From Rhizomucor pusillus (lineage: Eukaryota > Mucoromycota > Mucoromycetes > Mucorales > Lichtheimiaceae): a stretch of 64,000 nucleotides of DNA. Shown one piece after another: positions 1 to 64,000 of this stretch (its first letter is position 1; each line of letters opens with the position of its first letter). Where the stretch lies: positions 1 through 64,000 of the forward strand of contig FWWN02000336.1 in the NCBI GenBank assembly GCA_900175165.2. The letters are read 5' to 3'. The position numbers and the translations under genes were made by a program. Below the pieces are notes generated by a model. The model saw only the letters and a list, made by a program, of their open reading frames with translations. It was not told the origin of the DNA and ran no database searches.

Positions 1-559
1 GCTATTAGAAGGCGAGAAATTAGCCAGGCAGCTCACGATTCTCGTAGCTGGGATGCAGACTTTGTAAGGGCTTATGATGCATACGAGGAGCAGCAACGGT
101 ATCACACATGGAAAACGCAGCACTCTGAACGCCGCCGATCACAATCCACAGCAACGGACCACGGTACCGTCGGCGATTCGCGAGGATATTATCAAACGCT
201 CGGTGTGCATCCAGATGCGACAATCGCTGATATTCAATCAGCATTTCGTGGGTGGGTACAAGAAAGAGCGAGAGGAAAGGGGACAAGGAAAATGGAAAAC
301 AGCAAAAAGAAGTATTTGCAAAATGAATGGCTGTTGACGACCTTTGTGTGTCAGATTGGCCTTAAAATATCACCCAGATCGGTACTCTGATCCAGAGGAA
401 AAGAAACAGGCTACTGCAAAGTTTCAAAAAATTTCTGCAGCATACAGTGTCCTACGCGATCGTAAGTATCTGAAGCAAATGATCTGGGAAAGGCAGAACA
501 TAACCGGTCGCTTTGTAGCCAAAAAGCGTCGAGCATACGATGCCGGTAGTAATGTATAG
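1..559 (+). CDS. J-domain (DnaJ-type) co-chaperone, 3' end of gene
   Basis: Partial at the left edge: the frame is open from base 1 and no start is visible. Exons are 1-251, 355-461 and 519-559, with GTGGGT/CAG and GTAAGT/TAG introns of 103 and 57 nt. The joined protein carries a J domain: YYQTLGVHPDATIADIQSAF, then the diagnostic HPD inside LALKYHPDR, then FQKISAAYSVLRDPKKRRAYD, the usual helix IV ending. The protein stops about ten residues after the J domain, so here the J domain is C-terminal, and upstream residues are charged and low in complexity. J proteins stimulate Hsp70 ATPase through the HPD motif; the client specificity cannot be judged without the missing N-terminus. Confidence 0.85.
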
Positions 560-1683
560 AGACTGGCTCTGTTCACATGTTGGAACAGGGTAGGTTTTGT
601 GGATTAGATTTATCTGGAGTAGAGTCCTCAGAGCAAAAGTACTTTTGACCTGTACCCGGAATTGTGCCAGGATGGAAAAGGTTGCATTGCAAACAATCCC
701 TCTTTGACTAGCTGCGTACGATCATCATCACTGGATATTTTAAACATGGTGTAGCATAGATTACATGATGCATAAAACACTCATTGTCTGACTAGTTTTG
801 CAAAGATGCGAACCGAAAATCGAGAAAATGCTTGGCATTCATCAAACTAAATAGCATGCAGGCACATATATCAACATGCGAATTGAACGGCAACCTAATC
901 TTCGATAGGGTTCACAATGTGAAAACCACAAAAACCATTGTTTGTAATTCCTGTGGTCCTTGTTCTACTGTGTAATAGAGTGCAACTGACCCCCAGCACA
1001 TTTAGGATCTTGGTGAAAGCAAGAATAACGTGGTGTACTCCAAGTGCTGCAAATCACAATTGACTTTTACAGTGGTACGAAACTTGAGTTATTATTGAGT
1101 GACTGATATTATACTTTCAGGTTCTTGCGATAGTCGCTTGTTTTGCTTCTGTTTGTCACTTGAGCTCGAAAAAGCAATTTTTTTGAATCATTGTCCATGT
1201 TCCATTGCAGTTCCAATAAAGGAAAGAAAGCTACACTGTGATGCTTATACAATCAATGCAGATCCAGTTACAAAGTTGCCATCTCGAGATTTACCTATTG
1301 CTGTTGTTATCACAGCCTGCCTTTGTAAGTTTGAGTCCGTCATGCAATGATCCATTGTTTCTTGTACCCAAAATGGCATATATCACGACAGCGATGTTGT
1401 AATGCTGGATATAAACGTGCACAGACCCAAGATTTCAAATGGTAGCAAACCATACTGTGATCGCCTTGCAGAAACGGCTTGGTGAGGACTAATAATATAT
1501 GAACAATGTCATCTCGAGTGTGATATGTCTTATCACCTATTTTACTTCTCTTTATGATGACTTTTTATGCTTGACAGTGGCAATGGCACAATGGATCAAT
1601 GAATCAATGAACGCAATAGCCAAAAAAATTATTTAAAAGGGTTCGAACATTAAGCTTGCTTTCCGTAACCTTACGTTTGACTC
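560..1683. other. Intergenic region, no supported gene
   Basis: AT-rich sequence with short runs of open frame only (the longest is 83 codons at 1099-1350). I see no domain, no credible splice chain and no repeat. It holds the 3' flank of the J-domain gene and the promoter of the gene starting at 1684. Confidence 0.5.
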
Positions 1684-4164
1684 ATGCTCTCCACAGTCCC
1701 TGTATCGTCTACCTCCAGCAACGACAACGTTTCGGATGATGCGCGAAAGCAACTCGTTGAGCTTGTCAGCGATAGAATATCAGAAAGACAAATACAAACG
1801 GATATCGATCTTGAGACGTATTTGGCCAAGTATCCTGGTCAAGCCTATGAGGACCGTTGGAGTGAATTGCTACAGTTTGCTTTGCATTCCTGTGCATACG
1901 ACGATCGCTACTACAGGTGCCGCGTCATCGGTGCGTTCCTGGCCGATGGGACGCTCGAGCGTCGGGGGCAGGAATACGAACAAGTCAACGCTACAATAAC
2001 GACTATCGGCATTCCTTGCAAATCAGGTCTTGTCCACAGCTGCACTCATGCGACAGCACTGTCTTCCCATCTCAATCATTGGAAAAGACATCACTAGTCA
2101 AGATTTTTATCAGCAACGTGGCTATTTTGCTGGATGTCGTGCTGGTCAAGCGGTTCTAAGACATCTAGAGCAGATCCTCGGTCGCGACATTCCACTGCTG
2201 ACTGCAAGATCTCTGGGTTATTATTTGCCGGATTGCTAGAGCACTTGGTATGCAGATGGCGTAACGCTGCCAACATTGCCTTCATCTTGCGAATGCTCAT
2301 CATTGTTACGCTCGGTTATGATCCGGCGGCAGCCGCCTTTGCAAACTTTCGGTCTCTGTAAGTTCGATGCATTGTAACCGTAGCAGTGATCTTGCAACAA
2401 CTTTTAATTGCTCTCCTTTCTAGGAACGGTCTTACCCTCGCAGACTATGCCGATAGCATTGGAGAGCTTATCATTGTCAACACGGATATCACGTTTGGCG
2501 ACGAAGAGACTCCCCTAGGCACGTAGCTGGAGTTTGGCTGGTCTGTTTGTGTCCCAATGCTGCATCCGGGTTACGTCAGCTACAGGCCGGCAAGTCCACT
2601 TATTATGCGTCTGGACTTTCTGCTTTGGGCCCGTTTCTTGTTGCTGTTGGAATGCTGCCTGCAGCAGCTAGTAGAAACATCAGAGACTCCGACACCAGGC
2701 ACCAAGGACTTTGCTGTCTTGCTGCTGCAACGCGAGCAAGGTACGGACCTGAAGGCGAGGCTTGCAGAAGCCAAGTACACTGCCGCCGAATGGCGTACAC
2801 TAATAAACCGAGGTAAGAAATTTATCTGATGTATAGTTAAAGCGGAAACTAATGCATATACTCGAAACAGGCAGACGGTTCAAGACGCTGCGCTCGGACA
2901 ACTATGAAGAGTGGTACCAGAATCAAGAAGACCGGTCGAAGAACTCTAGAGAGACCGCGTTGCGGAACTATGGTTACGCAAAAGGATTGCCAATGTCACG
3001 AGAACGCAAAAAGCAATGCCAAGATCTCCTGCTGGCTCCCCTGTCGGCATTTCACAAAATACCCTCTTTCCAAAATGACAGGAAAAGCTGGATACAGTGG
3101 TTCCTTGCCCTGCAAGAGGGCGCAGAAATCCTCACGTCCGCAATGCGAAGGATGCAGCTCGAAACCTGTGTGCCCGTTGGAGATTTGAACCAGCAGAGAC
3201 AGATTACTTGCTACGTATTGGAAAAGCACTGAAGATGGAAGGCCAAGACTGGATGCTCGATAGAACCAAAGTTAAAGAAGCAAAAGCCGTTTTCTCTCGG
3301 AAGATTATGCGCGGCAAAATTACCGATGAACAGCATGCCATTGAGCTGTTTTTTATGACGCCCATATTCATTCAAAAAAACCAAAAAATAGCTATGCGGA
3401 TAAAGGTGGAGCACCAAGAAAAGACAGCTAAAGTTCAATACTATTACCCACAGAGCTCCAAGGACTCAAGACGTACTTAGATTTTGATCCCAAGGTCACC
3501 GAGCATGATGTAGTAAGTCCGTTGCCGAAACTTTGTAATGAGCACGTGTACTGACGACTGGCAAACAGGTCATCAAGGACGCAAACGGTGCTTGCTTGCC
3601 TTCCAGGAAGGACCCAGTCATTATCACTGGCGCTTGGATGCTGGGGAAAAACCGCGAATCAATGTTCGTTTGCTTCAAGAACACTGTCGCCGCAGCCGGT
3701 TACCAATTGAGACCCGTTATACACGCCGAATGGACATCCTCAAGTCCCTTCAACAGCGGACGCATACCGCAATTGTTTCTGCGCCGATACTGCTCGGAGA
3801 ACTCCATAACACTATCAGCCGATGTCAAGTCCACGCAATACCCAACCTTGAACGATTTGATGAATGAACTGTTACGCAAAGATGCCACAGTGACGAATTT
3901 TGAGAAGGAAATATGGACCAAGTTGCTAGCCGAGCAAAACTTTTTGTAAGTCACCATACATGTGGTATTCTTTCAGCGTCGTGCAACAAAACGAGGGGTC
4001 GAGTTTCCAACTGACAAGCATGTTGTAGAAAAATCAAGCCTTACTTTGACGCAGTATTGCCAGAAACAGTGTATGATAGGCGCAAAAAGCTTTGGCACCT
4101 TCCTCCGATCAATCGCACTAAAGCTGGTCCTTCATCAGTTGCAAAACGTCAGCGACGTAAATGA
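1684..4164 (+). CDS. Unrecognised 621-aa protein, ten exons
   Basis: I do not recognise the family. Exons that give one continuous frame: 1684-1930, 2040-2117, 2174-2357, 2424-2522, 2586-2812, 2871-3042, 3117-3405, 3456-3512, 3569-3945, 4029-4164 (1866 nt in total). The N-terminal third looks helical (RWSELLQFALHSC, HCLPISIIGKDI), the middle has a Leu-rich stretch (LDFLLWARFLLLLE), and the C-terminus ends in a basic tail (SVAKRQRRK) that could be a nuclear signal. Splice sites near 1930, 2117 and 3042 use weaker donors (GTGCGT, GTGGCT, GTCGGC), so those junctions are the least certain. Without splicing the region looks frameshifted several times; with it, every exon sums in frame, so I treat the gene as intact. 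It is convergent with HSCB downstream. Confidence 0.6.
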
Positions 4165-4487
4165 TCTTTTTCGAGTCAAGCCTTTCTTTTCTTGCTATCT
4201 AGTTTTCAGTTTTCTTTGTTGCAGAATATTTTCAATAAGTTTCTTCTCTGCAGTCAATACAAATCAAAGCTTCACATTGATATCCTTGGCAAAATTTCCA
4301 AATGTACACATCTTTGCGCAGATATACTTTCTTCACGGGCATTCTATCTGGATTATTTGAGCGATCGTAATGATATCGAAAGAAGTTCTTGAAATATATG
4401 TATTGACAACCTGATCAATTCAAAACTTTATTCATTATATTTATGCACAAGCTTCTTTTGCATGTATTTACAGATCTTCTATCATTA
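4165..4487. other. Convergent intergenic spacer
   Basis: Lies between two 3' ends (the unrecognised gene on + and HSCB on -). It is AT-rich and I see no gene in it; it should hold both polyadenylation signals. Confidence 0.5.
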
Positions 4488-5291
4488 TTAATGCTTAATT
4501 TCAATACGTTTTCCCGGCGCCCAGTCGACGATAGCTCTGCGAATGTTATCCCAGTACTGCAATTGAATCATGTATTCCTTGGCCTGATCCAAATCATCAT
4601 TGGCAAATGCACTGGACAGGTGCTGGACAGTCTCATTGTACTTTTCGTCGTTTCTCTGCTTGAGTTCGTGGACTTGTTCTTCCGTCTGGGCCTCTTCTAG
4701 CTCTTCGCGAAACTCCATAATTTCCATCAAGAGTTCCGGGTCGTGCAGCGATTCTGACTCGTCCACCTGCTTTCCACGCATGCTAAGCAAATATTGGGCT
4801 CTCGCCAGTGGATCCCGGAGCGTGTGATATGCCTTGTTGAGAATCGAAGACTGCATCTGTGCATACTCGTGCTCAGTCTTGCTGGCTTGCGAAAAGCTGT
4901 CTGGATGCGCTTGCTGCTGAAGCTTCAAAAAATTAAAGCGCAGTGATTTCAGGTCAACGTCAAACGTAGGCATGTCCTTGTGTTTGCCAGTACCGGCTTT
5001 GACGAGTGCATACAAGTTGACGTCTGCTACTGCAGGCTGAATGCGGCCACATTCCGGGCAAACTACAGCTTCAACTGCCGCGTTGGCATGACATTGCCAG
5101 CAAGACTTGAACTGAGAGCGCTGGGTGCTTGAGAATCGTTTCTGCAGTTGTTCTCGCGTCGGGCCTGCCGAGCTGCAAAAAGGTAAAAGTCTAGAGGCTG
5201 ATCTCGGAGACGTCACAATACGTCCGTGAGAAGCAGTTTGCAGTGACTTGAAGGCTGCTGAGCGCAATGCAAACAATACTCGGGTAGTCAT
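4488..5291 (-). CDS. HSCB: HscB/Jac1-type iron-sulfur co-chaperone, mitochondrial
   Basis: Intronless, 267 aa from the ATG at 5291. The N-terminus is rich in Arg, Ser and Ala with few acidic residues (MTTRVLFALRSAAFKSL), as expected of a mitochondrial presequence. A Cys4 zinc motif follows (CWQCH ... CPECG), as in metazoan HSCB and unlike yeast Jac1. The J domain shows FNFLKLQQQAHPDSFSQ with the HPD motif, and the C-terminal HSCB oligomerisation domain follows (LMEIMEFREELEEAQTEEQV). The family hands ISCU-bound Fe-S clusters to the mitochondrial Hsp70. The open frame extends upstream to 5432, but that part is not presequence-like and overlaps the divergent PARN 5' region. Its start is 110 bp from that of PARN, suggesting a shared promoter. 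Confidence 0.93.
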   Translation of the reverse strand: MTTRVLFALRSAAFKSLQTASHGRIVTSPRSASRLLPFCSSAGPTREQLQKRFSSTQRSQFKSCWQCHANAAVEAVVCPECGRIQPAVADVNLYALVKAGTGKHKDMPTFDVDLKSLRFNFLKLQQQAHPDSFSQASKTEHEYAQMQSSILNKAYHTLRDPLARAQYLLSMRGKQVDESESLHDPELLMEIMEFREELEEAQTEEQVHELKQRNDEKYNETVQHLSSAFANDDLDQAKEYMIQLQYWDNIRRAIVDWAPGKRIEIKH

Positions 5292-5401
5292 TGCAACAGT
5301 TATGCAAAAGAGAGCTAAAAGGGAATAAGTGTTTGGTCCTGGCGTGCATGCAGCGAACCTTTTTCCCCGTGAGGTCCGACTTGACGCGCAACTCTTTTTC
5401 C
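5292..5401. promoter_or_regulatory. Short divergent promoter between HSCB and PARN
   Basis: Only 110 bp separate the HSCB start (5291, minus) from the PARN start (5402, plus). Both genes must be driven from this interval or from sequences reaching into each other's 5' ends. I see no clear TATA element. The bidirectional role is inferred from geometry alone. Confidence 0.45.
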
Positions 5402-7542
5402 ATGGAAATACCGCGGCAGCAATTTCTGTCATTGCTGCCTCAGGTGCAAGAGGCGATTAACGAGTGTGATTTTGTATCGATCGATACGGAACTCTCGGGA
5501 TTGCATCGAACTGGAAGAAGCAAGCGCATAGACACGCTCAGTAATCGCTATGCCGAGTATAAGGAGGCAACGGAACGATTTATTATTATTCAGTTTGGAC
5601 TATGTACATTCAAGTGGGATGAGCCTTCCGGTCGCTTCCTCGCGAAACCCTTCAACTTTTACATTTTTCCGACCAGCATGACAGGCAAGATCCAGCCAGA
5701 TCGCATATTCATGACGCAGGCGCAGGCGTTTGATTTCCTATCCAAGCAGTCCTTCGATTTCAACAAGGTAAAATGTCCGCAACTAGTAATTGAGCAAGAT
5801 ATTTATGTTTGGATATTCATCTTGCTACAGTGGATCTACCAAGGCATCCCCTACCTGACAAAAGCAGAAGAGGAAGCCTACGTTGCTGATGCGCTTCGAC
5901 GATTAAACGATGACATGCCTGACATTCATGTGGACGAAAAGGAAAAGGAGTTTCTGCAGGATGCCATTGATCGCATAGAAAAATGGATAAAGGATCCCAA
6001 ATCGACCAATGATGCCGACGGCGTCAATATCACGACGCGAAACAGCTACCAACGGCGACTCATTTACCAGCATGTGCGCAACAAGTATGTCGCCAAAGAA
6101 TCAGGGATTAGACGGTGCCACTGATTCTACTAGTTTCCAAGGCCTTACAGCAGATGGACGGGCAGGGTTTATTAGAGTCACGCAATTTGACGAGAAGCAG
6201 CTGAAAAAGAGAGCACAGGAAAAAGAACGCAAAGTCAAGGTACCGAAATGAGACTTTGGTCTGGGTGCGCGTGCAGACGATTTATAGACTACTTGAAGAA
6301 AGATTGCGAAGGCGCCGTAGGATTTCGCAAGGTTATTGATATGCTCTCAGAATCTCGCAAACTCGTCGTCGGTCACAATATGCTTCTGGATATTTGTCAC
6401 CTTGTAGCACAGTTTGTCCAGCCATTGCCAGATACTGTTCAAGAATTCAAAAAGCTCACACACTCGATTTTTCCCTAGTAAGTGACGCTGATACATCAAC
6501 GACGTTATTTTTGCTCATTTGAATCTATAGCATGGTGGACACAAAATACATGTGTGCATCAGCAGCTGAGCTTCGGGTAAGTGCTGCATCGGTTTACGCA
6601 CAATTTGCAATATTCCAAAACTTTCAACTATCTAGCCGCTCATTGGTACGACCACGTCGCTCGATATCCTGCGCTTTGAAACCAACCGTGAGATATTCAA
6701 AAACCCGCGTGTCGGTATGGTGCAATGGCTTAAACTATTCGAAATTACTGCATGGCTTAGCATCTTTATCATCTCCATCTGTACTTGTTCTTTCGCCCAC
6801 TTCTATATCAATCAGATATGCACATGGAATTCCCTCGATATTTAAATGATAAGGAGCACGAAGCAGGATATGATGCCTATGTCACTGGGCTTGTCTTTCT
6901 CAAGCTGCATTCGTATCTAGGTAATATCCACCGAATCGTGAATTGAGTAATTCAAGACTCATTGTTATTTGTATAGAATCGCTAGCAAATCCTCCGCAAC
7001 CACCACCAGCCGAAGAGGAAACGCAGCAGCAGCAGAAACAAGAGACTGATGAAAAGAAAACACGAGGGAACCAAGGTGGATGGGATATTTCTGACGACGA
7101 GCAGGGGGATGATCCAAGGTGGTTGGAGGATAATAGTGACAATGATGAACAATCAGATGTTTACAATTATGGATCAATACGATACCCAATCATGGATGAA
7201 AATGGACAACCTACTGCCCTTGTTTCCAGATTTATCAACAAGGCAGCCATGGTGCGCACCGGCTTCGAGTGCTTTGATTTTGTCAATCCCGAGGTGATTG
7301 ATGCCACGGGCTATGCATTCCACGTGACATGCACATCTGGAGATTTGCCTATACAGCATATCTGCAATATTTTTGCACAGTTTGGGAAAAGCATTGTGGA
7401 CCCAACGAGTCATGTATCTGCCTTTGTCATTTACGAACATTTGGACATGGATTCTGGCGCACTCAAAGAAGCAGCATTGCATCAACTAGGTCAAGAATTC
7501 ACCGTGGAAACAGCAGCAGAATATCTTGCAAAACAGAAATAA
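5402..7542 (+). CDS. PARN: Poly(A)-specific ribonuclease PARN
   Basis: Deadenylase of the DEDD family, removing mRNA poly(A) tails from the 3' end. Eight exons: 5402-5767, 5831-6084, 6134-6239, 6299-6477, 6531-6576, 6636-6714, 6816-6920, 6977-7542, giving 566 aa. Catalytic residues are visible: D and E in FVSIDTELSG (exon 1), D in VGHNMLLDICH (exon 4), and H/D in HEAGYDAYVTGL (exon 7). The R3H-like part contains IRVTQFDEKQLKKRAQEKE, and an RRM-like region follows (FHVTCTSGDLPIQHICNIFA). An acidic Gln/Pro-rich linker (EEETQQQQKQE, then DDEQGDD) precedes the RRM, with no human counterpart that I recall. The frame looks broken near 6085 and 6240 unless the 49- and 59-nt introns there are removed. 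Confidence 0.93.
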
Positions 7543-7577
7543 TAAAGGCACTTTAATGTCAAAGAGTATGCATTATC

Positions 7578-10214
7578 TCACGGTTGCAAATCAAGGTCAA
7601 TTTCCTGGTCGCCAATCATCACCTTGACTGGGCCTGCATCCAGGGAGCCACCAGGGACGCCATCCAAACCAGTATATTTGAACGCGTCTGCGCTAACTTC
7701 GAAGTTGACTGTGGCCGTCTCTCCATTTGCAAGCTGGAGCTTTTTGAACCCCTTTAGCAGCTTGGCAGGCGGTGTCACTCGTCGGACAGGCTGCTGGATA
7801 AACATCAAGACGCTTTCCATGCCGTCCATGGGACCATTGTTTGTTACTTGGACAGATACGGTAACTGGCTTGTCGCTAGAGATAGTCTTGTCGTCTGCTG
7901 TCAGTTGGCTATAGTTGAATTGCGAATAGCTCAAGCCGTGGCCAAACTCGTAGAGAGGGTCCCAGACATCGTTGGCTTGACGCCAATAATTGAGTGCCAT
8001 GTCACCTGCATTCTTTGGATATGTGTATGGCAGCTTGCCAGAGGGATTAACGAGACCAAAAAGCACTTCGCCGATAGCTTGACCACCCCAAGGTCCAGGC
8101 AAAAGCGCGTGAAGGATAGCTTGTGAGTGATCAGGGATACTATCTAGCACGCGCGGTCTGCCCTCGACAAGCACTGTCACGACAGGTTTGTTTGTCGCTG
8201 CCAAGGCCTTGACACCGTCAATCTGGCCCTGTGCAAGTCTAATATCGTGGATATCACCCGGTGCTTCCGCGTACACGTGTTCGCCGACAGCCGCCACAAT
8301 GACATCGTAATTGTTTGCAGCTTGCAACACCTTGTCCAGGCCCGTGTCATTGCCATAGACGTCAAATCCTTCAATGTAGTCAATCTGTGTGCCCTGAGGG
8401 GCAGCCGAACGAAGTCCGTTAGCAATGGTCACACCGTTTGCATAAAATTGGTCGTCGCTGATGCGGCCTTGCCATCGATCTTCGGTAGCTCTAAATATTC
8501 AATAAATGAGTTATTGTCTTTTCTCGCTGTTTGCTTCCCTTTTATCTTTCACTCTCTCTCTCCTTCTCACTCGCTCCACGAGCTGCCTGCAACTCACCCT
8601 TGCCAGTTTATAGTCCAGCCGCCAGCCAGGTGACTAAGGTCATTAGCAGTCGGCCCAACAATAAGGATGCGGCGCACAGACTCATTAAATGGTAGCACAC
8701 CATTGTCATTCTTGAGTAGCACAAGTGACTCGCGTGCCGCTTGTCTAGAAACCTCCACATCCTCGGGCCGTCCGACCATTTCTTGCAGGGCACGGTTTGC
8801 TTTCCAGCCATCGGGCTCTAGCAAACCAAGATCTTTTTTAAGCTGCAACAGACGCTCAGTCGACTCATTGACGCGAGACTCTGGAATGGTGCCCTCCTTG
8901 ACAAGGTCGTGCAACGAGTCGGCAAAAATAACGTCACTTGGTACCATGGACATGTCTACACTCGTGTCGCTGATAGATAGCCGGACTGCATCCTTGTGAG
9001 TGGCAGCGACCTTGTGTGTAGTGTACAAATTCTCAATTTCAGCCCAATCCGTCACAAGCATGCCTTGGAATCCCAGCTGCTCGCGCAAGAGCTGCTGCAG
9101 ATACTTGTGGGATGCAACTACAGGTTCACCATTGACATCAATGTAGCTTTCCATAGCTGTCGCCACACCAGCATCAATTGCAGCCTTGAAACCAGGCACA
9201 AAAGTATCGTAAATCATGCGGTCGGAGGCTACCGTTGTGTCACGGTCCTGACCGCTGTACGGTGCACCGTAAGCAATAAAGTGCTTCATCGAGGCAGCCA
9301 CTTTGGTTCTGTCTGACTTGTACTTGCCCTGGTAGCCTCGAATGGCAGCGACTCCCATGACACTGGAAAGGTAAGGATCTTCTCCAAAGTTCTCGTACAC
9401 ACGCGCCCATTGCTTTGTAACGGGAATATCGAGCACGGGAGCAAAAGTCCTAAACACATTTCGAATCCGTCAAAAAAGGATACCCTGGCCTTCTTTTCCT
9501 TTGCCTACCAGTGTACATTCGCCGCACGAGTGTCTCTGGCTGTAATGGAAGCTGCTTCGTATGCCAGCTTGGGATTAAATGTTGCAGCAATGTTGATACC
9601 CTGCGGGAACAAGGTAGCTGTTCTCCAGTCTAAGTATTCAAAGAGGTCAAGAAAAAAAGTAAAAAGGAACCTTACACTTTGCTACATAATGCGCACCGTG
9701 AATGTGATCCAACCTGATACAAAAGAGAGAGTATTAGCGCGGAAAATGTTATCTTCGCTTGAGACACGTACCCGTAAATAATTGGTATTTTAAATGTAGA
9801 GTTTGCAGCCATTGTTATCTGCTGTATCTCTTCGATCCTGTCCGCGTACTCCTTGTGATCAAGGTTGCGGCCATCGCTAATCTTCAAGTAAGAACGTTTG
9901 ACTTGCATAATCCGAACCCCAACTTACCGGGCCAGTTGGTTGAGATAGGATCCGACATAGTATTTCTGCGCATAGTACTCAACTGCAGTCTTGTTCAGAG
10001 TACCGTCAGGCTGCAGCACCATGGCTTGATCCAATTGTGTCATTTGACCAATTTTCTCAGGCAATGTCATGCGTGAAACCATTTCCTTGATATCAGGGTC
10101 AATGGCTCCAGGCCGATCGTATTCTTCAGGACGGAGTGTCCCGTATTCTTGAGCTTGCATCAATGCATTCAGACCAAGCAAGCAGAGTAGAACGCTCTGC
10201 TTGATAAACGCCAT
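7578..10214 (-). CDS. Secreted glycoside hydrolase family 3 beta-glucosidase
   Basis: 771 aa from six exons: 10214-9928, 9876-9772, 9713-9676, 9629-9509, 9449-8598, 8490-7578. The first residues are a signal peptide (MAFIKQSVLLCLLGLNALMQA). GH3 landmarks appear in order: IPIIYGLDHIHGAHYV, ATLFPQGINIAATFNP, VYENFGEDPYLSS, KHFIAYGAP, the nucleophile Asp in MLVTDWAEIENL, then the second alpha/beta domain (ESLVLLKNDNGVLPFNE) and a fibronectin-III-like C-terminus (VTVSVQVTNNGPMDG). It should release glucose from beta-glucosides or short glucans outside the cell. The MLVTDWAEI type resembles the broad exo-glucosidase group also seen in plants, amoebae and bacteria; which branch it belongs to needs a tree. 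Exon 2 starts after GATTAG, not the earlier AG at 9882, to keep frame. Confidence 0.92.
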
Positions 10215-10613
10215 TTCAAGTTGTTTCTGAGAAAAGGAATAAAAGGAAAAAGAGAAGTCTTAACTGAGAATATATAGTCTCCCACATATTTTTTTTCCGG
10301 TCGAAGATTGGTAGAAAATTCACTTGCAAATACAACCGTTTGTAGCAAACTCTACATGTCACCGCACAATAACGTATATATATATGTATACGCAAAGTAA
10401 CGATCGCATCATCCTTTTCCATTCAGATCATCGTCACCTCAAACCAGTTCATATATCCCGTTTCAAAGAAAGGAGATCTAACTCCATCAAGGAGGCATTC
10501 GCTTTATTTACTATTTTATACTTTTTTTAAGATTTTCGTTCATCCAAGGTAAAGAAAACAACAAACGCAAATTGAACGTTACGATAGATAAACACATTGG
10601 TAGAATTGTCTAT
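10215..10613. other. Intergenic: GH3 promoter and carrier 3' flank
   Basis: Holds the upstream region of the GH3 gene, read on the minus strand, and the 3' flank of the mitochondrial carrier. A TATA-like TATATATA tract lies near 10376-10390. No gene is visible. Confidence 0.45.
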
Positions 10614-12126
10614 TTACAAGGACACGGGTTCTTGGGTATGGTTTGAAAGATATCGAACGAGCACCAGCGTTTGCTCGTATACCAAAAAGTTGAGCGAATG
10701 CATACTGTGTTAAAAAAAGGCAGGTGAGTTTGTAATTATGTTGCTATCCCACAAAGCTTACGGGAATGCACGCATCAGAGTCACCGTCACACCGCGATAA
10801 AATCCAGTGAATCCTCTGGTCTTGTAAATATCATGGATACATGTAGCTGCATCCGGATAGCGCGGACAGGGTGCAAGGACATCCTTTTGCAAAAGCGATT
10901 TCACTAGATCGATCGGGAACACGGCTAACCAGCAAAGGATGCCGCAGATACCGCCTGCAAGAAATTGGGTCATGGGTCCAGCGGGCCGTTCCTCGCTTGT
11001 CAACAAGAACTTTGTTGTTTCGTACCCCCCAAAATAGACGCCCGTGCCCACAGTATCTCGCACTAAATTCTCAGCAGAACTCTGGATTAATCTTGAGGCC
11101 GCGTCTTTGATTGGATTCTCACTTACATAAATGCAGCCCAAATCCACTCCATAGACCGAGGATCCCTTTGGCGCGGATAATTTCCTTTGCAGAATGCCAA
11201 CTGGACGTTGGCTGCACACAAGTGCTCGCGTAGCGTCCATTCATCTTTTTGCACAGGCCATTGTTTTTACTGTTGCCGCTATTGTTGTTATTATTGTTAT
11301 TGCAGCTATTGCAGCTGTTGTTTGATACCCTGACGGTTGCAGAAAGAGGCAGCCCAGCGCCCACCGTTCGATTGACACGATCGCGCTCAGGCATGGCCCT
11401 GACAACTGTCACACCTGCGGTGATACTGCTGGCCTGCAGCAGCAAAACTTCAAGCTGTTTGTGGATCTTTACCAATTCAAACTGGAGGCGATTTGATCAG
11501 TAAATTCACCTTTTCTTCTCTTGATGCAAGCGAGCTACTCTTCCCGCAATCTTCCTATTTTACTTACAGGACAACTAAATGCAGCGATAAACGCTCCGCT
11601 AACTGCGCCTGCAGTTGTCGATAACGTCATCACTGAACCCAATTGCTGCCGTCGCACATACTCGAACCGTGCTTTGCAAAACGACTTGGACTCTTCATAC
11701 ACGGAAAACGAAATAGACTTGATGATACTGACAGTTACGATTGGCGGCAGCATTCCACGAAAGAAGCCCCGTACACCTTCCTCCTGATACGTATGTCGAA
11801 CGCACGCTGCAATTGATTTGTATGGTTCGGTCTGCATCCTCGTTTTTACTGAATCAAATGGATAACCCGCCGCCACTCCAATAATGGCTGCTGACGAGGC
11901 CGCAATAACGGTTTTATTCGCTTTTGCAGCTTTAGTAAACTGTGCTCTGTGCTCGCTTCCCGGAACGCAGTATAGCAGCACATACCCCAGAGCAGTTCTT
12001 GAAGCATTGTTTTGTATGGGAGATGATGCACGGGTCGTCGTCGTCTGTCATTCCCGTCTTCCACTGACAGTTTGATTTGTTATCAATGTCAAAAGTACCC
12101 ATCGCATTCCACAGCTTACTCGTCAT
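10614..12126 (-). CDS. Mitochondrial carrier family (SLC25) transporter with Asn-rich insert
   Basis: Five exons: 12126-11986, 11939-11568, 11481-11127, 11062-10762, 10704-10614. The frame gives 419 aa from the first ATG or 394 from the ATG at 12051; the latter start (MTDDDDP) is equally possible. Carrier signatures are clear: GYPFDSVKTRMQ in repeat 1, a degenerate repeat 2, and FPIDLVKSLLQKD in repeat 3, each followed by a G-x-x-G-F-Y/F-R-G block (GVRGFFRG, GFTGFYRG). GYETTKFLL and the short C-terminus fit the carnitine/basic amino acid branch, but the substrate cannot be fixed from this. Exon 3 encodes a loop with a run of seven Asn inside an Asn/Ser/Cys stretch (near 11275-11325), which is unusual for this compact family. 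Confidence 0.87.
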
Positions 12127-13170
12127 TTAACACGGAAAGAGAACGTGGTTGAGCCAGTGTGAATATACTTTGCGAGGAAACAGTACTCTTGAAAAAAGAA
12201 GCTTATGCGGAAACCATATATGGTGGTGTCGGGGGTTCGACGACGATCGAATATCGTGAGTTCTGAATCGTGTTGTGTCTTTTTCTTCCTTCAATCCCCT
12301 TTTTAAGCAACCATTCCAGGGTCCGTGCATCAACACAGTATTGTCAACGAGCTGCCCGGCTGCTCATACATTAGCGTTTCGTCTGTTCTCGAGTATGTGA
12401 ATTCCAAGTCGGTATTGTAACACAAAGATCTCCAGATCAGAAATTCGCGTGAAGCATGGCATGGAAGGTATCACGGGCAAGATTTTTGGGAGATGTGCAT
12501 ATGCACACACTTTGTAGGGTAAGAATATGTATTTAACAATGTCATCTGTAATGCGCATATAAACAGAGCGCGGGATCCACGCTACTAGACTTTGATCTGA
12601 TATTGATAATAATTACTTGCACTACTGGTTTTTTAGAAAAAGTATCAAAGATAGGATCCAAGCAGTTGTCATGTTCCGATCTCCTTAACAGTACTTACTG
12701 TATATGGAACCTGGACGTTTATCAAGTATCAACCAGCACTGCTCTTTTTAGGAGAGCACTGCGGTTTTTCCCGTAAATAGATCCTGAGACAAGAGGACTC
12801 TGTTCATCGCTTTGCAATCACGTGCTGAAATTGATGACAGTGATAGAATCGAGTATATCTCGTGATTGATCTTGACCATTTACAGTGATTTGCGCGCTTC
12901 TGGCCAGTCAGTTTGAATCGACGAAGAATACATTACAGTAGCACTGAGTCCATCTCTTAAGCATTGTGCAAATATTCGGAAAAGGCTACGATCAAAGCTT
13001 TTGAATGCGTTTCATAGTTACACGACAGGACGCACGGAACCCCACCGGCATTTGGGAGAAAAAAACTGGTTAAACATATGCTTCCACCAAGTTTTCTTTC
13101 CATCACTCGAGTCATATGCATATACCAAACTCCTTTGTAACCACTTCTGGCATCGATAGCCTAAACAGTG
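12127..13170. other. Intergenic, no supported gene
   Basis: About 1 kb, AT-rich, with only short ORFs on both strands that share no features with known proteins. It contains the divergent 5' flanks of the carrier and of the ORF at 13171. Confidence 0.5.
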
Positions 13171-13758
13171 ATGGTAGCTTTTACATACATCCGGCAGATT
13201 GCAGCACCGACTCAATACGTCCCTCTGCTAGACATTTCGCGCATTGTCCAACTCGTTGGGAATCACTGCAGCCAAAGATGCCTAGTGAGGCTCATGCGCA
13301 AGCAACCCAATGTGCCGTTGATCGCACTGGACATTACCAACCTACACCTAGTGGAACGCTCAATAAGGAACGAGATACCCATAATACACATTTCCAAGGA
13401 TTGCAAGGCTTTGCAAAATTCTCTGGCGCGTGACACTCGGAGACCGTTTCGGCCGATTCGAACGATCTTTTGGGCAGGACTAGCATTTTATTTTGGATTC
13501 GAACAGACATGCAACCAACTCGTAAAGTGGTTTGTAGTGTCGGCATCATCAATGCTCCTAGTGCGAGAAATAATGGCAAGCCGCCGTGATTACAGCGTAA
13601 AAACGATTCAAGGCGAATGTTTTGTTATTCGAGATGATGCAGTCCGGACCCCTGTCCGATTTTTCTTCTTGCAAGCGCCACTCTGCTGTCTGGCAGGGAT
13701 GTCGGCCCTAGCGGTTCTAACTGGGCTTCGGTTGCATACTCAAAGCCATCGTAAATGA
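13171..13758 (+). CDS. Hypothetical membrane protein, 195 aa
   Basis: Single open frame from the ATG at 13171. No family recognised. Two hydrophobic segments are visible: TIFWAGLAFYFGFEQTC (about residues 95-112, followed by LVKWFVVSASSMLLV) and LCCLAGMSALAVLTGLRL near the C-terminus. The N-terminal half reads like a folded soluble domain (VPLLDISRIVQLVGNHC, VPLIALDITNLHLVERS, IPIIHISKDCKAL), so the strand-like repeats suggest a small alpha/beta unit followed by membrane helices. It stands alone between two gene-poor stretches. Codon use does not look like random AT-rich DNA, but transcription is unproven. Confidence 0.5.
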   Translation: MVAFTYIRQIAAPTQYVPLLDISRIVQLVGNHCSQRCLVRLMRKQPNVPLIALDITNLHLVERSIRNEIPIIHISKDCKALQNSLARDTRRPFRPIRTIFWAGLAFYFGFEQTCNQLVKWFVVSASSMLLVREIMASRRDYSVKTIQGECFVIRDDAVRTPVRFFFLQAPLCCLAGMSALAVLTGLRLHTQSHRK

Positions 13759-14577
13759 GAAAGCTCTAGCTGTTTGTGCAAATGGGTGAGATATTCTCCA
13801 AGCGTAAATTTTGCGTCTACCCGTAAATACAAATCTCTCTCCTTACAAGCGCAGCGAGTGAAGCGAAGCGTGAAAGCGCTTGTTAAAAAAGGAACTTTTG
13901 ACCTGACTTTTGTCGGTTCCCTCTTTCCTCTTTGAGCCGTAAAACACTGATCTGGCTAGTCTTATAAAAATGGTTCTCCTGCTGTTATTGGCTCTTTTTT
14001 CAAAAGGTTCGCTGTGGAAGCACTTCTTTTCTGGAGGCTGTAGCGCTCTGAGGAGTGGGTGGAGGGCCGGTTTTTTGATGGAAAACTATAGTTAATTAAT
14101 TTATACACCTTGCACATGCGTTGGATGGAAGATATATAACAGGCTATGGGCTACAAAATTAATGTTCACGTTTGGAGCTTGGCAGACAGAACAGACACCA
14201 ATCTGAGGAATTCGACTTTGAAATTTTTTGCATATTCAGCGTTGTCTACGTATTATATCGGGATCTAGCCGATAACGAGCCGGTAGGTAGACAAGTGGTA
14301 GAGTTATCAAAACAAACTCTTTGGAGGGAAAGCCTCCTATGGGTGGAAACATTGTATACTATATCAGAATGAGTAATGGAAAGTATATATGGTTTGTATA
14401 CCAGAAATCCCCAGTGCCTTTGCGGTGCTTTGCTTGCAGTAGCGAAGCGGATGCAAGACCACCAGAGAATGGAGGTTTATGAGGGCGAAACGAGAGAGAA
14501 CAGAGGGAGATTATGGATATTACTAGAAGATTCATCTACACCGAAAATATGCGAGTGCTTCGAATTCACCGGAAATA
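13759..14577. other. AT-rich intergenic region
   Basis: No supported gene; ORFs of 66-81 codons at 14172 and 14376 have no domain character. The stretch leads into the MITE at 14578. Confidence 0.45.
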
Positions 14578-14675
14578 CACTTTTTCCCAAAAGTAATGTC
14601 GCAATTTGTGAAATTTTATAATACATTTATACACAAAAACGTCAATTGCAGCGACATTATTTTTTGAAAAAAGTG
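14578..14675. mobile_element. 98-bp MITE with TA target duplication (copy 1)
   Basis: Non-coding element with imperfect terminal inverted repeats of about 26 bp: it begins CACTTTTTCCCAAAAG and ends TTTTTTGAAAAAAGTG. It is flanked on both sides by TA (14576-14577 and 14676-14677). A second copy of the same length lies at 26058-26155 in opposite orientation and is roughly 90% identical by eye. TA flanks and short length fit a MITE mobilised by an IS630/Tc1/mariner-class transposase; no transposase is present in the window. Confidence 0.85.
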
Positions 14676-15870
14676 TATTCCCAGATACTTGGAACACATG
14701 CACATCGATTGAGCATTTAGAGTCACAGATACTTGATGTTATTACACGAAGCGCATTAATATACCTCTAGCTATTACACAGAATACATTCCACAAATCTT
14801 TTACTGAAAACAATTCTCATTTATCGAATACCTTTAAGTTGTAGTATACTTGGGAGCGACGTTACTTATCTTTTCTGTTTTCGTATAGCTGCTATTATTG
14901 CTGTTTCATGGAGAGAGGATAGATGCCGAACTTTATTTAACGATAAGTGTTAACAAGTCAAGAGCTATGTTCGAAAAGGATAACTTGCTGTTAACATAAC
15001 TAACAATTTCTCTGGGACGTATGCTTGCAGGAGAGTTGTATTGATTCTCAGATCTATCTCGCTTAAGCAAAGGGCGAAGGGAGCCGCAACTGCTGTATGT
15101 CTTACTTTCCTTGCAGACCGTATATTTTTGTTCGCTCAAGCCATTTGCCCCCAAGCTCGATATCACAATATTTCTCAATCTGGCTATACATATCAGTCTT
15201 AACTGCGCACACGTACATTTATTACATGCGGTATACATACATTAATATCTTATTGCTACAAATATTACCCAAATTACTCTTTATCTCTTTGACAACAATT
15301 TTGATCACTATCGTTTGTACACGACCTCTATACAGCTTCCATACACCATGCGTTTTCTGTATCAGCATCCAACAAGAGTAGATTATCAATTACGTCAACT
15401 GTATCGGTCTTGCAGAGGTAATTGCTAGAGATAACGTTACAGTCTCGCATTATTCAGAGATGTTAACTGTCTGAAACGGTGAGCAGGATGACAGGATGTT
15501 GTATACAGTGAATGATAACTTGCTCTTGCAACGCTGTAGACAAAGAGTTTTGCATTTGAAGATGCATCCAATGTATTTCCTTCCATTACTGTTGTGCATA
15601 TCTATATGTTTGCCATAAATCGAAACCTTCCATGTACGCAGTTCTTGCCAAAATTCAATATTCAGGCTTGCTTGCGCTTAAGCTTGAATCTTCGACATTG
15701 AGCCAGGATTTGTTTTGCAAAACTGGATGTATACTGGTGTACGCGAAAAGCTGTCATCCGTTAGATTCGTCTTCCTTCAGCAAAGCGCTGCATGGACGTC
15801 GAATAATTTTTTTCCTGTTTTGTTTCATACGTAAGCGGTTTCTCTTTCACTCCCTACTCCTTTTAGATCG
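14676..15870. other. AT-rich intergenic region
   Basis: About 1.2 kb with no supported gene or repeat beyond the MITE at its left edge. ORFs such as 15097-15381 and 14933-15238 overlap each other on opposite strands and look random. Confidence 0.45.
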
Positions 15871-17143
15871 ATGAAGAAGAAGAGACATCAAACAACGCAA
15901 GCACCCACTATGAGCGTCATCCCTCTTCCGAAACTACGCGATCCTGCAGAGACCCTACGTAACAAGAGAAAGGTCGAAAAGCCTATCGAAATAAGCAAAG
16001 ACGAAATCATCAATAATCTCGAGGAGGTGTTCTACAAAATAATACGTGGTTCTATCCGAAAGATCAAATCTGAAAAGGTGGAGCCAGAAGACGAAAGGAA
16101 AAAAACGCAAAGCTATAAGCAAGTTCGAGAAGAAGATGATTGAAAAGAACAAGTTTCTGGCGTTGAAGCAAGTCCCTGCAGGCATTTGGGAGGAAACCGA
16201 CAAGCTCAATGGCACACCTTATGGCACATCAAGGAGTAAGCTGGCTAACGAATCACCTGGCCCGCTCGAAAAGTGGAGAACCTATGTAGCTTCCAACTTT
16301 GACAGTATCAGCGAGCAAGTGCAAATTTCCTGGGGAAGCATCAACAATGTAGAAGATGATGATAACGACAACCCTTTGCGTGATAGCGGGGATGTTTTCG
16401 TTGACTATCGCATTGCAAACGTGCTGGAAATACTACGATCTGACTTACCAGAGGATCACGTTGAGGTATTCAAAGAAACACTAATGTCAACTCAAGAGTT
16501 GATATCGGATGACATTGCAAACCTTGCCGCTGTGATACGCGCCGCAATGATGCATTTCGCAGCAAAAGGCGGCAGTCAATTCGATATTGCGGAAATCCTC
16601 CCGCGAAACGCCATTCGAAACACGTCAATGCTTTTCCGGGACCAATTCGTCACTTTTAATACGCAAATTGCTACAGATGCAGAAACGGTCCTATTTGAAC
16701 AGCAGCATATCGAAAAATTACACAGTATATACCTTGGAAATATGGTTACAACTGCGCAGCAAAGAGCTCTTGGCAGTATTGACGCCGATTTTTTTTTATC
16801 GAAAGCTTTTACTATTTACCACCTGCACCGGCTGAAATGTCCCAAACAATCAACCAAACCATTCAAAAAATACTGCAAAAATTTGGAAAACATGTGGGCG
16901 GACAACAAGTTGCTTTCAAGATCGGCCGAATACGTTATTCGCATCCTATTGAGATTACACTTGGCTCCAAAAAGAGAAGCACATCACAAAGACTTGATTT
17001 CCAGAAAAGCGAAAGAGAAAAAAGAGTCCAAAAACTCTGTCAAAACTTCAGCCATTCGTAATCTGCAGCGCAAAACAGATAGCCGCATCATGCAAGCCGG
17101 AGATGAAACACGAAGAGGCGAAATGGTTCACGCGGCGTTATAA
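15871..17143 (+). CDS. Orphan 408-aa protein, two exons
   Basis: Exons 15871-16077 and 16124-17143, joined across a 46-nt intron (GTGGAG...AAG). Unrecognised. The N-terminus is very basic (MKKKRHQTTQ, LRNKRKVEKP), the middle is neutral and helical (VDYRIANVLEILRSDLPEDH, ISDDIANLAAVIRAAMMHFA), and the C-terminus is again Lys/Arg-rich (ISRKAKEKKESKNS). The composition would fit a nucleic-acid-binding protein, but no motif shows it. Another frame opens near the 3' end (stop around 17220, WFTRRYKSQRR), so a missed intron there could change the C-terminus. It sits alone in a gene-poor stretch 1.2 kb from a MITE, so an origin as a lineage-specific or transposon-derived gene is possible but unproven. 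Confidence 0.5.
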
Positions 17144-19483
17144 AAGTCAGCGGCGAATACATGCTATAAACGAAGCCCGGCAAAAGAGATTGGATAGAAA
17201 GCCTCAGGACGCGATAATCTAAGGAGTGTAATTATTTGAAAAATGACGCATCAACGAATTCGTTCGATACTTCTGTTCAGATCATGCAGTTTGCAGTCGG
17301 GACTCTGCCCGGTACTGTACCAAACGAATATACTGTCGATGAGTGAACGCTCACTCTGATATTAAACCTTTATACCCTAATGGACTATACGGTTTTTGTG
17401 TAGGACATTGGAATTATATAATACAAGCAGAATGCAATTCCTACTCAAGCGAACTAATATGGAAGCTCCGTCCAATGTGGGCCACGAAAAGTTGTTATCT
17501 GTCCAAAAATGAGCGATGATGTCCATCAGCTGTAAAATAGAACAGGAGAAGGAAGGAACTAGTATCACGTATTGATAGCACCCTGTTCGAGTTTGTTAAC
17601 GCCTGTACGACTGTACATGAGGCGATCAAAAGCATGCTGTCTATTATGAGAAACTAGATGTGATATGCATTATGTAGCGGGATGCAGCGATTTGCATATA
17701 CAAATGAAAGTCTCATACCGGAAATTCGACAGACACACGTAGCTATGGTAAATCCGGTAGGAAAGAATAGGAGGATTCATGGTTCTGTTTACATATTCGA
17801 TAATCTACACACATTTGAGACGTTAGTCCTTTCGAATTTCCAAAAGATTGGACTTTGAGGTTATTCTTGCTCGCGTTCGAGACTGCAAGGATTTGTTCAA
17901 AGAAATCATTTCCAAGAAACGATAAACCAGCTTTCGATTGCGCGTTAAGCGACGTTCGGAACTAGGTACAAATCGAGCTTGAAATGAGAACATGGTCACA
18001 GCAGTACTGAAAAATCTTGTGGTGACTGTAAGGATTAAGTTGCTGCTATTATATGATCTTGTAATAATTTTCAACGATCCAGCCCGGATATTACAGTATG
18101 CCTGGGTTTTAAAAATACAAGAGGTCCTGTTGAATATGTTCTGGTATACCAAAGACGAGGTTCCCTTTATGACCATGCCGTTGGAGTACACAATTCAGAC
18201 TCTTGTAGCAGAAACCGCAAAGGCTGATCCATTTCTTCACATATAGCAAGCGTTGGACTTTCTACAGCTGCAATGCTAATAATATTGTTCGTTTCACCGC
18301 AGTTCAGACAATATTTACGACAAAGAGATAAGCCGAAATCTAGCTGAATCCGAGTCAACATATTAGCGTTTTATGGTTTAGCATCGATCAATGCCGTCGA
18401 TGTACATGAAAGCCAATGTGCAACCATATTACTTAGCTCTGTTAGTCAATCCTTATCGAGCGAGCTGTTACCGCACAGAATGTACTTTTATCTTTCTAAT
18501 TTTATCAAAGAAATGATGTTCTCCAACCTAAACTTGATACAAATCGATTGAGTTGCCTTCGCCGTCACTCTTGTCTTAATTTTTCCACTTGCGGTACACA
18601 TTATGGATTTCAGAATTGCGCTAGGGGGCAGAGAACTTTCAAAGACACGATCTCAGGCTGCTACTAGTCCTTCAGAACAAACAAGGCAGAGACAACTGAT
18701 GGGAAAAGCAATGACTAGATTTAGAGCTGGCCATGCTCATCAGCGATTTTGCTTTGTGAAAGTCTTGGAGTACATTTTGCAGTCTAGATTTTCAAATGCG
18801 TGTGCAGTGTGGAAAAAGTCGGTCCAGAGGATACCGATTCCCATATGGGAGTCAACCTTTCGGGAAAGAGTGCGTTTCAGCGTCAGGTCATTTAACATTG
18901 CGTGCGGAGGCCGGAGATCGACTTGAAAGGAAGGTTCCCTGACCGGAACGGACGGACTTTAGCGAATTTCGGGGCCGAGAGCGAGCCAAATTCAGAAACT
19001 TGGCCATTGAGCGCAAAAGGATCTTCAAATCGATTTGGGTTCCTAGACAGCGAATATCTACGCTTATCTTTTTATGGCTCCGGTTTCAGGGCAGTTTGTT
19101 GTCATGAAAATGACCCCATGAACACTCTATAAACAGAGAAAAACTTTACAGCGGCAGTTGGTTGTCATCTGAATTGTTAATGGAACGGCAAGGAGACGAA
19201 AAGGCGGGGTGTTTAGCATGAAGTTGGGGGAGCAAGGGACAACTGACTGAAAAAGGTGATCGTCTGCAACGTACTCGTTTTGGTTTTCCGAACGACAAAG
19301 GCTGGCCGGGACAACCATCTCAGGACCCACACATTCACACATACAACCGATCGATAGAGAGCGAGACCAGTCTAACTCTCACACTTTGTTTCTTTTCCTT
19401 TTTCTCTCTCCCACTCTTGTCTTTCTTCTTTGCGCCCTTTATTTTTCGGCAACGCATAGATCCTTTTTGCTTCTCAACAAAGT
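17144..19483. other. Long intergenic region upstream of CDC24
   Basis: About 2.3 kb. ORFs at 17823-18191 (minus) and 18603-18926 (plus) have no recognisable character and no splice partners. The last 120 bp before the CDC24 start are pyrimidine-rich (TCTCTCTCCCACTCTTG-like tracts at about 19375-19440), as often seen in fungal leaders. Confidence 0.45.
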
Positions 19484-22393
19484 ATGGCTGCACTAGCTTT
19501 GAAGCGAAGGACACCTTCGCTTGGTGCTTTGCCCCCTACACCCCCTCTCAACGTGATCGAAACACCAGTACCTTCGGCTTCCATAACCAATAAGCCAGCT
19601 GTTCAAGGCGCGTCACTGTATCACACGTGCCGTTCCGTACTTGACAGACTCGCTCTCGTTGACGGCTTGACAGAGTTTCTGGATCCGGAAGCGTTGCCGC
19701 TTGTGCCGCCGACCACGCCCATCTTGTCGCCATCCTCATCTACCTCCTCATCAGAGCCTACCACGCCAACCTTTGGATGTGATCCGCTCTCTAAATTATG
19801 GTCCATTTGTCGACAAGGTTCGCCGTTGTGTATCTTATTCAACGCCTTGTGTCCCGATAATCCATTAAAAGTCGAGCGCGATCCAAAACTTACCCAAGTC
19901 AACACTTGCAAAGCAAGCGTCTACCATTTCATTGTCGCTTGTCGCAAGCAGTTGGAATTTCCAGAGGATGACGTGTTCACCATCACTGACCTTTACCAGG
20001 ATGATACCAATGGTTTTGTCAAGGTATAAACTCTAATAATAGCTCACGGACAAGTGTCGTTTTTGTTGGCTCATTATGTTTGACCAACACTTTTTTATCA
20101 TTCACTTTTTTAGGTTGTCAACACCATTAACAAAATTTTGCAGTTGATGGAGACCAAGGGCATGATTTCCGTGCGATCATCCAATCGAAACTCTGACCCA
20201 AATGCACCCAAGGACACACGCAGCAAAGTTGTGATGGAGCTGCTAGAGACTGAGCGCAAATATGTTCAGGATATGGAAATTCTTCAGGTAAGCAAAGCAA
20301 AAACAAGTTTGGTAATCTGTCCGCGTCCAGCTAAATTACATTGTTTTCGTCACGACAGAATTATATGCGTGAGCTGCAGAATCAAAAAATTTTGTCTCCA
20401 GACACGATCCATTATTTGTTTGGCAATCTCAACACTCTGGTCGATTTCCAGCGTCGGTTCTTGATACAACTCGAGGACATGGCGGAAAAGTCGGCTCAAG
20501 AGCAGCGCATCGGCCTGCTATTCGTTCAGATGGAAGAGGCGTTTGCTGTCTACGAGCCTTACTGCGCCAACTATTACTCCGCCCAGGACTTGGTGGTGCA
20601 GGAAGCTCCTAAACTGCAGAAACTTGCCGACATCCTGAATCCTACCTACGAATTGCCTTCAATGCTTATCAAACCTGTTCAGCGCATCTGCAAATACCCG
20701 CTCCTGATGAACGAATTGATCAAAAGTACCGATAAGGAATGGCCCCATTTTGCAGAAATGGAACAAGGTCTCGAAGCTATCAAGCGTGTTGCGGAGAAAG
20801 TCAATGAGACTCAGCGGAAACACGAGAACGACCAGGCCATGGAGGACCTGAAACGCCGTATTGTGCTCGAAAATGTAAGATCACCCATGACTTGTAAATA
20901 TGCATCACATGGTTCCCGCTGACAGCCTGTAGGGTCGATCCATCGACACGTATGGAAGTCTCTTGTTGCATGACAAGCTTATTGTAGGCAGCAGCGATTT
21001 CGAGCGCGATCTTTGCGTCATTCTGTTTGATAAAGTGCTCTTGCTCTGCAAAGATGCATCCGCCAAGAACAAACTCACCAAATCAAACACCATCTCGATC
21101 AATAAGAAGAAACGACGTGACAGTTTGCGTGAAAAAGGACGCATTTTCGTCAACAGCATCATCGGCGTTCACAATCGCTCTCAGAACGGCTCGTGGATAC
21201 TCGCTATCGATTGGAGAAACCCAGATGTTGAAGTATTCACGCTGAAACTTCGAAACGAGGAACAACTCAAACTTTGGGAGACAACCTTGAATAAAGTCAA
21301 GGCCCAGAACAAGATTCACGTGCCCAATACCCATCTTTACTCTATGCCGAGCCCTACAAACTCGCAAATGCCGTCTCATCTCCACAGCGACTCTGCCTCG
21401 TTCATTGACGATGCAGACGACGACGAGGAAGACGATGACTTTGGGCAGGAAGACGAGGAGGAAATCGCGCCAACGCGTTCGCGAAGCAACTCGATATCGG
21501 CTCAGTTATTCAACACACTGGCAGGGCGTCCCAAGTTGCATCGCGACAACAGCGTCGATGCAGCTAACTGGAAAGCCCAGCGTTCATTTATGCCTGGCAT
21601 GAATTTGTCGCCTCTGCCACGGCCTAGCCACAGCACGTCAACTACGGCATACGATCACGGTATGCTACCTGCGTCGCCGCCGCCTTCTCATCCTTCATCG
21701 CCTACCAGCTCGTCCCGTATATCGTCTGGCAGCAGCACTTCCCGTCGTCGCCAAGAAACATCGAGTGACATTGCATACAAGTTCATGGCAACCGATATAC
21801 CGACGCCGAAAGAAGAATATCCTCTCCCACCACCTGTGGGACGCAGCCAGTCGCAGTCCACAACAGCTACGCAGATGGGCTTCGTCCAACATACCCGAAT
21901 GAGATCGCAGAGCAGTCCGAATATCCACAAGGCATCTGCAGCCCAAGCTGCTGCTGCCGCCGCCGCTGCTGCCGCTGCACCTGTACCCCAGATACCCTTC
22001 AACTCTCGTACAGTTTATCACCGCGAACCAGCCGTCCGCAATGCTTCATCTACGCCGCGATTATCTGATATGGTGACTACCTCTCTGCAATCGCAGATTG
22101 AGAGAGTCGTCTCGGCTGTACCCATGTCGCCTGGTGAGCTCAAGGTCAAGCTCAACTATGACAGTGGTGTGTACGCCATCAAAGTCGCGCAAGAAGTCAC
22201 TTTTGCCGAGTTGATGGAAAAGGTCGAACGCAAACTTGGTATTATTGCCAACCTCAATCCAAACGAGACGCTCCGCCTGAAATACCAGGATGAAGACGGC
22301 GATCTTATCACTATCAACTCGGACGACGACGTCCAAATGGCATTCGAAGGTCGAACATCAGGCCACGTTGTCAACATTTTTGTCAATGTATAA
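19484..22393 (+). CDS. CDC24: Cdc24-like RhoGEF for Cdc42
   Basis: 896 aa from exons 19484-20023, 20114-20287, 20359-20874 and 20933-22393. Domains in order: a CH-like N-terminal region (PLSKLWSICRQGSPLCILFN, LYQDDTNGFVKVVNTINKIL), a DH domain starting ELLETERKYVQDMEILQNY and including the hallmark LIKPVQRICKYPLLMNELI, a PH domain (KLIVGSSDFERDLCVILFDKV ... WILAIDWRNP), a long Ser/Pro-rich disordered linker with acidic and poly-Ala tracts, and a C-terminal PB1 domain (VKLNYDSG ... YQDEDGDLITINSDDDVQMA, the OPCA motif). This is the Cdc24/Scd1 layout: the DH-PH unit loads GTP on Cdc42 and the PB1 domain binds the Bem1-type scaffold at sites of polar growth. The linker is the likely phosphoregulated part. 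Confidence 0.95.
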
Positions 22394-22759
22394 CTGCAAT
22401 CTACTCTCTAAACCGACTCGCACAACCCATCACCAACTCCTTTCACACCTATCTATGCCACCCCTGCCGGTCCTTTGATGACATGACATTATCGACTTTA
22501 TTCACGACAATCTTCAACCATGAAGGGCTTGTAACTTTATGACACTCTATGCTACAAATCTTTTCTTGTTGTACTACATCTTTGTGTTGTTTCTCTTACC
22601 ACCCTGTCCATTCTTTGTACATATATACCACTCGTTTCCCACCTCACTTTGTGCTGTTGTTTTACTCTTGCTCCCAACCGTATATTTATTGCTCTTTTTT
22701 GTTTGCTACTTTTTGAGTTTTGCTCTATCAAAAGCAACAATAAAAGAAAAACTAGCTGA
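22394..22759. other. 3' flank between CDC24 and the dehydrogenase
   Basis: Convergent spacer, T-rich, with an AATAAA-like AACAATAAAAG near 22735. Nothing else is visible. Confidence 0.45.
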
Positions 22760-24245
22760 CTAGCTGACAATCTGAATCTTGATTGCTCCGTCGCGTCCTG
22801 ACAAGGCATGTTCAAAGGCATCTACAGCTTTTTCCAATGGATACTTGTGTGTGATGAGCGTTTTGACATTGATGATTCCCTTTGCCAGCATATTGATCGC
22901 GCGTTGGTATCTATAGTTTGTGGTCAGTCATGTGCTGTTTGTCACAATAAATCTAGCTGCATGCATCAAAACAATAGCCTACGTCTGCAGCGGATAAAAT
23001 GAGTATACAGGAATCTAGAACTTGTAATTCTTCAACTTACGTTACAATAGCGGAAGATGCCTTTGATGTCAACTTGTCGCATAGCTATTTCACTCACAGG
23101 TAGAGACTGAACGGCGGCACCCAAGCCTACGAGTACAGCTGAGCCCCCGTTCCTGGTGAGCTAAATTTTCAAGTAAATGATAAATATCCAGCGTCATTAC
23201 AAGGAGTATCCCACTACATGTTCTCCTTTTTCTTACCATAACTGTCATTTGCACACACGTCTCTGCACCTGTGCAGTCAAAGACACAGTTGGGTCGAATA
23301 CCACCTTCCTGCTGCAAGATTTGTTCGGTGGTGCGCCGGGAGTATTCAATGTTAGGCTCGCCCGGTTTGGGACGTTCCAGTAGAATTTGGGAGTCGGTAC
23401 AGTAGTTCTTTGCAAAATCAAGACGCGACTGTGAGATATCCGCGACAGCAATGTGACATGCACCCGCTGCTTTCGCGGCAGCAGCGCACAGGAGACCCAC
23501 GGGACCCGCGCCGAAAACAAACACGCGGTCGCCGGGCTTGACATTACCGCGTTCAACGCTGTAGATGCCGACAGACAGTGGCTCCACCAACGCGCCTTCT
23601 TCTAATGACACAGAGTCTGGAAGCTTAAAGCAGCAATCTTGGCGATGCTTGTAGTAATGACACAGAGTTCCATCATTGGGAGGTGATGCACAGCTAGTGT
23701 ATGCTGAAGGTCAAGTGTCTGTGCCATCGTTATCCGTGCATTTTGATCGATAACTTACAACTTTACATTTGGACAAAGGTTGTAAGCGCCTTCCTTGCAC
23801 ATTTCGCATGATAGACATGTCACGCCAGGTTCAATTGCTACTCTGTCTCCGGGCTGAACGCGTGTCACCTGCTCTCCGATGGCAACCACAACTCCAGCCG
23901 ATTCATGACCCAGCACCATGGGTCCCTTTAGCGTCTTTTGGCCAATTCTGTTGTGTTTGTACCAGTGCATATCGGACCCGCAGATTCCGGTTGCCTTGAC
24001 GTTGATCAACACATCTATTTTTATTCATGTTAATCTAAGGACATCGTAGTAACTGCAGACTAAAGTGGCAGATTACCCAAGGGACCAAGTTCTGGAATTG
24101 GTCGATTTTCCTGCGAGAGAATTACAAGATCATGTCAGCTACGATACATCTATCAAACGAAAAATCATGCCTAACGGACCAGCTTTAACTGCTCGATACC
24201 GCACAGCACAACTGATGGGTTGCTTTCTGTCTTTTGAAAAGTCAT
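22760..24245 (-). CDS. Zinc-dependent polyol dehydrogenase (sorbitol/xylitol/arabinitol type)
   Basis: Medium-chain dehydrogenase, 361 aa. Exons: 24245-24180, 24110-24077, 24014-23759, 23693-23237, 23160-23041, a proposed 2-nt exon 22984-22983, and 22910-22760. Zinc and active-site features: ICGSDMHWY, GHESAGVVVAIG, then the structural-zinc cysteines in CLSCEMCKEGAYNLC. The Rossmann motif is VFGAGPVGLL, and an Asp after the second strand (HIAVADIS) favours NAD over NADP. The C-terminal RYCNTYQRAINML and THKYPLEKAVDAFE match the sorbitol dehydrogenase / L-arabinitol dehydrogenase / xylitol dehydrogenase group. These oxidise polyols to ketoses; the three cannot be told apart here. Without the 2-nt exon the last two exons do not join in frame. 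Confidence 0.9.
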
Positions 24246-24481
24246 TGTGAGAAAGAAGCGCAAGAAAGACAAGACACAATGCAAGTCATACAAACTAGTT
24301 TTCAGTACATCGCGTATAGTTTAACCTGTTCAGTTAGTTGGATGAATCCGATTGGAAGCGCGAATTTCCCGTGAGAATCTGCATGGTTAACCACCGTGCA
24401 CAGGAACAAAGACTGAAAAAAACATCCCGAAACCTCCATAAAGTTGCATTATTTAGGTTTGCAAAATCAACTTAATTTTAA

Positions 24482-25627
24482 TCAGCTCTTTTTACGCTTT
24501 TTATTTGCTCCAAGCCTTTTTACATTCTTTGCAAGCTTTATAGATTGCTTCTTGAGACGAGTTTGAGGCGATTTCCTGGTTGTTGTCGCAAATTTCTTAC
24601 TTTGGTTTGCTTGTCTTGTCCGCAACAGACTATTCCTCTTCCAGCGCTTTAACCGCTTCTTTCGTTTTTCCACAATTCGCCGACCATGAGCAATGTAATC
24701 TAACATTTGTCGTTTCCTCTTGAAGTCCATTATCTTTGGATACCCGTTGCAGCTTTCATATACATCTTGCACAAACTTCTCCGCCATATCAAATAGTCCA
24801 CTTCGACAATATCCTAAAACCAGGATCGTGACGATGGCTGCATCTGGTTGGATTTGGCGCTGCTCCATGTCTTGCAACCAGTGCAGCATATCTCCAAGTC
24901 GTTTTCGACGTGCGTAATAGTCGAGTATGACGCCATATGTCTGTCTGTTAGGCTGTGTCTTGTGTTTGATCAAATCCTCAAACATTGCTCTTGCATGTTG
25001 CTCCTCGCCCTTGTCAAACAGCAGTTTTAGGAATATATTGTATAACACAACTGTCGCGGGACAATGCAGTTTCGCCATAGTCGAGCATATGCTGGTTATG
25101 GATTTCATGTCATAGTGCGGCTTCGTTTGTCGTATAATCAACTGAATAAGCATTGAGGAGAGATAGACCATTGACCGAGCCTGCCGATTCGATGGTGGTT
25201 TGTGGCGATAATGCAATGTAAGGGTATCGTGGACGAGCTTGAGTCCAATAAGATTATTTTCTCGGTATAATGCATGTGCAAGTTGGTAGGTCGCTTCTTG
25301 GCTAGGGAAATACGTATTGATGCTGTCAAGAAAGGTACGCAAGGCTTCAAGTGTTTTGCCTGTCTTTGATAGTTCAGCGATTTTTTCAGAGCATTGCCGT
25401 CGACGCGCCCCTAGTGTTAGACGCTTTGTCGTAAACGCAAGTTCCGGACCGCGCGTGTTGAGAAAACGCTGCGTGACAAGCACCAAATTGCTTTTGACAG
25501 GTCGTCCGCAACCATCGCATCGTGTCAGAATCGTCGTTGGTGCGCCCCTTGAGGAATTGACAGCGAAGCGATTAGCGGGTATTAGGGACGTAATTCTGTC
25601 GAATATACGACTTTTCAAAAGTCGCAT
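24482..25627 (-). CDS. Pentatricopeptide repeat protein, probably mitochondrial
   Basis: Intronless, 381 aa. The N-terminus is Arg/Ser-rich without acidic residues (MRLLKSRIFDRITSLIPA), as in matrix presequences. PPR-like units are visible, with the clearest pair at about residues 190-265: VLYNIFLKLLFDKGEEQHAR, then PNRQTYGVILDYYARRKRLG and PDAAIVTILVLGYCRSGLFD. The final 75 residues are extremely basic (KKRLKRWKRNSLL, KKSIKLAKNVKRL-like), which would add non-specific RNA affinity. A CDGCGRP pair near residue 38 has no partner Cys pair. PPR proteins bind organellar RNA to aid processing, stability or translation; the target is unknown. Confidence 0.85.
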   Translation of the reverse strand: MRLLKSRIFDRITSLIPANRFAVNSSRGAPTTILTRCDGCGRPVKSNLVLVTQRFLNTRGPELAFTTKRLTLGARRRQCSEKIAELSKTGKTLEALRTFLDSINTYFPSQEATYQLAHALYRENNLIGLKLVHDTLTLHYRHKPPSNRQARSMVYLSSMLIQLIIRQTKPHYDMKSITSICSTMAKLHCPATVVLYNIFLKLLFDKGEEQHARAMFEDLIKHKTQPNRQTYGVILDYYARRKRLGDMLHWLQDMEQRQIQPDAAIVTILVLGYCRSGLFDMAEKFVQDVYESCNGYPKIMDFKRKRQMLDYIAHGRRIVEKRKKRLKRWKRNSLLRTRQANQSKKFATTTRKSPQTRLKKQSIKLAKNVKRLGANKKRKKS

Positions 25628-26057
25628 AGCCTCAGTCTGTCAGTGGTAAACTGGAATGTCGTCCGGAAAAGCACAGAGTGAGGCCTTGAGGAATTATTAC
25701 CGAGCGAGCGAGTTACAAATCGAGTCACGCACTGAGCTTTCAGGTTTTTGATGGTGTCCGCGCTCCGAAAAGTATCATTGCTCCTGAGAAGAAATTGTTA
25801 CTGGTCTATCGTCGGTAACATTATATGGCGCACAGTTTTAGAGTTGCTAGGAGTCGCTCCACAGTAGCCACTCCTGCGCTGTCTAATAGGAAAGATGACA
25901 ATTGCTACTTTTTGCGTGGAATATCTCCATTTAGTAAATATTCTGAGCATTTTCGAGCTTGTTTGTGTGCTGAAAGGCAAATGATTTACATAGTCTGATT
26001 CTACAATTAATCGAAATGCGATTTTCAAGAGTTGCAAATTGGATAATGAATCAAATA
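25628..26057. other. Intergenic region between the PPR gene and a MITE
   Basis: No supported gene. It contains the PPR gene promoter on the minus strand. Confidence 0.45.
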
Positions 26058-26155
26058 CACTTTTTCCAAAAATTAATGTCGCTGCAATTTGTCGTTTTGG
26101 TGTATAAATGTATTATAAAATTCACAAGATGCGACATTACTTTTGGGAAAAAGTG
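26058..26155. mobile_element. 98-bp MITE with TA target duplication (copy 2)
   Basis: Same element as 14578-14675 in inverse orientation: begins CACTTTTTCCAAAAATTAAT, ends ACTTTTGGGAAAAAGTG, flanked by TA at 26056-26057 and 26156-26157. It lies 128 bp upstream of the start of a decayed esterase gene. Identical length and about 90% identity by eye with copy 1 show both descend from one non-autonomous family. Confidence 0.85.
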
Positions 26156-26242
26156 TATACTCAGTTCTAGTGACTGAAAGCCGTGGAGCCTTTCACCAAA
26201 TGCTGCGACGCCTTGTATATATCCAGGTATTTTCTCTCTTTT

Positions 26243-26275
26243 CTTTCCTTCCTTCCTTCCTTCTTTCTTTCTCTT
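26243..26275 (+). repeat. Short pyrimidine microsatellite (TTCC/TTTC)
   Basis: A run of CTTCCTTCCTTCCTTC followed by TTTC units just upstream of the pseudogene start. Confidence 0.7.
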
Positions 26276-26283
26276 CTAAGACA

Positions 26284-27463
26284 ATGTCACCAAAATTTCT
26301 CTTAGAACCAGCATCAAAGGCTATAGCGGATAAAGATGAAGATTTTAATAGATCCATCCCAATTGACGTCTTAAGACGAGAACACGAAGCTTTATATGAA
26401 AACTTCCACTCAGAATTTGCACAGTCCTTGCCTAAAGTCAAAGTTAAGGATATTGCTATCACAAGAGCAAATGGTGCACGTTTGGATTGACCATCACTCG
26501 TCCACTTGATACGAAATCAGAGAAGCTACCTCCAATTGTTTACTGGTATTGTAAAGCCGCAAAGTTGTGGAGTGATTTATATGATATGAGTGCTTATCAT
26601 CAAATGCAATCCTGTAGTCACGGTGGTGGATGGGTGTTTGGAAGCAAACTTACACACCGCAGAATAGTCTATGAAGTATAAATCATCGTTCGCATCAGAG
26701 TGGTAATGGCCACTTTCAGAGTACTCGATGTTTACACTGTGTCAATTTATATATAGCTGACAGTGTAATCGAGAGCAGCGGTCGTCTTCGTGAACTAATC
26801 TCTAAGTCCTGAGGCAAGATTCCCGGTGGCCAGTGAGGAGTGCTACGATACAGTGGTCTGGGTTGCCAACGAGGAAAATGCACAGTCAATCAGTGTTGAT
26901 CCTCGCAAAATTGTCATTGCAGGCGATTCTGCCGGGGGATACTTGGCCGCGACCGCCTCCAGTACGTTTGCCATTATTCAGGATTTGATATTGCGCGCCT
27001 CTCAATACTAACATTTATATTTAGTCCTTGCAAAACAGCGTGGTCTAGCTGCTATCAATGGGCAGGCTTTGATTTATCCGATTACTGATTTAAAGTTTGA
27101 TACCGATTCCTACAAAGAGTTTGCTAATGGATACGATTTGACACCTGAAGCCATGGAATGGTTCTGGGATCATTATCTCCCTGATAAGGCAGCTCGCACC
27201 AATATCTTGGCATCGCCGCTCCAAGCATCAACCAAAGACTTGGAAGGCTTGCCGCGTGCTCTTGTGATCACTGCGGAGGCTGATATTTTGCGAGACAAGG
27301 CTGAAGCTTACGCCAGAAAGCTTCTGGCGGCTGGAAACGATATCGTCGCTACAAGATATCTTGGCATTATCCACGGGATCCAAACTCATGGTCGTCTACT
27401 ACGGATACTATAGTTAGCCAGATTGCTAATTGGATGAAGCAGACTTGGCAGCTTAAAGCTTAA
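26284..27463 (+). pseudogene. Decayed HSL-type alpha/beta-hydrolase (esterase)
   Basis: The parent family is the hormone-sensitive-lipase-like esterases. Recognisable parts remain: the oxyanion motif HGGGWVFGS (after an intron whose 5' end is at about 26546), the nucleophile elbow GDSAGGYLAA, the acid residue region VITAEADILRDKAEAY, and the His region YLGIIHG. The frame is broken four times. A 1-nt deletion lies near 26484 (GARLD before TITRPLDT). Two in-frame TAA codons lie in the exon after the third intron acceptor (about 26767-26800, within V-stop-SRAAVVFVN-stop-SLSPEARF). Another frameshift lies near 27390, just after the catalytic His; downstream of it the expected ending SQIANWMKQTWQLKA is still readable to the TAA at 27461. 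Alternative splicing does not remove the stops without losing conserved sequence. Confidence 0.8.
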
Positions 27464-27626
27464 GATTTAACAATGAAAAAGACGAAAATAGCCTTTTAAG
27501 CGAGGATAAAAATGATCTGCAATTTTGGGCCAGGCCAAAACGGGCAAGGTTTCGTTTCATAGTGATTTTTGATGTTCAAGGTCTCGCCCACTTTTGTCTC
27601 ACGAAGCCTTCCTTTCCGTTTCCACC

Positions 27627-28502
27627 ATGGCGGATCCATACGCTCATCAGTACCCTCCACCAGCACCGGTTGCGCCTGATCCTTACGCACAGCATCATTA
27701 CCCACCGTCGCCATTCGCAAACTCACAACAACAACAAGCATACGACCCGAGCTACCTCGCTCATCAAGGCCAGCAAGTACCAGCAACTCCAGAAAACGCT
27801 GTGCCTTTGCAGGAACGCCATGGGCAGCCAAAAAGCGCAGCTACGGGGTACAATGATCCGCAAGCTATATCGCTGTCGGACTATGTAGAAGCGGAAAGAC
27901 AGGAACATCTTGCAAAAGTAAATCAGCATCATCAACATCAGCAATATGGTTATTCAGATTATGGATATTACCAAGATAATCCTAACTATAACCACGATGC
28001 GGCGTACCACACACCGTATACACAGTATCACGATGAGCCGGACTACAGCGTTCCGGCAACAGCTCCCATGGTTCAGCAGGATGCATCAAAGAATCACCGC
28101 CAACGACCGCCAGCTGCTGGACCTACGCTTGCGCCAGAGCACGAGGCTGATTCCTACAAACCCAAGCCCTATCAACGGCCATTGCGCGATGACGGCTGTA
28201 GCTGCTGTTGTTACAACCCAGCCATGACATGTTGCTCCTGCTTCTGCATGATCCTCAGTTTAGCATTCTTGGCAGCCGGCATTGCCTTAATTATCTCTGC
28301 TTCCGTGATCCAAGGCAAATGCCAGAATAGCTGCGACGGTTTACCTGATGAAATATCGTCATCCACACCGTGTGATACTATCTGCGGCAAAGTAGTACAC
28401 GATGCTCTCTTTTGGTCTGGCGTTGGAATAACTGCAATCTCGGGCATCGCTGTTATCTGGCGATTATTCATGTGGATCTGCGCAGGGGCTTCTAGACGTT
28501 AA
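27627..28502 (+). CDS. Pro/Gln/Tyr-rich membrane protein with Cys-rich juxtamembrane motif
   Basis: Intronless, 291 aa; start chosen at the ATG in CCACCATGG. About 200 N-terminal residues are disordered (MADPYAHQYPPPAPVAPD, many HQ and YY dipeptides). Then come a Cys cluster CSCCCYNPAMTCCSCFC, a transmembrane helix (ILSLAFLAAGIALIISAS), a short loop with five Cys (GKCQNSCDG ... CDTIC), and a second hydrophobic helix (ALFWSGVGITAISGIAVIW). The Cys cluster beside the membrane suggests palmitoylation. No family is recognised; a fungal plasma-membrane or cell-wall-associated role is only a guess. Confidence 0.7.
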   Translation: MADPYAHQYPPPAPVAPDPYAQHHYPPSPFANSQQQQAYDPSYLAHQGQQVPATPENAVPLQERHGQPKSAATGYNDPQAISLSDYVEAERQEHLAKVNQHHQHQQYGYSDYGYYQDNPNYNHDAAYHTPYTQYHDEPDYSVPATAPMVQQDASKNHRQRPPAAGPTLAPEHEADSYKPKPYQRPLRDDGCSCCCYNPAMTCCSCFCMILSLAFLAAGIALIISASVIQGKCQNSCDGLPDEISSSTPCDTICGKVVHDALFWSGVGITAISGIAVIWRLFMWICAGASRR

Positions 28503-28700
28503 ACGTACCTCATATATATCCTCTGCTCCGGGTTCCATTCTTTTGTGATTGTGTGTAATGTACTCATACTACCATATACTCAATATCATTTTTCTTCTTA
28601 TCTGGCTTATTTTTGCAAAGAACGCCGGTTTTGGCGAGCTGCATTGATGAGTGCGTTGCCCTGGATATGACTCCGGTTTGAAACTTACCTTCCCAGCAAT

Positions 28701-30374
28701 ATGAGATTGCGTGTTCGTCATCCTAAAGGAACAATAACGTTGGACAGTATACAGCCGGACGACACTGTTCTCGCTTTACGAGAGCAGATTGCTAATACCA
28801 TAGGAGAGCACTTTGCAAGGATCCAAGGTCATGACAACTTGCGATTAGGAAACATTTTGCAAAGCAAACTGATACTCTCGTTGACAATTAGTTGCCGGAG
28901 GATATCCTCCGAAACCTTTCAAAGACGATACTCAAACAGTTGAAGCCGTAGGAATAAGAAACGGCGATGCCTTGAATGCTACAGTTGTATCCGAGCCGAC
29001 AAACACTCCTGCTACTGCCACCGTGACAACTGCAACAACGCAGAAGTTGCCGAAAAATCTGGATGATGATGAAACAGTGACTGTAGCAGGCGGTGCACTT
29101 GTATTGCGGGTAAAACTCAAACGATGCAATATAGAGTAGCCACTCGATATGCTGATGCTTCCTTTACAACCGTTCTTAGACTATGGAAGACGACAATTCA
29201 TGCCTGTTCCGTTCTCTCGGCAAGTCGATTTTTTGCACGTAGAGACAAAATAAACCCATTACTAACATTTTCTGTCTAGGGTATCATTAACTTATTTCTA
29301 CATGTTCTGGATGAGTAGAGCATCTGCTAACTCTATTATTTTTGCAGATATGTGCTTGAAAAAGATACAGAGAACTTTTCAAAACTGCGTAAAGGTAATC
29401 ACATCCAGAATGGCCGAGGTTTTACAAGCAATTATATAACATCCTGATTAGTGGTGGCCACATGCATTGCAAATGATCCGGTGACGTATTCAGACGTTAC
29501 ATTGGGACAAGACAGAGGTAGGCGGAAACCGATGTATAATACTTTGTAATCTAATCACATGTGTTGCAGACAAATACATACAATGGATTCAGCAAGATTC
29601 TTCTTGGGGAGGTGCCATAGGTGAGGACGAGGACACGTGGTCCAATGTTTACTATGGTACTTATCTGTTCTATAGAGCTCGCTATCCTATCAGCATATTA
29701 CGGCGTTGAAATCGACAGCATCGACGTTCAAACAGGGCGAATAGACAAATTTGGTGAATATTCACAAGTAAGCAAATGGCCTCTGTCTTTATTCTTACTT
29801 TATATTTTAAGGAGAAGGAAGATATCCCGAGCGCGTACTGGTTGTTTACAGCGGCATCCGTGAGTTAGATGGAACTCAAGAGTAAAAATGTATCCAATTT
29901 CTAAATCTAGAACTAGATTACGATGCATTAGGTCTTTCTCCTGCGGCCGGTTTTCCTCCAGCTTTTGATCAGACCCGATTCAACACTAGCGATAATGAGA
30001 TTCTAATAGCTGCACAAGAATTGGTTGAGAAATTGCGCCGAGTATGTTCAGAACTGTGTGGAAAAATTATCGGAGAAATACTTACATATACACGTTGCCC
30101 ACAGAAACACAAGTATACCGATGTGGCTAACTTCACGCTAAAGTGCGACCAATGCCAAGCAGGTTTGGTCGGCGAAAAAGGTAATTTGCATAAGTATCCT
30201 GGTCATGGTAGCAAATATTCAAGCGCATCTTTATTATTTGTGAACTGTCTAATGCTAGATGCCCGCGCACATGCTGCTGTAAGTAAACACGAATATTTGA
30301 ATGGAAAACATACAGTGCTAAGTGTAATTGGAGTCTAGTCAACAGGTCATACGCAGTTTGTTGAATACCAATAA
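28701..30374 (+). CDS. OTU1: OTU1/YOD1 deubiquitinase, 13 exons including a 1-nt exon
   Basis: 310 aa. Exons: 28701-28827, 28892-29109, 29180-29219, 29280, 29348-29394, 29452-29517, 29570-29620, 29676-29753, 29812-29859, 29917-30041, 30105-30180, 30259-30278, 30339-30374; the sum is 933 nt. The N-terminal UBX-like domain (VAGGYPPKPFKDDTQTVEAV) binds p97/Cdc48 in this family. The OTU catalytic core shows MEDDNSCLFRSLGYVL with the D-x-x-C active site, WGGAIELAILSAYY, and the catalytic His in VVYSGIHYDAL. A C-terminal C2H2 finger follows (CDQCQ ... ARAHAASTGH). The enzyme trims ubiquitin chains on ERAD substrates with Cdc48. The third intron starts with GC, and a single G at 29280, bounded by TCTAG and GTATCA, is needed to keep LGYVL in frame. 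Confidence 0.92.
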
Positions 30375-31439
30375 AAATGAAAACTCGGTAAATAATGTTG
30401 TAATATCCGCGTTTCATTTTCTTGAGAGCTCGAGTATTCAGACAGCTCGAAACGTTCACTCCAGTGAAGCCAGAAATTTCGGTCTATGCTATTGCATTTC
30501 TCGCCACATGTAACCTCTTGCTATACAATTTTCAGATTTCCAGCGGCGAAGGCAACGTATAACTGAGATGTTTATTCTTTGATTATTTTGAACTTGTTTC
30601 CTTCTACTCAAGCATCATACTCGAACTTTTGATTAGCAGACTCTTCCCGGAGCTAGTTCTAGGCTGCTAGGCATTGTAATGATCGATGAGCTTTTCCAAG
30701 TCCGTAAAGTTCGTATCATGGAATGGATTCTGTTCGTAAAATTATTGCATGATCCATCGCAGGTCGATTAGTAGTCGTGTGGCAGAGGCAGGTACTAGCA
30801 GATCAAAGGCCTCATCCGGCGCAAGGCATTTCTGGAAATGTTCCAGGGCTAGAATACGGCCAAGAGCGGATCTTAACATGCAAGAAAACGATATTCCAAG
30901 TCAGGGAATCGGCAACAATAGCATGGATACAAGCGGGTGCTTACCATAGATCATTTGTTACCCAGGAAATGAAGAGGATCCGATCCTTACTAACGAATTT
31001 TGGTACAGAATCTCAAGCCCTTTCTCGGTACTTCTACTAAATACGCTCGGATCCTGAAGAAGATCAAGCAAAATACCCCTGCAATATACAAAATGTACTT
31101 TAGAAATTATCAACTTGCTAATATGCTTTACATTTATTCACTCTGCATGCGTACATGCAAAGTATCTCAAGGCATTTGCAGTTTCGTGGATAAACTTGTG
31201 CCGGCCCTGGAAATTTCAGCTCCGTGGTGCATCGTCTCTCTGCACTTTCCTGCCTTTCGCTTAACGTCTCGCTTTGGAGCTTGCAGAATTTACAAGATCG
31301 ATTCAGTCACTCGGCATTTTTAATCTTTTTCCATCAGCCGAAAACCAGCAACTCCACAAATTCTGCAATTCTAGCGAGCCGGCCTTATTTTGCGTGCACA
31401 GCACTCCTCCGTTCCGAATCTGTAAACAATTAGAAAGCG
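30375..31439. other. Intergenic, no supported gene
   Basis: About 1.1 kb between OTU1 and GEM1. Short overlapping ORFs only. No repeat seen. Confidence 0.45.
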
Positions 31440-34154
<2,715 letters not shown>

Positions 34155-34387
34155 AAGGCCAAATACGTGTACAATAATCCTTTCCTTCCTTTTCCTCTTT
34201 TTTTCTTTTCTTCTCCCAACAATATTGGATGTTCGTCTACTTAATGCCATGCACCATATAGAGCCATTTTTGACCTGTGCAATACAGCAGTAAATCGAGT
34301 CTCACTTAATACCAAGCCACGAGGGTAGAATGTCCTCAGCACTTTTTATCACCTGTCAAACAGGGCAAAAGCAACTCGTTCGCAACA

Positions 34388-34878
34388 ATGAGATTAATCA
34401 CACATAATATGCTGCAGTGCCATGTGAAGAACTGCAATTCAAACAACTTTCCTCTGCAGTTTCAAGACACGCAGGTGGAGCTGATCGAAGCTGATTATAA
34501 TCCCGAGTTCTTGATCAACATGCTGCCAAAGTTGGAGTGGGAAGCGTTGGTTAACACCGCCTTGCAGGTAAGAGCCGACTGCTATTGCACCGTCCTAACG
34601 AGTGATATCACTAAATCATTTCCTTTTGAAAAGTTGGGCATTTCGTCACTGCCAGCACAGATACCCGAAGATGCAGCAAACAACGAAGAGTTTCTGAAAG
34701 CGTTACACGGCGTTATTCTCGAGGTAAAGCATAAATTGATTACGAAAGTAGAAGGAAACTGATCTTTGGGCCTTAGACGCATGTGCAGCAAGGCAAGATG
34801 GTGTGCCCAAACTGTAAACACGAATACAGAATCAAAGATGGCATCCCCAACATGTTGCTTGCAGAACATGAAATCTAA
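34388..34878 (+). CDS. TRM112: Trm112-type methyltransferase activator
   Basis: 123 aa from exons 34388-34567, 34634-34723 and 34777-34878. The N-terminus MRLITHNMLQCHVKNC and the C-terminal KMVCPNCKHEYRIKDGIPNMLL form the split Cys4 zinc knuckle of Trm112 proteins; the Leu-rich middle (EFLINMLPKLEWEAL) forms the helical insert. Trm112 is the obligate partner of Trm9, Trm11, Mtq2 and Bud23, so it is needed for tRNA, rRNA and eRF1 methylation. Length is slightly below the yeast protein (135 aa). It follows GEM1 on the same strand with a 233-bp gap. Confidence 0.93.
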
Positions 34879-35298
34879 AAAACACAAATCATCACTTGAC
34901 GCATCTTACCCGTTTATCCCCTCTTGGCCGCATCCATCCGAGAAAAAAGTTTCGTCCACTCCCACTGCGCATGAAATAAACACGCATCCTTACTCACATT
35001 ATGTATTGGTCATGAAGGGGAAAAGATAATTCTTTTTTCCGTCTTTATTCCGCCGAAACCTGAGCCAAAAAAGACGATCTTTAAGAGAGAACATCCGCCA
35101 ATGAACCAAATTTGGACTTGTCAGCTCAAATTGTCATCCGGAGGGGACGGACAAGCTGTCACACGGAGTCGGCAAGGGAAAAGGCATTGAGTCAGCATTT
35201 TCATTTCCAAGGCGCCATATTTCTCTTCCCACTTTCTCTTCTTTCCCTTGGACATTTCCTAATTCTCTTTTCCCTCTCCGTTATCTCTGTTCGATTAT
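34879..35298. other. TRM112 3' flank and carrier promoter
   Basis: The second half is pyrimidine-rich (TTTCTCTTCCCACTTTCTC near 35219-35245) directly before the carrier start. No separate gene is visible; the long open frame beginning at 35112 is an upstream extension of the carrier exon 1 frame and not a start. Confidence 0.5.
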
Positions 35299-36416
35299 AT
35301 GGCGGCCATCTCCAAGCAGACCTTACCGCCTTTTGGCCACGCGGTAGCAGGATCCGCTGGTGCCATGTTTGCACTTGCTCTCGTGTATCCTTTGGACATG
35401 TGAGTGTAGATATACGTATACTCTATATCGTCTCACGCTTACACATTGATCTAAACTTCTCGTACATCAGTATAAAAACGCGCATCCAAGTCCAAGCCAA
35501 GCATGAGCAATTGGACGAGAAAGAGCAAGAGCATTACACTTCAGCGTGGGATGGCATCAAACAGATCTTAGATAAGGAAGGTCTATCCGGTCTGTACGCT
35601 GGCCTTGGAAGTTCCTTGATCGGTACCGCCTCAACCAACTTTACGTATTTCTACTGCTATTCGCTTGTCCGAAACGCATACAATAAGCGCTACAACCCAT
35701 CTGGCGGTACGTTATCAACAGCGATGGAACTGATCCTCGGAGCACTTGCCGGAGCCATGACGACGCTTGTAACGACTCCTGTATCGGTTGTAACCACTCG
35801 ACAACAGACGCTGCCCAGCAACGAGCGACAGGGTGTGCTGAGCACATGTGCCACGATCGTCCAAGAAGAAGGCATCGCCGGTTTGTGGAGAGGTATCCGG
35901 CCATCACTCATACTGTGCGTGAATCCTGCCATCACATACGGCAGTTTTGAAAAGGTCAAACAGTTCGTCACTGAGGTTCTCAAATTGCCCTTGACGCCTG
36001 GCGTAAACTTTGTTGTCGGTGCACTGAGCAAGACGCTGGCTACAATCGTGACATACCCATACATCATGGCCAAGGTCCGCTTGCAGTGGAAACCTTCCAA
36101 GGATATCGAAAACAAGGTAGTCGCTTACAAGAGTGCGGGCGATGTGCTTGCCCGTGTGCTCAAGAGTGAAGGTTTCTTTGGCTGGTACAAGGTAAGAAGA
36201 AGAAAAAAAAAAAAAAAAAGGATTCACCCCCACCACGTGAAAATCCTGTGATGAAGGGATGAGGGAGCTAACTAATGCATGTTGCATCAGGGTATGAGTG
36301 CGCAGATCTCCAAGGCCGTGTTGTCGCAAGCTCTTTTGTTCATGATGAAGGATGTTTTCACAAATTACACTGTGATCGCGTATGCGTTGCTGCTCAAGCT
36401 TTCACAACGCAAGTGA
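35299..36416 (+). CDS. Peroxisomal-type (PMP47/ANT1/SLC25A17) carrier
   Basis: 315 aa from exons 35299-35399, 35471-36191 and 36291-36416. Three carrier repeats are seen: VYPLDIIKTRIQVQAK, TTPVSVVTTRQQTLPS and TYPYIMAKVRLQWKP. The modified second signature and YPYIMAKVRLQ are typical of the peroxisomal adenine nucleotide carrier group (Candida PMP47, human PMP34), which exchange ATP, CoA or related cofactors across the peroxisome membrane for fatty acid activation. The third exon carries the last helix (VLSQALLFMMKDVFT). The second intron (36192-36290) begins with a Lys-like AAGAAG tract and a run of 17 A. Peroxisomal placement is from family resemblance; a mitochondrial location is the alternative. 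Confidence 0.85.
36203..36219 (+). repeat. A17 homopolymer inside carrier intron 2
   Basis: Uninterrupted run of about 17 A, 11 nt after the splice donor. Confidence 0.75.
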
Positions 36417-37122
36417 CTCGTTGCCTAGAGTACTTTACATAGATATCACCTATACACACGTATATACACACATACGCACGCTCGTTCTCTTACTCGATCA
36501 CCGTTTATCACCGCTTTTTCTGTCCTTTTTGTAACATTCGCTTTTTTTGTTCTTTTTTTTTTTCTCTCATACAACTTGTGCGCTCTGGCTTTGTATCTAG
36601 AGATCTCGTATTCCCATTTCTGCGTGCAGAAAATTCTCAGTTTGTGGGGTAAAAGAGTACTGAACCTTTCCGAAACCGTGGACCTTTTAAATATTATTAT
36701 TAGATTCTGCACACACACACACACACCCAACGAGTAAACTGGTTTCCATGGGGAAAAAGCATAGATATAAGTCTATATTAGAGCAAGGGTATTAACATCG
36801 CTGTAGGGTAATAAATATGGGGATATGAAGAAACAAATGTGGGTGTTGTGAGTGTATAGAATGTCAAGTGTGAAGTGTGCATGTGTATGCTTGTGTGTAG
36901 TGCGTGAAATAGAGAGTGCGTTTACTCGTGACAGGGTCGTGAATAATGGGAGGTGGGGTTCGCATTAAGGAGCAGAAGAAGAAACATATAGAAATATATA
37001 TAGTAGAGGTGTCATAGAATAAAGTGCATGAGAAAACAAAATTGGGAATAAACGAAATGAAGAGAGAAAGAAGTCGAACTGCGCCAAAAACGAATTGCAA
37101 CAATGTCTACTTCAATGTTGGT
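36417..37122. other. Convergent intergenic region with AC microsatellite
   Basis: Lies between the 3' ends of the PMP47-like carrier and the Pro-rich gene. It contains an (AC)8 tract at 36711-36726 and alternating GT-rich sequence around 36845-36905. No gene. Confidence 0.55.
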
Positions 37123-38080
37123 TTAAGCAGCAACTCGTTCTTTACCTTTCTTTCGGGGTGCTGCTCTCGGACGTTGGACTCCAACGTCTGACCGTCGTCT
37201 AGGCCGATCGACTGTTTTTGACGGTCGAAGCGCTGGAAGTGATATGCGATGGTGCACGCCGTTCCATCTCCTTGTCGCGCTGCTTCCAGTGCTGTCATCG
37301 GATGTCGGTTCAACGGGTGAGTATTTCAATGGTTTAGGTGGATATTGTGTAATAATAGGTGGTTGGATAGCCGCTGCAGCTGCCGAAAGTACACGATGCT
37401 GCTTATCAGTATACTGAGGTATTGCAATTGTTGTGTTGACTACGAGTTTCGATGGCGGTGGCAACGACGAAGACGAGGAGGCATCGTTGTTGTTAGCCAA
37501 GGGGCTGGGTTTCCTGTGTGAGGACCAAGAGTTTTGAACTATCGACGAACGCTTATCTGCAGCTGTCCGCGGTCCTCGATCAGAGTGATAGTCGCGCAAG
37601 TTGTCATGCGACCGCGATGTGCCCTTTAATGCTTCAATTTTGGAGCGAAGGTACGCAGAGCTGCGACGCAGCAGATCGCCAGCAGAGCGACGTCGCGCTG
37701 CTTTATCATCACTCGAGTCAAGTTGGCGCTCCTCGCTGGCAGGAGGTGGTGGAGGTGGTGGAGGTGGTGGCGCCTCCTGCTGTGGCGTTTTCTCAACGGA
37801 TGCAGCTTCCTCTTCCAAAGACGGCGATGACGATTTTTCTCGGTCCTAAGCAATGCAAAATATCAACATTAAAAACTTTCCTATGTCCAGATAGTCAACC
37901 TCGGTGTCGGCGAACTACCTCGAAGCCCTGCATTTCAAAACGTAGCCGATTACGTCGCTTGTCGAATTGACGCAGTAGATCATTAGTGAAGGATTCATCA
38001 GTAACAATGTCTTGAGGCAATGGCAAGAGCCAATCGCGTGCCGGATTGGACACGCTCGGACCGGCGAGCGTTGTAGACAT
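37123..38080 (-). CDS. Disordered Pro/Ser-rich protein, 294 aa
   Basis: Two exons, 38080-37919 and 37845-37123. No family recognised. The N-terminus contains an ordered-looking stretch (DWLLPLPQDIVTDESFTNDL, then LLRQFDKRRNRLRFEMQGFE). Exon 2 is low complexity: acidic start (SLEEEAASVEKTPQQEAP), ten consecutive Pro, an Arg/Ser segment (AARRRSAGDLLRRSSAYLRS), further Ser/Pro repeats and a very basic end (RPRAAPRKKGKERVAA). The Arg-Arg-Ser-Ser motifs look like basophilic kinase sites, and the poly-Pro would suit SH3 or profilin binding. This is inference from composition. Confidence 0.7.
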
Positions 38081-38340
38081 GGAAACAATGAAAAAAGAAA
38101 CTCCAGGTAGTGTTGTTGCCTAGCACAGCAACCTCTCTAACGTTTACGATAATAGAATAAAGAAAAGTAAAGGAAAAAGAAGGATCTATTTTTTTGTGCT
38201 CTCTGTTTTCTGGGTGCCTGAAATAAATATCTTGCACGTGGCAGAGTTACATTGTTGTTGCCGATCAGCATGCCAATCAATGGAGGCTTTGTGTACCTTC
38301 TCGATGTGACAGCCATGCAATGGCTACAAGCTTTTATTAT

Positions 38341-39329
<989 letters not shown>

Positions 39330-39569
39330 TTTGTTGCGTATATCTGAAGAAGAATGAACTGAGCGATATAAGGACACGCTAGCTTTTTATCCTATCAAAA
39401 TGCCACGGATCACGTGTGCATGCTGTGCTTTCAGGGGGCGGCAGCTCTCCTAATCCGCCAGATCGTTCCCAGAAGTTTAAACAACACGAGATGCATATAT
39501 AATTCGAAACGATAACGAGGATTTCGCTTCATGCTTGGATATCATCACTTGTTATCATTAGAGAGCCCT
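39330..39569. other. IDI1 promoter region
   Basis: Short upstream region of IPP isomerase before the tandem duplication begins; no gene seen. Confidence 0.4.
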
Positions 39570-40760
39570 CGTATCGTCAAAAGTAATTCAATGGCTTGCA
39601 GAACATTGCACAGTTGATAAGGATCAGATGATTTCGAAGTAAGCTGGCACAGTGTATGCAAGCTTCAGTGGATACGTAATGTGGTGTCAACAAGAGTCGA
39701 TCAACAAGGTGCATGGTAGTTCTGGTTGCACCAATGTAACCGCGGTAATCCTTTTATGGACTACGCTCGGAACAGCAAACGAGATAATAGCGAGTCTAAC
39801 ACTCTTCCAGTCGGTTAAACTGGATGCTTTTTAGCAGCAGTTCTTTTTCTTTCATCTTTTACGACGCATCGTATACAAGAAAATAGGGATTCGGACAACA
39901 AATATATGCGATTTTCGACTAGGAGATCCGGAGGCCTAGGAGACCTATGTATACTGCTGCACTTCGACAGCCCGAGCGTTCGTCGCAGATGCGTAAGCTG
40001 CATCGAGACGCAGCTGTAGATATTCGGTCTTCTGCCTATTGGAATGTCAACCTCTTCTTATTGCACCACAGTACCTGAAATGGTTCCTTCAATGATTGGC
40101 GCCGAGATCCACTCCGTCCGACTTGCTTGGACTTCGAGGCCAGGAACATCCTTTTGGAACAAGGTAATGCTTCCGTAATCTGTATGCGCGCCTACACGCA
40201 CAGGTTCTGAGATGCTAGTCTTCTCGCCGCATGGATACTTGAGGAGCCGAAGCGTAGGATTCGTCTGAGGATCGTCGTATGCATGACGCTGGATAAAACC
40301 ATTCTTTACCACCGAGTTCTTCCGGGGTCTATTCGTACAACGGAAACAAGTTATTACGGAGTAAGACGCCAAAGCAAATGCTTCAAGGATTTGTTTAGAT
40401 GCTTCGATACAAGTCTGGGTACACCGTGAGAGCCGTAAAAATGCGGCATCAACAGATATGCAGCTCCTTACACTCCAAAACTGCTGGCCATCATCCTTGT
40501 TTTTCCTCAGAAATGGCTGGCAGTGGCTCCTGACTTGCGCCATTTCTAAAGGGACCAAACTTGAAAGCTCTTAGTCAAATATGTACAATCTAGTTGCCAT
40601 TACTTACTGCAAACGTAATTGATATGTGCATTGGGATGTCATACTCTTTTGTATCGCATTTCCCTAATGCCTGTAGTCAATCTGTGCTAAGAACTTGTAG
40701 TTTCCTGTATGTATCTTTGGGCTGTTTATTTCTGCACAAGCATGCCAGTGTAGCCTCACA
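39570..40760. repeat. Tandem duplication, copy A (carries the broken oxygenase)
   Basis: Aligns by eye with 40971-42332 in the same order and orientation, including 3' flank, exons and introns of a 2OG/Fe(II) oxygenase gene. Shared blocks include ATTCAATGGCTT with downstream sequence, GCTGCATCGAGACGCAGCTG, and ATCCACTCCGTCCGACTTGC. Copies differ by many substitutions (roughly 15-20%) and several indels, so the duplication is not recent. Confidence 0.8.
39945..40760 (-). pseudogene. Truncated 2OG/Fe(II) oxygenase pseudogene
   Basis: Degenerate copy of the gene at 41254-42612. It retains exons matching the middle of the protein (GAHTDYGSITLFQKDVPGLE with the first metal His/Asp, and PTLRLLKYPCGEK). 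It lacks the first coding exon (no MATIPIIDFG equivalent). It has also lost about 235 bp of the last exon relative to the intact copy, removing the second metal-binding His (TVHKVV) and the 2-oxoglutarate Arg-x-Ser (DRYSIACF). The remaining 3' exon is joined directly to the penultimate one near 40066. With those residues gone it cannot be a functional oxygenase. Confidence 0.82.
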
Positions 40761-40970
40761 ATTCTACGCGACAAACTGTCTTCATCATCCAGCGCGAATA
40801 ATCTCGTTCGCTTAAGGACATCATCGAGCAGTACGTAGTGTCGAAAGAGCGCCGACATAAAGGGATAGTAAGGCGGCTTCGTTTTACAAATCTCAGCTGA
40901 CCAAGTGTGCGTTTGTAGAGACGGTGTGCCGATAGCCAGGCTTATTATTACTGAGCAGCGTCACAAAAGA

Positions 40971-42332
40971 ATTTATGTAATGTCATAAGCAATTCAATGG
41001 CTTATGAAGCATTACGTAGCTGATAAACGGCGGAAAACTTCGAAGCAAACTTTGGATGTGTATGCAAATTTCGTGAACGCGTAATGTTATTGTTAGACAA
41101 TCCTTTTATGGAATATGTTCGGAACAGCGAAGTAACCCTTCCAGCTGATTAGCTGGGTAAGTTTATTTCTTCTTTCACAGCATGAGGAACTAGGAATTAT
41201 TTAGCAGGAATATGCGATTCTCGAGTAGGAGACTCCTAGGAGAATTATATACATTACTGCACTTTGACAGCCTGAGCGTTCGTTGCAGATACGTAAGCTG
41301 CATCGAGACGCAGCTGTAGATATTCGGCGGAAGTCAAGATCTTGCCGGGTGGGATGCCAACTTCTTGTTGCACCACGGCGTCCTCGGGAACGATCGAACT
41401 GGGAATGGGCGCCAGCGTGGCGTCTCGCAAAGGTTGGTTGAAACAAGCGATCGAGTATCGGTCCATCTCCTGATGTTCGGGTATAAAGACAACTTTGTGC
41501 ACAGTGGACTTGAATAGACCGTTCGTCCAATACTCCAAGATCCTCCCAACATTTACTAGTATTGTTGTGAAAACGGTCAGAGTAAGACATTTTCCGTGGT
41601 CATCCTTTGCAACAGAGTATTACCTAAAATGGATCCCTCAATGATAGGCGCCGAGATCCACTCCGTCCGACTTGCTTGGACTTCGAGGCCAGGAACATCC
41701 TTTTGGAACAAGGTAATGCTTCCATAATCCGTATGCGCGCCTGCACGCACAGGTTCTGAGAAGCTGTTCTTTTCGCCGCATGGATACTTGAGGAAACGAA
41801 GCGTCGGATTCGCTTGAGGATTGTCGTATGCATGACGCTGGCTAAACCATTTTTTACCACCATGCTCTTCCGGGATCTATTCGTACAACGGATACAGGTT
41901 ACTACGGACAATAAAACACCAAACTTGCCTCGAGTGCGATTGCAAATGCTTCAACGATTTGCTTAGATGTTTCGTTGCAAGCCTGAGCGCATTTTGAGAA
42001 TGATCAGAAACATGCAGAATCAGCAGATATTGCTATACAGATCCTTACACTCCAGAACTGTTGAATAGCAATCTTCTTTTCTTCAAAAACTGCTGGCAGC
42101 GGCTGCTGACTTGAGCCGTTTCTGAACGGACCAAAGTTGAAAGCTCTTGTAAAATAATCTAGTTAGTCTTGATGCAATAATGCAATTAATATGACTGGGA
42201 GGACTTACTCTTTGGTATCGCCTTGTCGCTGATGTCTTGGGTCCAATCTGTAAAAGGAAATTAAGAATATGTAGTTTCCTGCATGCATCGTTAGGCTGCT
42301 TACTTTTGCACAAACATGCCGGTATAGCCACG
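40971..42332. repeat. Tandem duplication, copy B (carries the intact oxygenase)
   Basis: Partner of 39570-40760. The similarity stops inside the second exon of the intact gene (about 42332), so the duplication endpoint lies within the gene and copy A was born without its 5' exon and promoter. Confidence 0.8.
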
Positions 42333-42612
42333 ATTGTTCATGATTGCATACATGTTTTTCTCTTCGTATGGAAGATCGTAAAACTCCTTGCTCTAACAGA
42401 ATTTGTTAGCCTATATGTCGCAAAAAGCATGACTTTCCAAATGTTATTAATTGCCATACTATTTGGAAAGCACGGTCCACCAATTCTTGTCTGACTGGAT
42501 GGTTTGTTACGTAGAAGAAACCAATGTTACTGCAGGCATCAAAGACTTGCTTTGCGATTTCTGCAGATCTTGCAGAAAAGTTGCCAAAATCGATGATAGG
42601 AATGGTCGCCAT
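41254..42612 (-). CDS. Isopenicillin-N-synthase-like 2-oxoglutarate/Fe(II) oxygenase
   Basis: 328 aa from seven exons: 42612-42460, 42392-42304, 42247-42209, 42145-42049, 41982-41929, 41876-41624, 41555-41254. The N-terminal DIOX_N domain begins MATIPIIDFGNFSAR and includes IGFFYVTNHPV. The catalytic jelly roll has the HxD pair in GAHTDYGSITLF, the distal His in STVHKVVFIP, and the co-substrate Arg-x-Ser in DRYSIACFNQP, so the metal triad is complete. Such enzymes hydroxylate or desaturate small molecules; the substrate is unknown. The fifth intron has a GC donor (GAG|GCAAGT). A TATA box and a cluster of GATA sites lie just upstream, suggesting nutrient (nitrogen or iron) control. Confidence 0.92.
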
Positions 42613-42664
42613 AATGTCAGTTCTCACGCTTGAAATGCCTAGTCGTCGAAACAATAGAGTGCCA

Positions 42665-42778
42665 CTATATATAGCACATTGACGTTATCGGGTCGATAAG
42701 ATAAGCGGTTATGTCGATGGGAAAAAAACAAGAGGAGTGCTAGTGTTTATAGCTTATCTGCCCGAAAATATCGATAAG
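42665..42778 (-). promoter_or_regulatory. TATA box and GATA-factor site cluster
   Basis: Upstream of the oxygenase start at 42612. A TATATATAG-type TATA box is at about 42666-42673. Beyond it are five GATAA cores within 95 bp: TTATC at 42685, overlapping GATAAG at 42695-42700 and 42700-42705, CTTATC at 42753-42758, and GATAAG at 42773-42778. HGATAR is the known core for fungal GATA factors (AreA/NIT2 nitrogen, SRE/SreA iron). Density is well above chance; which factor binds is unknown. Confidence 0.55.
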
Positions 42779-43186
42779 GCAAAGTCTCTGTGTTCCACAA
42801 GCATAGCAAACTGTCATTTGATAGCCATTGTCCAAGCCCGCAAGGCGGCTTGAAGAAAACAAAAGCACTCTATCTCGGCAAAGCATTAATCCTTTTTCAC
42901 ATATGGAGTTGCCCTAGCCACTTATGTTTCCAAGAATCCGGATCCTCCTTTCCATGTAATCCGAATAACCGGATTTCAAAGCAAACCGCTTCACATTGAG
43001 ACAGTGCGTAGAACGATTATATATACCAAATTTTTTTTCGAGAGGTTGACAGTTTCTTATGTTAAGAAGCGAAAAGCGACCATGCGAGAATAATTAGTAA
43101 AGGAAAAAGAAATCAATGCGTGTCTTGGAGTGTGAAGGGTACGTTTAAGCAAAGGAAGGCGAGCGTAAAGGAAATGGATGATGCTA
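42779..43186. other. Intergenic, no supported gene
   Basis: Lies between the oxygenase upstream region and the 3' end of the SDS3-like gene. No gene or repeat is seen. Confidence 0.45.
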
Positions 43187-45226
43187 TTATGAATGCTTTG
43201 AAAACAACTGGTATTTTCCCTTTACTACCTGTGCAAAGGGTAATCTGGTTTTTGACCCGTCTGTTCGCTGAATGATAACCTACAAAAAACCTGAGTATCC
43301 GAATACTATAATAATCGACGAAATGAATTTACCTCGGTATCTGTAGCCGACAGGAACTTGGCACTAAATCGCCCTGCTGTCGCATCTACAATCGTAAATT
43401 GATCTCCCTTCCGAAATACTTGGCCGTGGTAGAATAATTGCCCTTGATTGGTATATACGGGCCCAGAAGCATTTAAAGACGTCGTGCTTGCTATGCTATT
43501 TACGTTCAGCCCATGCCGTACATGCTTCGACGTTGACGCATTTCCACTTCTTTCAGCATCCATATCATTTGCTACATTGCGACTAACGTCAGTGAAAATT
43601 ACTAGCGTTCATTTCCTTTCGTTCTACGTACATTTCCTTGTTAGCTACATAATAATGTATTAGATCCTCTGTATACTACTGCCTGATATGTTCAGAGCTT
43701 ACCCCTAATGCATTCAGATCATCCTCGATCGTTTTCATAGGTAGCCCTTCAGCACCCGGAGCTCTAGGGAAGCCAATAGATCGTTGTAACCGATGCAATT
43801 CTTTGCTTTCCTGACCCATTTGTCTCTTCCTCGGCATTAGCACGTTGGGATCGGGTACTCTATCAGCATCCGAGAGCGGTTCGTTCAGCTTCTCGCGTTC
43901 ATTATCGAGCTCCAATCGTTTGCGACTTAATGATGATATTATACGTCGTCTCAAAGCACCCTTTCCCGCCTATATCACAAATCAGCGTCACGTGTTTAAC
44001 TACGGAAAATCCAACCTATCACTTACAATAAAGTCGACGTTAGCCTGGTACTCAAGTCCTTCAAATTGTTGTTGATGATTCATTCGTTTATATTTCCGCC
44101 AGGCTTCCGCTGTCTTTATGCGTTTGCTTCGTTTCTCTTCAATAGTTTTCATCATGGCCACTAACTCTGGATGTGTTCCTAAAATACATGCAAAAGCATA
44201 AGTTGCATGTAAGCACCACAGAAAAATAAAAGAGATGTACCTTGTGCAATCATCAATGCTTCTTCGTTGAGCTCTGCCATCTTCTCTTGATACATTCTAT
44301 AAGTCCTGTATAAGAAAAACATACTAGTCATATCCAATTCTTAGATATTTACTTGTCTCTCAGTCGGGCAAACTCGACCTCGATCTTTGTAAGCGCTTCT
44401 AATGCTTCCGTATGCCATCGTTCATATTCCTCGCTGCCATCTTCATCGTCTGCGTCCTGATGTTAGAAAATTGATCTGACATATAAATGCAACAGAAAAA
44501 TGTACCTTCATGCGCTTTTGCATTACTCTGCTCTTCCTCCTTTGTAGGTAAACTAGGCGTATCTTTCTCGGTTTCATCCCGGTCATTGCCCTCGTCATTG
44601 CCATTTTCCTGCTCTGTCTTTGGAGAACCTGGAGGATCCTTCTCCTTGTCGCCATTCTCCAACGTCGCTACTGCCAGCAAGGATCCTTCCTTTTTATTCA
44701 GAACTTTGCTGGCTCTTCTTTTATCCCATTCTTCCTGTTCAATTGCATCTGAATTCCGCCGTTTTTTTCCCGGCTTTTTTCCAGCGGAAGGGCTGTCTTC
44801 ATTTGCATCTTGTACATGATCAGTGGTGCTGTTTTCGTTTTCTTGATCCTTTGACGGGGATACCGGATCATCCTCTTGCCTTTCTTCTTGTTCTTCTCCC
44901 TCGTCTTCCTCATCCACGCGATCATCCATGTCCATTGGCGCGTTGCTCAGAGTATCCGAGCTGTCTGAAGAAAATAAGGCTTCTGATGATCCTCCCAAGA
45001 CTATATCGTCCTCGTCGTTGATATCTATCTTATCAGTAGGAGTTAGGGAGCCGTCCCCGTCATCCAGGGCAAAGTCGTCTTCTTCGAGAGCACTGCCATG
45101 AGGAGGGTCCTCCTCATCACTAAGCTCTGACGGTGAGGAACCCAGTGATAACCTGGACGAATCAGGCCGGGTAGAGACATCATCGTCGATGCCGTCACTT
45201 GAGAGTACGGAATGTGAAGCTTCCAT
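43187..45226 (-). CDS. SDS3: Sds3/BRMS1-family subunit of the Sin3 histone deacetylase complex
   Basis: 553 aa; exons 45226-44506, 44449-44353, 44305-44241, 44178-44027, 43969-43703, 43644-43628 (17 nt), 43582-43333, 43279-43187. The first 240 residues are acidic and Ser-rich (GEEQEERQEDDPVSPSKDQE). The Sds3 core follows: EALEALTKIEVEFARLRDK, then TYRMYQEKMAELNEEALMIA with QGTHPELVAMMKTIEEKRSK, the family signature. The C-terminal part contains KGDQFTIVDATAGRFSAKF and VIIQRTDGSKTRLPFAQV, reminiscent of the Sin3-interaction and nucleosome-facing ends of Sds3 homologues. It is a scaffold for Sin3-Rpd3 deacetylase, acting in the nucleus. The 17-nt exon between 43627 and 43645 is my reconstruction to join the flanking frames; the rest is firm. 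Confidence 0.88.
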
Positions 45227-46300
45227 TAAACGAAAACTTGTGTAGAGAGTAGTAGTTGCTTCACCGGTAAAAGATAAATCACGTAGAGGGACGGTGACAG
45301 TACGAGACAAGTGTCAAGCACGGTGTACAGGTAAGGGGAAAGTAGCCAGCGCCTTCAGTTTAGAGCACAGTGGCGTTACAAATTGGAAGCAGTTCACGAC
45401 CGTACAGGCTAGGTGTAGCTGCGTTGCTGGTTTTTCGTCTGTGATTAGCAGAAAAGAGGGGTGTTATTGAAAGGCACAAGCTGACGAGAAAGCAACTTGC
45501 GGCATTTTTAACCTCCGAGAACGTAACGTTTGGTCTTTGCGACACACCAACACCGCAACAACGGTCCTCCAAGCTACTAGCGCATACAAGCCGTAAGCGT
45601 ATATTTGCGTCGTAGCTCGATGGCAATAAATATATATATTATCGATCGATATTTCTATCTTTCCCATCCAAATACATTCGTTTCGAACAAGGTGATCAAT
45701 TATGGTATGTATAAACTTAACGAACTTATCGACATATGCTCTTGAGAGAGACATGAACACCGCAATGTTCTTTCTTATCCCATCCCTTTTGTCTCTTACT
45801 TGGACAGGTATACTGTTCTTTGTATTTCGGGTTTGTTGTATTTTTAGCCACTTTTTAGCCACAAATCAGCTTTGCATACTGGTTTTTTTGAATTCGAATT
45901 CCCGCTGAAAGTGAATGTGTGCCGTAAGCACGTGACCGTTTTGATCGAAGCAGAACTCGATGCTTACGATAATTTGTCTATTGGTCTCTCTCAACACAAA
46001 ACTAGGCAGAAGCCAAAGATTTCTGGAAGAGACAAAGGTGAAATTTTTTACTTCTATTGTTTTTGGATCTATTATATGATTGTTGTGCCACCTCCACCAT
46101 TATTGAACATTGATCAATCCATAAATACGACAGTGAAAATTAAGCAGATTTACGAGCGTAGGCAATGATCGTGAGTTTATCTTTTGTCTATTTTTTCACA
46201 TGCTTACGGTAGTGCTTGAACTGGTTGACAATGGTATCAATCGCTTTGGCTGAACATTGAAATGTCATTGTTATTGTCTTTATTGTCGCATTAAGCAAGC
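45227..46300. other. Intergenic, no supported gene
   Basis: About 1.1 kb from the SDS3-like promoter to the LINE fragment. Weak ORFs (45360-45626 minus, 45702-45908 plus, 45872-46168 plus) lack features; TA-repeats occur near 45630. Confidence 0.4.
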
Positions 46301-47645
46301 AACTTATATTAATATTTTTTATGAAGTACGTAGACAAGCCGCTTGCGTACATTGCTCACAAAGGCGTCATCTCGTCGAACACGCTTTCTTTTTATAACTG
46401 TTGTTATAAAGGACTGCTTGTTTTTGGCACGCCAGTATCCAAAGTCCTTTTCAGCACCTCCGCGTTTCGGAACCGGGACACATAATACAGAAATTCGCCC
46501 AAATATTTCAGCATTTGAACGCGCTGGCGCCGGCGCGTACTTTCCCGGTAAGTTATCCCAGCATGGCAGAAAGCTACGCCGAAACACTTTGCGCGTAAGA
46601 AATTCCAGATCCATTCCACCACGGGTTATTGGTTTCACTATGAAATCGCATTGTGATTGCGAAGATAGCTGGCGTTGAGAGTCCCTTAAGCGTCGAAAAA
46701 AACGGTTCCAGTTGCCATATCCCTTCAATGATAGCGATATTGAAGGCCTGAACTTGGAGCCGAATCTTAGGGCCATTCGACCTGTTCAGAATATACCAGC
46801 GAGTGAACAGGGAGGGTCAACCAAGGGGTTAATTCGTTGGCCGAGAGTCTAGGTCCGCAGTGGACACAAAATGTGTCGTACCTGTGAAGGCAAAACAACG
46901 TCAGGACGGATGCAGGACCAGTCGACTTGTAGGCCTAACCTATCCGCAGTGCGAGAAGCTGTGCGAAATGGACCTAGCTGCTTAGCTGCATATGTACGCA
47001 GGTCCGGGAAGACTAGAGGGATTAAAGACAGTGGGAGTATCGCACGCCGTTCGCAGGACGTGTGCCAGAATGAGTAGCGCAAAGGACTTTGAGGCTGAGG
47101 AATCGAATCCTAGCAGCGGAAGAAGCCAACGCGGCAAAGCAGAGTGTTGAAAGACAGGATCTAGGATTGCCATACCGCCTTCAGATCGTGGACGAGCCAA
47201 AGACTTAAAACTGATACGAGGAATGCTGCGATTATTTATAAGTTGTCCAATGATTGAGTGAAAGCAACGCAGGAAGGACAGAGATACAGGCAAGGTTCTG
47301 GAACAGTGCCAAATACGACTTCGAATAAGCGAGTTGGCGACTAGACCGCAACCAGCAATTGAGAGAGACCGTTGTGAGAGCAAGTTGACATGAGTGCGAG
47401 CTATCATAAGACACTCGTCAAGAAATCGATTAAGTTGTTGAGCATCGTGAGTTAAGGATAACCAAGGTATATGGTTGATGTAGGGGAGGAGTAATCTGGC
47501 CACCAGGTGATATTCTCGTCTCGTAAAGCTTCGATCCATTCCAGATGCCGTCTACCGGATAGGGAAATTGCGGCCGTCTTGCGTCGACTTAAATAAGCAT
47601 TAGCAGCCTTCCCATAGAGATCAAGCAGTTGGACCGAAATGGCAA
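46301..47645 (-). mobile_element. 5'-truncated non-LTR retrotransposon (LINE) fragment
   Basis: On the minus strand, reading from 47645 downward, the sequence encodes the C-terminal part of a LINE reverse transcriptase: LYGKAANAYLSRRKTAAISL, IYLGYP, then RSRIWHCSRTLPVSL, RSEGGMAILDP and QHSALPRWLLPLL. Those blocks are typical of the region after the RT catalytic core (thumb and beyond). Further down, a C-x-x-C plus ETR segment (CIMCPGSETRR) fits the terminal CCHC-like knuckle. Frame changes near 47480 and several stops below 46800 show decay. There is no RT catalytic YxDD box or endonuclease, so only the 3' third survives, consistent with 5' truncation on insertion. It lies 230 bp upstream of RPS28. 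Confidence 0.8.
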
Positions 47646-47877
47646 GTGCATATTGTTAATCGAAAAGAATGTCTATTTATTTCTTTCCAAAGGTTTAAAT
47701 TTGATTGAGTGCGATGCAAAATTGATGCTCCAATGCAAATTATCGATCACTCAATCAATAACAGCAGTTTCAACAAGCCACTGGTTCATGCTCCACGTAC
47801 GGGTAAATGTTCATACCGCCTGTGAACAGGAGAAGGCCAAGGTAAAGTAAACTCCTCCTCTTCTCCTACAAGTCGAT

Positions 47878-48552
47878 ATGGTAAGTAGAAAGTTGATATT
47901 TTATCTCCAGCAGGATCTTGAAGGATGGATGATGGGTTACGGTTATGGATGGAATTGGATGGATGCTCGAAAATATTGCGGTCAGTCGACATATCTATGC
48001 ACATTACACCAGAATGGACATGTCATTACGAATGCATACGATACCGAACAACATCGCGGCAATGCAGATTTGAACGTCAAAGAAATCTATAACGTCCTTT
48101 ACTCTTTGAACACTACCGAAATTTTGCATCTGCAACTTAATAGGTTACGATTGTACGCTGGATAATACAACCGCAAAAGCGTAAAATGCGAAAATTGCTA
48201 GATATGTCGACTGTCATGCACAAATGCAAGAGTCAGTTAAATATTCGACGTGAAAAAGACAAAGAGAGAGGAAGAGAGAGATTATGGCTGGAATAGACGG
48301 TTGTATCATGGATAGAATGAGGACGAGTTTGTAACGCGGTTGTTGTAGGACGCCCAAAAGCAGCCCGTAAAGCTTGCCCGCGTTATCAAGGTTCTCGGCC
48401 GCACTGGCTCTCGTGGTGGTGTTACTCAGGTCCGCGTTGAATTCATGGACGATACCAACCGTAGCATTATCCGCAACGTCAAGGGTCCCGTCCGCGAAAA
48501 CGACATTCTCTGCCTTTTGGAATCCGAACGCGAAGCCCGCCGTCTTCGTTAA
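47878..48552 (+). CDS. RPS28: Cytosolic ribosomal protein eS28, first coding exon is only ATG
   Basis: 68 aa. The second exon (48349-48552) encodes [20 protein letters not shown] through the invariant [10 protein letters not shown] end, lacking only the start Met. The nearest upstream ATG followed by a donor is at 47878-47880, directly followed by GTAAGT; a 468-nt intron then ends in TTGTAG before GAC. So exon 1 contributes the start codon alone, and the sum is in frame. eS28 lies near the mRNA exit/E-site of the 40S subunit. The long intron is four to ten times the local average, as in many ribosomal-protein genes, and could carry regulatory or snoRNA sequence, though I saw no clear box C/D pair. 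Confidence 0.92.
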
Positions 48553-48799
48553 ATTCTATAGCCTTGCTGTACAATCAATGCATGTAAACTTCGATGATAT
48601 TTCAATGCATTAAAAAAATGTAAACCTCTTGCGAACTTCAACGCATAATGGAAAGGTCGATTTCTTGGACTCAGAGTGATTGGGATTGGTGCAGCGCGGC
48701 TGTTCCTGAATTGTGGCTTCGATTGAATTTAAGTAAGTGCGGTGAGTCAGGACTCTTGACAGTTTCCTCTCGAGTTTCCTTTCTTGTATTCCAAATACA

Positions 48800-50042
48800 A
48801 TGTCCCCATTGTCTGTTGAGGAAAAGTACAACCTAATTACCCGGAACTTGCAAGAAGTTATCGGTGGGGACGAAATTAAAAAGATCCTCGCTGAGCGAGA
48901 CTTGAAATTGTACTGGGGCACTGCACCCACCGGCCGTCCGCACGTTGGTTACTTTGTGCCAATGACCAAGATTGCAGACTTTTTGGCTGCTGGTGTAGAG
49001 GTAACTAGAATTGAGCTGCCATCGACTGCGCAGGGTTGACAGTGGCATTAACAAATTCGAATAACAGGTCAAGATCTTGCTTGCAGATTTGCATGCGTTC
49101 CTGGATAACATGAAAGCACCTTTGGAACTCGTCAAACACCGAGTCAAATACTACGAAGCAATTATCAAGGCTGTCTTGAAATCTATCGGTGTTCCTATCG
49201 ACAAGTTGACGTTTGTTATCGGCTCCAGCTTCGAATTATCACCAGAATATACCATGGACAACTTTAAATTGGCAGCATGCGTAACGGAGCATGATGCCAA
49301 AAAAGCTGGTGCAGAAGTTGTCAAGCAAGTTGCATCTCCGTTACTGTCTGGTCTGCTCTACCCAGGCATGCAGGCTTTGGATGAAGAATACTTGAAAGTA
49401 GATGCTCAATTTGGTGGTGTCGATCAGCGCAAGATCTTTGTATTTGCCGAAAAGTACCTTCCTCAACTCGGGTACGCTAAGCGTTCTCACTTAATGAACC
49501 CTATGGTTCCTGGCTTGGCCGGAGCCAAGATGTCTTCTTCTGATCCAGACTCCAAGATTGACTTTTTGGATGATGCAAAGGCTGTGCAAAAGAAGATCAA
49601 GAAAGCATTCTGCGAAGAGGGCAACATTACCGAAAACGGTCTCCTTTCATTCCTCAAGTTTGTCTACTTCCCTCTCAAGAGCTTGAGCACTCCCGAGCCC
49701 AAGTTTGTCTGCCCACGACCTGAAAAGTGGGGTGGCGATATTGTTTACGACAGCTATGAAAAGTTAGAAGAAGACTTCAAGAATAAGCAGCTGCATCCAG
49801 GCGATCTCAAGTCTGGTGTTATTCAAGTTATCAACGAGCTTCTGGACCCTATCCGCAAAGCATTTGAGGACCCAGAGATGAAGAAGCTTGAAGAGTTGGC
49901 CTACCCTCCACCAGTAGTAGAGAAGAAGGAAAAGAAGGTCAAGAACAAGAAGAAGGCGTCTTTGCAAGAAAATGGTAACGCCCAACAAACCAAGCAAGCA
50001 GAGAAGCCAGCAGCAGAAGAACCAGCAAAGGAAAACCAATAA
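48800..50042 (+). CDS. TYS1: Cytosolic tyrosyl-tRNA synthetase
   Basis: 391 aa from exons 48800-49000 and 49068-50042. Class I synthetase signatures: the HIGH-like HVGY in [15 protein letters not shown], and the KMSSS loop in [15 protein letters not shown]. Tyr-specific features are visible ([20 protein letters not shown]). The C-terminus is a Lys/Glu-rich tail ([18 protein letters not shown] ... ) like the yeast enzyme, with no EMAPII domain as found in animals. It charges tRNA-Tyr in the cytosol. It lies 247 bp after RPS28 on the same strand, so both translation genes may share an upstream control region, but they are separate transcripts by spacing and introns. Confidence 0.96.
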
Positions 50043-50561
50043 ATGTGTTCATGCTTTTTTTGTACCCTACGGACCGGTTCGACTCAACGAGTGTGTATTT
50101 ACCGAATAGGGAAATCGCAGACTGACGAGTTGGAGTGTAGGTTGGAGGAGGTGGGGGAATTTGCTGGTGGTCGAAAGAGGAGGAGGAGAAGAAGATAATG
50201 ACGATGCAGGGAAAAAATAGGATACGTCAGTTGGGTAAAAAGGCAGGCAGGAGCGAAGCGCAAAGAAAATGATTTGTGGGAGGAGGAATGGTACAATACG
50301 CAGAATGAATGAATGACATTCAGTCCGGTCCAGCCAGAAACGGTCTCGGAATTTCGCTCTCTTTCTTTCCTGTTTTCCTCGACTGTGCCTGCTTTGCGTA
50401 AACCCTCTTTCCATGCACCTTGTCCCCCCAACACTATTTGAATCGAGCAAAGACAAGTTAAAGTAACATTCTCGCCGCCGTAGCTATCTACCAGCGTCTG
50501 TCCGAGCCTTATCGCAAGCGACCTTTATTCCTGCACTATTCGTTTTTGGGTGAACGCATAT
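50043..50561. other. Intergenic, purine-rich, no gene
   Basis: TyrRS 3' flank. Purine-rich AGGAGGAGGAGAAGAAG tract near 50177-50195 and CT-rich segments near 50355-50390. No gene. Confidence 0.5.
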
Positions 50562-51146
50562 ATGGGTCTCAAGTATCGCACGTATCTTGACGGTACAGCT
50601 ATATATGGCTGCCTCAACTGCAAGACACATCTGACGACTGCCGATGCTATCATATCGAGGGTATGCTAATGATTCCAGGAAACCAAGATGGGTGGGGTGA
50701 GGGAAGAAAGTGTGTCCGGTCAAGGGGTTGGTCGATTGGTTGGAGGGGAGGAGTTTAATGGTGCACTTAAGTTCATGCTGATTCGGGTCACACATATTGC
50801 AGCAATTTCAAGGTCAATACGGCCAAGCATATCTTTTCCATTACGTGTAAGTTCTGTGCATGCAATGAGTGATACACTATTGACACACTTTCAACTAGCG
50901 TCAATATCTTTGAAGGCGAAGCTGAAGATCGTGCCATGACGACAGGGTTGCACACAGTCCGGGATATTTCATGCACAAAGTGCCACACTGTCCTGGGGTG
51001 GACTTACGTGAGTTGGTTGCAAAAAAGGTCATCCGCATCTCACGGATGCACTAACCGTGCTGCAGGTCAGAGCTTACAGCGAGGACAACAAGTACAAGGA
51101 AGGAAAGTTCATTCTGGAGAAAAAACTATTGACTGACGTAAAATGA
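50562..51146 (+). CDS. Yippee-family zinc-binding protein
   Basis: 110 aa; exons 50562-50660, 50803-50846, 50899-51007, 51066-51146. The whole protein is the Yippee domain: MGLKYRTYLDGTAIYGCLNC opening with the first CxxC, FQGQYGQAYLFHYVVNIFEG, GLHTVRDISCTKCHTVLGW with the second CxxC, and the conserved end DNKYKEGKFILEKKLL. The fold is a beta-tent binding one zinc through the four Cys. Yippee proteins are conserved from fungi to humans with poorly defined roles (cell-cycle and spindle association in animals, stress phenotypes in fungi). The four small exons are in frame; the start in TATATGGG is chosen because MG-x-K/R-Y starts the family. Confidence 0.93.
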
Positions 51147-51830
51147 GCAGAAGATTGCCAGCATAGACAGCTTCACTGATATATAGGCTTCAAAGTGCAA
51201 GTTGTTGCAGATCAGATAAAGCTTTTGCCTCCATTTTACTTAGGAATTGCTACAGACTTCCACTATCGGCTCAGGCATTGGGTGTCCCTGTGACCTGGGC
51301 TGACATTCATGTTGTCCACCACCGCTGTGCACATGTCCTGTGTGCGTTGCTCGCTCCGCACTTGTTCCAAAAGATGTTTCAGAAGCCAACGTGAATTTTA
51401 CACTGTTTGCCGGGCCCAAACAGCTAAATTGATTTATACTATCTAAACTACATATGGAGGAATTGATTCCCATACACTGCGACGAGTGCTGCTTTGATAA
51501 CATGGCTGGGCGCACCACGTTTCTTCTTACAATGTTACATACGTTATGTTGCATCTACTTCACTCGCTGCCATACGTCATATTCCATTCACTGCTCTGTT
51601 AAAACTTGTGGAAAAATAGGGGACATACTCAAAGAGACAACTGTGATGAATGGATGTAGATATCTTGTCCTCAGCACCATTTTTCCTGCACTCGTCGGCT
51701 CTGGGGATTGTCAGCAACTTTCCTTTTACGGATGATCATCTCGATCTCGTGCGCTGTGACTTGTCAGTCAGCCGTAGATCTTCCTCGCCGATGAGACCAC
51801 CCCTTCCTTCACCTGTTTCCCTCTGATATC
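51147..51830. other. Intergenic, LYS12 promoter region
   Basis: No gene visible; short ORFs on both strands. Lies between the Yippee stop and the LYS12 start. Confidence 0.45.
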
Positions 51831-53361
<1,531 letters not shown>

Positions 53362-54506
53362 AAAGTCGCTAACCGATGACATATAATATCAATCTCTTGT
53401 TTTCTGTTCCATCCTCCCCCACCTCCAATTTTGTTTTCACATGACCATTTCTCTAGAAAGCACATACACAAAACCATCCTCTCTCCGTTGATCGGTTTTC
53501 ATCACCGTCTAAAAGCTAAACAATAAATACAAATAATAGAAATCTATACGGATTGATGATGCCCTCGATGCGATGCAATCGCTAGCTTGGTGCTGTACAA
53601 CTACACACCTAATTATCAGTATGCTCCCGCTTAGACAATCCCTAACGGCATCAATGATTGGATCAACAGATGACTGCACTAGTTCAGGATGGTAGAAAGC
53701 AGAGCCTTAGGAACCAAGTGTTGTAAAATATTTTCTGGTCCCTATCTAGGAAGGTTAATCTAGTGGTAGGGCCATTATTCTGTTGTTGACTCCGCCCTGA
53801 GCAGGTTGAATACCTTATGTAGGTGCTATTGTATATTTTTCCTGCTACCAACAAGTAGATACATTCCTCCCCTCGTTCTTCTGGGCAGGTAGCGAAAACT
53901 CACGTTCAATTCCCGAAACTCCAAGCCTTCAACGCATTCAACTTCCGTCTCCGCCCATGTTATAAAAAGTCGAACCAAGCCGCCAGCTCCTTTTTTCTTC
54001 TTTGAATCAAAATTCACGAGTGCAGCCACGATGCGCGTTAGAATCAATGGCGTAGCATTGCCAGGAACCTATAGGTTTCTAGCACTCCAGAAGGATTTTC
54101 TTTTACCCTACGGGGGAATCAGTGCCTGGTCATTAAGTTGGCAGTGGGGTCACTGAGCCGACGAAAGAATAAATCTTACCACACGATATCTTAAGAAAAG
54201 AAAATGAAAAGCCACTGCAACGTGGAAAGGAATGTCTTCGTCCAGCCACTACATAAGGGATGGTTCTACGTAAGGCGGTCAAGAGCACGTCCTGTGTGCC
54301 CTTCCATTTTTCCTTGGCGTCAGGATGCAGCCGCACACGTTTCATGGATTCGTCAGTGTTGTGGCTTCTACGTAATTCTGGCGAAATGGGTTTTGTGTAT
54401 GCTATCTAGGATCATTTAATCATGTCAGAATAAAAGGGGAGATAGGGGTTGAGAAGGCACAATAGATTGCAGTGAGGTTACTAGTTGTACCGTTGCCTGC
54501 AAAGCT
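53362..54506. other. Intergenic, no supported gene
   Basis: About 1.1 kb after LYS12. A stretch near 53755-53815 (CTAGTGGTAGG ... GGTTGAATACC) faintly resembles tRNA A and B boxes but does not fold as a tRNA by eye. No coding feature. Confidence 0.45.
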
Positions 54507-54754
54507 ATGAACACCCCAGCAGCTGCTCAGCCACCCACCATCAAGAAGACATTGTCCAAGGTATGCTTAACCTCACTAAGGCACGAAGCATCTCTAAAGC
54601 CCAAGGCCAAGGACACTTGAATGGATGGTTAAGCATAATTGACTTTGACTACATCTAGCTCTCTCAATTCATCCTTATACCTGAACGACTGATAGCAGAA
54701 TTTTACAATGCGTTTGAGGAAAGTAGCCCTTCCGGTGCCAGCAGCTACTTTTAA
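54507..54754 (+). CDS. Possible 49-aa small protein, two exons
   Basis: Exons 54507-54560 and 54659-54754 join across a GTATGC...CTAG intron to give MNTPAAAQPPTIKKTLSK followed by LSQFILIPERLIAEFYNAFE and a Ser-rich end. I do not recognise it. No transmembrane segment; one amphipathic helix is likely. The evidence is a clean start, a credible intron and a helix-like composition only, so it may be a chance ORF or a non-coding transcript. Confidence 0.35.
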
Positions 54755-55036
54755 TCGTTGCCGACATCATCTGAGTCTTGTTTAGCATTTCTCTGTTCTT
54801 AGTATCATCTGCATTTATCTGTCTTTGATGTAAAAAAGTTACAAAGCTTGCTGAGCATGACTGCTGGCAGCACGTGGTGGCTGATAAAATACATTTGTAC
54901 AAAAGAGTTATTAAAGGAATAGTGCTACAATACACAGGGCAAATGAAGGATAAAGATAATATGAAAGAGTAGTGACAGTGGGTGCGATGATAAAAACGAA
55001 GACGACACTGGATGGAGGGGAGGATCTGCTTTCGGT

Positions 55037-55986
55037 TTAGAATCGCTGAGAAATGACAAGCGCCAAGAACTACGAAAGACAAGAAGAAAGTGCGTAAGCT
55101 CATGACGACATTCAACAGTGCTCCGACGGGTCCGAGAGTCTATTTACCTGTTCATAGTTAATCTGAATGACGCCAGTTCTGTGCACATCAAAGTCCTGAA
55201 ACGCTCTTGTCAAGCTTCGGATAGTAGCGCATGCTTGTACAAAGTTGTCAAATGTAATGTTTCCACGACCTTTTAAAGAGCCATATCCGTCAACAAACAG
55301 CCAGAGTCAGTTGATATCCTATTTTACTCAAACTCACCGTATTTGTCGAACCTTTGGATGAGGATTGCGATAAATTGATCGGACAAGTTGTATCCAAAAG
55401 TTTGAAGTGCGTTCTTTAACTCTGCTGCGTCAATGTTGCCTGAGCCATCAACATCGAATGCCCGAAAACATCGCTGCCATTCTTCAATGTATCGCCATAG
55501 TCCAGCAAACTCATTGAAATCGATTGTACCAGTGTTGTCTAAGAAAATGAGGCTATGAGGTAAATTCTCCGTGATGCCAAGCACAGGGCTGTTCTTAGTT
55601 TCTCGCGGACTGTCACTTGCCTGTATCAAACATATTGACCATCATGCGCACTGTTTCTATATTGAATGGTGTCCAATCGCCATTAATCAGCGCTCGCTGC
55701 AGCTCGTCCACAGTCAAATATCCGGATCCATCCGTATCGACAGCTTCGAACCAGTACCACAGCTGAGGGTCAGCACCGGGAGGAGGCGGCCGTCCTACAC
55801 AAAAAATTGCTAAATTCAGCTGAAATTCTCTTTGACGCTTGGCAACACTAAAAGCTTCGTACGTTGTCGAGGTGGATACATGGCAGGAGCTGGAGGAGGA
55901 GGTGCCTGTGGCAACGGCCCCGGCGGATACTGTGGTGATTGTTGTTGCGGAGGATAAGGTTGTTGATATGGATAACCGTAAGCCAT
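55037..55986 (-). CDS. Penta-EF-hand protein (ALG-2/peflin type)
   Basis: 217 aa; exons 55986-55863, 55794-55621, 55538-55338, 55269-55148, 55069-55037. The N-terminus is a Tyr/Pro/Gln-rich tail (MAYGYPYQQPYPPQQQSPQY). EF loops in order: DTDGSGYLTVDE, DTDNTGTIDFNE, DVDGSGNIDAAE, then a degenerate loop around DKYGRGNITFDN and a divergent fifth hand ending INYEQFLALVIS. This is the PEF layout, with the fifth hand for dimerisation. ALG-2/PEF proteins are Ca-dependent adaptors for ESCRT, COPII and membrane repair; in fungi the closest known is Pef1. The second intron has a GC donor (G|GCAAGT). It ends with a 33-nt coding exon. Confidence 0.93.
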
Positions 55987-56581
55987 GAATCGGGAAAACG
56001 GGAGTCTGGAGAAGGAGAAAGGTAGAAGAGGAGAGAAGAAAAAGGATATGGCTCAGTGGAAACGTGGCTCTTAATACCACCCACGCCGGACCAATCACTG
56101 GGTTTGCGTCCATGCTGCGCATGACTTTACTATATTCCTAGCACTAGGTTGCACAAATGACTTGACACGCTCATGATGCCATGCAGCTGGGGAAACGAAG
56201 ATCCGTAAAATCATCCACGTACTGTAAATGGAAATGGCGAGAAGCAGGAAATGTACCTGGATTGCGCTCTCTTATTTTTCCTTGCCAGTTGGCTGCTTAA
56301 ATTAATTTAGTACATGGATAACTGAACGCAAATGGATTGAGAATACTGACACTAAAGTTTTAAAGTCTAGTGCGAACTCCTCTTTTCTCCGGGAGGCGGT
56401 GTGCGGAAGACAGATATCTCATTCCGCGCCGAGTATGTCAATCGCTTTATGCATATCATTGCTACACACCAATCCAGAGACACACGCTTCAGAAGCCATC
56501 TCAAGGATAAATTATAACGTTAAATCATTTGTTTTAATACATTGGGTCATCTGAATATGCTATTATATTACTTAAATCTGA
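55987..56581. other. Promoter of the PEF gene and 3' flank of ERG24
   Basis: No gene visible. Both neighbours are on the minus strand. Confidence 0.45.
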
Positions 56582-58191
56582 TTAGTAGATACCTGCAATG
56601 TATATTAGTAATGTTGCAACTGAAAGTGTAAGGACAAACAATACATACCAGGTATGATGCGGTACTTGACGATACTGCAGTACTTGTCCCAATCTTTTCC
56701 ATATTTCAGGCGGCAAGCATGATCGTCGCGTCTCTCGCGATGTAGCAGGAGAACGGCAAAGTAAATTGCATAGAAATAGGGGATCACTGAACCGTAGCCG
56801 CAAGGCAAACATCCAGCCAGAGCAATGAGCCAGTCACCAAAGTAGTTGATGTGACGAGAGACTCCCCACCAGCCCGAAATAATCAACTTTGTACCACGTT
56901 CAGTCTTGAGATATTTGAGGTCTAGATAACAGTGTATCAACATACACATGCAATGCTTCGTTTCTCTTTCCAAACTTACGCTTCACTTTGTCACTTTCTG
57001 GGTTTGTACGGAACTCATTCTTTTGGGAGTTTGCGCTTCGGAAGATATAGTAGCCCAATGCGCAAAGACCGCAGATAAGACTAAATTCGAGGTTGCTGAG
57101 ATCCCGAGGGAAGTCTACCAAGTAGCGAGCTTGGATAGTATATGTCATGGGCAGCCAAGAGTACAACCCAAACATAAGCATATATCCAGCGCCCTCTGTT
57201 GTCGCCGATGTTAGAATGAATTGTAAGTATTACTTGGTCTACTTGGTTCTTACCTGAAGTGATATCTATTGTGGTGAGCACCTTTTCTTCATTCCAAAGT
57301 GCATCAGCCACATAAAAGGTGTGGAAAGCAAGAACAAGTATCATAGAGTTTGTGACACGGTTAAGATCGTGGTATTGTTTGTATGCAAAGCAAAAGTTGA
57401 TCCAAATCCACCCCAAGAGACCAGGCCGCAGTTCAGTAAAGAACTTAATGTCAAAGTCTCCAATACGAGGATTGAGTTCTCGTCCCATAACGAACTATAT
57501 CCCTTATTAGTGGAATGTATAACTTTGATTTGGCACCGCCACTCACATCATAAATTGGATTTCCAGAATTGCCACCCAAGGATAACAAAGCACCTGGGTG
57601 GAAGCTTCTAATGTACAAGTACAACGAGATTACATAGCTGAAAACAATGGATGTGCCGACCAGACCGAGCCAATGATCATAGACGAAGAGGAAGATATCG
57701 GGTCCAAAATGATTAGCTAGCAAACCACTGACGATAACCAAGTTGCAAAATGTTGAGAAACCTTTTCATAGGTTGTTAAATGCATTGTGTACGTGAAGAC
57801 TCCATATTTCCGTTGATTTACCATTCAATCGATACTTGAGCACGCTGCCGTCTCTAAGCTTTGTTCCTGGCACAACGTCGCAGCTGAGCACCAGATAAAA
57901 GACAACCAAGAGACCAATGAAGGCAAAATACACCAAGACTGCGAGAGGATCTAAGAATTTGTCAGCAAGCTCGCGCGTCCACAGCGAAGATAGGAATCCC
58001 TTGGGATCGGCAAGGAAAGATTTCGACGGATAGCCTGTGTTGTCACAGCAGACCGCAAAGAAAAGCACCAAAAGTGGCAATGCAGTTACAAAACCAACTG
58101 CCCCCGGTGGTCCGAGAAACTCATAGCGCGTCGTCCTTGGATTGAGCGCTGCTCCAGATGCAGCAGCAGCAGCTGTTGATGCTGAGGACAT
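56582..58191 (-). CDS. ERG24: Delta(14)-sterol reductase
   Basis: 441 aa; exons 58191-57822, 57761-57547, 57494-57254, 57195-56980, 56921-56649 and an 11-nt last exon 56592-56582. A polytopic ER-membrane enzyme of ergosterol synthesis reducing the C14-15 double bond with NADPH. Family motifs: YEFLGPPGAVGF at the start, GNSGNPIYDFVMGRELNPRI, DIKFFTELRPGLLGW, and the C-terminal LLISGWWG-type sequence (KLIISGWWGVSRHINYFGDW) followed by YGKDWDKYCSIVKYRIIPGIY. Most of the length is hydrophobic helices. The final exon supplies only the last bases of GIY and the stop. The start is placed at MSSAS because the upstream extension is charged and lacks homology. Azole and morpholine-pathway enzymes are regulated by sterol demand, but no site was recognised. 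Confidence 0.95.
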
Positions 58192-59307
58192 TGCGGTACA
58201 AAGACGAAGCTCTGTGCTGCGTTGGACCCCGCGCGCGCACGAGGTTTTGAGTTTTGGTTCGGTCGATAATGCCGACGGGAAAGGATCAATAAGCTCAACC
58301 ACTGAACCGTATTCATGTAAAGATTAATGCGAACAAGTGTATAGGCAGATCTGCCTATACACTGTTTAAAAATTGCTGCTTGGCTGTAAACAAGAGGTCC
58401 AAATTCTTAGATTCATTACAGTTTCATCGTTAAAACTACTATCATACATATTCTATATGTGGGCGCATGGCAACACGGTCAAAACCACCATAGTGAAAAG
58501 ATAGAGGCGGGAATATGAAGGATACATGCCAAGAATAATCACGAGAGTCATGCATAGGCACATAGACATGTCATATTGATAGTGGGACTAAACGCGTCTC
58601 GAGCCGTCTGTAGATGCGTAGAGACTTATATCAACATCCGGTCAACATATCCGCTAAGGAACTTATTGAGTGACAGGAGGTTCCTGGTATCGATGCAGCA
58701 AGACTGCAGTGATATAGTAACTTAAGGTGGCTTGCTTTGCTCTTAAACTATAAATGAAGTAAGGCCAACGGGAGGTAAGGGCGAATAGCACGTCGCCGTT
58801 GAAGATCAAAGTTTACAAAAGAGGAAACTGCATATATCGTGATCGCCCCAGATTTCATCTCAACTAGGGCAAAGTTGAGGCGTTCCAATGAAAAGGTGGA
58901 TAAACAGCTAAACAGGGGTTGAGAAATGCATGCCGTGGGCTTTTCTGTAAAAGCACTACTTAGTTGGCAAGTTACCCCGAGGGATTGCCAAGCGATCTGC
59001 AGTGGCAGAGTTGGCGACTCCCAGGGCAGCGGGATTGTTGACAGATTTGGTAATTTGAAAGATCTCAGCAATTATTGACAAATGAAAACCAAGAAAATAT
59101 CGAAGAAACGCAATATAATTAAAGCTACTATGTGCATAGTCAGGATAAGGATACTGACTATGCCTCAAACAATGCTGTAGGCATGCGCACCTAAATATAG
59201 CGAGAGTTGAATGATTTCCTCAGCGCCGCGGTCGCCAAAATCGATCAAATGGGCGTTCGGGGGTGTGCGTTCGCGAAATAAGTTTTGCTTCTTTGTCCCG
59301 ATTTTCA
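58192..59307. other. Divergent intergenic region, ERG24 and transcription factor
   Basis: About 1.1 kb. An ORF at 58748-59071 on the minus strand has no domain features and no conserved-looking block. An upstream ATG at 59250 opens only a ten-codon frame that ends before the transcription-factor start, so it could be a uORF. Confidence 0.45.
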
Positions 59308-61200
59308 ATGATTACTCATGACAGGCTGCCAACGCCACTGTTGTTGGATCAGAACGGCAAACGCCCTCACAATATTCGAAACTTCCTGCAAGAAGCCCTC
59401 CAAATATTAAGGCACGCCGATCAGACGTTTGCCTCACAGGATCCAGACGACGAAGACAACAGCGATGCCGACGCTGATGCCGAGAACGACGCCGACGGGG
59501 CCGTATCGTGGAAACTCAAGCTGTCGCCGACTATGATGACTTTGGACACCAATATACAGACAATCACGGGTTTGGAGAAAGTACTCCAGCAGCTAAGTGT
59601 CAACGTCCAGCCGCGTCCCCCAAAGATCCGGCCGCCAAAGTCAATCGCACCAGATCAGTACGAGACGCCTGGATTCCTGTATTCGATCGCCACTGCTTTG
59701 CACCTTTCGTCTATATTCCCAGTACCGAAGAACGATTTGTTTCGTCAATTCAATTCGATACAATTGATGCGAGAGTGCGTGCGTGCCTATGTTGCGTGCG
59801 ACGGCGCTCTGTTCCACGATATCCCGTCATTTCTGACAGACACAGAAATGGTCCTCTCTCACCCCAATGCATCTAAGCAGTATCCAATGCAGACGCTCTT
59901 GGTGCTCTGCATTTGCTGTCTCATGATCCGGCATGTCTCCACTCACAATCGAAATCACCCAACAGTAGCCGCCTCGTTGATGCATGCGTATTACGCTCAT
60001 GCCCGCCTTTTGCTGCAAGATCTGTTTGATGTTCGTCATATATATGTTGTTCAATCACTCTTTATCCTGTCTCTTTATCCACATGGCCACATTGACATGT
60101 TCTCTCCTGCACGGACGCGTTCATCACTCTTATCAATGGCGACACGCTTGGCACTTGCGATGGACTTGCATCAGCTAGACGCAAAAGGCAACGGTGACGA
60201 TTCTGGAGAGAAAGAAAGGATAAGACGTCTCATGTGGATGATACTATGTGCTGATTACTTTGCAGAATGGAACGCATCAGGCAAGAGCGGGCGCATCAAC
60301 GTCGCAGAATGGCACGACAATTTCCCTCAACCGTTGCCTAATGAAGAGAATTCACGACGAGTCGAATATCTATCACAGTATTGTCGCATAGTGATGATAC
60401 GCAAAATGCATTTATTTCGGTCAGCTTACCACATTGTCATGCAATCCCCAAAAGCTCTCGAAAATGCCACGGACGAAATGCTGTTTGAAACCTATATGGG
60501 TACTCCAGCGTCATTCCATCTAAAGCTGGAAGCTTTTCGAGAAAAACAGTGGAGCAAAGCTGACATCGAGCCATTACTCTTGTATTCGTTGTACTACGAC
60601 ACCTTGATATCAACACATATATCTTTCCTGCCGGAGCATTTTCTATCCATTTTTGAAGATGATCGACCAACGCGGGAAGCATGCGCGACAGATATCTTCC
60701 AGCGAGTGGCATCCAACTCTGTCATACCGTTAAAGCCTATGCCAGACTTCGGATCGTATGCTGTACCCAATACCAAGGATGCAAAACCAGCCTTGCGACC
60801 AGATATAGAGTTCCACTGCGTAGTTGGCTGCATCACAGCAGCGAGCCATTACACCCTTATTCTCGAGTTACTAGCGTCACTGGACCCGATCGGATGCCGC
60901 CACAACCCTGTCTATGGTGTACTGTTGACATCCCATCTTTACCACATGATCGAGATCAATTGCAACGACGCAGATGTGCAGTTTCTATGTCGAATCAATC
61001 TGGTCCGGACACAAAGGCTGCTCCAACACGCACGAAATATGTTTGCCGATCCGGCAATTCTCTATCTCGAGCAAGTATTGCCACGATGGATTTATGCTCC
61101 CATGAACGATCCAATACAGCAGCTGCAATCCAAGGCTTCGGACATTGCACAGGCGCTCAAGGAAAGGACAAAGTACTGTGTGCAAGGAGGAAGAAAGTAG
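59308..61200 (+). CDS. Fungal-specific transcription factor domain protein, intronless
   Basis: 630 aa in one exon. The middle matches the fungal_trans domain that follows Zn2Cys6 DNA-binding domains: YVVQSLFILSLYPHGH, SLLSMATRLALAMDLHQL, RIRRLMWMILCADYFAEW and SGRINVAEWHDNFPQPLP. An acidic tract (DDEDNSDADADAENDADG) lies near residue 55. No Cys6 cluster is visible in the frame or in the 300 bp upstream, so either the protein lacks its own DNA-binding domain, or a first exon with it lies further upstream and was missed. The frame is open 45 nt before the ATG with no stop. Regulation and targets are unknown. Lack of introns contrasts with most neighbours. Confidence 0.83.
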   Translation: MITHDRLPTPLLLDQNGKRPHNIRNFLQEALQILRHADQTFASQDPDDEDNSDADADAENDADGAVSWKLKLSPTMMTLDTNIQTITGLEKVLQQLSVNVQPRPPKIRPPKSIAPDQYETPGFLYSIATALHLSSIFPVPKNDLFRQFNSIQLMRECVRAYVACDGALFHDIPSFLTDTEMVLSHPNASKQYPMQTLLVLCICCLMIRHVSTHNRNHPTVAASLMHAYYAHARLLLQDLFDVRHIYVVQSLFILSLYPHGHIDMFSPARTRSSLLSMATRLALAMDLHQLDAKGNGDDSGEKERIRRLMWMILCADYFAEWNASGKSGRINVAEWHDNFPQPLPNEENSRRVEYLSQYCRIVMIRKMHLFRSAYHIVMQSPKALENATDEMLFETYMGTPASFHLKLEAFREKQWSKADIEPLLLYSLYYDTLISTHISFLPEHFLSIFEDDRPTREACATDIFQRVASNSVIPLKPMPDFGSYAVPNTKDAKPALRPDIEFHCVVGCITAASHYTLILELLASLDPIGCRHNPVYGVLLTSHLYHMIEINCNDADVQFLCRINLVRTQRLLQHARNMFADPAILYLEQVLPRWIYAPMNDPIQQLQSKASDIAQALKERTKYCVQGGRK

Positions 61201-61941
61201 ACCTTATTGATACCCCATTGTATGTACATATATTGCAAAAAGAAAGAAAGAAAGGCTGCAGCTTCTATTGAAGAATTTGCGTACGTAGAGTCGGTTCGGT
61301 ACCAAAATTACATGAATTGTAAAGTGTTGACAAAATGTATAAGTCACAGAGGATACATTCAACTTGGATTTCTATGGTGTTCTTCCATCCTCTAATCTAA
61401 GAGAACTCTAAACCGGATGCAGGGGCAAGAAGAGATTATTACAGATATTAGGAATGCTCTAAACAACCTACTACCAAAATATTTATAATTTCTCCTTTAT
61501 TCTCTTTGACTCGCTCCAGTTTTCTTGATTCGAGAAAAGCATGTAACTTACACCGGGTCATCCATAAGCCCTCCAGCAATGGTTTCTTAAAGAAGCACGC
61601 TGCTGGCCCACACTGAACAACAGTGTCCATTAACCTTCTCTCTCTCCCTGTTGGATCTGCTGTTTGCCGTTTTCTCGGTGGTATCCGTTCTTCTCGTTAA
61701 AACCAATCCGGGCAAGTGAACGGCTTGCCGTACACTGTCTGTCCAATAGGTTCGTCTGCGAACTGGTTATTTGATGTCTGAGGACTGGTGTAGAACGGAA
61801 CAAAGAGCATCCCCGCTACCAAATCGACTCGGCAACCAGTTCGTGGGAAAATCTGGGGTGCGCATAAATTATAAAACTTGGAATTCCGATTCAATCGTAT
61901 TTTTTATTCTTTCATGGTAATTGTTACAGCTTACAAAAAAC
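61201..61941. other. Intergenic, no supported gene
   Basis: About 740 bp between the transcription factor and TTC36. Only short ORFs on both strands. Confidence 0.45.
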
Positions 61942-62677
61942 ATGGCTGCCTCTGACGATGCTATTTTGGAGCTTATCTTCAATCCAGGTGAATTTGCTGA
62001 TGCATTTGTATACAATGAGTATACGGTGAATTAACAAGGTTGTGGGCAGACGCGAGAGAGTTACCCATTGACAGCGTTGCCAGCATTGTCGAAAGTAATC
62101 CAAGTAAGAAAAAATTTGGCCATCAATATAAGGGAACCTTTATCTAATCTTTCCTCGTGCACAGCCAAGAAGATTGACGACAAAGTGCTAAAGGAATTAC
62201 AAAGTCTTGAACGACAAGCAGTGAAACTTGCCGAAGAAGGAAAGTTGGAAGAAGCATTAAAGTTTCTGAACCAATGCATTGAAAAAGAATCCGATTATGC
62301 TTCTGCTTATAATAACAGGTAACTGCATAGAAGGAATGTACTGAGAAAACTGATATGCTGAAAAATGAACAAATGTTGCAAGGGCACAAGTCCATCGATT
62401 AATGAAAAATCCTGAGCTAGCAACCAAGGACTTGGATGCTGTCATTGAGATTGGTAAAGGACAGGCTGCTATTCTGCGCCAAGCATATACCCAACGCGGC
62501 ATTATTAAACGACAACAAGGTGACCAACCTGGAGCACAAAAGGACTTTGAGATGGGTGCAAAGTATGGCAACCCTCTGGCTCGGAATATTGCTATCAGCG
62601 AAAATCCGTTTGCAAAGATGTGTAACCAAGTAATGATGGAAGTCATGAGTAGAGAAATCAATGTTGGAAGACAATAA
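61942..62677 (+). CDS. TTC36: TTC36-like tetratricopeptide repeat protein
   Basis: 182 aa; exons 61942-61987, 62050-62103, 62165-62318 and 62383-62677. It starts like animal TTC36 (MAASDDAILELIFNPDAREL), then three TPR units: LERQAVKLAEEGKLEEALKF, SAYNNRAQVHRLMKNPELAT and ILRQAYTQRGIIKRQQGDQP, ending NPFAKMCNQVMMEVMSREI, the family's C-terminal signature. TPRs form a superhelix for peptide binding; TTC36 is linked to Hsp70 binding and tyrosine metabolism in mammals, with nothing firm in fungi. Its stop is 7 bp from the stop of the convergent SH3 gene, so the 3' UTRs must overlap. Confidence 0.92.
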
Positions 62678-62684
62678 AGATCGG

Positions 62685-64000
62685 CTACATCATCCTGGCT
62701 TTAATTTCTCCAAGCTCCTTCTCGAGTTGCTGTCGTTCGCTACGCTCTGTCTCTAATAATCCTTCAAATTCACGTCGAACCTTTTCAATTTCCTCGCTTA
62801 TCAAGGCCCGTACACTTGGAGAAATGTCAGCCGTTTCATGCTCTGGAACTGGGGCTGCTTGAGGAGGAGGAGGCGGCATGGACCGTCTTGGAGCTGGTGG
62901 AGGTGACATTGGTCGGTCCACACTGCTTTTACGTTCGTGACCGGACTCTATGCGAGGAGGTGGAACAGCAGGAATCGTGGGTTGCTGCGACGATGCTTGG
63001 CTTGTTGGCCGAGATAAGGAAGGAGTGGCTAAAGAAGGATGTAAGTATTCGTATTTTACAGTGCAATCCCATAGTAGCACTTACGAGGAGGACCACCCTT
63101 TACGCCGAACGTCTATCGAGGAGAATTTGTGATCTAAACATCAAACGTTATGTATATAAAGTACAAAATTAATTTACCTTGGGTGGTTTTGCCATGGTTG
63201 AGGGTGCTTTCTGCGCATCAGCATCTATACTCGTCCTTTCAGGCTGCTCAGACGCCGGTCGAGGCGGTGCAGCTGGTGGTGGCACTGGTCTTGACGGGCG
63301 AGCTGGAGCGTGATGCTCCTCCATGGTTTTGGGAGGAAGATCAGGAGATACGAGCGGGATAGAAGGTACACGAGGTTTGTGACCAGGCTTAGATTCGGTT
63401 GCAATCGATGGTGGTCGTCTGTTAGGTATTGGCGGAGATGTGACCGGACGTGGAGGAGGTGCAGTAGCACTACTCTCGGTGCTTGAAGATGTGCGGTTCG
63501 ACAACAAGGTTGTGGGACGGGTAGAAACAGGCACTGGAGGCGGTTTAGCAAGAGAAGGCGATGTAGGACTATTGTTCGCGTTACTAGAAGCTGCTGCTTC
63601 TGGCTTGATGGTTGGCGGCCGGGCCCGGCGCGGTGGAGGGCGCTGTTCCTCTAGTACTTGAACATAGTTGCTTGGAAATACTCCAACAATACCCGATTCA
63701 TTTTGGCCTTTCCACCAGCCCTGGTTATCCATTTTCTCCAGAATAATAATATATTCACCCCTCATCAATTGCAGCTCGTCTGTGTTATGTCAAATTGTAC
63801 TTAATGCTTATATATCCCGTCAATAAAGATTTTACCTTCGTTTTCAGCCTGATAATCATGGATAACCATGGCTGCAGTAAAAATATTTAGAATTGTAAAA
63901 CGTTATCAGCATAGGGTCACTTTTACCTTTCTTTTGCGATGCAGGCTCTTGACTTTTCGCTTGCGACGTGGCCTGTTCAGGCGGGGAAGACGGCGACGGC
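62685..64000 (-). CDS. SH3-domain scaffold protein, partial (5' end beyond window)
   Basis: Exons from right: 64000-63927 (open at the edge), 63871-63836, 63779-63178, 63097-63085 (13 nt) and 63028-62685. An SH3 domain is complete across three exons: MVIHDYQAENEDELQLMRGE, EKMDNQGWWKGQNESGIVGV and FPSNYVQVL, with ALYDY-, WW- and PSNYV-class binding residues. A long Pro/Ser linker carries several PxxP-like motifs (PPPRRARPP, PRPVTSPPIPNRRPP). The C-terminus is a coiled coil (ISEEIEKVRREFEGLLETER). SH3, Pro-rich linker and coiled coil resemble CIN85/CD2AP or actin-patch adaptors. The visible N-terminal residues (PSPSSPPEQATSQAKSQ) suggest more disordered or further SH3 sequence off the edge. Confidence 0.85.

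What the first reader, a model, noticed from the sequence alone, without database searches (positions are those of the whole stretch)
29219..29348. A 1-nt coding exon in the OTU1 deubiquitinase gene
Exon 3 ends CTC G before a GCAAGT donor; exon 5 begins A TAT GTG CTT. Joined directly they are out of frame by one base. Between them lies TCTGTCTAG|G|GTATCA: one G flanked by a good acceptor and a donor. Splicing it in gives LGYVLEKD, the conserved OTU core. Both resulting introns (60 and 67 nt) have the local typical length and each has its own branch-like site (TACTAAC before TCTAG; CTAAC before TTTGCAG). All 13 exons then sum to 933 nt with no stop. One-nucleotide exons are extremely rare in any organism. 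A single intron with a non-canonical GG|CA junction is the main alternative.
Basis: partly seen in the sequence, partly recalled or inferred. Interest (0 to 1): 0.9.

Follow-up and report, generated by a model that had tools for sequence, protein, structure and literature searches.

The report
One-nucleotide exon in fungal OTU1 gene
A gene of the mould Rhizomucor pusillus for a conserved protein-recycling enzyme appears to contain an exon just one letter long, and public gene models of a number of related fungi break at the same place, which suggests the oddity is old and often misannotated.

Summary
The window is Rhizomucor pusillus (Mucorales). Its OTU1 gene needs exactly one extra base between exons 3 and 5. 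The best-scoring in-frame path, and the only one listed that gives the conserved gap-free protein, uses G29280 as a 1-nt exon between a GC-AG intron (60 nt) and a GT-AG intron (67 nt).

The NCBI model avoids it with a weak donor, GTCGAT: a 124-nt intron and an extra lysine in the catalytic-cysteine helix. In a self-trained set of 119 introns that donor scores below all 119; 3 of 119 are as long. A gene finder offered 1-nt exons anywhere in 254 kb chose only this one at one setting, none at a stricter, two at a looser. As good a site arose in 7 of 20,000 shuffles.

New here: annotated OTU1 proteins of Mucorales (16 of 55, R. pusillus included) and Glomeromycotina (5 of 6, three found with a biased query) have indels at this junction, against 0 of 93 in other groups. 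Seven lack exactly the 16 residues of exons 4+5.

One-nt exons are known (plant APC11 and VPS55, Fusarium CYP621A); this is a new member, possibly old. RNA evidence and relatives' DNA were out of reach.

The parts
28701..30374 (+). OTU1 (ubiquitin thioesterase) coding region, 13 exons, 933 nt including stop, 310 aa
   Evidence: Exon assembly; Pfam OTU1_UBXL, OTU and zf-C2H2_OTU1_C all above their gathering cut-offs; OTU1 chains are the best PDB matches; the 7 matches of P0001 listed in the own genome all lie in this gene
29180..29219 (+). Exon 3, 40 nt: encodes TMEDDNSCLFRSL plus the first base of the Gly129 codon; holds the catalytic Cys
   Evidence: Sequence; DNSCLF invariant in two alignments of selected sequences
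29220..29279 (+). Intron 3, 60 nt, GC-AG, donor TCG|GCAAGT, acceptor TTTTCTGTCTAG
   Evidence: Length inside the local range (104 of 119 introns are 50-75 nt); donor at the 84th percentile leaving aside the GC; 3 of 119 sample introns use G|GCAAGT; acceptor at the 44th percentile
29260..29266 (+). Branch-site match TACTAAC of intron 3
   Evidence: 88th percentile of best branch scores in 119 introns
29280..29280 (+). Exon 4: the single nucleotide G, middle base of the Gly129 codon (G|G|A)
   Evidence: Frame requirement; best of the enumerated in-frame paths; chosen by the gene finder at two of three settings; shuffle null
29281..29347 (+). Intron 4, 67 nt, GT-AG, donor G|GTATCA (weak, 4th-7th percentile), acceptor TTATTTTTGCAG
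   Evidence: the acceptor is at the 93rd percentile
29325..29331 (+). Branch-site match TGCTAAC of intron 4
   Evidence: 97.5th percentile of best branch scores in 119 introns
29348..29394 (+). Exon 5, 47 nt: last base of the Gly129 codon, then YVLEKDTENFSKLRK and one base; exons 4+5 together are 48 nt = 16 codons
   Evidence: the exact 16-residue block missing from 7 relatives' protein models
29224..29347 (+). Rival 124-nt intron implied by the NCBI model P0001 (donor CAA|GTCGAT), which inserts Lys130
   Evidence: Protein comparison; donor score below all 119 sample introns, 3 of 119 introns as long

Best explanation
G29280 is a constitutive single-nucleotide coding exon of OTU1. The spliceosome recognises two ordinary short introns by intron definition. 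Intron 3 is GC-AG, 60 nt, with TACTAAC; intron 4 is GT-AG, 67 nt, with TGCTAAC. They are probably removed one after the other, because the acceptor of intron 3 and the donor of intron 4 are one base apart and cannot both be occupied at once. The G completes the codon G|G|A for a glycine in the helix that starts at the catalytic cysteine. Without it the frame is lost, and retention of either intron brings an early stop. Shown here: the frame need, complete signals on both sides, lengths, chance level, and conservation of the residue and of the protein length. Inferred: that the RNA is spliced so, the order of removal, and that the same exon exists in other Mucorales and in Glomeromycotina.
For: 1) Frame: with G29280 the ORF is 933 nt and open; without it the protein breaks at residue 129. 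2) Protein length: the result aligns without a gap to OTU1 of other fungi and to human OTU1 across this motif. The Gly is invariant in the 17 intact relatives that I chose for alignment. 3) Signals: of 9 in-frame two-intron paths this one scores +3.59 and the next -3.48. The best single-intron paths score -1.8 (GTAGAG, +6 residues), -3.21, -4.14 and -4.22 (NCBI). 4) Local statistics: 119 introns, median 61 nt; the NCBI donor is below all 119; 3 of 119 are 124 nt or longer. 5) A gene finder given 1-nt exons at no extra cost on both strands of 254 kb chose one, G29280, at intron penalty 7, and regained the start of exon 5 with it. 6) Chance: 7 of 20,000 shuffles and 10 of 40,000 genomic bodies do as well. 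7) Relatives: an indel end within 2 residues of this junction in 16 of 55 Mucorales (15 of 54 without R. pusillus) and 5 of 6 Glomeromycotina models; 0 of 24 Mortierellomycotina and 0 of 69 others. At the ten other intron positions Mucorales show 1 to 8. From the first two searches alone: 16 of 52, 2 of 3, 0 of 24, 0 of 61. Seven models from seven species lack exactly residues 129-144, i.e. exons 4+5. 8) The same kind of site, AG|G|GT giving the middle base of a Gly codon, is reported with RNA-seq reads in Fusarium CYP621A.
Against: No RNA evidence was available. The public model does not use it. The intron 4 donor GTATCA is weak: 4.2nd percentile in spliced context, 6.7th in genomic context. 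The gene finder chose no 1-nt exon at penalty 9, where it did not predict OTU1 at all. At penalty 6 it chose two, the second probably spurious. At penalties 7 and 6 it fused OTU1 with a neighbour and misplaced several of its exons. The intron set was found with the same scoring model, so percentiles of weak donors are biased low. 33 of 55 Mucorales models are intact at the motif, so the odd junction is either absent or correctly handled there. Three of the six Glomeromycotina models came only from a search whose query itself lacks the 16 residues, which favours models with the same gap. No DNA of any relative could be read.
Confidence: 0.88

Rival explanations
1. One 124-nt GT-AG intron (29224-29347, donor CAA|GTCGAT), as in the NCBI model P0001. 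The protein carries an extra Lys130: SLGKYVLEKD.
For: In frame, no stop, canonical dinucleotides, and it is the public annotation, identical to the 1-nt-exon protein in the other 310 residues. Exon 1 of the same gene also ends at a GTC donor, GTCATG.
Against: The donor scores below all 119 sample introns and the length is reached by 3 of 119. Path score -4.22 against +3.59. The lysine lies in the predicted helix 123-133 that starts at the catalytic Cys. Of 93 homologs outside Mucorales and Glomeromycotina none has an indel end at this place. It leaves a full TACTAAC...TCTAG|G|GTAT arrangement unexplained.
Confidence: 0.06
2. One intron 29221-29347 with a non-canonical GG|CA donor, giving the same protein as the 1-nt exon.
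For: Gives LGYVLEKD with one intron, and would not differ from the 1-nt exon in the mature mRNA.
Against: No CA-AG intron class is known to me (recall; not searched). The intron would be 127 nt. In Mucor flavus, Phascolomyces, Cokeromyces and Parasitella (P0043) the broken models read N, K, K, N straight after the glycine, as read-through of a canonical G|GTAA donor after the first G would give (inference).
Confidence: 0.03
3. A missing or wrong base in the assembly: the gene really has one ordinary intron here.
For: Single-base errors do occur, and the reads were not available.
Against: The NCBI protein comes from a 1.86-Mb contig, whereas the window's contig is 66,304 nt, so it is from another assembly. 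Its protein is identical in all 310 shared residues, and its extra Lys fits the same GGCAA|A letters at the join. The same junction breaks models in other species.
Confidence: 0.02
4. A pseudogene, or an exon joined by another mechanism (frameshifting, a different tiny exon).
For: Only that the public model differs.
Against: The other exons are intact and in frame with all three OTU1 domains present. Other internal exons of 24 or 29 nt score far worse and insert residues.
Confidence: 0.01

Closest known systems
Fusarium CYP621A single-nucleotide exon (PMC12940212; abstract and parts 1-2 of 3 of the text read)
   Same: Fungal gene; one G as AG|G|GT; middle base of a Gly codon in a conserved motif; an apparent intron more than twice the usual length (139 nt, median 56, in the paper); public models wrong at the junction
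   Different: Backed by RNA-seq reads; another gene and phylum; reported there as the first for a fungal gene. Here a GC-AG intron precedes it and no RNA was seen
Plant APC11 and VPS55 1-nt exons (PMC4674806: abstract, Results and Discussion read; PMC8831610: passages read)
   Same: 1-nt exon needed for the correct protein; conserved over a large clade; missing from reference annotations
   Different: Plants; proven by cDNA, minigenes or RNA-seq; the Arabidopsis APC11 base is A and lies about 330 nt into its intron region
Spliceosomal twin introns, stwintrons (starts of abstracts in the listing; one passage of PMC5639578)
   Same: Two consecutive excisions in place of one long apparent intron in fungi
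   Different: In a stwintron one intron splits a splice signal of the other. Here both introns have complete signals, and joining 29219 to 29348 without the G is out of frame
Placozoan mitochondrial cox1 1-bp exon (PMC5436844, search listing only)
   Same: Exon of one base pair
   Different: Mitochondrial, so presumably not spliceosomal

Membership tests
Single-nucleotide spliceosomal exon | One coding nucleotide between an acceptor AG and a donor GT | tested here: met
   TCTAG|G|GTATCA at 29275-29286
Single-nucleotide spliceosomal exon | The nucleotide is required for the reading frame and a conserved residue | tested here: met
   Frame lost without it; Gly invariant in the 17 intact relatives chosen for alignment
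Single-nucleotide spliceosomal exon | Both flanking introns have their own donor, branch site and acceptor and a normal length | tested here: met
   60 and 67 nt against a median of 61; branch scores at the 88th and 97.5th percentiles; the intron 4 donor is weak, 4th-7th percentile
Single-nucleotide spliceosomal exon | Presence of the nucleotide in mature transcripts | not testable with these tools
Single-nucleotide spliceosomal exon | Conservation at the same position in related genes | tested here: inconclusive
   Protein models break at this junction in part of the Mucorales and Glomeromycotina, but no relative's DNA could be read
Stwintron (spliceosomal twin intron) | An internal intron interrupts a donor, branch or acceptor of the external intron, leaving no exon base between | tested here: not met
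   Joining 29219 to 29348 is out of frame; both introns are complete without each other
OTU1/YOD1 deubiquitinase | N-terminal UBX-like domain, OTU domain, C-terminal C2H2 zinc finger | tested here: met
   PF21403, PF02338 and PF24560, all above gathering score
OTU1/YOD1 deubiquitinase | Catalytic Asp, Cys and His (roles recalled) | tested here: met
   D120, C123 and H227 (P0001 numbering) invariant in 32 aligned sequences

The most novel reading that the evidence does not exclude
The OTU1 1-nt exon was already present in the common ancestor of Mucoromycotina and Glomeromycotina and is still spliced in many of their species, among them arbuscular mycorrhizal fungi and agents of mucormycosis. 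It would be one of the oldest known exons of this size, and it trips many of the gene models that contain it. (Lowered from 0.55 to 0.50 on checking, because three of the six Glomeromycotina models were found with a query that itself lacks the 16 residues.)
Probability: 0.5. Interest if true: 0.75.

Novelty: new member of a known kind. Interest (0 to 1): 0.62.

Why it matters
It would be the second fungal gene with a 1-nt exon that my searches turned up, after the Fusarium report of 2026, and the first outside ascomycetes. The pattern of broken public models suggests it is old and shared by two subphyla, so selection would have kept an exon of the smallest possible size in a conserved enzyme. 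That makes the lower limit of exon recognition, and the order in which two introns one base apart are removed, testable in fungi with short introns. It also gives a practical rule: gene models that break at the same junction across many species can flag exons too small for predictors.

Tried and rejected
Relatives' DNA: scans of viral contigs and prokaryote genome contigs found no relative, so conservation rests on proteins alone.

First version of the gene finder: no penalty per intron, over 1,700 introns in 20 'genes', discarded. One search added the penalty.

Stwintron reading: rejected because joining exon 3 to exon 5 at the given ends is out of frame.

Other internal exons (24 or 29 nt) and other donors: enumerated and outscored.

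A second candidate 1-nt exon at 20933 (loosest penalty only): not pursued; it is not found at the two stricter settings.

Structure: the NCBI protein was modelled (mean pLDDT 88.8). It places Lys130 inside helix 123-133; the ten-residue blocks around it have pLDDT 88 and 80 against 95-97 in the next three blocks. This is suggestive only, and the version without Lys was not folded.

Counts and dropped rows: each protein search lists at most 120 hits (of 2066, 2888 and 1227). Mucorales were picked by genus from those listings: 55 proteins, 46 species labels. Genus-to-group assignment is recalled, except for the look-ups of Rhizomucor pusillus, Paraglomus and Mucorales. By pattern, 33 of 55 Mucorales are intact. 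By indel position, 16 of 55 are hit at the junction, P0001 among them; the six that fail the pattern but have no indel end there are P0025, P0043, P0061, P0141, P0144 and P0152. P0141 and P0144 start beyond the junction. P0138 fails the pattern by a substitution. P0137 passes the pattern but carries an insertion. Natural indels also occur elsewhere: among the 69 'other' proteins, 9 at the 8|9 position and 6 at 1|2.

Bias: the third search used P0039, which has the 16-residue gap. Among the proteins of interest it brought in P0141, P0142, P0144, P0145, P0152 and P0153. Without it the counts are 16 of 52 Mucorales, 2 of 3 Glomeromycotina, 0 of 24 and 0 of 61.

Searches for prior reports. In their listings I saw no 1-nt exon in OTU1, Mucorales or Glomeromycotina; the hits were not opened.

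Full report
WHAT WAS CHECKED. The finding claims that the OTU1 gene at 28701-30374 contains an exon of a single nucleotide. The sequence is as described. Joining 13 exons, the fourth being G29280 alone, gives 933 nt, an open frame and 310 residues. Leaving the G out breaks the protein after SL at residue 128 and brings stops. The protein is OTU1: it carries the OTU1 UBX-like domain, the OTU domain and the OTU1 C-terminal zinc finger, and the nearest solved structures by sequence are OTU1 chains.

ORIGIN. The best database match is a Rhizomucor pusillus protein, P0001, from a 1.86-Mb contig. The genome held for this window has 24.45 Mb in 353 contigs, and the 7 matches of P0001 listed in it all lie in this gene. 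The window's contig is 66,304 nt, so P0001 comes from another assembly.

THE PUBLIC MODEL. P0001 is identical to the 1-nt-exon product except for one inserted lysine, SLGKYVLEKD. It is the real rival. An AlphaFold model of P0001 puts this lysine (residue 130) within the helix 123-133 that begins at the catalytic cysteine.

LOCAL INTRON STATISTICS. I trained a small gene finder on 254 kb of this genome (window plus 19 stretches of 10 kb). Of four of its window proteins tested, three match Pfam families along most of their length or with several domains (isocitrate dehydrogenase; a Ras-type GTPase with EF hands; a 2OG oxygenase), and the fourth is an alpha/beta hydrolase apparently fused to its neighbour. 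Of 184 introns, 119 have coding support on both sides and are needed for the frame. Their median length is 61 nt; 104 of 119 are 50-75 nt and 3 of 119 are 124 nt or longer. The donor GTCGAT scores below all 119. GCAAGT occurs as a donor in 3 of 119 (the program allowed GC only as G|GCAAG or G|GCGAG). The branch sites of introns 3 and 4 lie at the 88th and 97.5th percentiles and the acceptors at the 44th and 93rd. The donor of intron 4, GTATCA, is weak (4th to 7th percentile). Because the same scoring model picked these introns, weak donors are under-sampled; the percentiles are guides.

COMPARING PATHS. Among the in-frame two-intron paths between exons 3 and 5 (9 found), the 1-nt exon scores +3.59 and the next -3.48. 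The best single-intron paths score -1.8 (donor GTAGAG, six extra residues), -3.21 and -4.14 (late acceptors that delete part of exon 5) and -4.22 (NCBI); the best 8 were printed. In these listings only the 1-nt path gives a protein without insertion or deletion. Given the fixed outer donor and acceptor, as good an AG|G|GT site arises in 7 of 20,000 dinucleotide shuffles and in 10 of 40,000 substitutions of the intron body by genomic sequence. When 1-nt exons were allowed anywhere at no extra cost, the gene finder chose none at intron penalty 9 (where it did not predict OTU1 at all), one at 7 (G29280) and two at 6 (G29280 and 20933). At penalties 7 and 6 it fused OTU1 with a neighbour and misplaced some other exons; the choice at 29280 is the relevant result.

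RELATIVES. Three protein searches (at most 120 hits listed each) gave 154 proteins. A number of annotated OTU1 proteins of other Mucorales are damaged where the 1-nt exon would lie. Measured by alignment to the model, an indel end lies within two residues of this junction in 16 of 55 Mucorales (15 of 54 without R. pusillus itself) and 5 of 6 Glomeromycotina, but 0 of 24 Mortierellomycotina and 0 of 69 others. At the other ten intron positions Mucorales show between 1 and 8 such proteins; the 8 are at the next junction and include five far ends of the same deletion. The 69 others have indels too, up to 9 at another position, but none here. Seven proteins of seven species lack exactly residues 129-144: Syncephalastrum racemosum, Circinella minor, Mucor atramentarius, M. 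saturninus, Parasitella parasitica, Funneliformis caledonium and Paraglomus occultum. That is 48 nt, exons 4 plus 5 together, the result to expect when a program cannot see a 1-nt exon and must drop the 47-nt exon to keep the frame. Others insert residues after the glycine: Mucor flavus NLYLYILSLV, Phascolomyces KLKYNCFYI, Cokeromyces KLC, M. hiemalis YEGA, Rhizophagus irregularis P0137 VVRILEDD. In M. bainieri two partial models with consecutive locus tags (MBANPS3_000908 and _000909) cover the gene, and the N-terminal one lacks the DNSCLF block before SYVLRR. The K or N after Gly in M. flavus, Phascolomyces, Cokeromyces and Parasitella (P0043) is what reading into a G|GTAA donor would give, so the upstream intron probably starts at the same base there (inference). 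R. irregularis has both an intact model (P0121) and a broken one (P0137), so an intact model does not show that the odd junction is absent.

LIMITS OF THIS. 33 of 55 Mucorales models are intact, including those of Absidia, Cunninghamella, Lichtheimia and most Rhizopus entries. They may have lost the arrangement or may have been annotated correctly. The third search used a query (P0039) that itself lacks the 16 residues, which favours models with the same gap; it supplied P0142, P0145 and P0153. Counting only the first two searches gives 16 of 52 Mucorales, 2 of 3 Glomeromycotina (both insertions), 0 of 24 and 0 of 61. No relative's DNA could be read. The deep-conservation claim is therefore an inference from annotation failures.

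MECHANISM. Each flanking intron has its own donor, branch site and acceptor, so both can be defined as introns. One base separates acceptor and donor, so both cannot be engaged at once and removal should be stepwise, as suggested for Arabidopsis APC11 (PMC4674806, Discussion). Keeping intron 4 gives a stop right after LGYH, keeping intron 3 gives a stop after LGKSIFCT, and skipping the G shifts the frame.

WHAT IS KNOWN. Single-nucleotide exons are established in plant APC11 and VPS55 (PMC8831610, passages) and reported with reads in Fusarium CYP621A. The Fusarium case is strikingly similar: AG|G|GT, middle base of a Gly codon in a conserved motif, and an apparent intron of more than twice the usual length. 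The listings of further searches showed none in OTU1, Mucorales or Glomeromycotina. The arrangement is not a stwintron, since neither intron splits a signal of the other and the outer join alone is out of frame.

VERDICT. It is a new member of a known, very rare kind. Its likely age and its repeated misannotation are the interesting part, and both can be tested with reads and genomes.

Noticed in passing
Window 29224-29347; NCBI protein P0001 (VTP01DRAFT_7466): The public R. pusillus OTU1 protein probably carries one spurious lysine (residue 130) from a misplaced donor.
   Followed up: yes
Proteins P0127, P0137, P0142, P0145, P0153 (Glomeromycotina): OTU1 models of arbuscular mycorrhizal fungi break at the same junction as those of Mucorales, two of them by the identical 16-residue deletion.
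   Followed up: partly
Window 51925 and 22073 (+), and L011 near base 2709 of the strand read: GC-AG introns with donor G|GCAAGT in other predicted genes: 3 of 119 supported introns in 254 kb, so GC donors with this consensus look regular here.
   Followed up: partly
Window 20933 (+): At the loosest penalty the gene finder proposed a second 1-nt exon (GCCTGTAG|G|GTCGAT) in another predicted gene; probably spurious.
   Followed up: no
Window 26706-28502 (+): The gene finder fused an Abhydrolase_3 gene with a proline/glutamine-rich, cysteine-rich membrane-type protein; probably two neighbouring genes.
   Followed up: no
Protein P0061 (G6F42_007544): Labelled Rhizopus arrhizus but 99% identical to Mucor atramentarius OTU1 over the shared part; the strain or contig label is doubtful.
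   Followed up: no
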